In this document: one piece after another, positions 1 through 64,000 of the stretch
Numbering within the stretch: position 1 is the stretch's first letter
Layout of the letters: every line of letters starts with the position of its first letter
Source of the DNA: Kineosporia corallincola
GTDB taxonomy: Bacteria; Actinomycetota; Actinomycetes; Actinomycetales; Kineosporiaceae
Length of the DNA stretch: 64,000 bases
Assembly (NCBI RefSeq): GCF_018499875.1
Contig: NZ_JAHBAY010000003.1
Span: 124,001 to 188,000, forward strand
Direction: 5' to 3'
Notes under the pieces: generated by a model
Database searches by the model: none
Seen by the model: only the letters and a program-made list of their open reading frames with translations
What the model was told of the DNA's origin: nothing
Position numbers and translations under genes: made by a program

Positions 1-557
1 AGGACGGCATCGCGCCGGACTCGATCACCGAGACCTTCGCCGCCATCCGCGTCGACATCGATACCCGCCGCTGGGCCGGGGTGCCGTTCTACCTGCGGGC
101 CGGCAAGCGCCTGGGCCGCCGCGTCACCGAGATCGCGGTGGTGTTCAAGCGGGCGCCGTTCCTGCCGTTCGACAACACCGCCACCGGCGAGCTGGGCCAG
201 AACGCCATCGTCATCCGGGTTCAGCCGGACGAGGGCGTGACCATCCGCTTCGGGTCCAAGGTGCCCGGCACGGCGATGGAGGTCCGCGACGTCAACATGG
301 ACTTCAGCTACGGCGAGTCGTTCACCGAGTCCTCCCCCGAGGCCTACGAGCGGCTGATCCTCGACGTCCTGCTCGGTGACCCGCCGCTGTTCCCCCGGCA
401 CGAGGAGGTCGAGCTCTCCTGGAAGATCCTCGACCCCTTCACCAAGCACTGGGAGACGACCGGCAAGCAGCCCGAGGCCTACTACCCCGGCCAGTGGGGC
501 CCGGCCTCGGCCCACGACATGCTGGCCCGCGACGGACGTAGCTGGAGGGTCCCGTGA
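1..557 (+). CDS. zwf: Glucose-6-phosphate 1-dehydrogenase, C-terminal part (truncated by window edge)
   Basis: The reading frame is open from base 3 to the TGA at 555-557, giving the last 184 residues of a protein of about 500. The sequence matches the C-terminal G6PDH domain: GVPFYLRAGKRLGRRVTEI, the IRVQPDEGV strand, and the YERLILDVLLGD helix followed by F.RHEEVE. The enzyme oxidises glucose 6-phosphate to 6-phosphogluconolactone with NADP in the oxidative pentose-phosphate pathway. The stop overlaps the GTG start of opcA by 4 bases (GTGA), so the two are translationally coupled and probably co-transcribed. The NADP-binding N-terminus lies outside the window. Confidence 0.95.
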   Translation, partial: DGIAPDSITETFAAIRVDIDTRRWAGVPFYLRAGKRLGRRVTEIAVVFKRAPFLPFDNTATGELGQNAIVIRVQPDEGVTIRFGSKVPGTAMEVRDVNMDFSYGESFTESSPEAYERLILDVLLGDPPLFPRHEEVELSWKILDPFTKHWETTGKQPEAYYPGQWGPASAHDMLARDGRSWRVP

Positions 558-1483
558 TCGTCGACCTGCCGAACACCACCACCAACGAGGTCAGCAAGCG
601 CCTCGTCGAGGCCCGCGGCGAGAGCGGAGCGGTGGCCCAGGGCCGGGTGCTCACGCTGATCCTCGTGGCCGACGAGGCCAACGCCGACGACGCCATCGGC
701 ACCGCGAACGACGCCAGCCGGGAGCACCCCTCCCGCGTGCTGGTGATCGTGCGCGGCGCCACCGAGGGCGACTCCCGGCTGGACGCGCAGATCCGGGTCG
801 GCGGTGACGCCGGTGCCGCCGAGGTGGTGGTGCTGCGCCTGTTCGGCGAGCTGGCCAACCACGGCTCGGCCCTGGTGACGCCGCTGCTGCTGCCCGACGC
901 GCCGGTCGTGGTCTGGTGGGCCGGCGAGCCCCCGGCCGACCCGGTGACCGAGCGGATCGGCACGATGGCCACCCGCCGCATCGTCGACAGCTCCAAGGCC
1001 GCTGACCCGGTGGCCGCGCTGTACCAGCTGGCCTCGGTGGCCGCCCCCGGCACCACCGACCTGTCGTGGAGCCGGCTCACCCGCTGGCGGGCGCTGCTCG
1101 CGGCGGCGCTGGACCAGCCGCCGTACGAGGAGGTCACCTCGGCCACGGTGAAGGGTGCCGCGGACAAGCCGAGCGTGGAGCTGATGGCCGCCTGGCTGGC
1201 CTACGCCCTGGACTGCCCGGTGACGATCGAGCACACCGAGCCGGGCACCGGCATGGTCGGCGTCACGCTGACCCGCGCCTCCGGCGACATCTCGATCGTG
1301 CGGGAAGACGGCACGGTGGCCACGATGACCCAGCCCGGTCAGCCGGAGCGCCGGGTCGCGCTGCACCGCCGCACCGACGTGGACTGCCTGACCGAGGAGC
1401 TGCGGCGCCTGGAGGAGGACGAGCTGTTCGCGGACGTCCTGGCCCAGGGCATGCCGAAGCTGCGCGAGGGGGCTTCCGCATGA
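554..1483 (+). CDS. opcA: Glucose-6-phosphate dehydrogenase assembly/activator protein OpcA
   Basis: A 309-residue protein starting at GTG 554, which overlaps the zwf stop. It has the OpcA family pattern: an N-terminal segment IVDLPNTTTNEVSKRLVE, a central VLTLILVADE strand, and the PVVVWWAGEPPADP motif followed by RIVDSS. OpcA is known from cyanobacteria and actinobacteria as a protein needed for full G6PDH oligomerisation or activity. Its position between zwf and pgl fits that role. The stop TGA at 1481-1483 overlaps the ATG of pgl, so all three genes form one coupled operon. Confidence 0.93.
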   Translation: MIVDLPNTTTNEVSKRLVEARGESGAVAQGRVLTLILVADEANADDAIGTANDASREHPSRVLVIVRGATEGDSRLDAQIRVGGDAGAAEVVVLRLFGELANHGSALVTPLLLPDAPVVVWWAGEPPADPVTERIGTMATRRIVDSSKAADPVAALYQLASVAAPGTTDLSWSRLTRWRALLAAALDQPPYEEVTSATVKGAADKPSVELMAAWLAYALDCPVTIEHTEPGTGMVGVTLTRASGDISIVREDGTVATMTQPGQPERRVALHRRTDVDCLTEELRRLEEDELFADVLAQGMPKLREGASA

Positions 1484-2208
1484 GTGAGCCGGAGAAGATC
1501 GTCCTGGCCGACGGTGAGCAGCTGGCCGCCGCCGCGGCGGCCCGGCTGATCACCGTGCTCGTCGACGCGCAGGCCGCCCGCGGCCACGCGCACGCCGTGC
1601 TCACCGGCGGCTCGAACGGCGGGGCGCTGCTCAAGGCCGTCGCGGCCTCCCCCGCCCGGGACGCCGTGGACTGGGCCCGGGTGGACCTGTGGTGGGGCGA
1701 CGAGCGTTTCCTGCCGGCCGGTGACCCGGAGCGCAACGAGACGCAGGCGCGCGAGTACCTGCTCGACGCCCTGCCCCTGGAGCCGGGGAGGGTGCACGTG
1801 ATGGCGCCCTCCGACGGCGAGTTCGGTGACGACGTGGACGCCGCCGCGGCCGCCTACGCCGCGGAGCTGGCCGGTTTCGGTTCCGCCGTGCCGGCTTTCG
1901 ACGTGCTGATGCTGGGCGTCGGCCCGGACGGGCACGTCGCGTCGCTGTTCCCCGGGCACCCGGGCTACGCGGTGACGGAGGGCACGGCGATCGCCGTGCG
2001 CGAGTCGCCGAAGCCTCCGCCGGTGCGCATCTCCCTGACCCTCGGCGCCATCGGTGCCGCGCGTCAGGTGTGGCTGCTGGCCGGTGGGGCGGGCAAGGCG
2101 GACGCCGTGGCCGGGGCCCTGGGTGACCAGGACCTGCCCGCCGGTGCGGTGCGCGGCACCGAGCGCACGCTGTGGCTGCTCGACGAGGCGGCCGCCTCGA
2201 AGCTGTAA
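1480..2208 (+). CDS. pgl: 6-phosphogluconolactonase
   Basis: A 242-residue protein of the SugarP isomerase/Pgl fold. The start is ATG 1480, inside the opcA stop (ATGA overlap). The reading frame is open further upstream, but those residues are an out-of-frame translation of opcA. Family motifs are the TGGSNGGALL loop near residue 45, VDLWWGDERFLP near residue 70, and LMLGVGPDGHVASLFPGHP near residue 145. It hydrolyses the lactone made by Zwf to 6-phosphogluconate in the cytoplasm. It is the last gene of the operon; a perfect hairpin follows 13 bases after the stop. Confidence 0.95.
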   Translation: MSEPEKIVLADGEQLAAAAAARLITVLVDAQAARGHAHAVLTGGSNGGALLKAVAASPARDAVDWARVDLWWGDERFLPAGDPERNETQAREYLLDALPLEPGRVHVMAPSDGEFGDDVDAAAAAYAAELAGFGSAVPAFDVLMLGVGPDGHVASLFPGHPGYAVTEGTAIAVRESPKPPPVRISLTLGAIGAARQVWLLAGGAGKADAVAGALGDQDLPAGAVRGTERTLWLLDEAAASKL

Positions 2209-2221
2209 CCGCTTGCGAACA

Positions 2222-2260
2222 AGGGACGGCGCCAGGCTCTGAGAGCCTGGCGCCGTCCCT
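2222..2260 (+). terminator. Rho-independent-type terminator after pgl
   Basis: A 19-base arm at 2222-2240 is perfectly complementary to 2242-2260, making a very stable GC-rich stem. Only a short T-rich stretch (CCCTTTGG) follows. This is usual in high-GC actinomycetes, where hairpins often lack a U tract. It ends the zwf-opcA-pgl transcript. Confidence 0.85.
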
Positions 2261-2355
2261 TTGGCGTCCCCATCCGCCTGACCACCCGGGTGACCATCCA
2301 GCGGTCGGTGACCCGGGTGCCGTCCCGGCGGCCGGGCACGTACAGTCCGTGCCTG

Positions 2356-3423
2356 ATGAGCATCCTTTTCCTCCCCTTCGACCGCACCGACGTGCCTGGC
2401 CCGGTCCGGGAGCTGGTACCGGCCGCGACGCTGGAGCGCTGGTGCGGCGCCGACCGCTCGGCGTCCCGGCCCCGGCTCGTGGTCGCGACCGCCGGCCACA
2501 CCGACACCGGCACCGGTGGCACCTGGACGGCAGTCGCCCTGGTCACCGCGCGCCCGCACACCGCGTCCGTGAAGATCGTGGGGGCGGCCGGGGAGCCCAC
2601 CGCGATCGACGCCGTGATCGAGGCGATCGCCGCCGACGCCGTCGAATCCGGTGCGGTGCAGCTGAAATGGGAGGGTGAGCCGGCCGGTTCGGCCCACGGC
2701 TTCGTGCCGATGAGCCCGCCACTGCCGTCCGGCCCGGGCACCGGCACGCAGGCTACCGGGCTGGTGCGCTGGCTGGTACCCGACGTCACGCTGCACCCGA
2801 CGCCGTACTACGCGCAGACCACCCTGGTCTCCTGCGGCGCTGTCACCGCGCTGTCGGCGGCGGCCGCGGTCACCGGCGACGACCTGACCCTCGACGCCGA
2901 CGGCGAGGTCGCCTTCTGGCAGGAGGCCACCAATCATCCGGCCTGCGAGCCGGTCGGTCTCGGGGTCGCGCTCGCCCGACGCCACCCCGAGCTGGCCGTC
3001 ACCGTCGCCCTGGACACCGACCGGCCGGTGATCCTGGAACACCTGGACGGGCAGGAGCGGGACTGGCGTGCCGCCCTCCAGCGCGAGTCCCGGCGGGCGG
3101 CAGCCGATCTCGGAATCCCGGTCGAGGCGGAACGGCTGCGGCTGCCCGATCTCGCCGGGGCCGTGCGGGCCGGGACGGGCGCCCTGCTCCTGATCGACCT
3201 CACCCTGATGCGCGGCCTGCCGTTCCCGCACTGGGTGCGCTGCACCGGCACGGCCGGCGACACCGTGGTGCTCGACGACCCGTCCGTCGATCCGGCCCTC
3301 GGGGAGAGCTGGGTGGACGGCCATCTGCTCCCGGTCGGTGTCGCCGACCTGGACGCGATGGCCGCGTTCGGGGCCGGGGGCTATCGCGGGGCGGTGCTCG
3401 TCCGGCGCAGGTCGAACAGCTGA
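2356..3423 (+). CDS. Peptidase C39-like family protein (putative papain-fold cysteine peptidase)
   Basis: A 355-residue protein. ATG 2356 (MSILFLPFDR) is preferred over the upstream in-frame ATG at 2290, whose encoded residues look like untranslated leader. The C-terminal half carries a C39-like catalytic set: Gln153 and Cys160 in AQTTLVSCGAVTAL, His292 in LPFPHWVRC and Asp307/Asp308 in VVLDDPSV. Spacing and order (Q-C-H-D) match papain-like C39 domains that cleave double-glycine leaders or act as stand-alone peptidases. No signal peptide or ABC transporter domain is visible, so it is probably a cytoplasmic orphan. The N-terminal 140 residues resemble nothing I recognise. The substrate is unknown. 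It sits alone between two hairpins. Confidence 0.6.
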   Translation: MSILFLPFDRTDVPGPVRELVPAATLERWCGADRSASRPRLVVATAGHTDTGTGGTWTAVALVTARPHTASVKIVGAAGEPTAIDAVIEAIAADAVESGAVQLKWEGEPAGSAHGFVPMSPPLPSGPGTGTQATGLVRWLVPDVTLHPTPYYAQTTLVSCGAVTALSAAAAVTGDDLTLDADGEVAFWQEATNHPACEPVGLGVALARRHPELAVTVALDTDRPVILEHLDGQERDWRAALQRESRRAAADLGIPVEAERLRLPDLAGAVRAGTGALLLIDLTLMRGLPFPHWVRCTGTAGDTVVLDDPSVDPALGESWVDGHLLPVGVADLDAMAAFGAGGYRGAVLVRRRSNS

Positions 3424-3424
3424 C

Positions 3425-3470
3425 AACGAAGGACGACGCCGGGCCGTGACGGTTCTCGTCGTCCTTCGTT
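3425..3470. terminator. Hairpin terminator after the C39-like gene
   Basis: Arm 3425-3438 (AACGAAGGACGACG) pairs perfectly with 3457-3470 across an 18-base loop. It begins immediately after the stop codon of the preceding gene. Confidence 0.8.
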
Positions 3471-3616
3471 CGCCCCCGCCGGCGACAAGAACTGGCCCGA
3501 ACGGACGACACCCGCACCGACCACTCAGCCCGAAAATGCTCCCGGGGAGTGGATTCCCCCGCCGATCACGAAATCTCGTGGACACAATGGGGACTCACGG
3601 TGAAGTGGGGGCGTTC

Positions 3617-5950
3617 ATGCCTGATCACGGTTCCAGTCGTCCGCGGCGCGGGGCGCCGATCCTCGCCATGGCGGCGGCGGTGCTGGCCGCCACCCTGGCC
3701 TCCGCGCTGCTCGGTCCGGCCGCGAACGCCGCGGACAACGCCACCGACGTGCCGCTGCACCCGGCCCCGCAGGTGAACCTGAGCATGCTGGGCGGCTCGG
3801 ACAGGGGCTACGCGGTGCAGATGGAGAAGCCGATCCCGGGCCGCTGGGGCGTGTACACGGGTGGGCCGGGCGACCGGCTGACCGAGCGGACGGTCGCCGT
3901 GCCGCAGGACCGGCCCTGGGACGCCACCTATCTCGGTGTGGTGGGTCAGCAGCTCGGCTACGTGGTCGACTTCCCCGGCACCGTGACCCGTTACGAGATG
4001 CACCGGCTGAACGTGCTCACCGGCAACGACACGGCGCTCGGCACGGTGACCACCCGGCCGGTGGCCTTCACCGCGGACAGCTGGCTCAGTTTCAGCGACG
4101 GCTGGCTGGTGTCGACCCGGTTCGCCGACGGCACGGCGACCCGGGTGGCCGAGACCGGCACGATGTGGCACGTGGAGCTCACCACCAACGGCATGCTGAT
4201 CGAGACGACGAACGACGCGCGCAGCGAATGGTACCTGGATCTGGTCGATTTCGACTCCGGCACCCGCAGGCGCGTGGCCACCGAGGCGCAGATCTACCAG
4301 TTCAGCGTCTCCCCCACCACGATGGTCTGGACGGCGAACCCCGAGGTGGGCAAGCCTCAGGTGGTGAAGGTGCAGGACCGTTCGTCCGGGCAGCTGTTCA
4401 CCTACCTGGAGACCGACGACTACGCCGACGCCACGCCCAAGGTGGCCGGTGACCACGGCGCGGCCTACGTCGTCCCTCGGGTGGACTCCTGGAAGCTGCG
4501 CACCGTCACCCCCTCCGGGGTGGTGAGCACGGTCGACCTGCCGGATTACGCGGAGGGACTGGCCGCGGACGGCCCGCGGTGGCTGCTCGGCGTTCGCGGC
4601 CGCACCGGGGACGCCGGGGTCTGGGCGGTGCGCGACGGCGCGGCCGCCCAGGTGGCCACGGTGGCGGCACCGGACACCGGCGTCACCGGGATCTCGTTCG
4701 CCGCCGGGCGGATCTACTACGCCGACAACGCCACCTACGACGACGGCACCACCCCGCTCGACCTGAGTGCCCCGATGTCGGTCTGGTCGCGGCCGGTGAC
4801 CGGCCTGGGCGCACCGGTGCTGGGTGACGAGACCGAGCTGGAGCAGCGCAGTGCGCACCTGCTCGGCGACTCGTCCCTGAGCATGTCGTTCTCGGCCGGC
4901 CGCGGCGTGGTCAGCGGTGTGGTCACCGGATCGCAGTTCACCTGGCGGCTTCTCGACCGCGGCAGGACCACGGCCACCGTGCGGCAGCCGTTCTCGTTCC
5001 AGCCCACCGGGGAGTACGACACCCGCTACCCGAACGTCTCCGGCCCTTACCTGGTGGCGGCCGGTCACGTCTACGATCCGGGCGGCAAGCTGCTGTACTC
5101 CCGGCCCGGGGCGGCGTCCGGCGAGATCGGCTACCACGACGGCAACGACGACCTGTACGGGCCCCGGCTGATCTACACCCGCGACGCGAAGAAGTCCGGT
5201 TACCAGGACATCTGGCTGCGCGACCTGGACCGGCCGAAGTCCGCGAGCAACCCGGGCCGGCTGGGCAGCGTCAAGGTGAGCTCACCGAAGGTGGCGATCT
5301 GGGGCAACACCGTGGCCTGGCAGTCCGGCTCGCGCGAGATCAGCCTGCGCACTCTGTCGTCCACCAAGGTCCGCAAGGTGAGGATCACCGGGCCGCTGGT
5401 CGAACTGACGCTGGGTGAGGGGGTTCTGGCCTGGAACGCGAACGCCAAGACCTACGCCCTGAGCACGGTCAGCTCCACCTCCGTTCCGTGGGCCCTGGCC
5501 GCGGCCGGCCGCACGATCCGGGTGGACGACCACTACCTGGCCCGCCGGGTCAGCACCGGCGCCGTCGTGGTGTACCGGATGTACACCGGCGACTACCACC
5601 CCCGGCTCATCGGTACCTTCGCGCCGGCCGGGTTCACCCCCAACGGCGACGGCCGGGCCGACACCTGGAACCCCCAGTTCGACCTGTCCAAACCGGTGGA
5701 CGACGTGCAGCTCGTCGTCCGCAGCACCAAGACGGGTTCGGTGCTGCGCACCCTGACCGGAACCGGGCCGGACGGCAGCATCCGGGACCTGGCGTTCGAC
5801 GGCCGCAACGGCAGCGGTAAGCCGCTGGCCAACGGCACCTACAGCTGGCAGCTCACGGCCTCGGCGAAGGACGGGGAGGGCGCGGTGATCGGGATCCGTG
5901 GTGAGAAGAAGGTGACGGGGACGGTGAAGATCGGCAAGGTCGGTTCCTGA
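3617..5950 (+). CDS. Secreted beta-propeller protein with C-terminal FlgD-like Ig domain
   Basis: A 777-residue protein. The chosen start ATG 3617 is preceded by GGGG at 3607-3610 and gives a clear signal peptide: MPDHGSSRPRRG, a hydrophobic stretch AAAVLAATLASALLG, and a probable AxA cleavage at ANAADN (about residue 38). Residues of roughly 45-640 show repeated TolB/WD40-like blades (TYLGVVGQQLGY, GDHGAAYVVPRV, GNTVAWQSGSREI). The last 110 residues form an FlgD-type Ig module: FAPAGFTPNGDGRADTWNP, then VRSTKTGSVLRTLTG and FDGRNGSGKPLANGTYSW. Such modules are common at the C-terminus of exported actinobacterial proteins. The ligand or substrate is unknown. It is monocistronic. Confidence 0.7.
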   Translation: MPDHGSSRPRRGAPILAMAAAVLAATLASALLGPAANAADNATDVPLHPAPQVNLSMLGGSDRGYAVQMEKPIPGRWGVYTGGPGDRLTERTVAVPQDRPWDATYLGVVGQQLGYVVDFPGTVTRYEMHRLNVLTGNDTALGTVTTRPVAFTADSWLSFSDGWLVSTRFADGTATRVAETGTMWHVELTTNGMLIETTNDARSEWYLDLVDFDSGTRRRVATEAQIYQFSVSPTTMVWTANPEVGKPQVVKVQDRSSGQLFTYLETDDYADATPKVAGDHGAAYVVPRVDSWKLRTVTPSGVVSTVDLPDYAEGLAADGPRWLLGVRGRTGDAGVWAVRDGAAAQVATVAAPDTGVTGISFAAGRIYYADNATYDDGTTPLDLSAPMSVWSRPVTGLGAPVLGDETELEQRSAHLLGDSSLSMSFSAGRGVVSGVVTGSQFTWRLLDRGRTTATVRQPFSFQPTGEYDTRYPNVSGPYLVAAGHVYDPGGKLLYSRPGAASGEIGYHDGNDDLYGPRLIYTRDAKKSGYQDIWLRDLDRPKSASNPGRLGSVKVSSPKVAIWGNTVAWQSGSREISLRTLSSTKVRKVRITGPLVELTLGEGVLAWNANAKTYALSTVSSTSVPWALAAAGRTIRVDDHYLARRVSTGAVVVYRMYTGDYHPRLIGTFAPAGFTPNGDGRADTWNPQFDLSKPVDDVQLVVRSTKTGSVLRTLTGTGPDGSIRDLAFDGRNGSGKPLANGTYSWQLTASAKDGEGAVIGIRGEKKVTGTVKIGKVGS

Positions 5951-6273
5951 CCTCCTGCACGACAGCTCTTTTCAGCGTTCCGCCCGGCGCACCGGTTCGC
6001 CGGGCCGGTTTCCGGCCGCGCGTGCTGCTGGAGGCCGACGACGCGTCCACCGTGCGCGACTACGTGGCGGCCGGGCTGGGCATCGCGATCCTGCCGGCCG
6101 ACGGCTCGGCCGACCCGCGCATCGCCACCGTGCCGATCGACGACGAGGGGGCGGTACGCCAGATGGGGCTCACCTGGTACTCCGGGGCCAGCCTCAGCGC
6201 CACCGCCCGCGACTTCGCCGAGCACACCCGGCAGCTCAACCGGCGCTACCCGGGCTGGGCCGACCTGGTCTGA
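5951..6273 (+). pseudogene. Remnant of a LysR-family transcriptional regulator (C-terminal effector domain only)
   Basis: Translation of this frame gives a recognisable end of a LysR substrate-binding domain from about base 5995: RAGFRPRVLLEADDASTVRD, then YVAAGLGIAILPADG and a closing HTRQLNRRYPGW segment. The frame is open upstream but runs out of phase into the preceding secreted-protein gene. The helix-turn-helix and first effector subdomain (about 200 residues) are missing. The only in-frame starts (GTG 6022) give 83 residues with no ribosome-binding site. I read it as a 5'-deleted relic; the deletion junction lies near 5951-5995. Confidence 0.7.
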
Positions 6274-6328
6274 ACCGGCCCGGCCGGTAAAGTTCAAGAA
6301 CCGCGCCCGGCCGGCCGATCCACCGGAC

Positions 6329-6907
6329 ATGCCGCCCGCGACCGACCTCCCCGGCGACGCCCTCGCCGTCGCCCGCATGGCCTCCGGGATCCTGCATCTC
6401 GACGACTCCTCGGCCGCCCTCGACGCCGCGGGAAACCTGCTGCACAAGGCCATCGCCCATCTGGAGGACGACGACGAGCCCGGCGCGCGCACGTTCGTCG
6501 CCCGCGCTCTCCAGTTGCCCTACGACGAGCACGAGGACATCCGCCCCGCCCTGGACTGGCTCCAGCTGGAGATGTCGAACCGGCTCACCGAGGAGGTCGA
6601 GCTGGCCGCCGAGGGCGACTCGCGCTGGCTGGAGCGGGTCGGCACGCTGCTGTCCGAGGTCTCCGGCCCGGCCGCGGCGGTGGTGCGCAGCTCGCTCCAC
6701 GACGTCCGTTCCGACTTCTCGTTCCCGCACCGCGAGGAACGGCGGCTGGCCCGGCTGATCGAAGGGCAGCCGCACGCCGGTGAACCGCTCGCCGAGATCG
6801 AAGGCGCGGACGAGCTGGCCGAGGCGGTGGTCGAGGTGCTGCGGGCACTCAGCCGGCAGGCCGAGCTACTCGCCCGCGACCTGCGCCCGGTGCCACTGCA
6901 CCCCTGA
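6329..6907 (+). CDS. Conserved-type hypothetical protein, acidic, 192 residues
   Basis: I do not recognise the family. The frame from ATG 6329 encodes an acidic, leucine-rich, mostly helical protein (ILHLDDSSAALDAAGNLL, FVARALQLPYDEHEDIRPAL, ADELAEAVVEVLRALSRQAE). It has no signal peptide, membrane segment or cysteine cluster. Codon third positions are strongly G/C, as in neighbouring real genes, which supports coding. It follows the LysR remnant by 55 bases and precedes the diguanylate cyclase by 220 bases on the same strand. A helical protein-interaction role is possible but nothing more can be said. Confidence 0.55.
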   Translation: MPPATDLPGDALAVARMASGILHLDDSSAALDAAGNLLHKAIAHLEDDDEPGARTFVARALQLPYDEHEDIRPALDWLQLEMSNRLTEEVELAAEGDSRWLERVGTLLSEVSGPAAAVVRSSLHDVRSDFSFPHREERRLARLIEGQPHAGEPLAEIEGADELAEAVVEVLRALSRQAELLARDLRPVPLHP

Positions 6908-7127
6908 GCCGCCCACTCGCCCGCCCCCTGACCCGCTGCTGACCTGCCCACTGATCTGCCCACCCGTCAGGCCTGCACACCGGTGTCCCGTTCGCCGGGC
7001 CGGATCCCGGCCGCGCGCGGATCGGGCCGGGACCATAATGAGGCGGCGACAACGGGCCCGAACGGTCAAGAACGGCATTCAGCGGCCGATGTCCTCAGCA
7101 GGTGGACCAGTGGAAGGGCACGGGGTG

Positions 7128-8690
7128 ATGGAGGCGGACCGGCCCCGCGACGACCTCGCGCCACGCACCGGGCTGGCCGCCGAGCTCGCGGCGCTCGACG
7201 AGGTGGTCGGCTTCGATCCCGGCCGCGCCCTGCTGACCGCGCAGCAGCTCCAGGCCCGGGCCGAGGCGCTGGGCGATCACGACGCCACCGTCAGCGCGCT
7301 GCTCTGGCAGGCGGAGGGGCACCAGCGCAACGGCGATCCGGCTCGTTCGGCGTCCATCGTCAATCACGTGCGCGACGACCTCACCCCGCTGAACCCCGAG
7401 CACATGGTGCGCGCGGCCTGGCTGATGTCGCGGGTGCACACCGATCTGGGCGACCGGCCGACGGCGCTGGAGATGGTGATGGACGCCGTCACCGCGTTCA
7501 CCGACGACGTGCCGCGCCGCCTGCGCACCCGGGTGCTGATCAAGGTCGGCGACCTGCTCGACGAGCTCGGCGCGCACGAGGACTCGCTGATCTGGTACGG
7601 CAGGGCCGAGGAGATGGCGGCCGGTGACGGGCGCATGCACATGCTGGTGGTCAACAACCGGGCCTACGGGGCGCTGGAGGCCGGCGCCGCCGAGGAGGCC
7701 CTGGCCCAGGCCCGGCTGCTGATGGCGCTGAGCACCCGTTACCAGCGTCCGCTGAACGCCGACGCGCTCGACACGGTGGCCCGCATCCACCTGCTGCGCC
7801 GCGACCCGGAGGCCGCCGTCCTCACCGCCCGGCAGGCCGTGGACGCCGCGCAGCAGATGGAGACCAAGGTCGCCGACGCGCTGCCGGAGTACCTGCTCAC
7901 CCTGGCCACCGCGCAGCGCGAGCTGGGCAGCACCGAGGTCGCCGCCGCCACCCTGGAACGTGCCCGGTCGCTGTGCGGCGAGGACTTCGCCCACACCAAG
8001 GCCCGCATCCTGGAGGAGGAGGCCGAGGTGCAGGCCGCGCTGGGCGACTACAAGGCGGCGTTCGAGACGCACAAGGCGTTCCACGCGGCCGTCCAGAAGC
8101 AGCTGTCGCAGCAGCGGGAGGCACAGGCCAGGGCGCGGCAGACGATCTACGAGACGATCACCGCGCGGGAGGAGGCGGCCCGCTACCGCGAGGAGGCCCG
8201 CCGCGATCCGCTGACCGGCCTGCGCAACCGGCTGTTCGTGGAGGAGCGGCTGCCCGGCCTGCTGGAGGACTGGCGGCCCGGCGCCGGTGTGCTCAGCGTG
8301 GCGCTGCTCGACCTGGACCACTTCAAGTCGGTCAACGACACGTTCTCGCACGAGGTCGGCGACGAGGTGCTGCGCATCGTCGCACGGCTGCTGGAGGCCG
8401 CCGCGCAGATGCCCGGTCCGGGCTCGTTCGCGGCCCGGCTGGGCGGCGAGGAACTGCTGCTGATCCTGCTCACCGACGACCGGGAGAGTGCCCACCGGGT
8501 GGTCGACGGCCTGCGCACGTCGGTCGAGCAGTACGCATGGACGACGATCACACCGGGACGCATCGTCACGCTGAGCGGTGGTCTGGCGTGCGCCGTGCCC
8601 GGCGACACCCGGTCCAGCCTGATGGCCCGCGCCGACTCCCAGCTCTACGCCGCGAAATCGGCCGGGCGCAACCGGATCTGCACCGACTGA
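7128..8690 (+). CDS. Diguanylate cyclase with N-terminal TPR-like domain
   Basis: A 520-residue protein. ATG 7128 is preceded by GGAAGGG at 7112-7118; ATG 7089 is in frame but lacks a site. Residues of about 30-330 form tetratricopeptide-like helical pairs (RSASIVNHVRDDLTPL, AEEALAQARLLMALSTRY, GDYKAAFETHKAF). A linking coiled coil (QKQLSQQREAQARARQTIYE) leads into a GGDEF domain: RDPLTGLRNRLFVEERL, the metal/GTP-site DLDHFKSVNDTFSHEVGDEV, and the active-site LGGEELLLIL near residue 439. GGEEL is an accepted active variant of GGDEF. It would make cyclic di-GMP in the cytoplasm, with the TPR part as sensor or docking module. No receiver or membrane domain is present. Confidence 0.85.
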   Translation: MEADRPRDDLAPRTGLAAELAALDEVVGFDPGRALLTAQQLQARAEALGDHDATVSALLWQAEGHQRNGDPARSASIVNHVRDDLTPLNPEHMVRAAWLMSRVHTDLGDRPTALEMVMDAVTAFTDDVPRRLRTRVLIKVGDLLDELGAHEDSLIWYGRAEEMAAGDGRMHMLVVNNRAYGALEAGAAEEALAQARLLMALSTRYQRPLNADALDTVARIHLLRRDPEAAVLTARQAVDAAQQMETKVADALPEYLLTLATAQRELGSTEVAAATLERARSLCGEDFAHTKARILEEEAEVQAALGDYKAAFETHKAFHAAVQKQLSQQREAQARARQTIYETITAREEAARYREEARRDPLTGLRNRLFVEERLPGLLEDWRPGAGVLSVALLDLDHFKSVNDTFSHEVGDEVLRIVARLLEAAAQMPGPGSFAARLGGEELLLILLTDDRESAHRVVDGLRTSVEQYAWTTITPGRIVTLSGGLACAVPGDTRSSLMARADSQLYAAKSAGRNRICTD

Positions 8691-8781
8691 GAGCTCCTCC
8701 GGCGAAGCCGCCGCGAGCCCGGCGATCGGCCGGACCGGTTCACACCGATGAGTTCGGGCGCCGGCCGCGGTCGGAATCGGT

Positions 8782-9438
8782 ATGACCACGACACGATCGG
8801 CAACGCCACCGGTGGTTCCCCGGCACGAGTGGCAGCGGAATCTCGACGACCTGCTGGTCGAGGAGAAGCGGCTGACCCGGGCGCTCGACGCCCTGGCCGC
8901 CCGGCGCCGTCGCCTGCCGATGGTGGCGATGGGCGACTACACGTTCGCCGGGCCGGACGGCCCGCTCACGCTGGACGACCTGTTCCAGGGGCGCGGCCAG
9001 CTGATCGTGTACCAGTTCATGAACACCGGGCCGGACTCGTTGTGCCCCGGCTGCGTCACGATGATGGACAACGTGCCGCACCTGGATCACCTGAACCGGC
9101 GTGACATCAGCTGGCACATGGTGTCGAACATCCCGATCGAGCGGCTCACCGGGCTGGCCGCACGGTTCGGCTGGCTGTTCCCCTACGCCTCCAGCGCGGG
9201 CACCACGTTCAGCGCCGACTGCGGCGCGGGAGACGGTTTCGGCCTCAGCGCGTTCCTGCGCACGCCCGGCGGCGTGCACCAGACCTACTTCACCACCAGC
9301 CGGGGCGCCGACCGGTTCCGGTTCGACTTCAGCATGATGGACATCGCCCCCTTCGGGCGCGGCGAGACCTGGGAGGACTCCCCCGAGGGCTGGCCGCAGA
9401 CCCCGCCCTACGAGTGGTGGCGGCCCCGGGACGAGTGA
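8782..9438 (+). CDS. DUF899 family thioredoxin-like protein
   Basis: A 218-residue protein matching the DUF899 (thioredoxin-fold) family: EWQRNLDDLLVEEKRLTRAL near the start, FQGRGQLIVYQFMN, and CPGC at residues 88-91 (SLCPGCVTMMDN). The usual closing sequence is present: DRFRFDFSMMDIAPFGRGE then PPYEWWRPRDE. The two cysteines lie where a redox CxxC would sit in a thioredoxin fold, but the biochemical role of the family is not established. The gene is convergent with the deoR-type gene, separated by one hairpin. Confidence 0.85.
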   Translation: MTTTRSATPPVVPRHEWQRNLDDLLVEEKRLTRALDALAARRRRLPMVAMGDYTFAGPDGPLTLDDLFQGRGQLIVYQFMNTGPDSLCPGCVTMMDNVPHLDHLNRRDISWHMVSNIPIERLTGLAARFGWLFPYASSAGTTFSADCGAGDGFGLSAFLRTPGGVHQTYFTTSRGADRFRFDFSMMDIAPFGRGETWEDSPEGWPQTPPYEWWRPRDE

Positions 9439-9441
9439 GCC

Positions 9442-9477
9442 GGCCGCGCCCGCACCGGAGGGGATGCGGGCGCGGCC
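9442..9477. terminator. Bidirectional hairpin between convergent genes
   Basis: GGCCGCGCCCGCA (9442-9454) pairs perfectly with 9465-9477 around a 10-base loop. It fills nearly the whole gap between the DUF899 gene and the minus-strand regulator gene, so it can serve both. Confidence 0.8.
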
Positions 9478-9479
9478 TC

Positions 9480-10289
9480 TCAGGCCTCGGCCAGTTTCAC
9501 CCCGGCCGCGCGGATCGCCTCCGCGTCAGCCGGGGCCAGCGCCGAATCAGTGACGACGAGAGACAGGTCGCCCAGCTCGCAGACCCGGTACATGCCGAAC
9601 CGGCCGTACTTGGAACTGCCTGCCACCAGCACCGATTCGGTGGCGGCGGCCATCGCGGCGTGCTTCACGGCCACCTTGTCGGGGTAGGGGGTGGTCACCC
9701 CGCGGCGCAGGTCCCACGAGCTGCTGGAGATGAACGCCACGTCGAGGGCGATGCGCTCCAGCACCGCGGTGGCGAGCACCCCCACGCTGGAACGGTTCTG
9801 CCGGTCCACCGCACCGCCCACGTGGATCACCTCGATGTCGGCCTCGGAGACGAGCAGATCGTCGACGATCGCGAAATCGTTGGTGACGACGGTCATCCCC
9901 CGCAGCTCGACCAGGTGCGGCACCAGCTGGGCGATGGTGGTGCCGGCGTCGAGGTACACGGTCATCTGCTCGGTGAGCACCTCGGTGGCGGCCCGCGCCG
10001 CCATGGCCGCCTTCTCGGCCGGCTCCACCATCGACTTGTCGAGCCGCGACGCCTCGGCGGCCAGGTGCCGGCTGCCCGGTGCCCCGGCGATGCGCACACC
10101 GCCGGGCACCGGCACGACCCGGCCCTCCCGCTCGAGGGTGGCGATGTCGCGGCGCACCGTCATGTGCGACACCTCGAGCAGGTCGGTGAGCTGGTGCACC
10201 GACAGCACCCGCTCGCGCTGTAGGTGTTTCAGCAGCAACTCGCGACGCTGATCCGGGATCAGCGGGGTGTCCGTGGTTTCCTCACTCAT
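9480..10289 (-). CDS. DeoR/GlpR-family transcriptional regulator of the adjacent acid-sugar locus
   Basis: A 269-residue protein. The N-terminal DeoR helix-turn-helix reads RRELLLKHLQRERVLSVHQL then LLEVSHMTVRRDIATLEREG (residues 15-60). The C-terminal sugar-phosphate sensor domain has VYLDAGTTIAQLVPHL, MTVVTNDFAIVDDLL and FISSSSWDLRRGVTTP. DeoR regulators usually repress sugar catabolic genes and respond to a phosphorylated intermediate. It is the third gene of a minus-strand operon, 17 bases after the permease gene. It probably acts on the divergent region at 13.02-13.17 kb; the inducer is inferred to be a phosphorylated C4 acid. Confidence 0.88.
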   Translation of the reverse strand: MSEETTDTPLIPDQRRELLLKHLQRERVLSVHQLTDLLEVSHMTVRRDIATLEREGRVVPVPGGVRIAGAPGSRHLAAEASRLDKSMVEPAEKAAMAARAATEVLTEQMTVYLDAGTTIAQLVPHLVELRGMTVVTNDFAIVDDLLVSEADIEVIHVGGAVDRQNRSSVGVLATAVLERIALDVAFISSSSWDLRRGVTTPYPDKVAVKHAAMAAATESVLVAGSSKYGRFGMYRVCELGDLSLVVTDSALAPADAEAIRAAGVKLAEA

Positions 10290-10306
10290 CTCAATGGGTC
10301 AGTTGA

Positions 10307-11659
10307 TCAGATGATCGCGTCGAGCACCAGAACACCGACCAGACCGATGAGCGACTGGATGCTGAGGAACAGCGTCCAGGTGCGGAAGGTCTGCTTCACC
10401 GACAGCTGGTAGAACTCCTTGAACAGCCAGAACCCGGAGTCGTTGACGTGCGACAGCATCACCGAGCCGGAGGCCGTGGCCAGCACCAGGAGTTCCGGCG
10501 ACAGGGTCGGGTCGGCGGCCAGCAGCGGCGCCACGATGCCGGTGGCGGCGGTGGTCGCGACCGTGGCCGAGCCCAGGCAGATCCGCAGCAGGGCGGCGAC
10601 CAGCCAGGCCAGCGCGACGGCCGGGATCGACCAGTTGCCGGCGTGGTCGGCGATGATCGCGTCCACCCCGGTGGCCGTGAACATCTGCTTCAGCGCGCCA
10701 CCCGCACCCAGGATCAGGATGATCGGGCCGACGGCGCTCAGGCCCTTGCCCGACATCTTGTTCAGCTGGGCGGTGGAGTAACCGCTGCGCAGGCCGAGGG
10801 CGAAGAACGCGAACACGACGGCGATCAGCAGCGAGATGATCGAGTCGTTCAGGGCCTCGAACACGTTGTAGGGCGCGGTGCCCTCCGCGGTGTTCGCCGT
10901 CCCCACGGTGCCGATGAGCATGAGCACGGGCGGCAGCAGCACCGAGATCAGGCTCAGCGCCAGCGAGACCGGCCGGCCGGAACGCTCCGGCTCCACGTCG
11001 GTGACCGGCGCCGGGCCGGCGTCCAGGTCGGGGGCCGGGCCGAACCAGCGCTTAGCGAACCGGGTGAACAGCGGGCCGCAGACGATCGCCGTGGGCACCG
11101 CGATGATCAGGCCGTAGGCGATGGTCAGGCCGGTGTTGGCGCCGTACGCGCTGACCGCGGCGGTGGGTGAGGGGTGCGGGGGCAGCAGGCCGTGCGACAC
11201 GTACAGACCGGCCGCCAGCGGCAGGCCGACCCACAGCAGGTGCACGTTGCGGCGGCGGGCCACGGTGTACACCAGCGGCGCGAGCATCACGAAGCTGACG
11301 TCGAAAAGGTGCGGCAGGCCGATGATCACGGCCGCCACGCAGATCAGCGACGGAATCCAGGCGACCGGGCGCTGACCGAGGAACGAGTCCACGATCTTGT
11401 CGGCGCCGCCGGAGCCGAGCAGCAGGCTGCCCAGCACCACACCCAGGCCGATGGTCGGCGCGGTGCCACCCAGGATCGAGCCCACGCCGTCCTTGAAGGC
11501 ATCGATGACCTCGCCGGGGGTGAGCCCGTTGACCAGGCCGAGCCCGATCGCCGTGATCGACAGCGCGAGGAACGGGTTGAGCTTCAGCCGGGTGATCATC
11601 AGGATCAGCACGACCACGGCGGCGAATGCCCAGATCAGCGAGACCACTTCGGCGCTCAT
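10307..11659 (-). CDS. GntP-family gluconate/acid-sugar:H+ symporter
   Basis: A 450-residue polytopic membrane protein with about 12-14 hydrophobic segments and the GntP signatures: RLKLNPFLALSITAIGLGL, GLPHLFDVSFVMLAPLVY, SHGLLPPHPSPTAAVSAYGA, and the C-terminal ASGSVMLSHVNDSGFWLFKE. The family imports gluconate and related aldonic acids with protons. In this operon it likely imports threonate, erythronate or a similar C4 acid. The ATG overlaps the stop of the upstream oxidoreductase gene by 4 bases (ATGA), implying coupled translation. Confidence 0.9.
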   Translation of the reverse strand: MSAEVVSLIWAFAAVVVLILMITRLKLNPFLALSITAIGLGLVNGLTPGEVIDAFKDGVGSILGGTAPTIGLGVVLGSLLLGSGGADKIVDSFLGQRPVAWIPSLICVAAVIIGLPHLFDVSFVMLAPLVYTVARRRNVHLLWVGLPLAAGLYVSHGLLPPHPSPTAAVSAYGANTGLTIAYGLIIAVPTAIVCGPLFTRFAKRWFGPAPDLDAGPAPVTDVEPERSGRPVSLALSLISVLLPPVLMLIGTVGTANTAEGTAPYNVFEALNDSIISLLIAVVFAFFALGLRSGYSTAQLNKMSGKGLSAVGPIILILGAGGALKQMFTATGVDAIIADHAGNWSIPAVALAWLVAALLRICLGSATVATTAATGIVAPLLAADPTLSPELLVLATASGSVMLSHVNDSGFWLFKEFYQLSVKQTFRTWTLFLSIQSLIGLVGVLVLDAII

Positions 11660-13020
11660 GCGCGCAGGCCGTTCGTCCAGGCGTCCACCAGGCCGGCGTC
11701 GGCGTCGGCCAGGTCGGCGAAGGTGACCAGCTCGCCGGCCTTCACGTCGCGGGCCAGGGTGGCGTGCGCGGCCAGGTAGAACGGCGCGGTGTCGTCCGGG
11801 GCGTCCTCGATCGCCAGCATGACCGGGTCCACACCGTCGATCTCGTGGTGGTGCCCGCCCATCGTCAGCACGGTGCCGGCGGGCAGGTCGGTGCGGGCGC
11901 GCCCGGCCATCACGGCGTTCTGGCGCGGGTTCTCGACGCCCGAGCCGACCCCGAGGCGCACGGCCGACAGCAGCGAGATCGCGGTCTCCACACCCATCAC
12001 GTGGTAGGGCAGGTACAGGCAGGCGTACTTGCCGTCCTTGCTCACCACGTGGCCCTTGCCCTCGAGCAGCTTCCAGGTCCCGGCGTCGCCGGTGCGCACC
12101 ACGGCGAACACGCCGCCCGCGAAGCTGGCCTCGTCGGGACGCCGGAGCACGGTGAACACGTCCACCACGCCGGGCTTTCCGAGGATTCCGCCGTCCTCAC
12201 GCAGGCTGTAGACGTCGGCGAGCTCACTGATCCGGGTGAGCGGGTAGTGCAGCGGCTCGACGTCGGGCACGAAACCGCCGTGCGTGGTGACGACGGACAT
12301 CTCGCACGGGTCGGCGGCCGCGCGCAGCTTCAGGCTCTTCACCGTCTCGGCGCGCTTCAGCAGGGTCTGGCCGATGTCGTCGCCGAGCGTCATCAGGCCC
12401 GGCAGGTCACCCGCGGGCACGGTGGTGTCGAGGTAGCGGATCTCGTCGCCGTCCAGCACCACGTCGTACTCGCCGGACTTGCCGACGGCCACGATCTCCA
12501 GGCCGAGCGTGCGCACCCAGCTGATCAGGGCCAGCAGGTTCGCGGGCTGGTCGCCGTCCGCCGGGGTGTAGACCACGTCGTGCGCGGCGGCGACGCGGGC
12601 CAGCTCGACGCCGGTGACCGAGTCGACCTCCTTGCTGACCATGGCGACGTGACGGCCGGCGGTCAGGGCGGCACGGGCCATCCGGTAACCGTGGGCCGGG
12701 CTGCCGGTGCCCTCGACCAGGATGTCGAACCGTTCCGGGTCGAGCAGGTCCGCGCCGGGCACGATGGCGATCTTCCGCGCGTCCGTCCGGGTGAGTTCGT
12801 CGGCGGTACGGCAGATCACCAGGTCGTCCGCGTCGTAACCGAGCTCTAGGCAGAGCGCGTGGACCTTCTCCGGGTCCACGTCGCAGAGCACGGAGGGGTG
12901 TAGGGCGTCGATCAGCAGCGTCTGGGCGAGGAGGGTACGACCGAATCCGCCACCGGCCCCGGAGAGGGCGTAGCGGACGACTGCCGGACCGTGCTGTGAG
13001 AGCAGCAACCCGAGGTTCAT
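11656..13020 (-). CDS. COG4091-type NAD(P)-binding oxidoreductase with C-terminal SAF domain
   Basis: A 454-residue protein. Residues 15-130 form a Rossmann fold (VVRYALSGAGGGFGRTLLAQ, VLCDVDPEKV, FDILVEGTGSPAHG) like homoserine dehydrogenase. The middle part is the COG4091 core (VYTPADGDQPANLLALISWV). The end is an SAF module, RARTDLPAGTVLTMGG. Proteins of this type are often annotated as homoserine dehydrogenase or FlgA-like but are not proven to be either. Here it heads an operon with a GntP permease and DeoR regulator, divergent from a DUF1537 kinase and class II aldolase. It therefore probably oxidises the imported acid sugar, replacing the LtnD-type dehydrogenase of known tetronate pathways. 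Confidence 0.75.
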   Translation of the reverse strand: MNLGLLLSQHGPAVVRYALSGAGGGFGRTLLAQTLLIDALHPSVLCDVDPEKVHALCLELGYDADDLVICRTADELTRTDARKIAIVPGADLLDPERFDILVEGTGSPAHGYRMARAALTAGRHVAMVSKEVDSVTGVELARVAAAHDVVYTPADGDQPANLLALISWVRTLGLEIVAVGKSGEYDVVLDGDEIRYLDTTVPAGDLPGLMTLGDDIGQTLLKRAETVKSLKLRAAADPCEMSVVTTHGGFVPDVEPLHYPLTRISELADVYSLREDGGILGKPGVVDVFTVLRRPDEASFAGGVFAVVRTGDAGTWKLLEGKGHVVSKDGKYACLYLPYHVMGVETAISLLSAVRLGVGSGVENPRQNAVMAGRARTDLPAGTVLTMGGHHHEIDGVDPVMLAIEDAPDDTAPFYLAAHATLARDVKAGELVTFADLADADAGLVDAWTNGLRA

Positions 13021-13166
13021 GGTGTTCCTAACCAGAAGATCGTTCGGGCCGCCGAGGGTGAGACCTCGACGGTGAGGTGTTGCCCGAAGCTAACCACGAT
13101 TCACATCAGCGTCAACTGGTGTAACTTCGTTTCACACATCCTCTCATCGACTTCTTGGAGGGACGC
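13021..13166. promoter_or_regulatory. Divergent promoter/operator region of the acid-sugar locus
   Basis: This region separates the oxidoreductase operon from the kinase-aldolase operon and is less GC-rich than its surroundings. TTCACA occurs twice on the plus strand, at 13100-13105 and 13131-13136, exactly 31 bases (about three helical turns) apart. GTGT...ACAC flanks 13119-13137. Such repeats would suit a DeoR-type repressor. A strong ribosome-binding site GGAGGG lies at 13157-13162 for the kinase. The operator assignment is inference. Confidence 0.4.
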
Positions 13167-14492
13167 GTGCTCGGCGCCATTGCCGATGACTTCACCGGCG
13201 CGACCGACCTGGCGATGACGCTGGTCGCCCGCGGTTTCCGCACCGTGGTGTCGATCGGCGTCCCCGGTCACGAGCGGATCTCCGCCCTGGCTGCTCCTGA
13301 CGGGCAGACCGGCGCGGGGGCCGACGCGGTGGTCATCGCCCTGAAGACCCGCACCATCGAACCCTCGGCAGCCGTGGCCGCGAGCCGCAACGCTCTGCGT
13401 GGGTTGCGCCAGATGGGTGCGACGAGGGTCTACGACAAGTACTGCTCGACGTTCGACTCGACGCCGCGCGGCAATATCGGCCCGGTCCTCGACGCCCTGG
13501 CGGCTGATCTGGAAACGACGATCACGGTCGTCGTCCCCGCGTTCCCGGACGCGGGGCGCACCGTGGTCGACGGGCAGCTGTTCGTGCACGGCACGCCGCT
13601 GGCCGAGAGCCCGATGCGGCATCATCCGCTCACGCCGATGACCGATTCCGACGTGCCGCGGCTGTTGTCGGCGCAGAGCACGGCTGCGGTGTCGCTGATT
13701 CCGCTGGAGACGGTGCGGGCGGGGGTGACCGCGGTGCGGGCGGCGCTGGAGGCGGCCGGGGCTGGTCCGGGTGCCAGGGCTGGTTCTGCTGCGGGTTCGG
13801 GTTCAGGGGCGGGTGCGGGTCTGCGGGCCTTCGTGGTTGATGCCGAGACCGAACACGACCTCGCCGTCATCGCCGAGGCCACCGCGGATCTGCCGCTGGT
13901 CACCGGTGGTTCCGGCCTGGCCCTCGGGTTTTCCGGACCCGGCACTCCCCCGGTGATGCTGCCCACGCGGCCGGGGCCGCGCGCGGTGCTGGCCGGCAGC
14001 GCCTCGTCGGCCACCCGGGGCCAGATCGCGCACGCCCGTTCGCGGATGCCGCACCGTCGGCTCGACATCGACGCCCTGCGTGCCGATTTCGCCGGAACCG
14101 TGGCCGGGCTCGTGTCATGGGCCCGCGATCAATGGCTCGTGGACGACGAAAAGCCCGTCCTCGTCTACGCCGTCGGGGATCTGGCCGATGTGCAGCCCGC
14201 CACGGACCCCGGTGAGGTGCCCGCCGCCGATCTGGTCGAGCAAGCGCTGTCGCAGTTGGCGTCGGACTTCGCCGACGCCGGATGCCGTGAGCTGATCGTG
14301 GCCGGCGGCGAGACCTCCGGGGCCGTGGTGTCCGCGCTGGGCGTGCGGGAGCTGGTGATCGGGCAGCCGGTCGCTCCCGGGGTGACCTGGGCGAGCGGGG
14401 ACTCCCGCGGCCGGGTGATGAATCTGCTGCTGAAGTCGGGCAATTTCGGGGCCGAGGATCTGATGAGCGGGGCATGGACGGTGCTGGCATGA
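13167..14492 (+). CDS. DUF1537 four-carbon acid sugar kinase
   Basis: A 441-residue protein. GTG 13167, four bases after GGAGGG, gives the normal family N-terminus (LGAIADDFTGATDLAMTLVA); the TTG at 13155 would add four non-homologous residues. The N-terminal domain holds the substrate-binding ADDFTGATD motif and YDKYCSTFDSTPRGNIGPVLD. The C-terminal nucleotide domain has ELIVAGGETSGAVVSALGV and a LKSGNFGAEDLM ending. A glycine/alanine-rich linker (residues of about 200-215) joins the two. DUF1537 enzymes phosphorylate 2- or 3-oxo-tetronates, threonate, erythronate or 3-oxo-isoapionate; which one applies here cannot be read from sequence. It overlaps the aldolase gene by 4 bases. Confidence 0.88.
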   Translation: MLGAIADDFTGATDLAMTLVARGFRTVVSIGVPGHERISALAAPDGQTGAGADAVVIALKTRTIEPSAAVAASRNALRGLRQMGATRVYDKYCSTFDSTPRGNIGPVLDALAADLETTITVVVPAFPDAGRTVVDGQLFVHGTPLAESPMRHHPLTPMTDSDVPRLLSAQSTAAVSLIPLETVRAGVTAVRAALEAAGAGPGARAGSAAGSGSGAGAGLRAFVVDAETEHDLAVIAEATADLPLVTGGSGLALGFSGPGTPPVMLPTRPGPRAVLAGSASSATRGQIAHARSRMPHRRLDIDALRADFAGTVAGLVSWARDQWLVDDEKPVLVYAVGDLADVQPATDPGEVPAADLVEQALSQLASDFADAGCRELIVAGGETSGAVVSALGVRELVIGQPVAPGVTWASGDSRGRVMNLLLKSGNFGAEDLMSGAWTVLA

Positions 14493-15172
14493 CTTCGGGT
14501 GAAGCGTTGGAACCGGTCGGGGTGACCGGCCCGGCGGAGCGGGTGGCGCGCGAGCAGCTGGTCGAGACCGGCCGCCGCCTGGTCGAACTGGGCCTGAGCC
14601 CGGGAACCTCGGGCAACATCAGCGTGCGGGTCGGGACGACGATGTTCATCACCCCGACCAACGTGTCGATGGGCGAACTCGACCCGGACCACCTGGCTGT
14701 GCTGAGCATCGACGGTGAGCACCTCGACGGCCCGCGCCCGTCCAAGGAGTTCACGCTGCACGGCGCCTTCTACCGCCGCACCCCCGACGCCGGCGCGGTG
14801 GTGCACCTGCACAGCGTGAACGCCGTGGCCGTGGCCTGCCTGGAGCCGTGGTCGGACGCCAGCGCGGTCGGCCCGATCACCCCGTACTTCGTGATGCGGG
14901 TCGGGCAGACACCGCTGATCAGCTACGCCCCGCCCGGCGACAAGGCCCAGGCCGACGAACTGGAGGCCCTGGACCTGCCGTTCCGCGCGGCGCTGCTGGC
15001 CAATCACGGATCGGTGGTGGCCCAGGCCGACCTGACCTCGGCCATGAACGCCGCCATCGAGCTCGAAGAGGCTTGCAAGCTGACACTTCTCACGAACGGT
15101 CAGAGTCCTCGTCTGCTCTCCCCCACCCAGGCGTCGGAGCTGGCGTCGAAGTACGGCAGCTACTGGGGCTGA
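14489..15172 (+). CDS. Class II aldolase/adducin-family protein, probable oxo-tetronate-4-phosphate decarboxylase (OtnC/OiaC-like)
   Basis: A 227-residue protein. ATG 14489 overlaps the kinase stop (ATGA); ATG 14474 is also possible. Class II aldolase motifs include LGLSPGTSGNISVRVG, the Zn ligands HLHS in GAVVHLHSVNAVAVAC, and the third histidine in LLANHGSVVAQ. EFTLHGAFYRR contributes the catalytic acid region. Paired with a DUF1537 kinase, such proteins decarboxylate 3-oxo-acid 4-phosphates to a triose or tetrose phosphate such as DHAP. The final part (TNGQSPRLLSPTQASELASK) is typical of the subfamily. An isomerase of the OtnI type is not present next to it. Confidence 0.85.
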   Translation: MTSGEALEPVGVTGPAERVAREQLVETGRRLVELGLSPGTSGNISVRVGTTMFITPTNVSMGELDPDHLAVLSIDGEHLDGPRPSKEFTLHGAFYRRTPDAGAVVHLHSVNAVAVACLEPWSDASAVGPITPYFVMRVGQTPLISYAPPGDKAQADELEALDLPFRAALLANHGSVVAQADLTSAMNAAIELEEACKLTLLTNGQSPRLLSPTQASELASKYGSYWG

Positions 15173-15205
15173 CCGGCGAGCTGCTGGCCGAGGGCGGCTG
15201 ATCCG

Positions 15206-15436
15206 TCATTGCGGCGCCGCCTCCGGCCGCACTATCACCGGCCGCACCACCCCTGGCCGCACCACCCCTGGCCGCACCACCCCTGGCCGCACCACCCCTG
15301 GCCGCACCACCATCGGCCGCACCGCCCCTGGTCGCACCACCATCGGCCGCACGGCCGCTGGTCGCACCACCATCGGCCGCACCGCCCCTGGCTGGAACGT
15401 GCGATTCGGTCTCATGTCTGGTCGTTCCTCGATCAC
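15206..15436 (-). CDS. Possible small pentapeptide-repeat ORF (VRPGV repeats), coupled to the epimerase gene
   Basis: GTG 15436 overlaps the stop of the upstream epimerase gene by 4 bases (GTGA). The 76 codons encode an N-terminal [14 protein letters not shown] followed by eleven 5-residue repeats of the form VRPGV / VRPMV, ending in VRPEAAPQ. The protein would be basic, proline-rich and extended. The coupling start is suggestive, but no ribosome-binding site or homologue is recognised and the plus strand is also open. Translation of the underlying 15-bp DNA repeat by chance is a real alternative. Confidence 0.25.
   Translation of the reverse strand: MIEERPDMRPNRTFQPGAVRPMVVRPAAVRPMVVRPGAVRPMVVRPGVVRPGVVRPGVVRPGVVRPVIVRPEAAPQ
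15225..15389. repeat. Eleven tandem 15-bp repeats
   Basis: Eleven consecutive 15-base units. Four units (15240-15299) are identical GGCCGCACCACCCCT; the others differ by 1-5 bases, with an alternating pattern of ...CCCCT and ...CCATC endings from 15300 onward. The period is exactly five codons, so all frames stay open. It lies between the 3' ends of the aldolase gene and the sugar-epimerase gene. Confidence 0.95.
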
Positions 15437-16404
15437 ACCTTGAGCCGATCCTCCTCCAGCTGGCGGAAGTGGTCGATGGTGGCGCGCAGCCCTTCGGCCA
15501 GGTCGACCCGGGGCGCCCAGCCGAGCACCCGCCGTGCCAGGGTGACCTCGGGACGGCGCACGCTCGGATCGTCCTCCGGCCGCTCCACCATCACGATCGG
15601 GCTGCTGGAGCCGGTCAGGTCGCGGATCATCACAGCCAGGTCGAGCATCGAGATCTCCTGTGGGTTACCGATGTTGATCGGCCCCGGGTGCCGGCTGAGC
15701 ATCAGCCGCCAGATGCCCTCGACCAGATCGTCCACGAACTGGATCGACCTGGTCTGTGAGCCGTCACCGGCCACGGTGATCGGTTCGCCCGCCAGCGCCT
15801 GCCGCACGAAGGTGGGCACGGCCCGTCCGTCGTGCGGGTTCATCCGCGGACCGTGGGTGTTGAAAATGCGGGCGATCGACGTGAGCACCCCGTGGGTGGT
15901 GCGGTAGGTGACCGTGAGAGCCTCGGCGAACCGCTTGGACTCGTCGTACACCGCCCGCGGGCCGACCGGGTTGACGTTGCCGAAATAGGTTTCTGGCTGC
16001 GGGTGCACGAGCGGGTCGCCGTAGGCCTCCGAGGTCGAGGCCAGCACGAACGAGGCGCCCTTGAGCCGGGCGAGTTCCAGGGCGTTCAGGGTGCCGATCG
16101 AGCCGACCTTCAGCGTCGCGATCGGCATCTGGAGGTAGGAGACGGGCGAGGCCGGTGAAGCGAAGTGCAGGACGGTGTCGACCCGCCCGGCCACCCGCAG
16201 GTACTCGCTGACGTCGGTGTCGAGCAGTTGGAAGGCCGGTCCGGCGTCGAGCAGGTGCTCGACGTTCTCAGAGCTTCCGGTGCAGAAGTTGTCGACGCAG
16301 ACCACTTCGTGGCCCTCGTGGAGCAGACGCTCGCACAGGTGCGATCCGAGGAAACCCGCACCCCCGGTGACGACCACGCGCGGCCGTGCCGCGGCCTTGT
16401 TCAT
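15433..16404 (-). CDS. NAD-dependent epimerase/dehydratase, UDP-glucuronate decarboxylase (UXS)-like
   Basis: A 323-residue extended SDR. The NAD-binding motif is [19 protein letters not shown] at the N-terminus, with Asp in [18 protein letters not shown] as in UXS enzymes. The active-site block is [18 protein letters not shown], with Tyr/Lys in [15 protein letters not shown]. The UXS-type [20 protein letters not shown] and [18 protein letters not shown] follow. UXS converts UDP-glucuronate to UDP-xylose; other NDP-sugar substrates are possible. It is fourth in line after the aminotransferase (10-base gap), suggesting that the pathway product is glycosylated or contains a sugar-derived part. 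Confidence 0.85.
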
Positions 16405-16414
16405 GGGTCCGTCC

Positions 16415-17656
16415 TCACTGACGTGTCGGTGTGAAGTGTTCGAGCCGGGCGCAGGCCTCGTCGAGCACAGCCTGCTGCTTGGCGAAGCAGAAGCGCAGAA
16501 GCCCGTCGCCGGCGTCGTTCTGGTAGAAGGCGCTGCCCGGAACCGCGGCCACCCCGGCTTCCCGCACCAGCGAGAGGGCTGCCTGGCGGGAGGTGGTATA
16601 CCCCCAGCCGGTCACGTCGGCCATGACGTAGTAAGCGCCTTCGGGCACGATGGGCCGGGCCCCGATCCGGTCGAGAACGCCGCACAGCTGATCGCGCTTG
16701 CGCTGGTAGTCGTCGGCCAGGGCGGTGAAATACGAGGGTGGGAGGCCGAATCCGGCTGTCACCCCGTGTTGCAGCGGAGTCGGTGCGCAGACGTAGTACA
16801 GATCGTTGACCAGGTTGATCGCCCGGGCCAGCGGCGCCGGTGCCGCGACGTAGCCGAGCCGCCAGCCGGTGATGCTGAACGTCTTCGACAGACCCGAGAT
16901 AGTGACGGTGCGGTCGTGGAGAGCGCCGACGGTCGCGGGTGAGATGTGCGGGCGGCCGTCGAAGCGGATGTACTCGTAGATCTCGTCGGTGATCACGAGC
17001 AGGTCGTGCCGGTGCGCCACCCGGGCCACGGCCTCCAGCTCGGCCCGCGAGAACATCCGGCCGCTGGGGTTGGCCGGGGTGCAGATGACGAGGGCGCGGG
17101 TGTTCGCCCGGACCGCGTCTTCCAGCGCCTGCTCGGTCAGCTCGAAGCCGGGCGCCCGCAGGGTGACGAACTGCGGCTCCAGACCGGCGATCACCGCCGA
17201 GCTGCGGTGGTACCCGTAGAAGGGTTCTGTGAGCAGGATGCCGTCACCCACGTCGAGCAGGGCGTTGACCGTCGCGGTGAAAGCCCCTGTGGCACCCACG
17301 GTCACGACGATCTCGTGGTCGGGGTCGGTGGTGATGCCGTTGTGGTGCTGGAGTTTGGTGGCGATCGCCTGCCGGAGGCCGATGTCTCCCTCCGGATAGC
17401 TGTAGGTGCTCAGACCGGCGTCCACCGCGGCCTTGGTGGCCTCGGCCACCGGCAGCGGGGTGGGCAGGTCGCAGATGCCCTGGGCGAGGTTGATCGCGCC
17501 GTGCCGGTCACTTTCCCGGCTCATCGCGCGGATGTCCGACAGCTCCAGCCCGTCGAGACGCCGGGACCGGGAGACACCCCGGCCCGCCGACCCCGTGTGC
17601 CGCTTCTCAGCCGTGGTTTTGAGACGTGCGTCGACATCATTCTGGGTGAACGGCAT
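16415..17656 (-). CDS. Class I/II pyridoxal-phosphate aminotransferase (aspartate aminotransferase fold)
   Basis: A 413-residue protein. ATG 17656 is preceded by AGGAGA at 17664-17669; the longer upstream frame is not supported. After a basic N-terminal tail it shows the fold-type I landmarks [82 protein letters not shown], and the PLP lysine in [19 protein letters not shown]. Donor and acceptor are unknown. It follows the SDR gene by 71 bases. Together with the alpha-oxoamine synthase it provides a second PLP enzyme in the same operon, which suggests either amino-donor supply or a second amination of the product. Confidence 0.88.
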
Positions 17657-17684
17657 GTGTGGTCTCCTGTTTCGGGCATCGACT

Positions 17685-17712
17685 GCTTCGCGTCCGGTGC
17701 TTCGCGTCCGGT
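17685..17712. repeat. 14-bp tandem duplication between SDR and aminotransferase genes
   Basis: GCTTCGCGTCCGGT is repeated twice without a gap at 17685-17698 and 17699-17712, within the 71-base spacer of the operon. Confidence 0.9.
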
Positions 17713-17727
17713 CGGAGTGCGGTGCGC

Positions 17728-18468
17728 TCATCGCATGAAAAGTCCGCCGTTGCAGTCGATCGTCTCGCCGGTGACGAAATCGCTGTCGACGAGAAACCTC
17801 ACCGTGCGCCCGACGTCCGTGACGGTTCCGGACCGCTTGAGCGGGGTGCTCTCGATGAACTGCCTCATCTTGGCCTCGGACGTGACCCGCTCGTGGAACC
17901 GGGTGTCGATGATCCCCGGCGCCACGGCGTTGACCCGGACCGTGGGGGCGAGTTCCTGGGCCGCGCCACGGGTGAAGCTGTCGATCGCCGCCTTCGACGC
18001 ACCGTAGGCGGTGGCCGACGGCGCTCCGTGGCGCATCGCGATCGACGTCATGTTGACCACGCAGGGGTTTTCGCCACCCCGCAGCAGGTCGGTACACAGA
18101 CCGGTGAGCCGCATGGTGGAGAACGTGTTGAGCGCGAAACTGGTTTCGAGGTGCCGCCAGGTGAGATCACCGACGGCCTGGCGCTCCACCATGCCGCCGG
18201 CGTTGTTCACCAGAACATCGAGGCGGGAGAAGATCCGCTGCACCTCTTTCACCAGGGCCACGCAACCGTCGTCGGTGGTCAGGTCGGCCTCGAACAGCGA
18301 GACGCTGCGGCTCACGCCGGCCAGCTCGGCCTGGAGTTCCGCGGCGGCCGCCCGGGAGGTGTGATGGTGGAGGAGCAGGTCGTTGCCCGCGGCCAGCTGC
18401 CGTGCCACCTCCGCCCCGATTCCTGAACCGGCACCGGTGATGAGGATCGACTTGGCCATCTGTCTCAC
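17728..18468 (-). CDS. Short-chain dehydrogenase/reductase (FabG-like)
   Basis: A 246-residue classical SDR. The NADP-binding motif is ILITGAGSGIGAEVARQLA, with LVNNAGGMVERQAVG, the catalytic Ser in VVNMTSIAMRHG, and Tyr/Lys in ATAYGASKAAIDSF, followed by VRVNAVAPGIIDT and a GETIDCNGG ending. GTG 18468 overlaps the FAD-enzyme stop (GTGA); ATG 18459 is an alternative start. Next to an alpha-oxoamine synthase, an SDR would reduce the amino ketone to an amino alcohol, as happens after serine palmitoyltransferase in sphingoid-base synthesis. That assignment is by context. Confidence 0.87.
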   Translation of the reverse strand: MRQMAKSILITGAGSGIGAEVARQLAAGNDLLLHHHTSRAAAAELQAELAGVSRSVSLFEADLTTDDGCVALVKEVQRIFSRLDVLVNNAGGMVERQAVGDLTWRHLETSFALNTFSTMRLTGLCTDLLRGGENPCVVNMTSIAMRHGAPSATAYGASKAAIDSFTRGAAQELAPTVRVNAVAPGIIDTRFHERVTSEAKMRQFIESTPLKRSGTVTDVGRTVRFLVDSDFVTGETIDCNGGLFMR

Positions 18469-19964
18469 GCGTCCCCGTGGTCGTGACCGGACTCCGCGGC
18501 GCCGGGCCAGGCCGGCCCCGGACCACCCACCCGGGCCGGATCACCCACCCGGGCCGCAGCGCTGCCGGCGAATCCTGGCGGAAAGCCGTGAGCGAGCAGC
18601 TCCGGCACCTTCATCGCCCGGGCGTGCTCCGTGGACCGGGCCAGCGCGGTGGCCGGGTCGCGCGCCCACGACGGCGTCTCGTCCCAGCACGGACGGCTGC
18701 CCTGCGCCAGCACCTCCGGCACCTCACCGGGCGACAGATGGCCGCGATCGGCCGAACGGCGCAGTGCCAGGCCCAGTTCGGTGCGGGCGTTGACCGCGCA
18801 CATGGTCCACTTGGGCAGCACGGTCATGCTGGCGCCCGGCCCCAGGTCGAAGACGCCGATGTTCCGACGCACCCGCGAGTCCGACACGGTGTTGATCGCG
18901 ATCTTCAGGTAGGTGCCGAGGATCTGCGAACGGGCCAGCTCGGGGTAGAACTCCCGCAGCCGCTCCAGTGTCCGGGCGGCACGGGCCGGCGCCTCCGGGT
19001 GCCCGCTGCTCAGATACTCGCGGTAGGCCGAGGGCGGAGCCCCGGTCTCCGGGTGCATGACCTCGTTCATCACGTGCGCCGCCGGCGGGTGGTAGATCAT
19101 GGCCACCGCCGGGCTGAGCGGGCTGAGCATGCCGCCGTACGCGTCTTCCAGCTTGAGACAGGTGAAGTTCTTGTCGGTGCCCTCGGGCAGATCGACATAC
19201 AGAATCTCGCGCAGGGCCATGAAGAGCCGCGGGAACGCGACCGCCGGATTCAGCCGCTTGGCCACGGCGAAAGCCGCTGTGCCGCAGCACAGGCTGATCT
19301 GGTCGGCGACGATCACCTGCCGCGAGCCGGCGGAATCGGCCGTCACCTCGTACCGCCCGTCGGAGCGGGTGGTGACCGAAGTGACCCGGGTGCCGGCCCG
19401 GAAGTCCACACTCGCCTGCCGCAGTTCCCACTCCAGCACGGTCGCGACCAGCACCGGATTCATCCCGCGCTGCGGCGTCAGGAACGCGGAGGCGACGTCG
19501 TTCACCCCCTCGACCGTCGGGATCTCCCGGCAGATGGCCGCCGGATCCCCGAAGACCGCGTTCGCCTCGTCCTCCGCGCAGCGCTGGGCGTAGTGCGACT
19601 CCAGCACCTTCATGTTGCTACGGCACTGGGCGACGATGTCGTGTCCGTCGTCCATCATGCTCTGGGACGCGATGATGCGGCTGTAGGTCTTTCCGCCGTA
19701 GATGAATTCGGGGAAGAAACGTTCGTTGACGATGCGGCCGTCGAGGCAGTCGCGGGCGCTGCGTGGGTCGAACGGGTACTCGGCGCCGCTGTGGTTCTCA
19801 CTGACGATGTTGCTGGTCTCGGTGCAGATCGGATGGGTCAGCGTGGAGCGCGCCTCCTGCTGCTCGCAGAGGATGACCTCGTACCCGGCCCGGCTGCGCA
19901 TGATGGCCGAGATACAGCCGGCGACACCGCCACCGATGACGACGTGCACTTCCCGGCGCTTCAT
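18465..19964 (-). CDS. FAD-dependent oxidoreductase of unknown substrate, in the alpha-oxoamine operon
   Basis: A 499-residue flavoprotein. The N-terminal dinucleotide fold is VHVVIGGGVAGCISAIMRSR followed by YEVILCEQQEA. A second FAD-contact strand lies at VIVADQISLCCGTAAFAVAK. The segment between (THPICTETSNIVSENHSG, DGRIVNERFFPEFIYGGKTY) and the aromatic-rich middle are not typical of any oxidase I can name. The last 60 residues are Gly/Pro/Ala-rich (residues from about 445) and probably disordered. The ATG overlaps the alpha-oxoamine synthase stop by 4 bases and its own stop overlaps the SDR start, so the three proteins are made together. DAO-like amine oxidase or halogenase/monooxygenase chemistry are possible alternatives. 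Confidence 0.72.
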   Translation of the reverse strand: MKRREVHVVIGGGVAGCISAIMRSRAGYEVILCEQQEARSTLTHPICTETSNIVSENHSGAEYPFDPRSARDCLDGRIVNERFFPEFIYGGKTYSRIIASQSMMDDGHDIVAQCRSNMKVLESHYAQRCAEDEANAVFGDPAAICREIPTVEGVNDVASAFLTPQRGMNPVLVATVLEWELRQASVDFRAGTRVTSVTTRSDGRYEVTADSAGSRQVIVADQISLCCGTAAFAVAKRLNPAVAFPRLFMALREILYVDLPEGTDKNFTCLKLEDAYGGMLSPLSPAVAMIYHPPAAHVMNEVMHPETGAPPSAYREYLSSGHPEAPARAARTLERLREFYPELARSQILGTYLKIAINTVSDSRVRRNIGVFDLGPGASMTVLPKWTMCAVNARTELGLALRRSADRGHLSPGEVPEVLAQGSRPCWDETPSWARDPATALARSTEHARAMKVPELLAHGFPPGFAGSAAARVGDPARVGGPGPAWPGAAESGHDHGDA

Positions 19965-21220
19965 TCGAGACCTTCTCCCTGGCCGATGGTCGCGTACTTG
20001 TCACGCAGCGAGCGCAGGGCCGAGGCCACGCCCCGGACGTCTTGCTCGGAGTGGTTCGCCGCCAGGCACAGGCGCAGCTGAGCCGAGCGCCGCCGCACGA
20101 TGGGGAAGAACACCACGGATGCGAAGTAGCCTGCATCCAGTAGCTCTTCGCCGGCCGAGAGCGCATCCGCCTCGTCGCCGATCGGGACCATCCGGATCGG
20201 GCTGAACGGCAGCGACTGCCCCATCAGCTCGTCGAACAGGGCCACCCGGTCTCGCAGTTGCCGCTGGAGCGGCGGGACGGCGCCCTGACGGTGCAGTTCC
20301 ACCACGGCCCGGCAGGACTCGACGGCCTGGAAGGTCTGCGCGGCCGAGAACGAGTAGATCTGGCCGTAGGAGCGCACCAGCCGCTCCCAGCGTTCGTCGG
20401 GCACCAGTAGCCCTCCGCCGTAGGCACCGAAACCCTTGGACAGGGAGAAGGTGAGGATCAGCCGGTCGGAGTGGCCGCCGTCGAGGGCGCTCAGCATCAG
20501 GCCCTCACCGCGCTCGCCGAAGATGGTCATGCCGTGCGCGTCGTCGACGTAGAGGTAGAAGTCCAGTTCCTCGGCCAGGGCGACGAGTTCACGCACCGGT
20601 GCCAGGCCGCCCATCGAGTAGATGCCGTCGGCCACGTAGACCGGCGTCTCACCTCGCTGTCTCGCCGCGACCACCTCGGACCGGAGCGCATCCAGCGAGT
20701 TGTGCGGCACGGTCAGCACGGTCGCCTCGGTGGCCAGCACCGGTTTGAGGTACTGCATGGAGGAGTGCGCGAACTGGTCGAAGATGAGCGTGACCGCGGG
20801 CGGATCGGATTCGTTGATGAGTACCCCGCTGGCCAGCAGCGGCATGATCGAGATGTGTGCCGCCGAGGTGGAGGGGAACGTGATCACCCGCCCCCGGTAG
20901 AGCTCGGACAGATCTTCTTCGAGCTGCCGCTGCGGCTCGATCGAGAACCGCGAGCGCGCACAGCAGAAGTTTGAACCCCACTGTTCGCCAACGGATTTGG
21001 ATGCCCTGATCACAGCTGGATGGAGATCCAGCCCGAGATAGGAGCAGTTGACGAACTCGACGACCTCACGCCCGCCGGGCAGGGTCACCTGCTTGCCGTC
21101 ACGCCCCACGATGCTGACCTGCATGAGATTGCTGTTGATGGCCCGGGCATAGTTCGCCGTGGATTCACGGACCATGAAGGGCGTGTTCCGAAGCCTGCTG
21201 CCACGCGCGGTCGACGTCAT
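19961..21220 (-). CDS. Alpha-oxoamine synthase family PLP enzyme (KBL/BioF/CqsA-like)
   Basis: A 419-residue protein. ATG 21220 follows a GGGGGA site; a longer open frame upstream is unlikely. Family landmarks are EFVNCSYLGLDLHPAVIRAS, a CCARSRFSIEPQRQLEEDL segment, the phosphate-binding ITFPSTSAAHIS, YVADGIYSMGGLAPVRELV, the aspartate/histidine DFYLYVDDAHGMTIFGERG, and the PLP-binding Lys262 in TFSLSKGFGAYGGGLLV. These enzymes condense an amino acid with an acyl-thioester, losing CO2, to make an alpha-amino ketone. BioF, glycine C-acetyltransferase, serine palmitoyltransferase and the autoinducer synthase CqsA belong here. No bio, threonine or sphingolipid partner genes are present, so a dedicated secondary product is inferred. 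It is the first gene of the operon. Confidence 0.85.
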   Translation of the reverse strand: MTSTARGSRLRNTPFMVRESTANYARAINSNLMQVSIVGRDGKQVTLPGGREVVEFVNCSYLGLDLHPAVIRASKSVGEQWGSNFCCARSRFSIEPQRQLEEDLSELYRGRVITFPSTSAAHISIMPLLASGVLINESDPPAVTLIFDQFAHSSMQYLKPVLATEATVLTVPHNSLDALRSEVVAARQRGETPVYVADGIYSMGGLAPVRELVALAEELDFYLYVDDAHGMTIFGERGEGLMLSALDGGHSDRLILTFSLSKGFGAYGGGLLVPDERWERLVRSYGQIYSFSAAQTFQAVESCRAVVELHRQGAVPPLQRQLRDRVALFDELMGQSLPFSPIRMVPIGDEADALSAGEELLDAGYFASVVFFPIVRRRSAQLRLCLAANHSEQDVRGVASALRSLRDKYATIGQGEGLE

Positions 21221-22350
21221 CGAGATCCCCCGAACGATGAAAGATGCACCACCCCCGACAGCCTCGGCTGCCACCGGCGCACGAGACGAGCGCCCGGGTG
21301 CGTAGTTCAGTAGACGCCATCCGCCAGAGCTAATCAAGAGGCATGAATGAATTCACGGCCCGCTCTCTGCATCACCCCTCACCTGAGCGCACATCAGCTG
21401 CCAGGCAGCAGGATTCACCTGCGCGCCGACGGGATGCCCATCTTTGGATGACACGCATCCATGGCCATCACATGCGACACGCATTGGTGCACTTCCGAAT
21501 TCATGAAAGCCATGGAAACACTTTCGAATTGCACGATCTGATGAATCCTTCAGCGGGCGATTCAAAATCGCTCTTTTGCAAGCCATTTGATTCGTGGTTC
21601 ACCAAATACTTTACGCTGCAAGCAGGGCTGTGGCCATGGACTCGTCGCTCTCCCCTTCGAAGGACCGAACCGAAGGAGTGTCGTGCCGGTGAACCAGGGG
21701 GTCCGGCCGGTGACGGAAAGGCTCCGGAAGACTCGCCCCGTCCTCACTCTGCCCCCGGCACCGGAGGCAACGAAAGTGACACCGCTGGAAGGCGAGGTCT
21801 CCGATCAGGATGCCGCCCGGGCGGCGGTATCGCCCTGCGGATCGCGTCCGACAGCGGCACCGCGAAGATGCCGGCATGACAGGCCGGCTCATGACCGAGC
21901 CGCGCCTTGCCGGTGACCCGATGGGAGGCACCGTCCGAACCGGAACCTCAGAGCGCGGAGCCGGACGACTCAGGCGCACACAGCTCGGCCGGGCTGCCAC
22001 CTACCCGGCGCACCTCGCCGAGGCCACCACAGGTCCCGCCGCGCCCAGCACCTCCGAGCCGTCCCAGGCCGGCACACGCCCCCTCCGCCCGCCCACCGAC
22101 GATGCGACGGGGAGCACCCCGCCCCTGGTCCGGAAGGGACGATCACACGGAGCACCGCCCAGCCGCACGCGAGGTCGTCCGCCCCGCGACGAAAGCGGCC
22201 CCTTCCACAACCGCCCGACGCCGTCGAGGTCAGGACCCCGAACGACAGGACCGATGCCCCGCCCCCAGGGGTCCGGCTACCCGGGCAGAGGACACGGAGA
22301 AGGAGCACAAGGTCACGGGGACCCGGCTTGCGTCGTCTTCAATTCTGCCC
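21221..22350. other. 1.1-kb gene-poor region upstream of the oxoamine operon with a low-GC core
   Basis: No convincing gene is seen. The part at about 21340-21640 is clearly less GC-rich than the rest of the window, with runs such as GAAACACTTTCGAATTGCA and CCAAATACTTTACGC. It contains two short perfect palindromes: GCTGCC-A-GGCAGC at 21397-21409 and GCGATT-CAA-AATCGC at 21557-21571. The remaining 700 bases are GC-rich; open frames there have no recognisable product. The low-GC part is the likely promoter/operator area for the minus-strand operon starting at 21220. It could also mark a junction of transferred DNA. Confidence 0.5.
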
Positions 22351-23289
22351 TCAGCCCGCCAGGAGGGGCCGCACCTCCTGACCCAGAAAACGGATGAATC
22401 CCTCGAGGTCGGGCTCGTCGGACGTGGGCTGAAGGATGACCGTGGTGCAGCCGGCCTGCCCCAGCCGGCGCACGTCGGCCGCGATGGTGGCCGCGTCTCC
22501 CGCGACCCCCGCCCCCGGACCGGGTTGCCGCCCCCAGAGCGGGAGTTCGGCGTCCACCCGGGCCTGAGCCCCCGGACCGGTGGCCGCGATCTGGCCCACC
22601 GTGACCTCGTGCGGCCCCCGCGCCCCGGGCTTGGGAGCGGCGACGTCGAGCACACCCTGCACGGTGCGGCGCAGAGCCTCCTGCTCCCCTGCCCAGCTGA
22701 GCATCGTGCCGTCACCGACCTCACCGGTGAGCCGAAGCGTCTTCGGGCCCTCGCCACCGACGTACAGCAGTGGAGGCTGGACCGGCGGCCAGTCGAGGGC
22801 CACCTCGTGCAGCTTGACGTAGATGCCGTCCACCGTGACCTTCTCGCCGTGCAGCAGACGGCGCAGCGCGGTCGCGTACTCACGCAGCAACGTCAGCGGG
22901 GAGGCAGCGCGATTGCCCACCTGCCCCATCCAGTCCTGCACGCCGTGCCCCACCCCCGGCATGAGCCGCCCCGGGAACATCCGCTCCAGCGTGGCGATCT
23001 CCATCGCCGTGAGGGCCACGTTGCGCAGCGGGGCGGGCATCAGGCCGATGCCGACGCGGATGCGCTGCGTCCAGGCCAGGGCCACGGCGGCGCTCGCCAC
23101 ACCGCTCTCCTTGAAACAGTCCTCCCACACCCAGAGCTCGTCGAGCCCCGACTCCTCGGCCGCGAGGACCAGGGACCGGAACCGCTCGGGCGGGACGACG
23201 GGAACGAAAGCGACGCCCAGCCGGGGTGAACCGGACGACGCCTGTGTCGTGCTGGTGCTGTGAGCCGTCGAAGTCATGGCCCACATCAT
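22351..23289 (-). CDS. LLM-class flavin-dependent (possibly F420-dependent) oxidoreductase
   Basis: About 312 residues with a luciferase-like TIM barrel: LGVAFVPVVPPERFRSLVLA, ESGLDELWVWEDCFKESG, RIRVGIGLMPAPLRNVALTA, and LERMFPGRLMPGVGHGVQDW. QPPLLYVGGEGPKTLRL follows and the ending is TVILQPTSDEPDLEGFI. Members reduce or oxidise small substrates using FMN or F420; the substrate is not predictable. AGGTGA at 23294-23300 supports ATG 23289; ATG 23286 or 23277 are also possible. The gene is monocistronic, between the gene-poor region and rbpA. Confidence 0.83.
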   Translation of the reverse strand: MMWAMTSTAHSTSTTQASSGSPRLGVAFVPVVPPERFRSLVLAAEESGLDELWVWEDCFKESGVASAAVALAWTQRIRVGIGLMPAPLRNVALTAMEIATLERMFPGRLMPGVGHGVQDWMGQVGNRAASPLTLLREYATALRRLLHGEKVTVDGIYVKLHEVALDWPPVQPPLLYVGGEGPKTLRLTGEVGDGTMLSWAGEQEALRRTVQGVLDVAAPKPGARGPHEVTVGQIAATGPGAQARVDAELPLWGRQPGPGAGVAGDAATIAADVRRLGQAGCTTVILQPTSDEPDLEGFIRFLGQEVRPLLAG

Positions 23290-23369
23290 GCCGCTCACCT
23301 ACGACAAAACCGACGATCGGCCCCCGGCGATGCCGGAAGCCGATCGGAAGTGCGGAAAGTCGCGAGGAC

Positions 23370-23720
23370 TCAGCGAATGATGCGGCGGGACCGCAGCGAG
23401 GCCAGAGCCTCTTCCAGGATCGCCTGGCCGTCCGCGTCGCTACGACGCTCCTTCACATACGCGAGATGCGTCTTGTAGGGCTCGTTCCGGGGCGGGGACG
23501 GAGGTGCCGAGCGGTCCTGACCGGCCGGGAAGCCACAACGCGGGCAGTCCCAGGTCTCCGGCGGCTGCACACCGGCCTCTTCCGAGAAGCTGGGCTTGGT
23601 CTCGTGCTTGTTCGCGCACCAGTAGGAAATGCGGAACCGCGGGGCTGTGTCACCCCGCTCGGCCTCACCCATGGGGCCCGCGCCAACTCGGCTACCGCGG
23701 ATAGCGTTGCCACTCGCCAC
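23370..23720 (-). CDS. rbpA: RNA polymerase-binding protein RbpA
   Basis: A 116-residue protein starting at GTG 23720, seven bases after AAGGAGAGG. It matches RbpA along its whole length: an N-terminal AIRGSRVGAGPMGEAERG, the core with RFRISYWCANKHETKPSFS and PPETWDCPRCGFPAGQD, and the sigma-binding C-terminus HLAYVKERRSDADGQAILEE then LRSRR. RbpA is an essential actinobacterial factor that binds the beta subunit and group-1 sigma factors and stabilises open promoter complexes. Two of the core cysteines (WDCPRCGF) form the zinc-ribbon-like part. It lies 52 bases after secG. Confidence 0.96.
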   Translation of the reverse strand: MASGNAIRGSRVGAGPMGEAERGDTAPRFRISYWCANKHETKPSFSEEAGVQPPETWDCPRCGFPAGQDRSAPPSPPRNEPYKTHLAYVKERRSDADGQAILEEALASLRSRRIIR

Positions 23721-23772
23721 CGTGAATCCTCTCCTTCAGTACCCGGTCTCGCGCCGGTTGCAGGTGTGTCGT

Positions 23773-24027
23773 TCAGAACGCGTCGGGGAAGAACCTGTAC
23801 ATCAGGTTCAGCAGGACGACCACGATCGCCCAGGTCATGCCGATGGCGATCGTGAACCGGTTGAGGTTGCGCTCGGCGACCCCCGAGCTGCCCATGCTGG
23901 AGGACATGCCGCCACCGAACATGTCCGACAGACCACCGCCTCGCCCCTTGTGGAGGAGGATCAGCAGCGTCAGGATCAGGCTGGTGATGACGAGAAGCAC
24001 CTGAAGGCTCAGGCGTAGCACGGACAC
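23773..24027 (-). CDS. secG: Preprotein translocase subunit SecG
   Basis: An 84-residue membrane protein. GTG 24027 with GAGG five bases upstream gives the normal length; the longer frame from 24087 is unlikely. Two transmembrane helices (LQVLLVITSLILTLLILLH and FTIAIGMTWAIVVVLLNLMY) flank the conserved cytoplasmic loop KGRGGGLSDMFGGG. It is the auxiliary subunit of the SecYEG channel. The tpiA-secG order is standard in actinobacteria. Its own promoter probably lies between 24028 and 24100, because hairpins separate it from tpiA. Confidence 0.95.
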   Translation of the reverse strand: MSVLRLSLQVLLVITSLILTLLILLHKGRGGGLSDMFGGGMSSSMGSSGVAERNLNRFTIAIGMTWAIVVVLLNLMYRFFPDAF

Positions 24028-24099
24028 GCGGACCTCTATCTCACTCGTTTTGGGGACGCAGTCTGGATCTGATGCAGTCTCAGTCACAGCGTAGGCGAT

Positions 24100-24155
24100 G
24101 CGCGGCCCCTGATCGGACAGATCAGGGGCCGCGCGCCGCGTGATACGCGGTTTTT
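24100..24155. terminator. Two adjacent hairpins between tpiA and secG
   Basis: GCGCGGCCCCTGATC (24100-24114) pairs perfectly with 24120-24134 across five bases. A second stem CCGCGT-GAT-ACGCGG at 24136-24150 is followed by TTTTT at 24151-24155 on the plus strand. On the minus strand, RNA polymerase leaving tpiA meets both stems, so they should end or reduce transcription into secG. Confidence 0.65.
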
Positions 24156-24175
24156 ACCAGACCTAAGCGTGCAGC

Positions 24176-24982
24176 TCAGGCTGTCTTATGGTCCCGATAG
24201 CGGACAATTGACGCGAATTCGCCCGGATCGATGGACGCGCCGCCGACGAGAGCTCCGTCGACGTCTTCCTGCGCCATGATTCCCGCCACGTTCTGCGCCT
24301 TGACCGAACCGCCGTACAGAACCCGGACCGCCTTCGCGACGTCGGCCGAGTAGAGCTCGGCCAGCCGTCCGCGAATCGCCGCACAGACCTCCTGCGCGTC
24401 TTCCGGAGTCGCCACCTCACCGGTGCCGATCGCCCAGACCGGCTCGTAGGCAATCACGATCGACGCCGCCTTGTCGGCCGGAACACCGGCCAGGTCGGCG
24501 TCGAGCTGGGCCAGGCAGTGCGGAACCTGCCGGCCCTCCTTGCGGACGTCCAGCCCTTCACCGATGCAGACGACCGGCGTCAGGTCGTGCTTGATCGCAG
24601 CCTTGGTCTTGGCATTGACCACGGCGTCGTCCTCGTTGTGGTACTGGCGGCGCTCGGAGTGCCCGACCACCACGTAGGTGCACTTCAGCTTCGCGAGCAT
24701 CGCACCGGAGATCTCACCCGTGTACGCGCCCTTGTCGTACTGCGACAGGTCCTGTGCGCCGTACTTGAAGCCGAGCTTGTCCCCGTCCACCAGCGTCTGC
24801 ACGGAGCGCAGGTCGGTGAAGGGCGGGATCAGCGCCACCTCGACGGCGTCGAAGTCGTGCTTCGCGTCGTCGAGGGTCCACGCCAGCTTCTGCACCAGAT
24901 GGGCCGCCTCGAAGTGATCGAGGTTCATCTTCCAGTTCCCCGCCATGAGCGGGGTGCGGCCCGTTTCGTCGGACTTGGCCAT
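24176..24982 (-). CDS. tpiA: Triosephosphate isomerase
   Basis: A 268-residue TIM barrel. Landmarks are [18 protein letters not shown] with the catalytic Asn/Lys, the catalytic His in [15 protein letters not shown], the catalytic Glu in [18 protein letters not shown], and the phosphate loop [13 protein letters not shown]. It interconverts DHAP and glyceraldehyde 3-phosphate. Its ATG shares one base with the pgk stop (TGATG), so it is translated by coupling. It is third in gap-pgk-tpiA. Confidence 0.97.
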
Positions 24983-26193
24983 CAGTTCTCCAGAACGGTC
25001 AGACCCGGAAGGGTCTTACCCTCCAGGAACTCCAGGCTCGCGCCGCCTCCGGTCGAGATGTGGCCGAAGGCCTTCTCGTCGAAGCCGAGCGTGCGGACGG
25101 CCGCGGCCGAGTCGCCGCCACCGACGACGCTGAACGCCTTCGAGTCGACGAGGGCCTGGGCCACCGCGCGGGTGCCGTGGCTGAACGACTCCATCTCGAA
25201 CACGCCCATCGGGCCGTTCCAGAAGACCGTCTCGCAGTCCGCCAGCTTGGAGGCGAACAGCTTTCCGGACTCCGGGCCGATGTCGAGCCCCAGCCGGTCG
25301 GCCGGGATCTGCTCCGCGGCCACGGTGGAGTGCTCGGCGTCGGCCGCGAAGGCCGTTGCCGCCACCACGTCGACGGGAAGCACGAGCTCGACGCCCTGCT
25401 TCTGGGCCCGCTCGATGTAGCCGCGCACGGTGTCGAGCTGGTCCTCCTCGAGGAGGCTCTTACCGACCTCGTGGCCCTGGGCCTTGAGGAAGGTGAACAC
25501 CATGCCGCCGCCGATCAGCAGCCGGTCCGCCGTGTTGAGCAGGTTGTCGATGACGCCGAGTTTGTCGGACACCTTCGACCCGCCGAGCACGACGGCGTAG
25601 GGACGCTGCGGGGTCTCGGTGAGGCGCTTGAGCACCTCGACCTCGGCCAGCACCAGTCCGCCGGCCGCGTGCGGCAGCTTCTGCGCGACGTCGTAGACGC
25701 TCGCCTGCTTGCGGTGCACGACGCCGAAACCGTCGCTGACGTAGCCGTCCGCGAAAGCGGCCAGCTGGTCGGCGAAAGCGGCCCGCTCGGCCTCGTCCTT
25801 GCTGGTCTCGCCCGCGTTGAACCGCAGGTTCTCGAGCACCAGCAGCTCGCCGTCACCGAGGGCGGAGACCGCGGCCCGGGCGGACTCGCCCACCGTGTCC
25901 TCCGCCAGGGTGATGGTCACACCGGGCAGCAGCTGCTTGGCCCGCTCGACCGCCGGGGCGAGTGAGTACTTCGCCTCCGGAGTGCCTTTCGGCCGGCCGA
26001 GGTGGGCAACGACGATGACCTTCGCGCCCGCGTCCAGGAGTCGCTGCCAGGTCGGCAGCGACGCCCGGATACGACCGTCGTCCGTCACCGCGCCGGTTTC
26101 CTTGTCCAGCGGCACGTTCAGGTCACTGCGGACCAGAATGCGCTTGCCGGAAAGGGTTCCCAGCTCCTTGGTGAGGTCGTCGATGGTCTTCAT
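24982..26193 (-). CDS. pgk: Phosphoglycerate kinase
   Basis: A 403-residue protein with the PGK two-domain pattern: [39 protein letters not shown] then [38 protein letters not shown], and the nucleotide-binding C-terminal [18 protein letters not shown] with [15 protein letters not shown]. It transfers phosphate between 1,3-bisphosphoglycerate and ADP. It follows gap by 7 bases. Confidence 0.97.
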
Positions 26194-26200
26194 CGGGAAA

Positions 26201-27452
<1,252 letters not shown>

Positions 27453-28433
27453 CTATGCGTCGAGCATGTCCGGCGTGAGATTGGCGTCCGTCCCCGGAAC
27501 GCCCAGGTCAGCCGCGCGCTTGTCGGCCATCGCCAGGAGCCGGCGGATCCGTCCCGCCACCGCGTCCTTGGTCATCTGCGGCTCGGCCAGCTGACCGAGC
27601 TCCTCCAGGCTGGCCTGCTTGTGGGCCAGGCGCAGCTTGCCGGCGGACTTCAGATGGTCGGGAACGTCCTCGCCGAGAATCTCCAGGGCACGCTCCACCC
27701 GTGACCCGGCGGCCACCGCGGCCCGCGCCGAGCGCCGCAGGTTCGCGTCGTCGAAGTTGGCCAGGCGGTTCGCGGTCGCCCGCACCTCGCGGCGCATGCG
27801 CCGCTCCTCCCAGGCCATCACCGCGTCGTGCGCGCCGAGCCGGGTGAGCAGGGCGCCGATCGTGTCGCCGTCCCGGATCACCACCCGGTCCACACCGCGC
27901 ACCTCGCGGGCCTTCGCCTGGATGCCCAGCCGGCGGGCCGCGCCGACCAGCGCGAGTGCCGCCTCGGGGCCGGGGCAGGTGACCTCCAGTGCGCTGGAAC
28001 GGCCGGGTTCGGTGAGCGAGCCGTGCGCCAGGAACGCACCGCGCCAGGCTGCCTCGGCGTCGCAGGTGGCGCCGGAGACGACCTGCGGCGGCAGCCCGCG
28101 CACCGGCCGGCCGCGGCCGTCGACCAGACCGGTCTGCCGGGCCAGCGACTCGCCGTCACGGATCACCCGGACCACGTACCGGCTGCCGCGGCGCAGGCCG
28201 CCCGGCGCCAGCACGACGATGTCACTGCTGTGCCCGAACACGTCGTTGATGTCTTTACGCAGCCGCCGGGCGGCCGCGGCCGTGTCGAGCTCGGCCTCCA
28301 CGACGATGCGGCCGCCGACGATGTGTAGCCCGCCGGCGAACCGGAGGGTGGCCGATACCTCGGCTTTGCGGCAGCAGGGCTTGGTGACCTGAAGCCGGCT
28401 CAATTCGTCTTTGACCAGTGCCGTCAATGCCAT
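27453..28433 (-). CDS. whiA: DNA-binding protein WhiA
   Basis: A 326-residue protein starting at ATG 28433 ([18 protein letters not shown]), the usual WhiA N-terminus; ten extra codons upstream are not conserved. It has the two LAGLIDADG-type homing-endonuclease-like repeats ([40 protein letters not shown]) and the C-terminal helix-turn-helix [20 protein letters not shown] then IRRLLAMAD. In Streptomyces, WhiA works with WhiB to switch on sporulation septation genes. It is conserved next to yvcK and rapZ in most Gram-positives. Confidence 0.96.
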
Positions 28434-28493
28434 GAGATGAATCTTGCCACCGCATGCAAGCATGGTTCGTGAACTTGTGAAACCGGCGACCGG

Positions 28494-29471
28494 TCAGCCG
28501 TTCAGCTCGGTCGCCCCACTGAACAGGTCGCGGTAGGCCGCGGCCAGCCGCAGCGGATCGTGCCGTGGGGTGCCGTCGCCGATCGCCACGTCCCGGCTCA
28601 CCACCACGGCGCCCAGCTCGGCCGCCGCCCGTTCCAGAGACGCCGCGTCCTCGATCTGCGAGGGGTCCACCAGCACCGCGTCGACGCGCAGATCGGGGGC
28701 GTGCGCGGCGAGCACCTCCAGGTGATTCTCCGGCGAGAAGCCGTCGGTCTCGCCGGGTTGCTGGCCCAGGTTGAGCGTCAGGCAGATGCGGGCCTGGGTG
28801 CGCGACAGCGCGCGCGAGAGCTCCGGCACCAGCAGGTGCGGCAGCACGCTGGTGTACCAGGACCCCGGACCGAGCACGGCCCAGTCGGCGTCGCGCACGG
28901 CGGCGAGGACCTCCGGCCGGGCCGGCGGGTCGTTGGGACTCAGCTGCACACCGATCACCCGGCCCGGCGTGGTGGCCACCGCCACCTGCCCCCGCACCGT
29001 GGTGAGACCGGCCGGATCGTCCGGGTCGATACCGAGCACCGTGGCCTCGATGTCGAGGGGTACCGCGGCCATCGGCAGCACCCGGCCGCGTGCGCCGAGC
29101 AACCGGGCCACCCAGTCCAGCCCGCTGACCGGGTCGTCGAGCAGTTCCCACAGCGTGAGGATCAGCAGGTTGCCGGCCGCGTGGTCGTGCAGTGCCCCGG
29201 CACTGGCGAACCGGTGCTGGAGCACGTCGCGCCACAGCAGGCCCCACTCGCTGTCGTCGCACAGGGCGGACAGCGCCATCCGCAGATCACCGGGCGGCAG
29301 CACGCCGAACTCCCGGCGCAGCCGACCGGAGGAACCGCCGTCGTCGGCCACCGTGACCACGGCCGTGAGCCGGTCGGTGAGATGCCGCAGGGCGGACAGC
29401 GAGGCCGCCAGACCGTGACCGCCGCCGAGCGCGACGACGTTGGGCCCACGACCGGACGAGCTCGGGGTCAC
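28494..29471 (-). CDS. YvcK/CofD-like gluconeogenesis factor (UPF0052)
   Basis: A 325-residue protein. GTG 29471 overlaps the rapZ stop (GTGA). It has the YvcK signature: [74 protein letters not shown]. Family members bind UDP-sugars and link carbon supply to cell-wall synthesis. No kinase or transferase activity can be assigned from sequence. It sits between rapZ and whiA, its standard place. Confidence 0.93.
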
Positions 29472-30463
29472 TCGCGCCCCACATCACGGTGCACGGCGGT
29501 GACGGCGACCCCGGCCCCTTCCAGGCGCTGGGCCAGGACCTCGGTGATGGCGACGGACCGGTGCTTGCCCCCGGTGCAGCCGATGGCGATGGTGGCGTAG
29601 CGCTTGTTCTCCCGCACGTACCCGGCGAGCACCGGCTGGAGGGCGAGGGCGTAGCGGTCGATGAACTCGGCGGCGCCCTCCTGCCCGAGCACGTAGTCGG
29701 CCACCTCGGCGTCCATGCCGTTGTGGGCACGCAGCTCGGGCACCCAGAACGGGTTGGGCAGGAAGCGCACGTCGGCGACCTGGTCGGCGTCGAGCGGCAG
29801 GCCGTACTTGAAACCGAACGACATCAGCAGGATCCGGATGGACGGGTCGCCGGCGTCGCCGAACAGCGCGATGATCTTGCTGGCCAGCTCGTGCACGTTC
29901 AGACGCGAGGTGTCGACCAGGGTGTCGGCGTTGCCGCGCAGCTCACCCATCACCTTGCGCTCGGCGCGGATGCCGTCGAGTGGCGCACCGTCGCCCTGGA
30001 GCGGATGCGGGCGGCGCACCGACTCGAAGCGGCGCACCAGGGTCTCGTTGGTGGCGTCGAGGAAGAGCAACCGGGTGCGGATACCGCTGCGCTCGGCGGT
30101 TGAGACGGCGTCGGCCAGGGCGCTGAAGAACGAGCGGCCCCGCACGTCGACGGCGACGGCGATGCGCCGCACCCGGGGCTCGGCCGTGGCGGCGAGCACC
30201 GCCAGCTCGGCGATCAGCTGGGGCGGCAGGTTGTCGACGACGTACCAGCCTAGGTCTTCGAGAGCCTTCGCGGCGGTGCTCCGCCCCGCACCGGACATGC
30301 CAGTGATGATCAGCAGCTCGGACATGGCTGCCGTGCCGGTCTCGGCGGGGGTGCCGTCCGGCTGGGTGGCGGGTGCGAGGGTCGCCGACGCCACGGTCTC
30401 CGCGACGGCGGGCACCGCGGACTCCGACGCCGTCGGCTCGGACGCCTCCGGGATGGTGGTCAC
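29468..30463 (-). CDS. rapZ: RNase adapter RapZ family protein (nucleotide-binding)
   Basis: About 331 residues if begun at GTG 30463, which has GGAGAG four bases upstream; ATG 30475 and ATG 30325 are alternatives, the last giving a 285-residue core. The first 50 residues are Ala/Thr/Pro-rich and not conserved. The core has a Walker [34 protein letters not shown], a Walker-B-like [13 protein letters not shown], and a C-terminal RapZ domain: [48 protein letters not shown]. In E. coli RapZ directs RNase E to GlmZ RNA. In actinobacteria the role is not established. Confidence 0.93.
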
Positions 30464-30657
30464 CTTGCTCTCCATACCTGTCGGATGTCTTGCTCGTCAG
30501 CCCGGCTGTTTCGGGTGGTCGGGGCGGATCGGCGGGAGCTGGTCATTATGGCGTTCCTCCGGCCCTGCCGCGTTCGGCATCGAACACGACCAGGCTTAGC
30601 CGATCACGCGGCGGCCGGGAACCGGCTGATCGGGCTCTGATCAAGATCACGTACGGG

Positions 30658-32703
30658 TCAGTCGAGCAGTTCCCCGGTCGCCATGTCCACCGCCACCGGG
30701 GCCGTCTGCCGCGAGGGCTCGCTCTGCTCGCCGGTGGCCTCGGGGTTCAGCGTGGTGACCACGGCCTGGGCCACCTTCGGCCCCACTCCCTGCACCGAGG
30801 CGATCGCCTCCACCGAGGCGGCCCGGAGTTTCTTCACCGAGCCGAAGTGCGCCAGCAGCGCCTTCTTCCGGGCGGGTCCCAAACCGGGGACGGCGTCCAG
30901 CTCGCTCACCGTCATCGCGGTGCTGCGGCGCTGCCGATGGTGGGTGATCGCGAACCGGTGGGCCTCGTCCCGCACCCGCTGGAGGAGGTACAGCCCCTCA
31001 CTGGAGCGGGGCAGGATCACCGGCTGGTCGTCGTCGGGGACCCAGACCTCCTCGAGCCGTTTGGCCAGGCCGCAGAGGGCGACGTCCTGGATACCGAGCT
31101 CGGCCATGGCTGCCCGCGCCGCGGCCACCTGGGGCGCGCCACCGTCGACCACGACCAGGTTGGGCGCGTAGGCGAACTTCTTCGGCCGGCCGGTGTCCGG
31201 GTCGATGCCCGCGGGCACCCCGTCCTCCTCCAGTGACGGCGCCTGGTCGAGGATCTCGCCGGTGGCCGGGTCGGCGCCGGCCTCCCGGGCCTCGTCGGCC
31301 TTCTCGCTGAGGTAACGGCGGAACCGGCGGCTGATCACCTCACGGATGGACGCCACGTCGTCCGAGCTGCCCTCGGCGAGACTCTTGATCGTGAACTTGC
31401 GGTACTCGGACTTCTTGGCCAGGCCGTCTTCGAACACGACCATCGAGGCGACCACGTTGGAGCCCTGGATGTGGGAGATGTCGTAACACTCGATGCGCAG
31501 CGGCGCCTCGGGCAGGCCAAGCGCCTCCTGGATCTCCTGGAGCGCCTTGGAACGGGTGGTCAGGTCACCGGCCCGGCGGGTCTTGTGCAGGGTGAGGGCC
31601 TGACCGGCGTTGCGGGCCACGGTCTCCATCAGGGTGCGCTTGTCGCCACGCTGCGGCACCCGCACCTCGACCCGGGAGCCCCGCAGCCCGGTCAGCCAGG
31701 TCTCCACCTCGGCCAGGTCCGGCGGCTCGTGCGGCACCAGCACCTCACGCGGCACGGCCTCGCCGTTCACCTCGCCGTAGACCTGCTGGAGCAGATGCTC
31801 GACCAGGTCGGCGGTGGTCACGTCCTCGACCTTCTCGACCACCCAGCCCCGCTGGCCGCGGATCCGCCCGTCACGCACGTGGAAGACCTGCACAGCGGCC
31901 TCCAGCTCGTCGTCGGCGAGCGCGAACACGTCGGCGTCGGTGCCGTCGGACAGCACCACCGCGTTCTTCTCCATCGCCCGGGACAGCGCCTGGATGTCGT
32001 CGCGCAGCCGTGCCGCCTGCTCGAACCGTAGGTCGTGCGAGGCCTGGAGCATGTCGCGCTCGAGCCGTTTCACGTAGCGCTCGGTCTTGCCGCCCATGAA
32101 GTCGCAGAAGTCGTCGGCCAGGCGCCGGTGCTCGTCGGGCGTGACCTTGCCGACGCAGGGCGCCGAGCACTTGTCGATGTAGCCGAGCAGGCAGGGCCGG
32201 CCGATCTGCCCGGCCCGTTTGAACACCCCGTTGCTGCACGTGCGCACCGGGAACACGCGCAGGAGCAGGTCTACCGTCTCGCGGATCGCCCAGGCGTGGG
32301 CGTAGGGCCCGAAGTAGCGCGTGCCCTTGCGTTTCGCCCCGCGCATCACCTGCACCCGGGGGAACTCGTCGCCCATGGTGACGGCGAGATAGGGGTAGGA
32401 CTTGTCGTCGCGGTACTTCACGTTGAACCGCGGGTCGTACTCCTTGATCCAGGAGTACTCCAGCTGAAGTGCCTCGACCTCGGTGTTCACCGTGGTCCAC
32501 TCCACCGAGGTGGCGGTGAACACCATGGTCTGGGTGCGCTGGTGCAGGTTGGCGGGATCGGCGAAGTACGAGTTCAGCCGCTGGCGCAGGCTCTTCGCCT
32601 TGCCGACGTAGATGACCCGACCGGAGGCGTCACGGAACCGGTAGACACCCGGTTGCTCGGGAATGGTTCCGACGGCGGGTCGGTACGTCGATGGATCAGC
32701 CAC
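30658..32703 (-). CDS. uvrC: Excinuclease ABC subunit C
   Basis: A 681-residue protein starting at GTG 32703 ([20 protein letters not shown]). Domains in order are: GIY-YIG nuclease ([20 protein letters not shown]; residues 15-95), a cysteine-bearing linker ([20 protein letters not shown]), the UVR motif ([20 protein letters not shown]), the RNase H-like 5' nuclease ([37 protein letters not shown]), and C-terminal helix-hairpin-helix ([20 protein letters not shown]). It makes both incisions around a UvrAB-bound lesion. A PafBC-type promoter overlaps the start region. Confidence 0.97.
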
Positions 32704-32707
32704 ACAT

Positions 32708-32730
32708 CAACCCTAAGCGCCCCCACCGAC
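32708..32730 (-). promoter_or_regulatory. PafBC/RecA-independent DNA-damage promoter of uvrC
   Basis: Read on the minus strand: CTGTCGGTG (32730-32722), 8 bases, TAGGGT (32713-32708). This fits the actinobacterial RecA-NDp consensus tTGTCRGTG-N8-TANNNT in all defined positions except the first. The -10 hexamer ends four bases before the GTG start, so the transcript would be leaderless or nearly so. Identical 9-mers stand before uvrA and uvrB. Confidence 0.8.
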
Positions 32731-32833
32731 AGTTCTGGCCCATGGTGCCGGGATCCCCGGTTCCGGCCCGCACCTCCAGGCTCGGCACTACTGTCGTCAA
32801 GATCATTTTCAGCATGTCTACTGCGGGGTGGGT

Positions 32834-33490
32834 ATGTCACAGCGGGCGGACGGGGCGGGGCGACTCTGGGGCGAGAGGTCTCAGGGGGTATGGACCGTGC
32901 TGGGCGGCATGGTGGCCGTCGGCACCGCGGTGGTGACCGGCCTGGGATTCCTCATGGGCACCTTCTCCGGGCCGGGCGGAGGGCGCGACGGCGGGCCGGA
33001 CGGCGCCGGAACCAGCAGCGTCACCGGCACGCCCACGGCCGCCGGGGTCACCCGGCCGGCCGGGACAGCCACCGGAGTCACCTCCACGACCGGCGCCACC
33101 GGCCCCCGGCCTCTGCTGGACGCCCAGGTGACGCTGCCCTACGGCACCGGCGCGGACCTGGACGGCGCGACGGCCGAGGTGGAGCCGGCCCCCGGGCCGC
33201 TCGGTGACCTCGACATCAGGTACGGCGACGCCTTCGACCTGAAAGTGAGCAGGGCCCTGATCTTCGACGACTCCGGCCCCGCGGACGGCGCGTACGACCG
33301 GTGCCTCGCGGTCACCCGGGCCGACACCGACGGCCGGCCCGGTGCCGGCGTCTACGGCCCCGGACCGCAGTACTGCTTCCTCACCGACCGGCAGAACCTG
33401 GCCTGGGTCAGGCTGGACAGCAGGTCCGGAACGTCCACCGAGGACTCGGTTCTCGTGCTGGAGGCCAAGGTCTGGGCGACCGCGCCCTGA
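32834..33490 (+). CDS. Membrane-anchored secreted protein of unknown function, paralogue of the gene at 49.5 kb
   Basis: A 218-residue protein. ATG 32834 with GGGG five to nine bases upstream is preferred over GTG 32828. A single hydrophobic segment (VWTVLGGMVAVGTAVVTGLG then FLMGTF; residues 20-45) follows a short basic/polar N-terminus. A Gly/Thr/Ala-rich spacer leads to an extracellular domain of about 120 residues ending with YDRCLAVTRADTD, GPQYCFLTDRQNLAWVRLD and VLVLEAKVW. The same pattern (two cysteines, then AWLRV and a closing VTVWD) occurs in the protein at 49488-50246, so the two are paralogues. No function is recognised. Confidence 0.65.
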   Translation: MSQRADGAGRLWGERSQGVWTVLGGMVAVGTAVVTGLGFLMGTFSGPGGGRDGGPDGAGTSSVTGTPTAAGVTRPAGTATGVTSTTGATGPRPLLDAQVTLPYGTGADLDGATAEVEPAPGPLGDLDIRYGDAFDLKVSRALIFDDSGPADGAYDRCLAVTRADTDGRPGAGVYGPGPQYCFLTDRQNLAWVRLDSRSGTSTEDSVLVLEAKVWATAP

Positions 33491-33560
33491 AACTGTCGTA
33501 CCCCCCTGGCAGCCTCTGATCATGGCGAGACGGGCCGAGCTCGACCACGGGGAGACCACG

Positions 33561-34829
33561 ATGACAGCCACCGCACCGCAGACCGCCACCGCACCGCAGA
33601 CCGGCACCGCCCTCCCCCGCGCCTACCTGCTGTGGGTGAGCGGGGCCGTCGTCTCGATCCTCGGCAACGGGGTGCTCTACTTCGCGCTCGGCTGGACCGC
33701 CACGGGGCACAGCGGGGCCACGGCCGGGCTGGTACTCACGGCGGTCAACGTCCCGCGCGCCCTTTTCCTTCTGCTCGGCGGCGTGCTGGGCGACCGGATC
33801 GGCGCCCGACTGGTGATGATCACCTGCGACGCCACGATGATCGCGCTGTGCCTGCTCTTCGCTCTGGTGCTGCACCTGTCGGGCCCCCAGGTCTGGCTCC
33901 TGCTGGCCACCGGTCTGGCGCTCGGCCTGGTGGACGCGTTCTATCTGCCGGCTTCGGGCAGCATGCCGCGTCTGCTGGTGCAGCCGGCGCACCTGCCACG
34001 GGCCCTCGGGCTGCGGCAGGCCGGCGGGCAGGTGGCCAACCTCGTGGCGGGCCCGGTCGGTGGCCTGCTGGTGGTGTCGGTCGGGCTCGCGGGAGTGCTT
34101 CTGCTGGACGCTCTCTCGTTCGCCGTGGTCCTCGTCGTGCTGCTCCTGATCAGGCCCACCGGCGGCGGCGTCCCAGCCGGTGGCAGCCTCGCCGCGGCGG
34201 CTCTCGACGGGCTGCGCCTCAGCCTGACCGACCCGGTGCTACGTACCGTTCTGCTGCTGACCGGTGCGTTCGGCGGGCTCGTGCTGCCCGCGTTCTCCAT
34301 CCTGATGCCGATGCTGGCCCACACCCACGGGTGGAACGCCCGTGGGGCCGGTCTGGTGGCCGGGGCCAACGCTCTGGGCATGATCGCGGTGACCCTGGCC
34401 ATCGCGAGACGGGGAGCCCTCGAACGGGCCGGTCTCGCGGCGGTGTGGGGCACGGTGGTCGCGGCGGCGGGCCTGGCGCTGGTGGCTCTGTCCGGCGGTC
34501 CGGTTCTTCCGTCCGCGGATTTCACGCTGCTCGCGCACGGGCTCCTCCCGGCCGCGCTGGGTGCCCTGGTGTGCGGCGCGGGCACCGGGCTCTTCGCCGG
34601 TCATGCCTCACCCACCGTGCTGAGCGCGACCCCCGGCACGCACCTGGCCCGGGTGCAGGCCGTGCTCGTGCTCACCCAGACGGTGACGCTGCTGGTCACC
34701 AACAACCTCCTCGGTGGCCTGGCCGACCTGACCGGAGCGGTGACCAGCACCCTGATCCCGGCCGGCCTGCTGCTGATCGCCGGTCTGCTGGCGCTGGGGT
34801 CGCCCGGGTTCAGGCAGGTGCGGTCGTGA
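33561..34829 (+). CDS. Major facilitator superfamily transporter (EntS-like, MFS_3)
   Basis: A 422-residue protein with about 12 hydrophobic segments. ATG 33561 is chosen for GGGGAGA six bases upstream; ATG 33522 lacks one. The first loop motif reads LGGVLGDRIGARLVMITCDA, the MFS motif A form, and FYLPASGSMPRLLVQPAHLP with RALGLRQAGGQVANLVAGPV is typical of MFS_3 exporters. These usually export drugs, siderophores or other small molecules. No cognate biosynthetic gene lies next to it. It is convergent with the phosphotransferase gene, with only 8 bases between stops. Confidence 0.85.
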   Translation: MTATAPQTATAPQTGTALPRAYLLWVSGAVVSILGNGVLYFALGWTATGHSGATAGLVLTAVNVPRALFLLLGGVLGDRIGARLVMITCDATMIALCLLFALVLHLSGPQVWLLLATGLALGLVDAFYLPASGSMPRLLVQPAHLPRALGLRQAGGQVANLVAGPVGGLLVVSVGLAGVLLLDALSFAVVLVVLLLIRPTGGGVPAGGSLAAAALDGLRLSLTDPVLRTVLLLTGAFGGLVLPAFSILMPMLAHTHGWNARGAGLVAGANALGMIAVTLAIARRGALERAGLAAVWGTVVAAAGLALVALSGGPVLPSADFTLLAHGLLPAALGALVCGAGTGLFAGHASPTVLSATPGTHLARVQAVLVLTQTVTLLVTNNLLGGLADLTGAVTSTLIPAGLLLIAGLLALGSPGFRQVRS

Positions 34830-34837
34830 GGGTGGTG

Positions 34838-35782
34838 TCACGCACCGGCCCGCTCCAGCCGCTGCCTCAACCAGGCCAGCGCGGCCACGCCCTGCTCCGC
34901 CTGGAACTCCCGCAGCCCGGTCAGGTTCTTCGGCGCCGGCAGGGTGGAGTGAAACAGGAAGTAGCCGGTCAGGGCGGCGAGCACGGCGTCCACGTCGTCA
35001 CGGGCAGCAGACCGCGCGGGCCCGAACTCGGCCCACAGCGTCTCCGGGTCGAGCCCGCCGGCCGGCCGGGCGGCGGCCAGCACGCTGGGCATCATGAACA
35101 ACACGTCGCACCACGCCGCCCCCACGGCCGCGTGCGGCCAGTCCACCAGCACGACCTCCCCGGCCGGGGTGAGCAGCAGGTTGTCGGCTCGCAGGTCGGC
35201 GTGCAGCAGCGTGTCGCCGCGAGCGGCCTCGGGCCAGCGGGCCTCCAGAGCCGTCAGCCGGTCCAGCTCGGTGACCGGCCAGGGCCCGAACCGGTCCAGC
35301 CGCGAGGGGTCGGCGGCGAAGGCGTTCCAGCCGGTGAAGTCGTCCTTCATCGTCTCCTGGAGCGGTGGGGCCTGCGGCGGTGCCGGGGTCAGCGCCGGGG
35401 CCAGGCGCTCAAGCCCGGTCAGCACCTGACGCAGCTGGTCCGTCCGCCAGGGCAGCGCGGGCTGCGTCCCCTCCACGTCCTCGATCACCAGCACCACCCA
35501 GTCGCCGTCGTCGAGCAGGTGCAGCAGCCGCGGGGCCGGCACCGGCTCGGGCAGATAGCCCAGCACGGCGGCCTCACGCCGGTGCATGCCCGGGGAGACC
35601 GGGTTGCGCCCGGCGCTCACCGCCTTGACGAACACCCGCCGGCCGTCCGCCAGCGCCAGCCGGGAGGCGACTCCCGGCGAGAATCCGCCGGGCTGCGACC
35701 GCTCGGCCACCACCGGTGCCCCGAGCCGGGCCACGACCTGATCACGTGCGGTGGTGGGCACGTCCTGCCAGAGCAATCTCAT
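34838..35782 (-). CDS. APH-family phosphotransferase (aminoglycoside phosphotransferase-like)
   Basis: A 314-residue kinase-like protein. The nucleotide lobe has [20 protein letters not shown] with the lysine in VFVKAVSAG. The catalytic loop is [20 protein letters not shown] (HxDxxxxN) and the metal-binding aspartate is in [23 protein letters not shown]-type enzymes phosphorylate aminoglycosides, homoserine, choline, maltose and others; nothing in the sequence settles the substrate. Resistance should not be assumed. It is monocistronic. Confidence 0.8.
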
Positions 35783-35963
35783 GCGTCCGGATTGTGGCGC
35801 TCACCGCCCGCGGCCACCTCCGAAGTACCGGTGGAAGAGCCCGGCGCGGGGCGCCGTTACCGGTGTGGAAGGGGCAGGGCGCCCCGCCTCGGCCTCCTCG
35901 TCACTCCCCCGCGGGTCGGCACTTCGGCCCGGCACCTCGTAGACTTTGTGCCCGGCCGAGGTC

Positions 35964-36033
35964 GAGAGGCGCTGCAACGGGCACAGGCCCGCCACGCTCA
36001 CCTGGCTCCGAGCAGCACAAGGGCGCCCCTCTC
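35964..36033 (+). promoter_or_regulatory. Candidate S-adenosylhomocysteine (SAH) riboswitch upstream of metH
   Basis: The RNA begins GAGAGGCGC (35964-35972), which pairs with GCGCCCCTCTC (36023-36033) with a two-base bulge (P1). Directly after the first arm comes GCTGCAACGGGC, matching the conserved SAH-riboswitch segment GCUGCRACGG. CGGGC-ACAG-GCCCG forms P2, followed by CCACGCTC where CCAGGCUC is usual. GCTC (35995-35998) can pair with GAGC before the closing AAGGGCGCC, as the P4 stem requires. It ends 36 bases before the metH start. SAH riboswitches activate SAH-recycling and methionine genes, including metH. The assignment is by eye, with one mismatch in a conserved base. Confidence 0.6.
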
Positions 36034-36069
36034 AGAACGTGTCGAGTCGTGACGGAGTGGGGTTGCAAG

Positions 36070-39705
<3,636 letters not shown>

Positions 39706-39709
39706 GCAG

Positions 39710-39743
39710 ACCGGTGGGGAGCCCGCATCGGCTCCCCACCGGT
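39710..39743. terminator. Bidirectional hairpin after metH
   Basis: ACCGGTGGGGAGCC (39710-39723) pairs perfectly with 39730-39743 across a six-base loop. It lies between the convergent metH and methyltransferase reading frames. Confidence 0.85.
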
Positions 39744-39757
39744 CCCGCGGCCCGGCC

Positions 39758-40603
39758 TCAGCCGCGTGACGGCAGTGCGCCGCCCACCTCGTCGTCCTGG
39801 ACCGGGATCGACGGTGCCGTCGCAAACGCCACGATGCGCTGGAGGGCGTCCCAGTTGCGCAGGGCAACGCGTCCCTCGTCCCGGAGAGAGGCCAGGGCCT
39901 CGTCGCCGTCTGCGGGAGCGCCGACGGCCTCCTCGTACAGGCCCTTCTCCGCATCGCGCCAGGCCGGGCGGCTCTCCACCACGACATCGCGAAAACCCGC
40001 GGCCTCCAGGTCACGCCGCAGGTCGAGCCGGCGGATGCGGTCCGGCACCTCGGGGTCACCGGCCTGTGTGGCCTGCCAGGTGGTGAGGGCGAGGCGACCA
40101 CCGGGGGCCAGGATCCTCCGGAACTCGTTCAGGATGTCGATCGTGTCGGCGAACTGCACCGAGTCGGAGCACAGCAGCCCGTGCACGCTGCGGTCGGCCA
40201 GTCCGGTCTCGGTGAGGGTGCCGACCGTGAACTCCGCCTGGTTCTCGTCGAGACGGCGGCCCGCGGTGACTCGGGCCTGTTCCAGCGCCACCTCGGAGAA
40301 GTCGACGCCGACCAGCCGCGCGTCCGATCGCCGGGCCAGTTCGATGCCGTAACTGCCACGGCCGCAGGCGATGTCGGCCACCGTGCCGCCCTCCGGCACC
40401 TACAGCTGGACGGTGATCTCGTCCAGGGCCTCGTAGGGCACCACCCCGGCCGGGCCGAAGTCTTCGGGGAACCCGAGGTGGCGCGCCAGGATGGCGTCCT
40501 TGGCGGGCGATGCCTGCATGTCGGAGTACCAGCGGTCGTAGTACGCGCTGTCCCGTGTGGAACGGGAAGTCTGGTCACCCTGTTCTGTTCGCACGGCCGA
40601 CAT
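39758..40603 (-). pseudogene. SAM-dependent methyltransferase interrupted by an in-frame TAG codon
   Basis: From ATG 40603 the frame encodes SAYYDRWYSDMQASPAKDAI and continues to DEITVQL, then meets TAG at 40402-40400 (codon 68). The same frame resumes at once with VPEGGTVADIACGRGSYGIE, the SAM-binding motif I of a class I methyltransferase, and runs to 39758 with VGVDFSEVALEQARV, RILAPGGRLALTTWQ and a normal end. No frameshift is needed: one C-to-T change (CAG to TAG) would explain it. A separate start at GTG 40399 would lack the N-terminal helices. It is either a recent pseudogene, a sequencing error or, less likely, a read-through gene. The substrate is unknown. Confidence 0.75.
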
Positions 40604-40791
40604 CGTGCCCCATCCCCGTCGATGGACCCAGGTCGGGTGGGAGGCGACATTTTCGTCAGCCCGATGCCGCGACATCCGAGGCTTCCGGCCCTACCCGCCG
40701 TCGCCGGCGGTTGCGTCCGGAGGCCGGCAAGCGCGCCACCCATCGGTCGCATCAACCGTCCCGGTTCGGGGACGGCCGATGCGACGGTGGA

Positions 40792-43974
<3,183 letters not shown>

Positions 43975-43981
43975 GAGGGCC

Positions 43982-44004
43982 ATGCTAGGTGCCACCACCG
44001 ACAG
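43982..44004 (-). promoter_or_regulatory. PafBC/RecA-independent DNA-damage promoter of uvrA
   Basis: Minus-strand reading: CTGTCGGTG (44004-43996), 8 bases, TAGCAT (43987-43982). It matches the RecA-NDp consensus tTGTCRGTG-N8-TANNNT. Seven bases separate the hexamer from the GTG start at 43974, which is the distance expected for a leaderless transcript. Confidence 0.85.
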
Positions 44005-44170
44005 TCTTCGCGTCGAACGGTCCAGGACCTGTCCGCGAAGCCGGTTGCGCGCGATTCCACGCCCCGCTGCCCGATCTTCCCCATTCCGCCCCCGGCGGCC
44101 CACCCGGCGTAGACCCGCCGGTCACGCCGCGCTGCCGCCGCCCTTCCCGCCCCTGACGGGATGGCAGGGT

Positions 44171-44839
44171 ATGTCCATGGTCTACAACGGAGAAGTCACC
44201 GCCGGAGGGCCCGCGGACGTCCGCGAACTCCCCGACGCGGTGATCCGGAAGGCGAGCGTCTCGCCCCAGGACAACAACGCGTACCTGATCACCTGCCGGC
44301 GGACCGGGGACCAGCTGCTCATCGACGCGGCGGACGACGCCGACCGGGTGCGCGCCCTGATCGGCGAGGGCGGTGGCCCCCTGCGCGGCATCGTCACCAC
44401 CCACCAGCACTGGGACCACCACCGCGCGCTGGCCGAGATCGCCGGTGTCACGAAGGCGGCGACGCTGGCCGGCGAGGACGACGCGGAGGCACTGCCGGTG
44501 CAGCCCGACGTGCGGTTGCGGCACGGCGACGCGGTTGCGGTGGGCGAGCTCACCCTCGACGTGGTGCACCTGCGGGGCCACACACCCGGATCGGTCACCC
44601 TGGTGCTGACCAGCTCCGACGGCAGCGTGCACGCGTTCACCGGTGATTCCCTGTTCCCCGGCGGGGTCGGCAACACGTTCGACGACAAGGAGAACTTCGC
44701 CTCCCTGCTCGCGGACGTCGAGGAGCGGCTGTTCGGGGTCTACCCGGACGAGACCTGGATCTACCCGGGCCACGGCAAGGACACCACGCTCGGCGCCGAG
44801 CGCCCGAACCTGCCGGAGTGGCGCGAACGAGGCTGGTGA
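44171..44839 (+). CDS. Metallo-beta-lactamase-fold hydrolase (glyoxalase II-like)
   Basis: 222 residues from ATG 44171 (ATG 44177 is also possible). The metal-binding motif is His78, His80, Asp82, His83 in VTTHQHWDHHRALAE. A later histidine is in VVHLRGHTPGSVTLVL, an aspartate in HAFTGDSLFPGGVGNTF, and the last histidine in WIYPGHGKDTTLG. This is the complete ligand set for a binuclear site. Length and the TGDSLFPGGVG block resemble glyoxalase II and persulfide dioxygenase-like hydrolases. The substrate is unproven. It is transcribed divergently from uvrA and is followed by a hairpin. Confidence 0.83.
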   Translation: MSMVYNGEVTAGGPADVRELPDAVIRKASVSPQDNNAYLITCRRTGDQLLIDAADDADRVRALIGEGGGPLRGIVTTHQHWDHHRALAEIAGVTKAATLAGEDDAEALPVQPDVRLRHGDAVAVGELTLDVVHLRGHTPGSVTLVLTSSDGSVHAFTGDSLFPGGVGNTFDDKENFASLLADVEERLFGVYPDETWIYPGHGKDTTLGAERPNLPEWRERGW

Positions 44840-44845
44840 CTCCCC

Positions 44846-44891
44846 GCGGGGATCATGGGCTTTCGTCGATGCCGAGGCCCGTGATCCCCGC
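44846..44891 (+). terminator. Hairpin after the metallo-hydrolase gene
   Basis: GCGGGGATCATGGGC (44846-44860) pairs with GCCCGTGATCCCCGC (44877-44891), with one G-U pair, across a 16-base loop. Confidence 0.7.
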
Positions 44892-44915
44892 TCAGATCGA
44901 AGAGAAGACCAACGG

Positions 44916-44930
44916 TACGGAATTGTCGTA
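44916..44930. promoter_or_regulatory. Candidate TetR operator
   Basis: TACG-GAATTGT-CGTA is an inverted repeat (44916-44919 with 44927-44930) in a locally AT-rich stretch, 11 bases upstream of the TetR-type start codon. The position suits autorepression. The site is short, so chance is not excluded. Confidence 0.4.
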
Positions 44931-44941
44931 TCATTGATCCC

Positions 44942-45691
44942 ATGCCGACGTCGCAGACCACCCCCCGGTCCCTCAGAACGGACGACGACACGGCGCTGCG
45001 CACGGCCATGATCCAGGCCGCCACCCGGCTCCTGGCCGAGTCCCCCGACCACGACATCGCCACGCGCGCCGTCTGCGAGGCGGTCGGCGTCACCCAGCCC
45101 CGGCTGTACCGGCTGTTCGGTGACAAACGCGGCCTGCTCGACGCGGTGGCCGACGCCGGGTTCGAGCGGTACGCCGAGCAGAAGGCCCTGCTGGAGAAGA
45201 CCGGCGACCCGGTGGCCGACCTCTACGCCGGATGGGACGACCACCACCGGTTCGCAGCGGCCAATCCCGCTCTCTACCAGTTGATGTTCGCCCCCCGCCC
45301 GCAGTCGCACAGCGAGGCCCGGCGCCGGATCCTCGGCCTCCTGGAGGCGTCGCTGCTGCGCTGCTCCGCCGTCGGCGCGCTCCGGGTCGACGTGAACCAC
45401 GCCGCCCAGCTGATCCTCTCGGCCAACGTCGGGGTGGCCCTCAACCGCATCGCGCAGCCCGGCCTGTTCGACGAAGAGCTGTCCCACCGGGCCCGCGACG
45501 CCGCGTTCGGCGCCGTGCTCGCCGCCCCCATGGGCGACAGCACCGCCGACCCGGTCGGCGACGCGGCCCGGCAGCTTCACTCGCAACTCGCCCTGACGGG
45601 CAGCGACGCCCTGGAACCGGCCGAGGAGTCCCTGCTGGAGCGCTGGCTGGAACGCATCGTCGAACGCGGCACCGGAGAGATCAACGGATGA
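44942..45691 (+). CDS. TetR-family transcriptional regulator
   Basis: A 249-residue protein. The N-terminal TetR helix-turn-helix is TAMIQAATRLLAESPDHDIA, then TRAVCEAVGVTQPRLYRLFG and DKRGLLDAV (residues 20-70). The rest is a helical ligand domain (AGWDDHHRFAAANPALYQLM, RRRILGLLEASLLRC). The effector is unknown. The aldo/keto reductase gene follows on the same strand after 122 bases and is the likely target, together with the regulator's own gene. Confidence 0.87.
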   Translation: MPTSQTTPRSLRTDDDTALRTAMIQAATRLLAESPDHDIATRAVCEAVGVTQPRLYRLFGDKRGLLDAVADAGFERYAEQKALLEKTGDPVADLYAGWDDHHRFAAANPALYQLMFAPRPQSHSEARRRILGLLEASLLRCSAVGALRVDVNHAAQLILSANVGVALNRIAQPGLFDEELSHRARDAAFGAVLAAPMGDSTADPVGDAARQLHSQLALTGSDALEPAEESLLERWLERIVERGTGEING

Positions 45692-45813
45692 AGGTGAACA
45701 GCCTGCGCGACGGGTCCAGACACCGGGAAGCAGATCGGCTTCCGACGGGTTGCCCATGATCGGTGCCCGGCCGGCCGACCGGGCACGATCGCACGTGGAA
45801 AGGCAGAAACCTT

Positions 45814-46674
45814 ATGGCAGTGGCCGACAGCGGCACGATCGGGCTCGGTGGCAAGCAGGTCCACCGACTCGGATTCGGCGCGATGCGCATCACGGGTCCT
45901 GGTATCTGGGGCCCGCCGACAGACCACGACGAGGCAGTGCGGGTGCTACGCCGGGCTGTCGAGCTGGGCGTCACCTTCATCGACACGGCCGACTCCTACG
46001 GCCCCTACGTCTCCGAGGACCTGATCCGGGAGGCGCTGCACGACGGCACCGGTTACGGCGACGTCGTCATCGCCACCAAGGGCGGCCTGACCCGCAGCGG
46101 TCCCGACGTGTGGCCGCCGCTGGCCCGCCCCGAGTACCTGCGCCAGTGCATCCTGATGTCGATGCGCCGCCTGGGGCTGGAGCAGATCCCACTGTGGCAG
46201 CTGCACCGGATCGACGCGAAGACTCCGCGCGAGGAAACCTTCGGCGAGATCAGCAAATTCGTCGACGAGGGCCTCGCCCTCCAGATCGGCCTGTCCGAGG
46301 TCAGCGTCGAGGAGATCAAGGCCGCACAGGCCGCCGGCCTGCCGGTCGCCTCGGTTCAGAACCGCTACAACATGGGTGACCGCCGGGCCGAGGACGTGCT
46401 CGACTACTGCGAGCAGCAGGGCATCGCGTTCATCCCGTGGGCCCCGGTCAACGCGGGGTCGCTGGCCCGGCCGGGCGGTCCGCTGGAGAAGGTCGCCGGG
46501 CATCACCCGGGGGCCACCACCTCACAGCTGGCCCTCGCCTGGTTGCTGCGCCGCTCGCCGGTGATGGTGCCGATCCCCGGCACCTCGTCGGTGTCGCACC
46601 TGGAAGAGAACCTCGGCGGCGCCGACATCTCCCTCAGCGACGACGAGTTCAAGACCCTCGCCGACGCGATCTGA
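45814..46674 (+). CDS. Aldo/keto reductase
   Basis: A 286-residue TIM-barrel reductase. ATG 45814 follows GGAAAGG by ten bases. Catalytic tetrad: Asp and Tyr in [19 protein letters not shown], Lys in [13 protein letters not shown], His in [12 protein letters not shown]. The NADPH site is [20 protein letters not shown] near the end. Such enzymes reduce aldehydes and ketones in the cytoplasm. The TetR gene upstream probably controls it. Convergent with the cysteine hydrolase gene. Confidence 0.9.
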
Positions 46675-46686
46675 CAAGAACAGAAC

Positions 46687-46726
46687 GGTGGACGGCGAGG
46701 AGCCCGCGCGGCCCTCGCCGTCCACC
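46687..46726. terminator. Bidirectional hairpin between aldo/keto reductase and cysteine hydrolase genes
   Basis: GGTGGACGGCGAGG (46687-46700) pairs perfectly with 46713-46726 across 12 bases. It fills the gap between two convergent stop codons. Confidence 0.85.
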
Positions 46727-46729
46727 CAT

Positions 46730-47347
46730 TCACCGCAGCACCGCGACGAACTCCTCGGCCGTCACCGGCACCGAGAACATCGGGAAGTCGAAACGCAGGG
46801 CGTTGTCGTGCGCCTCGATGGAGGTGGCCGCCATGCAGTCGGACAACGTGATCACCCGGTAGCCGTTCTCGTAGCCGCTGCGCATGGTCGACTCGACGCA
46901 GCAGTTGGTCAGGAAACCACCGAGCGCGATCGTGCGAATTCCCTTGCTGCGCAGGATGAAATCCAGGTTGGTGCTGGCGAACGTGTCGAGGCCGCGTTTG
47001 CCCTCGACCACGATGTCACCGGTCTGTGGGGCCAGGTCGTCGACGATGGCGGCGCCCCAGGCACCCTTCACGAAGGCCTTTCCGTCGACCACGCCCCTGA
47101 GGATGCCGTAGGGGTGTGAACTGATCTCGCGATAGCCCTCGGCGAACGTGATCGGCGCGTGCATCACCGTGACGCCGGCGGCCCGTGCCGCCCCGGCCAC
47201 GTTCTTCGTCTTCTCCAGCATGCCGGTGCTGCGCATGACCGGTGCGACGGCATCGTGCAGCACGCCGCCCTCACTGGTGAAGTCGTTCTGGTACTCGATG
47301 AGGACGAGGGCGGTGGTGGCCGGGTCGGGAGAGGTGTCGAGCGCCAT
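46730..47347 (-). CDS. Isochorismatase-family cysteine hydrolase
   Basis: A 205-residue protein. ATG 47347 has AAGGAGA upstream; longer upstream frames are antisense to the lipoprotein gene. The catalytic triad is visible: Asp in LVLIEYQNDFTSEGG, Lys in IVVEGKRGLDTFA, Cys in LGGFLTNCCVESTMRSGYEN. The family hydrolyses amides or vinyl ethers such as nicotinamide, N-carbamoylsarcosine and isochorismate. EYQNDF at the aspartate suggests a non-nicotinamidase subgroup. Divergent from the lipoprotein gene. Confidence 0.87.
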   Translation of the reverse strand: MALDTSPDPATTALVLIEYQNDFTSEGGVLHDAVAPVMRSTGMLEKTKNVAGAARAAGVTVMHAPITFAEGYREISSHPYGILRGVVDGKAFVKGAWGAAIVDDLAPQTGDIVVEGKRGLDTFASTNLDFILRSKGIRTIALGGFLTNCCVESTMRSGYENGYRVITLSDCMAATSIEAHDNALRFDFPMFSVPVTAEEFVAVLR

Positions 47348-47465
47348 CGGGTCTCCTTGGGTTGCTCCGTCGAAACCTGAAAACTTTTTGGGGCCGCGGG
47401 ACAACCATAGGCCTGGGTCGTTGCGTTGTTTGGGGTGACGGCACGGGAGTTGGTGGGGGATCAGG

Positions 47466-48140
47466 ATGATCAGAACGGGTAGGGCGGCCGCACGCGCGGC
47501 GTCGGTGTTGGCAGCAACACTGCTGGCGGTGCTGGCCCTGGCGGCGTGCGACGGTTCCACGGGCAGCACTCCAGGCGGCGCAACAGGCAGCACAACGGGC
47601 AGCGCTTCGGGCAGCGCTTCGGGCAGCGCTTCGGGCAGCGCTTCGGGCAGCGCTTCGGGCAGCGCTTCGGGCGGTGGAGCCACGCCGACGGCTCCGACCG
47701 ACGGCTCCGCGCCGGTGCTGTCCGACAGCGGCATCGGCGACCTGGAACTGGGTGACAGCCTGAAACAGGCCAGAGCTCTGGGGTTCGTCGGCGAGAATGC
47801 CACCTCCGAGGTCGACGGCGAGGTCTGCGCCCAGTACCCGGGTGAGAAGGGCCTGGAATGGCTGTATTTCACCGATGACCAGCTGATCATCATCGCGGCG
47901 GGGCCGACGGTCCGGCTCGACACCGGGGTCGGGGTGGGCGACACGTTCGCTCAGCTGAACGATGCCTACGGCGACCGCATCAGTGGTGAAGACAGTGGCC
48001 TGGCCCGGCTGAACCTCACCGCGCCCGATGCTCCCTTCCCGGCGTTCTACCGCGTCGGCATCGACACCTCGTACGCCTTCCGCGATTCGAAGATCATCGA
48101 CATCGCGCTCCAGTCGATCGAGCAGGGATGCTACGAGTAG
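47466..48140 (+). CDS. Lipoprotein with (GSAS)6 linker, paralogue of the putative anti-sigma protein
   Basis: A 224-residue protein. The lipoprotein signal is RAASVLAATLLAVLALAACD, with cysteine at about residue 28 in the lipobox LAAC. A flexible linker follows that contains six exact GSAS repeats. The folded domain (SDSGIGDLELGDSLKQARAL, VCAQYPGEKGLEWLYF, GVGVGDTFAQLNDAYGDRI) matches, position by position, the extracellular domain of the membrane protein at 48826-49482 (SGIG.L..G.S...A; VC..YPG; GDT...L..AY). It should be anchored to the outer face of the cytoplasmic membrane. Its function is unknown; it may share a ligand with its paralogue. Confidence 0.75.
   Translation: MIRTGRAAARAASVLAATLLAVLALAACDGSTGSTPGGATGSTTGSASGSASGSASGSASGSASGSASGGGATPTAPTDGSAPVLSDSGIGDLELGDSLKQARALGFVGENATSEVDGEVCAQYPGEKGLEWLYFTDDQLIIIAAGPTVRLDTGVGVGDTFAQLNDAYGDRISGEDSGLARLNLTAPDAPFPAFYRVGIDTSYAFRDSKIIDIALQSIEQGCYE
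47598..47669. repeat. Six perfect 12-bp tandem repeats (GSAS linker)
   Basis: GGCAGCGCTTCG is repeated six times without a mismatch inside the lipoprotein gene. Identity at the DNA level indicates recent expansion, so the copy number may differ between strains. Confidence 0.95.
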
Positions 48141-48826
48141 CCATGACGGCCTCCCGCGACCCGGAACCGTCACGCAGCAGGCCATCCGGCCCTGAACGGG
48201 CCCGCCCCGCAGCCGCGCAGTCCCCGACCATCAGCCCCACGACCATTCACTCCACAGCTGCACGGTCCACGGCCCTGCGCTCGGCCGACGACCTCACGGT
48301 GCGGCGGAACGAAGTGCTCGACGAGAGGAGCACCGGCGACGGCGGCGCGGTCGATTTCGCCGATTACGTCACCGCACGCCTGCCCGACCTGCTGCGGCTC
48401 GGGCACGCCCTCACCGGGAACCCGCACGACGCCAGCGATCTCGTGCAGGACGTGCTGGAGAAGGTCGGGGTCCGCTGGAAGACCCTCCAGCGACAGGGAG
48501 CGAACATCGACGCCTACATACGCCGCGCGATGGTCAATGCCCGCACCAGCCGGTGGCGGCGCCGTCGCCGCGAGACTCTGGTGGCGAGCGCGCCCGACAG
48601 CACGGTCGCGCCACATGACCGCTTCGACGACGAGCCGCTCTGGCAGGCCCTGGGAACCCTGCCGGCCAAGCAGCGGGCGGTGCTGGTGCTGCGCTACTAC
48701 GAGGGCCTGAACGAGTCCGAGATCGCCGACGCCCTGGGCATTTCCGCGGGCACGGTGAAGAGCCACGCGTCGCGCGCCATGGCGGCGCTGCGCAAGAACC
48801 TGTCCACCACGCCGGAGGGGGCCTGA
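48128..48826 (+). CDS. ECF RNA polymerase sigma factor (SigE-family)
   Basis: Up to 232 residues from ATG 48128; ATG 48143 and GTG 48298 are alternatives, and the first 60 residues are not conserved. Region 2 reads FADYVTARLPDLLRLGHALT, then GNPHDASDLVQDVLEKVGVR and WKTL. Region 4 reads ALGTLPAKQRAVLVLRYYEG, then LNESEIADALGISAGTVKSH and ASRAMAALRK. It would direct RNA polymerase to a small stress or envelope regulon. The stop shares one base with the downstream membrane protein gene (TGATG), the usual layout of sigma/anti-sigma pairs. The upstream lipoprotein gene is probably in the same transcript. Confidence 0.85.
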   Translation: MLRVAMTASRDPEPSRSRPSGPERARPAAAQSPTISPTTIHSTAARSTALRSADDLTVRRNEVLDERSTGDGGAVDFADYVTARLPDLLRLGHALTGNPHDASDLVQDVLEKVGVRWKTLQRQGANIDAYIRRAMVNARTSRWRRRRRETLVASAPDSTVAPHDRFDDEPLWQALGTLPAKQRAVLVLRYYEGLNESEIADALGISAGTVKSHASRAMAALRKNLSTTPEGA

Positions 48827-49482
48827 TGAGTCACGACCAGCTCGACGATCGTCTCTCCGCGCTGTTCGACGGCCCGGCGCTCGACCTGCCGACCCGCGAC
48901 GACGCGGCCGACACCGTCCTGGGCCGGGTACGCCGGGCCAGGCGACGCCGGCGGGCTCTCAAGGCGGGTGCCCCGGCACTGCTCGCGGTGGTCGCCCTGG
49001 TGACCGGGCTGACCGGGCTGACCGTGACCCTGCACGACGACGATCCCCCCGGGCCCGGTCCGGAGGTGCTCACCGCCAGCGGCATCGGTGGCCTGAACAT
49101 CGGCATGAGCGTCGACGAGGCCGAGTCGGCCGGGCTGATCCGCAGGCCGGAAGACGGCACCACGGTGAAGGTCTGCCAGGAGTATCCCGGCACCGGGACG
49201 GTGAAGGCGGCGTTCGCGCTGAACGGGGTCATCGTGCGCATCGTGGTCGACGCCTTCAGCGACACCCCCGAGGGCATCCACCTCGGCGACACCTACACCG
49301 ACCTGGAAAAGGCCTACCGGTCAGGCGGGAACCTGCACCGGGTGAACGCCGAGAAGGTCCGGGTCGATCTGGGGGCAACCAGGTACGAGTTCACGCTCGA
49401 AGCCCTGGAACCCCGCGATTCAGCGGGTCGGCTGCCCGCCGTCATCGGCATGGAACTCACCAGCACCACCCAGACATGCTGA
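48826..49482 (+). CDS. Single-pass membrane protein, putative anti-sigma partner of the ECF sigma factor
   Basis: A 218-residue protein. It has a 45-residue cytoplasmic part (DDRLSALFDGPALDLPTRDD) ending in the arginine-rich RVRRARRRRR, one transmembrane helix (AGAPALLAVVALVTGLTGLT), and an extracellular domain: ASGIGGLNIGMSVDEAESAG, VCQEYPG, GIHLGDTYTDLEKAY. The domain is homologous to that of the lipoprotein two genes upstream. A cytoplasmic helix plus TM plus sensor domain, directly coupled to an ECF gene, is the classical anti-sigma layout. However, no zinc-binding HxxxCxxC motif is present, so the type would be unusual. The role is inferred from context. Confidence 0.7.
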   Translation: MSHDQLDDRLSALFDGPALDLPTRDDAADTVLGRVRRARRRRRALKAGAPALLAVVALVTGLTGLTVTLHDDDPPGPGPEVLTASGIGGLNIGMSVDEAESAGLIRRPEDGTTVKVCQEYPGTGTVKAAFALNGVIVRIVVDAFSDTPEGIHLGDTYTDLEKAYRSGGNLHRVNAEKVRVDLGATRYEFTLEALEPRDSAGRLPAVIGMELTSTTQTC

Positions 49483-49487
49483 CGACC

Positions 49488-50246
49488 TCAGCCCGGCACG
49501 CCGTCCCAGACCGTGACCTGGAGCGCCAGCTCGTCGGCCCGGCCGGCCCCCTCGCCCACACGCAACCAGGCGATCCGCCCGTCGGAGGTCCGCAGGCAGA
49601 ACTGGTCCCCGGGGAACACGTCAAGGGCAGGGTAGCCCTCGCGGCCGGCCTCCACCCGGGCGGCGCAGCGCTGGGCGGCACCCTCGGGCATGCCCTGGTC
49701 GATGTACAGGCTTCCGTCGTTCGCCGACAGCCCGTTCTTCCTGGACCAGTACATGTCCAGCGCACTGGATTTCGGGCCGGTGTGGGTGGGCGATGCCTCG
49801 TCCACGTCGATGCCGAGACCGCTGTCGACGGTGACCGGTCCCTCGAAGAGCACCACCGGCCGGTCGGCTGCCGCCGGGTTGTCCCTGCCGGAACCTCCGC
49901 CGGCGGGGTCGGAGGTGGGCCGCCACGGGGTGAGGGGCCGGCCGGTGCTCGCGGGGTAGGTGTCGTTGTCGTCCGGTGTCCGGTCGCCCAGCATCACCGT
50001 CGAACCCCACACGATGGCCACGAGCACCGCCAGGGTGCCTCCCGCCACGAGAACCTTGATCGCACGCCCCTGTCGCGACCCGTCCGAGGCGTCGGCCGAA
50101 ACACCGCTCGAAACACCGGGCGGCAGAACGGGTAAGGCACCGGGCAGAGCGCCAGGCCCAGCGCCAGGCGGCGGAGCAGCCGACGATCCGTCGGGAGAGG
50201 ACTGGCCGGAAGACGTGTGCTGGTCGCTGCGGCGTGGTGACGTCAC
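49488..50246 (-). CDS. Single-pass membrane protein with extracellular domain, paralogue of 32834-33490
   Basis: About 252 residues from GTG 50246, with AGGA upstream; a longer frame to 50303 is less likely. The cytoplasmic N-terminal 65 residues are Pro/Gly/Ala-rich (SSAAPPPGAGPGALPGALPV). A transmembrane helix follows (IKVLVAGGTLAVLVAIVWGS), then an extracellular domain with VVLFEGPVTVDSGLGIDVD, AQRCAARVEAGREG, GDQFCLRTSDGRIAWLRVG and LALQVTVWDGVPG. The last 100 residues match the C-terminal domain of the protein at 32834-33490, including the two cysteines. Convergent with the anti-sigma-like gene, 5 bases between stops. Function unknown. Confidence 0.65.
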   Translation of the reverse strand: MTSPRRSDQHTSSGQSSPDGSSAAPPPGAGPGALPGALPVLPPGVSSGVSADASDGSRQGRAIKVLVAGGTLAVLVAIVWGSTVMLGDRTPDDNDTYPASTGRPLTPWRPTSDPAGGGSGRDNPAAADRPVVLFEGPVTVDSGLGIDVDEASPTHTGPKSSALDMYWSRKNGLSANDGSLYIDQGMPEGAAQRCAARVEAGREGYPALDVFPGDQFCLRTSDGRIAWLRVGEGAGRADELALQVTVWDGVPG

Positions 50247-50491
50247 GCGTGGGGGTCCTCTGTTGTTCGGATGGTGGTTCGGAATCAGGTGAAACAGCTG
50301 CACGGGCGCAGAGAATGAGCCCGGCCGGCCACCCCGGGGGTGAGGTCGGAGTGGCCGGCCGGGCTGCTGACCGGAGCCGGGGCCGAACCCGGCACGGTCG
50401 TCATCAGGCGGAACCGATCGGGAGCACCCGATCAGAAGGGGTCAGAGGGAACCCGGCTCAACCTGTCGGAACCGGCTGCGCCGGGCCGGTT

Positions 50492-51106
50492 TCAGTTGAC
50501 GGTGACAGTGGTGCTGGCCACCACGTTACCGGCGACCGAGGCGGTGACGACGTACTCCCCCGCCACCTTGATCCGGAACTTCACCTTGGCCTCACCGCGC
50601 TTGTTCACGGTGTCGGTGTCGCCGTAGACGGCGTCACCACCCGTCAGCACGGCCTGCACCGACACCGTCGTGCCGGGCTCGAGACCGCTCAGCTCGTAAC
50701 GGAAGCTGTCCCCGGCCTGGCCGTCCGTCGGGCCGCTGATCGCGGCGTCCGGCACCACGAAGTCGACCCGGGCCCGCTCGTCCAGCGCGCAGTCCACGGT
50801 GCGCACCCGGGCGCGGTGGCGCCCCGATCCGGCGGCCACCGTGATCGTGGCGGTGGACTGCCCGGCCGGGACCAGCTGCGACACCCCGTCGACGGTGACG
50901 AGCGCACCGCACCGGCCGTCGTTGTTGCCGAGCGTCAGGGTGACGACGGAGTTGCCGTCGCCGTCCGGACCGGTGGCCGAGGCGGACAGGGTCAGCGGCA
51001 CGCCGGACGGGTAGGCGTAGGCGACACCGGCCGCCCCACCCCCCAGCCCGACGATGGCCGCGACCCCTATGGCGGCGGACTTACGACTGATTCTTCTCTG
51101 GGTCAT
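50492..51106 (-). CDS. Secreted Ig-like domain protein
   Basis: About 204 residues from ATG 51106; ATG 51154, which overlaps the upstream stop by ATGA, is an alternative that adds 16 residues. The signal peptide is RRISRKSAAIGVAAIVGLGG then GAAGVAYAYPS. The mature part is all-beta with two Ig-like modules: VVTLTLGNNDGRCGALVTVD with a Cys pair (RCGA / TVDCALDE), then GTTVSVQAVLTGGDA and a final VAGEYVVTASVAGNVVASTT. It is probably cell-surface or secreted. It forms an operon with the DUF4012 gene. Confidence 0.7.
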   Translation of the reverse strand: MTQRRISRKSAAIGVAAIVGLGGGAAGVAYAYPSGVPLTLSASATGPDGDGNSVVTLTLGNNDGRCGALVTVDGVSQLVPAGQSTATITVAAGSGRHRARVRTVDCALDERARVDFVVPDAAISGPTDGQAGDSFRYELSGLEPGTTVSVQAVLTGGDAVYGDTDTVNKRGEAKVKFRIKVAGEYVVTASVAGNVVASTTVTVN

Positions 51107-51150
51107 GACTCGCTGGTCCCCTCTGATGCGGGAGGCGGTCGGAGGCAGGT

Positions 51151-52983
51151 TCATCCCCCGACGACGGATGAGGTCTTGCAGGCAGTCAGCGGTTTCGCGC
51201 TGCTGGTGGCCGGCTTCACCATGGGCTGGCTGAGCACGACCGGGATCTGCCCGGCGTCGTCCTCGACGACCGGGGTGGACATCACGACGTTCACCGTCCG
51301 GGTCTGGCCGGCAGCAATCGGAATGCTGAGCCGCCAGACCGGATGGTTGTTGTCCGTCCCGGTGACCGGGACCGTCGTCGTGCCGTCCAACTGGGTGAGC
51401 ACGGCGCTGCTCCCCACCGGTCCGTAGATGTCCAGGACGATCCGGTTGCTGCCGTCACGAACCGCCTTGCCCGTGTAACCCCGCTGTATGAGGTCGGTCC
51501 GGACGTTGACGTAGGACGGCAGCCCTTCCCCATCCTTGGGAGCCGTGTTGTCCAGGGTGACCGAGATCTGGCCCACCCTGGCGCTGTTGATGCAGGTGCC
51601 GGGATCGTAGCGAGTGTCCACCTGCAAGTAGGCGTCCATCTTGTTGCCACCGCCGTTGTTGATCACGGCCATGGCGAACGGTCCGGGGTCGCCCGGGATG
51701 GTGCCGGAGATGCTGAGCTGCTCCAGCTGGGACTCGACCTCGTCGTCGTTGGCCCAGAGCAGGAGCCGGCGCTCGCGAATCGGCTCACGCAGAGACTTGA
51801 TCAGCGTCGGGAGGCTGAACTCGCCCTTCGAGAACTTGCCGAACACCGCCTCGACCAGCTCGGTGGTGACCGCGTCGACGTCGCCGGGGTTCTGCCAGCG
51901 CGCGTACACACCCTTGCTGAGGAAGTTCACCGCATTGGACGAATCCACGGTGACGTCACGGACTTTCACCGGACCGGTGGCCGCGAGCATGGCGGCCACC
52001 ACGTTCTGGTCGACCCCGGCGACGAAGTCCGCCTGCTGGTCGGTACGCGCGTGCCACCCGGAGGCGGCCAGCTCACCGGTGTGCGGAAAGTGCGGGCTGG
52101 CGTTGAATCCGGCCCACTCGGTGAGGTCCTTGCCGTAGTGCGCGCGCAGACTGGACGGCACCGCCGAGGCCGGGATCAGCGGCCCCCGGTCGAGCTTGCC
52201 GCGGGACTCGGCGTCCGCCAGCCGCATCCGCCCGTCCTGGGTGCGCAGCTCGGCGAAAGCACCCACCAGACCACCGGTTCCACGTGCCTCGGCGTCCTGC
52301 TGGAGCAGCACGATCCAGGTCTTCTCCTGATCGGCCCCGAGCATGCCGGGCAGCTGCTCGAGCAACGGCACGGCGTCGGCGAACGGACCCCTGGCCGACT
52401 TCAGCGCGGCGTTGAGCGTGGTGACGCCGTCGGCGACCTCGGGGCGCAGCCCGGACGGGTCGAGCTCGTTCACCCTGACGGCGCCGGAGGACACCGCGGC
52501 GGACAGCTCCGGCATGGCGTCGGCCATGGCGCGCAGCGCCGTCACGTCCAGCTGCCCCTGATCACCGGCGCTGCCGCTGGGATTGAGCCGGGGCAGCGCC
52601 TGCTCCAGCGGGCGGGCGGCACCGGTGATGTCGGCCATCACCGCGCTGACCTCACGCGCGGCCCGCAGGTCACGGCCCAGCACGGGCACGTAACCGGCCG
52701 CGCCCCAGACCGGGTCGCCGGTGAGACGGTGCGCGCGCTGGGCGTCGGCACGGACCCGGGTGAGCGTCTCGCCGGCGGCGGTCAGGTCGTAGGCCTGGAG
52801 CTGCGACTGCAACGTCTTGCCGTCCACCCGCAGTGCCTCGACCGCACTGCGCGCCTCACGCGCCCGCACCGCCAGCCAGGCCCCCGCCCCCACGATCGCG
52901 AGCACGCCGAGGGCGGCCACCACCACCCATGGCCTCCGCCCGCGGAGCCACGGCAGCCGGCCGCCCGGATTTTCTTCGCTCAC
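51151..52983 (-). CDS. DUF4012 domain-containing membrane protein
   Basis: About 610 residues from GTG 52983, with GGGGAGG just upstream. There is one N-terminal transmembrane helix (WVVVAALGVLAIVGAGAWLA). A helical segment (residues 45-220) precedes the DUF4012 core: KTWIVLLQQDAEARGTGGLV, LRAHYGKDLTEWAGFNASPH, VDQNVVAAMLAATGPVKVRD and an NGGGNKMDAYLQVDTRYDPG block. DUF4012 proteins occur in actinobacterial and other envelopes, often near exopolysaccharide loci, but have no assigned activity. The family pattern resembles LytR-like outer-leaflet proteins only loosely. It is first in an operon with the Ig-like secreted protein. Confidence 0.8.
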   Translation of the reverse strand: MSEENPGGRLPWLRGRRPWVVVAALGVLAIVGAGAWLAVRAREARSAVEALRVDGKTLQSQLQAYDLTAAGETLTRVRADAQRAHRLTGDPVWGAAGYVPVLGRDLRAAREVSAVMADITGAARPLEQALPRLNPSGSAGDQGQLDVTALRAMADAMPELSAAVSSGAVRVNELDPSGLRPEVADGVTTLNAALKSARGPFADAVPLLEQLPGMLGADQEKTWIVLLQQDAEARGTGGLVGAFAELRTQDGRMRLADAESRGKLDRGPLIPASAVPSSLRAHYGKDLTEWAGFNASPHFPHTGELAASGWHARTDQQADFVAGVDQNVVAAMLAATGPVKVRDVTVDSSNAVNFLSKGVYARWQNPGDVDAVTTELVEAVFGKFSKGEFSLPTLIKSLREPIRERRLLLWANDDEVESQLEQLSISGTIPGDPGPFAMAVINNGGGNKMDAYLQVDTRYDPGTCINSARVGQISVTLDNTAPKDGEGLPSYVNVRTDLIQRGYTGKAVRDGSNRIVLDIYGPVGSSAVLTQLDGTTTVPVTGTDNNHPVWRLSIPIAAGQTRTVNVVMSTPVVEDDAGQIPVVLSQPMVKPATSSAKPLTACKTSSVVGG

Positions 52984-53381
52984 TCGCCTCCCCACGGCGC
53001 GAGTCTGACACAGAGTGAAGGCATGAACACTCTTGGTCCAACGCTTATGGGCCGAACATCCGAGGCGACCATGAGCGACACGCCGGGGGGCGCCGGTCTG
53101 ATCGTCGTCCTCAAGCCCCTTCGGCACAGGGGAAACATGCATGAGCAGCCGGGATGGCCACGCTGCCACCGGTCCGGCCCCCACCTGGGCACGCGCGACC
53201 GCCGGCGGCTGCGGACGCGACAGCCATGAAAGCGCCTCGCGGGTAGTAACGGCCAGTCACCACTAGAGGGGGCCGTGTTCCAGCCTTGTTACGTCACTGA
53301 ACCGCTTCACGACCCCCTCTCCCCATCCCGCTTCGCGCGCCCTAATCTGCGGACAAGGACGTGAGAGAGGAAGTCGAGTTC
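52984..53381. promoter_or_regulatory. 398-base divergent intergenic region
   Basis: It lies between the DUF4012 operon (minus) and the amine-oxidase operon (plus). No gene with family resemblance was found. Promoters for both sides are expected, but I could not fix a -10/-35 pair. A ribosome-binding site GAGGAA precedes ATG 53382 by nine bases. Confidence 0.4.
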
Positions 53382-54572
53382 ATGACGAACGGCATCGGCC
53401 GTGAGCCGGGCGACGTGCTGGACCTGCTGGTCGTCGGGGGCGGCGTGATGGGTCTGTTCACCGCCTACCAGGCGACCCACCAGGCAACCCTGCGGACGGG
53501 CACGCGGGCCCGGGTGGCGGTCGTCGAGGTGGGTGAGATCGGCGACCCGATGACGGCGTCGTTCGGCCGCACCCGCTCCTACCGGCGCGACTACCTGGAC
53601 GCCGCTTACACCCGCTTCGCCGACGAGGCGATCCGGCTCTGGACCGATTTCGAGACCGCCACCGGCACCGGTGTGCTGGTGCGCTGCGGCTGCATGAACA
53701 TCGCCAGCACCTCGATCACCCCCGACCTGGACCGCACCTACGCCTCGCTGAGCACCGCGGTGCTGAACCGGCTGGGCATCCCGGTCACCTCGTACGACAC
53801 CGCCGGCATCGCCGGGCAGTACCCCTACCTCAGGGCCGACCTGGCCGACCTGGATCCGGCGGGCGGCCTGGTCGATCTGCGCACCGTCACCGCGACCTTG
53901 CTGAAATCGCTCTCGGCAGAGGGCGTCACGGTGCACGAGCGCACCACCACGACCAAAATTGTGGACGACGGTGAGCTCCTGACGATCACCACCTCGGCCG
54001 GCACCCTGACCACGCGCTCGCTGGTGATCACGGCCGGGCACGGCACCAACGACGTCCTCTCCCTGCTCCCCGGCAACCGGTTGCGGGTGCCGATCACGAA
54101 GGACCGGCCCAGCGAGGCGCGGTACTACACCCCCACGCCGGAGACCCGGCACCTGTACACGTCCGACCGGATGCCGGTGATGGCCTACCTCGACACCGGG
54201 ATCTACCTGCACCCGATCGTCGAGGGGGTGGCCGACGCGGTGAAGATCGGCTTCTACAACCCGCCGGACATGCCACGCGGCACCACGAGCGTCAACAGCG
54301 TCGGCGACTTCGTCGAGCAGTGCATGCCCGGCCTGCTGGAGGCCACGTCGGTGCCGGTGACCGACACCGACGGCTGCGACTACGACCTGGTCGCCGACGA
54401 CGACTTCGTGCTCGGGCCGGTGCCCGGCTTCCGCAACGTGTTCGTCGGCGTGGGCTGGCGCGGCACCGGCTACAAGTACGCACCCTGGGTGGGCCGCGTG
54501 CTGGCCGAGCTGTCCTGCCAGGAGGGCACCGTCTACGACGTGGCCCGCTTCACCCCCTCGCGTTTCGCCTGA
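53382..54572 (+). CDS. FAD-dependent amine oxidase, sarcosine oxidase / N-methyltryptophan oxidase-like (DAO family)
   Basis: 396 residues from ATG 53382. The FAD-binding N-terminus is LDLLVVGGGVMGLFTAYQAT, then VAVVEVGEIGDPMTASFGRT. The conserved RSYRRDYLDAAYTRFADEAI resembles the arginine-rich MSOX/SoxA motif. YLHPIVEGVADAVKIGFYN and a closing VFVGVGWRGTGYKYAPWVGR complete the fold. MSOX-type enzymes oxidatively remove N-methyl groups from sarcosine, N-methyltryptophan and relatives. A betaine-homocysteine-type methyltransferase follows 26 bases later, so an N-methylated amino compound is a reasonable substrate. Confidence 0.8.
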   Translation: MTNGIGREPGDVLDLLVVGGGVMGLFTAYQATHQATLRTGTRARVAVVEVGEIGDPMTASFGRTRSYRRDYLDAAYTRFADEAIRLWTDFETATGTGVLVRCGCMNIASTSITPDLDRTYASLSTAVLNRLGIPVTSYDTAGIAGQYPYLRADLADLDPAGGLVDLRTVTATLLKSLSAEGVTVHERTTTTKIVDDGELLTITTSAGTLTTRSLVITAGHGTNDVLSLLPGNRLRVPITKDRPSEARYYTPTPETRHLYTSDRMPVMAYLDTGIYLHPIVEGVADAVKIGFYNPPDMPRGTTSVNSVGDFVEQCMPGLLEATSVPVTDTDGCDYDLVADDDFVLGPVPGFRNVFVGVGWRGTGYKYAPWVGRVLAELSCQEGTVYDVARFTPSRFA

Positions 54573-54598
54573 GAACTCTTGCCAGAGAAGGAGCACCG

Positions 54599-55639
54599 AT
54601 GAACCGACCCAGTTCCCGCAGCTTCGCCGAGCGGCTCGCCGACGGCGTGATCATCGGCGCCGAGGGCTACGTGTTCGAGCTCGAGCGGCGTGGCTACATC
54701 AAGGCCGGCCCCTACGTGCCCGAGGTGATCCTCGACGAGCCGGACGCCCTGCGGCAGCTGCACCGCGAGTTCCTGCGGGCCGGCGCCGACGTGATGGTGG
54801 CGCTGACCTACTACGCGCACCGGGAGAAGCTGAAGGACGTCGGCCGCGACGGTCAGCTGGAGGAGCTGAACCGGCAGGCCGTGCGCATCGCCAACGAGAT
54901 CGCCGCCGAGGGCGGGGCCCTGGTGGCGGGCAACATCTGCAACACCTGGTCGTACGACCCGGCACGCCCGGTGGAGTCCGGCGCCGTGGTGCGGGACCAG
55001 TACCTCGAGCAGCTCACCTGGGCCGTCGACGAGGGCGTGGACTTCGTCGTCGCCGAGACCAACGACTTCGTCGGCGAGGCGCTGATCGGCCTGGAGGTGT
55101 GCCAGGAGCTGAACCTGCCGGCCGTGGTCACGTTCGCCAGCGTGCAGCCGGAGAAGACCTACGACGGCTACGACTACGTGGACGCCTGCAAGCGCCTGGC
55201 CGACGCAGGTGCCGCCGTGGTCGGGTTCAACTGCTCGCGCGGTCCGGAGACCCTGATGCCGATGCTCGAGAAACTGCGTGCGGCAGTGGACATCCCGATC
55301 GCGGCCCAGCCGGTTCCCTACCGCACGAACCCGGCCACGCCGGCGTTCGAGTCGCTGACCTCGGCCGACGGCGGGCGCGCGTTCCCGATCGCCCTGGAGC
55401 CCTTCTCGCACACCCGGTTCGAGATGGCCGAATGGGCCCGGCGGGCGGCCGATCTCGGGGTGTCGTACATCGGGATCTGCTGTGGCGGTGCACCGCACCA
55501 CGTGCGCGCGATGGCCGAGGCGCTCGGTCGCGAGACCCCGGCCAGCCGCTACTCCCCCGCCCTCGACCTGCACCCGGTGCTCGGCACTCCCACCGACACC
55601 TCGGCGCAGGACGTGATGGGCGACTGGAGCGCGGCCTGA
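54599..55639 (+). CDS. Homocysteine S-methyltransferase, betaine-homocysteine methyltransferase-like
   Basis: 346 residues from ATG 54599, preceded by AAGGAG. It is a barrel protein of the S-methyltransferase family with the three zinc-binding cysteines: Cys212 in VVGFNCSRGPETLMP, Cys294 and Cys295 in YIGICCGGAPHHVRAMAEAL. The N-terminal GVIIGAEGYVFELERRGYIK and AGADVMVALTYYAHREKLKD resemble betaine-homocysteine methyltransferases more than MmuM. The methyl donor may be glycine betaine or a related onium compound. With the upstream amine oxidase it could strip successive methyl groups from a methylated amine. It is independent of B12, unlike MetH. Confidence 0.82.
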   Translation: MNRPSSRSFAERLADGVIIGAEGYVFELERRGYIKAGPYVPEVILDEPDALRQLHREFLRAGADVMVALTYYAHREKLKDVGRDGQLEELNRQAVRIANEIAAEGGALVAGNICNTWSYDPARPVESGAVVRDQYLEQLTWAVDEGVDFVVAETNDFVGEALIGLEVCQELNLPAVVTFASVQPEKTYDGYDYVDACKRLADAGAAVVGFNCSRGPETLMPMLEKLRAAVDIPIAAQPVPYRTNPATPAFESLTSADGGRAFPIALEPFSHTRFEMAEWARRAADLGVSYIGICCGGAPHHVRAMAEALGRETPASRYSPALDLHPVLGTPTDTSAQDVMGDWSAA

Positions 55640-55658
55640 TCAGCTGCGATCAGGCCGC
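55631..55658. terminator. Bidirectional hairpin between the homocysteine methyltransferase and map genes
   Basis: GCGGCCTGATC (55631-55641) pairs perfectly with 55648-55658 across six bases. The left arm includes the stop codon of the plus-strand gene, and the map stop begins right after the right arm. Confidence 0.8.
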
Positions 55659-56432
55659 TCAGACGGTGGGCAGCGTGAGGATCTCGGCGCCGTCCTCGGT
55701 GATCGCCACGGTGTGCTCACTGTGGGCGGTGCGGCATCCGGTCGCGCTGCGCAGCGTCCACCCGTCGGCGTCGGTGACCAGCTTGGCGGTGTCGACCATC
55801 ACCCACGGCTCCAGGGCCAGCAGCAGGCCGGGACGCAGCTTGTAGCCGCGGCCGGGCCGGCCGGTGTTGGGCACGTGCGGGTCCTGGTGCATGGTCGAGC
55901 CGATGCCGTGCCCGCCGAACTCGACGTTGATCGGGTACCCGGCCTCGGTGAGCACGGTGCCGATGGCGTGGGAGATGTCACCGATGCGGGCGCCCGGCCC
56001 GGCCGCCGCGATGGCCGCGGCCAGGGCCCGCTCGGTGGCCTCGATCAGCGCGACGCTCTCGGCCGGCCGGGAGTCACCCACGATGAAGCTGATGGCGGAG
56101 TCGGCGGCGATGCCGTTCTTGGAGACGGCCAGGTCGAGCGTGACCAGGTCACCATCGGCCAGCTGGTAGTCGTACGGTTTGCCGTGCAGCACGGCGTCGT
56201 TCACCGACGTGCAGATGTAGTGGCCGAAGGGGCCGCGGCCGAACGAGGGCTCGTAGTCGACGTAGCAGGACTCGCCCCCGGCCGCGACGATCATCTCCTG
56301 GGCCCATCGGTTGATGTCGAGCAGGTTGGTGCCGACCTCGCTGCGCTGTTTCGAGGTGTGCAGGATGTCGGCGACCAGGGTGCCGGCCGCCCGGGCACGC
56401 GGCAATTCGCTGGGGGTCAGGATCTCGATCAT
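55659..56432 (-). CDS. map: Methionine aminopeptidase, type I
   Basis: 257 residues. Metal ligands and surroundings are visible: His in GPFGHYICTSVNDAVLHGKP, first Asp in LADGDLVTLDLAVSKNGIAA then DSAISF, His in FGGHGIGSTMHQDPHVPNTG, Glu in GLLLALEPWVMVDTAK, and the last Glu in TAHSEHTVAITEDGAEILTL. It removes the initiator methionine from new proteins. The absence of secY/adk/infA neighbours shows that this is not the copy in the ribosomal operon, so it is probably a second map gene. Divergent from the small XRE regulator. Confidence 0.9.
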   Translation of the reverse strand: MIEILTPSELPRARAAGTLVADILHTSKQRSEVGTNLLDINRWAQEMIVAAGGESCYVDYEPSFGRGPFGHYICTSVNDAVLHGKPYDYQLADGDLVTLDLAVSKNGIAADSAISFIVGDSRPAESVALIEATERALAAAIAAAGPGARIGDISHAIGTVLTEAGYPINVEFGGHGIGSTMHQDPHVPNTGRPGRGYKLRPGLLLALEPWVMVDTAKLVTDADGWTLRSATGCRTAHSEHTVAITEDGAEILTLPTV

Positions 56433-56461
56433 GAAGTGCCTCTACTCGTGCATCCAATAAA

Positions 56462-56484
56462 TATCCCGGTCATATTATCCCGGT
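56462..56484. promoter_or_regulatory. Direct-repeat operator candidate in the map/XRE divergent region
   Basis: TATCCCGGT occurs at 56462-56470 and again at 56476-56484, 14 bases apart, in an otherwise AT-rich promoter-like stretch. The XRE start is 16 bases further. The repeats could be binding sites of the regulator controlling itself and map. Confidence 0.45.
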
Positions 56485-56499
56485 ACTAGAATCGGCGTC

Positions 56500-56784
56500 A
56501 TGGTCAGGTTGCCGCTCACTCCCGAAGAGGTAGAACGTGGGCAGCGCCTCGGTGCTCTCCTGCGGCGCGCCAGGGGCGAGAGGTCCATGCTGCACACCGC
56601 TCTCGACGCCGGGGTCTCCCCCGAGACCCTGCGCAAGATCGAGTCCGGCCGGGTCGCCACCCCTGCCTTCCCCACCATCGCCGCGATCGCCGACGTGCTC
56701 GGCCTCTCGCTCGACGAGGTGTGGTCGCAGATCAACCGGTCGGACCCCGCCGGGCTCACGGGAGAGCAGCGCCTGGCCTCGTAA
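56500..56784 (+). CDS. Small XRE-family helix-turn-helix regulator
   Basis: A 94-residue protein, almost entirely one HTH_3 domain: RGQRLGALLRRARGERSMLH, TALDAGVSPETLRKIESGRV, PAFPTIAAIADVLGLSLDEV. No effector or catalytic domain follows. The recognition helix is SPETLRKIESGR. Start ATG 56500. Direct repeats in the upstream region are likely targets. Confidence 0.85.
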   Translation: MVRLPLTPEEVERGQRLGALLRRARGERSMLHTALDAGVSPETLRKIESGRVATPAFPTIAAIADVLGLSLDEVWSQINRSDPAGLTGEQRLAS

Positions 56785-56819
56785 CGCGCGGCACCGGCCA
56801 GACCACCCGCACAACCACG

Positions 56820-57000
56820 ACCGGTTCCTGCCCCGCCACCGGATCCTGCACCCACCGGTTCCTGCACCCACCGGTTCCTGCACCCGCCGCCTGGTCCCGC
56901 ACCCGCCGCCGGATCCTGCCCCACCACCGGTCCCGCACCAGCCGCCGGTTCAGTCCTCGGCCGCCGGTTCAGTCCTCGGCCGCCGGTTCAGTCCTCGGCC
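56820..57000. repeat. Tandem repeat tract between the XRE and barstar-like genes
   Basis: Two blocks. The first is about four 16-base units of the form ACCGGTTCCTGCACCC (56820-56885), with degenerate copies onward to 56940. The second is three exact 19-base units GCCGCCGGTTCAGTCCTCG at 56941-56959, 56960-56978 and 56979-56997. The third copy of the second block forms the 3' end of the barstar-like gene, including its stop. Confidence 0.9.
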
Positions 57001-57521
57001 GCCGGAGGCAGGTCGGGCAGCAGGATCAGCTCGGTCACCGGCTCCCAGCGCTGCCGGGTGACGTCGGTGTGGTGGGGCAGGCAGGCCAGCACGACGTGGA
57101 ACGGAACCGGTGGGCGGTCCCACCACTCCCCCAGCTCCACGGCCGTGCTCCATTCCCGGGCGGCCATGCGCAAATGATCGGCGAACGTCTCGAACTCGGT
57201 CTGGTCGTCGTCGGCCAGCACCTGCTCCGGCTCTTTCAGCACGAGCACGTGCCCGCCCTGCTGCGGGATCCAGTCCAGGTCGGACAGGCAGTCGCCGAAC
57301 GCCGGCCAGTTCTCGCCGAAGTACCACGGAAACTGGAGCGCCGCCGCGAACTCGTCGAACAACCCCTGCCGGGTGCGGCACTTGCGCCCGCGCACCGTGC
57401 GCACCACCAGCCCGGCCTCCGACCAGCCCCACTGCGCGAGCGCGTGCGAGCGCTCGCCGGCCGGGCGCAGCAGGGGGCGCAGCACCTCCTCGGCCCGCAG
57501 GAGGATTGGCGAGGGCTTCAT
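56988..57521 (-). CDS. Barstar-family (ribonuclease inhibitor-like) protein
   Basis: About 177 residues from ATG 57521 (MKPSPILLRAEEVLRPLLRP). The barstar core is plain: GLFDEFAAALQFPWYFGENW then PAFGDCLSDLDWIP, with the tyrosine, asparagine and aspartates that barstar uses against barnase. The C-terminal half (FADHLRMAAREWSTAVELGE, FHVVLACLPHHTDVTRQRW) extends beyond classical 90-residue barstar. No ribonuclease of the barnase type is visible nearby. It may be an immunity protein without its toxin. It lies downstream of uvrB on the same strand, separated by 137 bases with repeats. Confidence 0.75.
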   Translation of the reverse strand: MKPSPILLRAEEVLRPLLRPAGERSHALAQWGWSEAGLVVRTVRGRKCRTRQGLFDEFAAALQFPWYFGENWPAFGDCLSDLDWIPQQGGHVLVLKEPEQVLADDDQTEFETFADHLRMAAREWSTAVELGEWWDRPPVPFHVVLACLPHHTDVTRQRWEPVTELILLPDLPPAAED

Positions 57522-57600
57522 CGCCGCCCATCGTCTCAAGCCCGTCACCCCGCGCGGGCCCGGACGCACGGATGGAGTAGCCGGAATTCTGGCCAGCCAC

Positions 57601-57651
57601 GCGCCCCCTCACGCCAGGCGCCCCCTCACACCGCGCGCCCCCTCACACCGC
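57601..57651. repeat. Three 17-bp tandem repeats downstream of uvrB
   Basis: Units at 57601-57617, 57618-57634 and 57635-57651; the last two are identical (GCGCCCCCTCACACCGC) and the first differs at its 3' end. They immediately follow the uvrB stop on the minus strand. Confidence 0.9.
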
Positions 57652-57658
57652 GCCGGTG

Positions 57659-59764
<2,106 letters not shown>

Positions 59765-59771
59765 GATGACT

Positions 59772-59794
59772 ACCGTAAGCGCCACCACCGACAG
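59772..59794 (-). promoter_or_regulatory. PafBC/RecA-independent DNA-damage promoter of uvrB
   Basis: Minus-strand reading: CTGTCGGTG (59794-59786), 8 bases, TACGGT (59777-59772), fitting tTGTCRGTG-N8-TANNNT. The hexamer ends seven bases before ATG 59764, which predicts a leaderless mRNA, as for uvrA. Confidence 0.85.
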
Positions 59795-59805
59795 TCTTGT
59801 TCCGC

Positions 59806-60405
59806 CTACTGCCGCAACGGCTCGATCCGGTCTCGCCAGCAGGCGTCCACCTGGGCCAGGGTGGCCGCGAGCGACCCCGAGTTGTCCAGCACGACGTCGG
59901 CGATCGCTGCCCGCTGCTCGTCGGTGGCCTGGGCGTGCATGCGGGCCTCGGCGTCCTCACGGCTCATCCCGCGGTCGTCGACCAGCCGCCGGATGCGCTC
60001 CTCCAGCGGCGCGTACACCACCATGACCAGGTCGTACGTGGCTCGGTCCGGGTTCTCCGCGAGCAACGGCACGTCGTACACCAGCACCGCGCCGGCCGGT
60101 GCGGCCCGCACGATCTCGGCCATCCGCGCCGCCACCCGGGGGTGCACGATGGCGTTCAGCCGGGCCAGCTTCTCGTCGTCCGCGAAGACGATCCTGCCGA
60201 GGGCGGGCCGGTCCAGGCTCTCGTCGTCCCGGAGGATCTTCTCGCCGAACACGGACACGATCTCGGCCAGGCCGCTGGTGCCGGGCTCGACCACCTCGCG
60301 GGCGATCAGGTCGGCGTCCATGATGATCGCGCCGAGATCGGCCAGCCGGCGGGACACCGTGGACTTGCCGGCCCCGATGCCTCCGGTGAGAGCGGTTCGC
60401 ACCAT
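59806..60405 (-). CDS. coaE: Dephospho-CoA kinase
   Basis: 199 residues. The P-loop is [20 protein letters not shown], followed by [20 protein letters not shown], then [16 protein letters not shown] and [10 protein letters not shown]. It phosphorylates the 3'-OH of dephospho-CoA, the last step of CoA synthesis. This is the stand-alone actinobacterial form without the C-terminal UPF0157 domain. It lies downstream of rpsA on the same strand, beyond the rpsA hairpin, and upstream of uvrB. Confidence 0.95.
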
Positions 60406-60423
60406 GGGCCGCAGTGTAGAACG

Positions 60424-60465
60424 CCGGAAGCCCGGCCCCTCCGTGAGGAGGGACCGGGCTTCCGG
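60424..60465 (-). terminator. Hairpin terminator after rpsA
   Basis: CCGGAAGCCCGG (60424-60435) pairs perfectly with 60454-60465, and inner bases extend the stem (CCCTCC with GGAGGG). It begins about 20 bases after the rpsA stop on the minus strand. Confidence 0.85.
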
Positions 60466-60486
60466 ATCAGGCAGAACCGCCGACGA

Positions 60487-61971
60487 TCAGGCGCCGCCGG
60501 TCAGCTTCTCGCGCAGAGCAGCCAGCGCCTCGTCGGTGGCGAGGGTACCCTCGGCCGCCGCCGGCTCGCTGGAGTAGCTCGAGCTCGAGCTGCTGGCCGG
60601 AGCCTCGTCGACACCCGCGGCGCGGGCCTCGGCCTCGGCCACGCGAGCGGTCTCGATCTGGGCGCGGTGGGCTTCCCAGCGCTCGTGGGCGGCGGCGTAC
60701 TGCTGCTCCCACTCCTCGCGCTGCTTCTCGAAGCCTTCCAGCCAGTCGTTGGTCTCCGGGTCGAAGCCCTCGGGGTACTTGTAGTTCCCCGCCTCGTCGT
60801 ACTCGGCGGCCATACCGTAGAGAGCCGGGTCGAACGTCTCGGCACCCGCACCGGAGCCGGCCTCGTTGGCCTGCTTCAGCGAGAGGGAGATCCGACGACG
60901 CTCCAGGTCGATGTCGATGACCTTGACGAAGATCGGGTCGTTGACCTGGACGACCTGCTCCGGGATCTCCACGTGGCGCTCGGCCAGCTCGGAGATGTGG
61001 ACCAGGCCCTCGATGCCCTCGTCGACGCGGACGAACGCACCGAACGGCACCAGCTTGGTGACCTTACCCGGCACGACCTGACCGATCGCGTGGGTACGGG
61101 CGAACTGCTGCCACGGGTCTTCCTGGGTCGCCTTCAGCGACAGGGACACGCGCTCGCGGTCCATGTCGACGTCGAGGACCTCGACGGTGACTTCCTGGCC
61201 GACCTCGACAACCTCACCCGGGTGGTCGATGTGCTTCCAGGACAGCTCCGAGACGTGCACCAGACCGTCGACCCCACCGAGGTCGACGAAGGCGCCGAAG
61301 TTGACGATGGAGGAGACCACACCGGAGCGGACCTGGCCCTTCTGCAACGTCTGCAGGAAGGTCTGGCGCACCTCGGACTGGGTCTGCTCGAGCCACGCAC
61401 GGCGGGACAGGACCACGTTGTTGCGGTTCTTGTCCAGCTCGATGATCTTGGCCTCGATCTGCTTGCCCACGTAGGGCTGCAGGTCACGGACGCGACGCAT
61501 CTCAACCAGCGAGGCCGGGAGGAAGCCGCGGAGCCCGATGTCGAGGATCAGACCACCCTTGACGACCTCGATCACCGTACCGGTGACGATGCCGTCCTCT
61601 TCCTTGATCTTCTCGATGGTGCCCCACGCACGCTCGTACTGGGCACGCTTCTTCGAGAGGATCAGGCGCCCCTCCTTGTCCTCCTTCTGGAGAACAAGAG
61701 CCTCGACCTCGTCGCCGACGGTGACAACCTCGTTGGGGTCGACGTCGTGCTTGATCGAGAGTTCACGCGAGGGGATGACACCCTCGGTCTTGTAGCCGAT
61801 GTCGAGCAGCACCTCGTCGCGGTCGACCTTGACGATCGTGCCAGAGACGATGTCGCCGTCGTTGAAGTACTTGATCGTCTCGTCGATGGCGGCGAGGAAG
61901 TCGGCCTCGCTGCCGATGTCGTTGATCGCGATCTGCGGGGTGCTCGCCTTTTCGGCCGTGCTGGTGGTCAT
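60487..61971 (-). CDS. rpsA: 30S ribosomal protein S1
   Basis: 494 residues from ATG 61971 (TTSTAEKASTPQIAINDIGS). Four S1 RNA-binding domains are present, starting near GDIVSGTIVKVDRDEVLLDI, DGIVTGTVIEVVKGGLILDI, GQVRSGVVSSIVNFGAFVDL and GQVVPGKVTKLVPFGAFVRV. The C-terminus is acidic with a serine run (residues of about 460-470) and ends in LREKLTGGA. Four domains rather than six are normal for actinobacteria. No strong Shine-Dalgarno sequence precedes the start (CCCTACTTT), which is unusual beside the other genes here. Confidence 0.96.
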   Translation of the reverse strand: MTTSTAEKASTPQIAINDIGSEADFLAAIDETIKYFNDGDIVSGTIVKVDRDEVLLDIGYKTEGVIPSRELSIKHDVDPNEVVTVGDEVEALVLQKEDKEGRLILSKKRAQYERAWGTIEKIKEEDGIVTGTVIEVVKGGLILDIGLRGFLPASLVEMRRVRDLQPYVGKQIEAKIIELDKNRNNVVLSRRAWLEQTQSEVRQTFLQTLQKGQVRSGVVSSIVNFGAFVDLGGVDGLVHVSELSWKHIDHPGEVVEVGQEVTVEVLDVDMDRERVSLSLKATQEDPWQQFARTHAIGQVVPGKVTKLVPFGAFVRVDEGIEGLVHISELAERHVEIPEQVVQVNDPIFVKVIDIDLERRRISLSLKQANEAGSGAGAETFDPALYGMAAEYDEAGNYKYPEGFDPETNDWLEGFEKQREEWEQQYAAAHERWEAHRAQIETARVAEAEARAAGVDEAPASSSSSSYSSEPAAAEGTLATDEALAALREKLTGGA

Positions 61972-62311
61972 AAAGTAGGGGCTCCGATGCGGACTGTTGA
62001 ATAGATGGGACATGGACACCGGCGCAAGGACTCCCAGACCTTCGGGAGGACCTCAGGAGCGCTCGAACCGGTCGGTGTTACCTCGGCCGATCACGAACGA
62101 CGGATGAGCCTAGTTGCGCCTTCCTTAGCCTATCCCCCGCGGGAAGGCGGGGCAAAGCCGCTCCCACGCCGACACGCCCGGGTCCGGGACGCGCCCTGAC
62201 CATCGACCCCCTGGCCGCGGCCGTGGGCCCCGATGCCGGCCCCGGACGCACGGGGACCTGGGCCCGAACCACGAACGCGAGCCGCCGGCGTCCATACGCT
62301 TGGATGCCGCC

Positions 62312-63139
62312 ATGACCGCACCCGATCTGCGCACCGCCGGCTACCGCGACGCCGGCCCCGAGGAGAGCGCCCGGGCCGGGCGCTCCTGGTGGGACGAGAA
62401 CGCCGCGGAGTACCAGCTGGAGCACGCCGGCGACCTGACCGGTCGGCTGGTCTGGGGCCCGGAGCTGCTCGACGAGGCGGACGCCGGCCTGCTCGGCGCG
62501 GTGGCGGGCCGGGACGTGCTCGAGGTGGGCGCCGGCAGCGCCGACAGCAGCGCCTGGCTGAAGAGCCAGGGCGCCCGGGCGGTCGCCACCGACATCTCAG
62601 CCGGGATGCTGCGCGCGCACGACGCCGCGCCCACGGCTGCCACCTCTCCGACGGCGCTCCCGGCCCGGGTGGTCGCCGACGCCCGCGTGCTCCCGTTCGC
62701 GAACGACTCCTTCGACATCGTCTTCACCGCCTACGGCGCGCTCCCCTTCGTCGCCGACCCGGAACGGGTGCACGCCGAGGTATCCCGGGTGCTGCGCCCG
62801 GGCGGGCGCTGGGTCTTCTCCGTCACCCATCCGGTGCGATGGGCATTCCCCGACGACGGCGGTGAGGGCGGACTCACCGTCCGCCGTCCCTACTTCGACC
62901 GCACGCCCTACGTGGAGACCGACGATCGCGGCGTCGTCAGTTACTCCGAGCACCACCGCACGATCGGCGACCGGGTGCGTGAACTCGCCACCGCCGGGTT
63001 CCGGCTCGTCGACCTGGTGGAGCCGGAGTGGCCGGACGGCGTGGACCGGGTCTGGGGTTCGTGGAGCCCCCTGCGCGGCCGGCTCATCCCGGGCACCGCG
63101 ATCTTCGTCGCCGTGCTGGAGCACCCCACCAAGTTGTGA
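62312..63139 (+). CDS. Class I SAM-dependent methyltransferase
   Basis: 275 residues from ATG 62312. The SAM-binding motif I is RDVLEVGAGSADSSAWLKSQ, followed by RAVATDISAGMLRAH, a post-I acidic residue, and motif II/III SFDIVFTAYGALPFVADPER with SRVLRPGGRWVFSVTHPVRW. The C-terminal part (YVETDDRGVVSYSEHHRTIG) is typical of small-molecule methyltransferases. The substrate is unknown. The gene is divergent from rpsA and convergent with polA, with 21 bases between stops. Confidence 0.87.
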   Translation: MTAPDLRTAGYRDAGPEESARAGRSWWDENAAEYQLEHAGDLTGRLVWGPELLDEADAGLLGAVAGRDVLEVGAGSADSSAWLKSQGARAVATDISAGMLRAHDAAPTAATSPTALPARVVADARVLPFANDSFDIVFTAYGALPFVADPERVHAEVSRVLRPGGRWVFSVTHPVRWAFPDDGGEGGLTVRRPYFDRTPYVETDDRGVVSYSEHHRTIGDRVRELATAGFRLVDLVEPEWPDGVDRVWGSWSPLRGRLIPGTAIFVAVLEHPTKL

Positions 63140-63160
63140 CCCTGCGTTCGGCGGACCGCG

Positions 63161-64000
63161 TCAGTGCGCGGCCTCGTGCCACGAGCGGCCCACGCCCACC
63201 GACACGTCGAGCGGCACGTTCAGCGATGCCGCACCGGCCATGCCCGCCCGCACCAGCTCCTCGACCTGCTCGCGCTCGCCGGCCGAGACCTCCAGCACGA
63301 GTTCGTCGTGCACCTGGAGCAGCATGCGCGAACGCAGGCCCTGCTCACGGAGTTTGCGGTCGACCTCGAGCATGGCGACCTTGACGATGTCGGCGGCCGA
63401 ACCCTGGATCGGCGCGTTCAGGGCCATCCGCTCGGCCATCTCACGGCGCTGCCGGTTGTCGCTGACCAGGTCGGGCAGGTAGCGGCGGCGGCCGAGGATG
63501 GTTTCGGTGTAACCGGTGCGGCGGGCCTCGTCGACCACTCCGCGCAGGTAGTCGCGCACCCCGCCGAAGCGGTCGAAGTAGTCTTCCATCAGGGTTTTCG
63601 CCTCGTCCACCGGGATGTTCAGCTGCCGTGACAGGCCGAACGCCGAAAGACCGTAGGCCAGGCCGTAACTCATCGCCTTGATCTTGCTGCGCATCTCGGC
63701 GTTGACGTCGGCCGGCTCCACCGAGAACACCCGGCTGCCGACGAAGCGGTGCAGGTCCTCGCCGCTGCGGAAGGCCTCGATCAGGCCCTCGTCCTGTGAC
63801 AGGTGCGCCATGATGCGCATCTCGATCTGCGAGTAGTCGGCGGTGAGCAGGCACTCGAAGTTTGGCCCCACGACGAAGGTCTCGCGGATGCGCCGGCCCT
63901 CCTCGGTGCGCACCGGGATGTTCTGGAGGTTGGGCTCGGTGCTGGACAGCCGCCCGGTGGCCGCGATGGTCTGGAGGTAGGTGGTGTGCACCCGGCCGTC
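63161..64000 (-). CDS. polA: DNA polymerase I, C-terminal polymerase domain (truncated by window edge)
   Basis: The last 279 residues, open to the window edge. Family A polymerase motifs: RLSSTEPNLQNIPVRTEEGR; motif A LLTADYSQIEMRIMAHLSQD with the catalytic Asp; motif B (O-helix) RSKIKAMSYGLAYGLSAFGL; motif C LLQVHDELVLEVSAGEREQV with the second catalytic Asp. The 5' nuclease and 3'-5' exonuclease domains are outside the window. It fills repair gaps, including those left by UvrABC. Confidence 0.97.
   Translation of the reverse strand, partial: DGRVHTTYLQTIAATGRLSSTEPNLQNIPVRTEEGRRIRETFVVGPNFECLLTADYSQIEMRIMAHLSQDEGLIEAFRSGEDLHRFVGSRVFSVEPADVNAEMRSKIKAMSYGLAYGLSAFGLSRQLNIPVDEAKTLMEDYFDRFGGVRDYLRGVVDEARRTGYTETILGRRRYLPDLVSDNRQRREMAERMALNAPIQGSAADIVKVAMLEVDRKLREQGLRSRMLLQVHDELVLEVSAGEREQVEELVRAGMAGAASLNVPLDVSVGVGRSWHEAAH

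Follow-up and report, generated by a model that had tools for sequence, protein, structure and literature searches.

The five-gene locus

Five open reading frames run head to tail on the minus strand of the 64-kb stretch of DNA analysed here (the window), from position 21220 down to 15433, and all of them are open throughout. The first (19961..21220) encodes an alpha-oxoamine synthase, or AOS; the second (18465..19964), a FAD-dependent oxidoreductase of the DAO type; the third (17728..18468), a classical SDR oxidoreductase; the fourth (16415..17731, its start being either 17731 or 17656), a PLP-dependent, fold-type I aminotransferase, or AT; and the fifth (15433..16404), a protein that by homology is a UDP-glucuronate decarboxylase/UDP-xylose synthase, or UXS. 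The initial annotation proposed this arrangement, and Pfam and NCBIfam back each of its broad labels. If the longest likely starts are used, the AOS/FAD, FAD/SDR and SDR/AT junctions are 4-base overlaps—three, rather than the two first counted—and a 10-base gap separates AT from UXS, as had been reported. The start codons of AOS, SDR and AT are not certain, however. A codon-score gene caller prefers 21175, 18459 and 17656, respectively; the second of these would remove the FAD/SDR overlap, and the third would leave 71 bases between SDR and AT.

Upstream of AOS there is a 1.1-kb stretch (21221..22350) in which the gene call has no convincing gene and Rfam finds no match, and which may hold a putative promoter for the operon. 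The flank above the cassette contains a gene for an LLM-class oxidoreductase, then tpiA, pgk and gap; the flank below contains a 3-oxo-tetronate kinase gene, a decarboxylase-like gene and GntP. Both flanks look unrelated to the cassette. The host genome is an 8.2-Mb draft in 53 contigs.

The alpha-oxoamine synthase

In the AOS, the motif around the PLP lysine (Lys262, within SLSKGF, exactly where it was first placed) is kept, and so are DDAHG (226-230), FAHSS (150-154) and LRLCLAANH (382-390) with its C-terminal arginine; we take the last three to serve their customary functions. The Pfam family of the protein is Aminotran_1_2. Among NCBIfam models it passes only that of the PRK07505 subfamily (NF005697; 379 bits, cut-off 342), which is wide and uncharacterised. 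BioF, glycine C-acetyltransferase (KBL), SPT, ALAS and CqsA have the fold family and the PLP lysine in common with it, and by inference the type of reaction, but their curated cut-offs are all missed. The scores are 152 bits against 426 for BioF (TIGR00858); 126 against 460 and 101 against 493 for KBL (NF005394 and TIGR01822); 114, 93 and 76 against 500, 640 and 670 for SPT (NF047599, NF047600 and NF047603); 84 against 339 for ALAS (TIGR01821); and 72 against 428 for the CqsA type (NF005526).

A tree of 25 rows, in which BioF, KBL, ALAS, PRK07505 and Alb29 are represented and SPT and CqsA are not, separates the PRK07505/Alb29 side from the BioF/KBL/ALAS side at 100/100. The AOS therefore stands apart from the BioF, KBL and ALAS rows, and clusters with neither BioF nor glycine C-acetyltransferase, so the outcome by which the initial annotation would have been refuted did not occur. 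Six AOSs, from this cassette and the five others described below, form a single clade (100/100), within which that of the window is sister to that of the genome we call G891 (97/98). The clade lies inside a larger one with Alb29, an enzyme of the albogrisin pathway of Streptomyces albogriseolus. Unlike the cassette AOSs, Alb29 groups with two other PRK07505 rows, outside them, and it is by AOS alone that the two systems are likened here. The nearest solved structures are four near-identical chains in PDB (186 bits; the best KBL scores 90 bits), one of which, 8xha, is identified as Alb29 in PMC11906848. Alb29 is reported to work with L-Glu and acyl-CoAs (PMC10230504, PMC11906848). At the specificity position the AOS has Cys or Ala, depending on an alignment that is ambiguous there, and as we read it this residue does not name the amino acid used. 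The claim that the locus has no known counterpart survives in part: no characterised one was found, but the AOS does have kin, in the PRK07505 subfamily and on the Alb29 side of the tree.

The FAD enzyme, the SDR and the aminotransferase

The FAD enzyme matches PF01266 at 47 bits (cut-off 27.9), and it served as the marker of the cassette in genome searches. No close solved relative was found in PDB, where the best sequence match is weak and partial (E 0.002 over 62 positions), and a structure prediction from a 4-row alignment gave an unusable model (mean pLDDT 32.4). The SDR matches PF13561 at 162 bits and has catalytic-type motifs: GxxxGIG, NNAGG and S..YxxxK. So does the AT—GLSKTF and LRFCFAK—which matches Aminotran_1_2 at 192 bits. 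Among the best 25 of its 88 NCBIfam matches the AT reaches no cut-off, the top scores being 327 for PRK08912 (cut-off 498), 324 for PRK07777 (553) and 295 for GntC (415).

Distribution of the cassette

The species collection of GTDB r220 was scanned by pattern for the FAD enzyme, a method that detects close relatives only; of 25 candidate stretches, three loci contain the enzyme, and they belong to Streptomyces lushanensis, S. gossypii and S. dioscori. Genome samples, which overlap, were searched as well. Among 396 genomes of the phylum, the host's own strong match is accompanied by three weak, partial matches to flavoproteins; among 13 genomes of the host family, by one weak match; and five congeners of the host have none. 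Two of 394 genomes of the class contain the enzyme (the host and G891), one of 35 in the family of G891, and two of 392 in the genus of S. dioscori, here g9 (S. dioscori itself and a genome we call G473). In an AOS search of 148 class genomes, through which G891 came to light, nine have a match at 1e-30, and above 35% identity there are only the AOSs of the window and G891. In 72,556 plasmid records the FAD enzyme has no match at E 1e-5, and matches to the AOS are all less than 60% identical (39-42% for the best 20).

There are, then, six genomes with the FAD enzyme: the host, S. lushanensis, S. gossypii, S. dioscori, G473 and G891. AOS, FAD and SDR genes adjoin in all six, and AT and UXS genes are present, too, in five. 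The AOS, FAD, SDR and AT proteins of the window are 67-75% identical to those of the four Streptomyces-type cassettes (68-72% for the AT, in three of them). Linkage of the neighbours in relatives, which the initial annotation had suggested looking for, is thus found, and that five other genomes have the first three genes side by side, four of them with all five, is more than chance would produce. The five-gene set as originally described holds less uniformly than its core. G891 has AOS, FAD and SDR (77%, 64% and 66% identical to those of the window) followed by hemB, and nothing else of the cassette, so AT and UXS are dispensable in some versions. An aminotransferase gene next to the G891 cassette was considered as a part of it and rejected: its product is close to the common family PRK07777 (522 bits, cut-off 553) and 37% identical to the AT of the window. 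The Streptomyces types, for their part, have extra genes, a RarD/EamA exporter in all four and Ugd (UDP-glucose dehydrogenase) in three; a thioesterase-M20 fusion occurs in two of the six loci. None of these three—RarD, Ugd or the fusion—has a match in the 64-kb window. The conserved core is AOS-FAD-SDR, and the full set is rare but conserved. Its patchy occurrence, absent from the five congeners of the host and from 34 of the 35 genomes in the family of G891, fits horizontal transfer, which would account for the pattern.

What such a cassette might be for can be approached through its neighbours. In the window these include, as noted, genes of sugar-acid catabolism, and three PRK07505-type genes of rhizobia and Agrobacterium lie near acetolactate synthase genes. 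The cassette could accordingly be imagined as a catabolic or housekeeping operon, as perhaps are the PRK07505 members beside rhizobial acetolactate synthase and aminotransferase genes. We consider this very unlikely. The flanks, named by eye, differ from one cassette genome to another, the rhizobial AOSs fall outside the cassette clade, and Ugd/UXS and an exporter would be unexpected company in a catabolic set.

A second possibility is that the product is an amino unit with which some larger molecule, such as a polyketide, is started or built. In G473 it lies between type I PKS genes, large ones, and beside a thioesterase gene; directly upstream of the S. dioscori AOS gene are ones for a P450 and a type III PKS-like protein; and the thioesterase-M20 fusion of two loci could be read in the same way. 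The statement that there is no PKS or NRPS nearby therefore applies to the window, in whose gene call none was recognised (a judgement made by eye on gene sizes and opening residues), and not to G473. But the PKS genes of G473 may be unrelated neighbours, and no type I PKS or NRPS was recognised by eye in the window or in some 60 kb around each of the S. gossypii and S. dioscori cassettes. On balance, a building-block role seems rather unlikely to us, and we favour a self-contained pathway for a small molecule.

Two lineages of UXS

The fifth protein was initially called an epimerase. It scores 345 bits with human UDP-glucuronate decarboxylase (UXS1) in PDB, where no epimerase entry exceeds 149 bits, and UXS is the closest among solved SDRs. 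STSE, YDESK (YxxxK) and RRPE, with the conserved Arg, are all present; their roles are presumably those of a UXS. By homology, then, the gene would encode a UDP-glucuronate decarboxylase/UDP-xylose synthase, and the epimerase label should be dropped.

This gene appears to have a history of its own. The UXS of the window is 53-56% identical to those of the four Streptomyces-type cassettes, and up to 71% identical to other actinobacterial UXSs. The gene order differs as well, AT-UXS in the window and UXS-AT in the other four. In a tree of 37 rows the UXSs of the four Streptomyces-type cassettes fall together with human UXS1 (100/100), and that of the window groups with general actinobacterial UXSs (90/79); the bootstrap had not settled, and the rows, being best-scoring loci, over-represent UXSs like that of the window and omit seven from genus g9. 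The seven g9 genomes concerned have a UXS at 56-62% identity, and the notion that Streptomyces lacks any other UXS, which we entertained for a time, extends no further than the four cassette genomes, searched at E 1e-40. The host itself carries another UXS as well, 64% identical; judged by eye, its surroundings resemble a polysaccharide locus.

From these sequences it would seem that UXS was not inherited together with AOS, FAD, SDR and AT, but joined them twice, or was displaced. Either event suggests that UXS activity is wanted in the pathway. UXS is common, being matched at 1e-75 in 99 of 197 class genomes, but only once or twice in each; that two different UXSs should lie beside the same cassette by chance is therefore unlikely.

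A hemB gene in the G891 cassette

Some 60-160 bases after the SDR gene of G891, depending on an uncertain start, there is an intact hemB on the same strand (443 bits, cut-off 297). The native hem genes of G891 are elsewhere: glutamyl-tRNA reductase (hemA), hemC and a hemD/methyltransferase-like gene, followed by an 82-residue remnant of hemB. Ten of 12 congeners have a single hemB match, in each case no more than 300 bases downstream of the hemD-like gene, and the other two have none; none of the 12 has a match to the FAD enzyme. One of these congeners has a HemD protein 98.5% identical to that of G891. The cassette HemB is 63-66% identical to the HemBs of congeners and 69-73% identical to those of the other five cassette genomes, and it looks, from these figures, foreign. 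It differs from all 15 HemBs with which it was compared at seven positions, and from 14 of the 15 at four more. The private positions include some in KYASG and TYQVDT; the change in KYASG, at a position where all 15 have Ala, adjoins the lysine that we take to form the Schiff base.

One explanation is that AOS, FAD and SDR make a mimic of 5-aminolevulinate (ALA) that blocks HemB, and that the hemB of G891 is an insensitive copy that has displaced the native one. There is a precedent of sorts in alaremycin, the pathway to which reportedly begins with an ALA-synthase-like AOS and includes a DMT-type exporter. To our knowledge that pathway has no FAD or UXS partners, and the cassette, unlike it, has no acetyltransferase. 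Alaremycin, from Streptomyces sp. A012304, is described in reviews as a small, ALA-like antibiotic that acts on HemB; it displaces ALA in PbgS (PMC12670364). The exchange of an intact, foreign-looking hemB for a native gene reduced to a remnant, and the altered KYASG, are what one might expect of resistance. The number of private changes is ordinary, however—11 in the cassette HemB, and 10, 10, 10, 10 and 2 in those of the other five cassette genomes—so it is the place of the changes that is suggestive rather than their number, and the argument is slightly weakened. Moreover, hemB is present in just one of the six cassettes. In the five remaining cassette genomes HemB carries consensus residues, and two of them also encode, away from the cassette, a distant HemB-like protein (30-34%). 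HemB could be a passenger, there being a transposase-like gene near it, or a biosynthetic enzyme, and no ALA analogue has been seen. We regard the mimic as an unlikely explanation. The hemB swap is a hint, not proof, that the product acts on porphobilinogen synthase.

A broader version would make AOS-FAD-SDR a new, mobile route to an ALA-mimicking antimetabolite, against which G891 would be protected by its insensitive HemB, and the lineages with AT and UXS by xylosylation plus RarD export. This we think slightly less likely again. Were an ALA mimic the product after all, the cassettes would represent a family of antibiotics that signature-based cluster finders could miss.

A possible pathway

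The reading we prefer is a simpler one: the cassette is an operon, spread horizontally, that makes a single small and polar metabolite with an amino group, and does so without PKS or NRPS. The comparisons above make this reasonably probable. The AOS would bind an amino acid on PLP and join it, in a Claisen-type reaction, to an acyl thioester from primary metabolism, with loss of CO2 and release of an alpha-aminoketone; neither an acyl ligase nor a carrier protein is found among the five genes. The SDR would reduce a ketone to an alcohol, the DAO-type FAD enzyme would oxidise a C-N or C-OH bond, and the AT would install a second amine or, alternatively, make an unusual amino acid for the AOS. 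UXS would supply UDP-xylose or UDP-4-keto-xylose, the source of a tailoring sugar attached by an enzyme encoded elsewhere. In the Streptomyces versions, the RarD/EamA protein might export the product and Ugd might feed UXS. The substrates, the order of the steps, the transfer of sugar and the spread between species are all things we infer, and so is the biological role, for which a secreted antimetabolite is most likely.

The sugar step counts against this reading, since no cassette has a glycosyltransferase among its contiguous genes. In G473 a glycosyltransferase-like gene was seen, by eye, about 16 kb away. The everninomicin cluster, an oligosaccharide cluster, has glycosyltransferases, and differs from the cassette in this. 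Its glucuronic acid decarboxylase, EvdS6, is actinobacterial and UXS-type, like the cassette enzyme, sits in an antibiotic cluster, and yields both xylose and 4-keto-xylose (PMC10338323).

The cassette is real, and it probably specifies a small-molecule pathway that is undescribed. No description of such a cluster was recognised, by title and opening of abstract, in an open-access collection that leaves most subscription journals outside its coverage. Natural products that begin with an AOS are known already—albogrisin and ketomemicin are examples (PMC11906848)—so the kind is familiar, and it is the combination of genes that appears new.

If the interpretation is correct, a compact, AOS-started pathway with no need of PKS or NRPS is conserved in three actinobacterial families, in the form of five genes and 5.8 kb that could be expressed whole. 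The hemB swap in G891 offers a target for the product that can be tested. Alpha-oxoamine synthase chemistry would then extend beyond primary metabolism, and beyond the few natural-product cases known.

Genes beside the cassette and beside homologues of its parts

Between positions 9480 and 15172 of the window, downstream of the UXS gene, lies a sugar-acid catabolism gene set, comprising a DeoR-family-type regulator, a GntP permease, a DRL-type oxidoreductase, a 3-oxo-tetronate kinase and a class II aldolase-type decarboxylase. A repeat array (15223–15392), in which a GC-rich unit of 15 bases recurs approximately 11 times, separates the decarboxylase-like gene from the UXS stop codon. The window's genome has a second UXS (L031, G000:C4), the neighbours of which resemble, by eye, glycosyltransferase and polysaccharide genes.

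Near two of the Streptomyces-type cassettes lie polyketide synthase (PKS) or PKS-like genes. In G473, a cassette-bearing genome from the genus of S. dioscori (L012, L016, L017), the PKS gene on one flank includes a nitronate-monooxygenase-like domain; on the opposite flank, a thioesterase and an MFS-like gene accompany large type I PKS genes. In S. dioscori itself, P450 and type III PKS-like genes (L013:13602–15938) lie directly upstream of the cassette, on the other strand.

Further AOS settings occur on plasmids. A different AOS lineage on Burkholderia glumae p39s2p (L071) adjoins a DAO-type FAD enzyme, BioB, a carbamoyltransferase and a type I PKS; and on rhizobial and Agrobacterium plasmids (L024, L025, L070), acetolactate synthase and aspartate-aminotransferase-family genes are close to a PRK07505-type AOS. 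The N-terminal half of an 824-residue protein (L037:1405–3879) is also PRK07505-like; the protein has no Pfam match at 1e-3.

hemB loci in G891 and S. dioscori

The hemB match in S. dioscori (L047) contains one internal TGA in the search output and none in a separate alignment of the same match; because of the latter, the TGA may be an edge effect. G891, the relative in which hemB accompanies the AOS–FAD–SDR core, carries an intact, apparently foreign, cassette-linked hemB (L041:8529–9530), and of its native hemB, downstream of a hemD-like gene, only a fragment (L052:9624–9869). Ten of 12 congeners of G891 have hemB at the native place.
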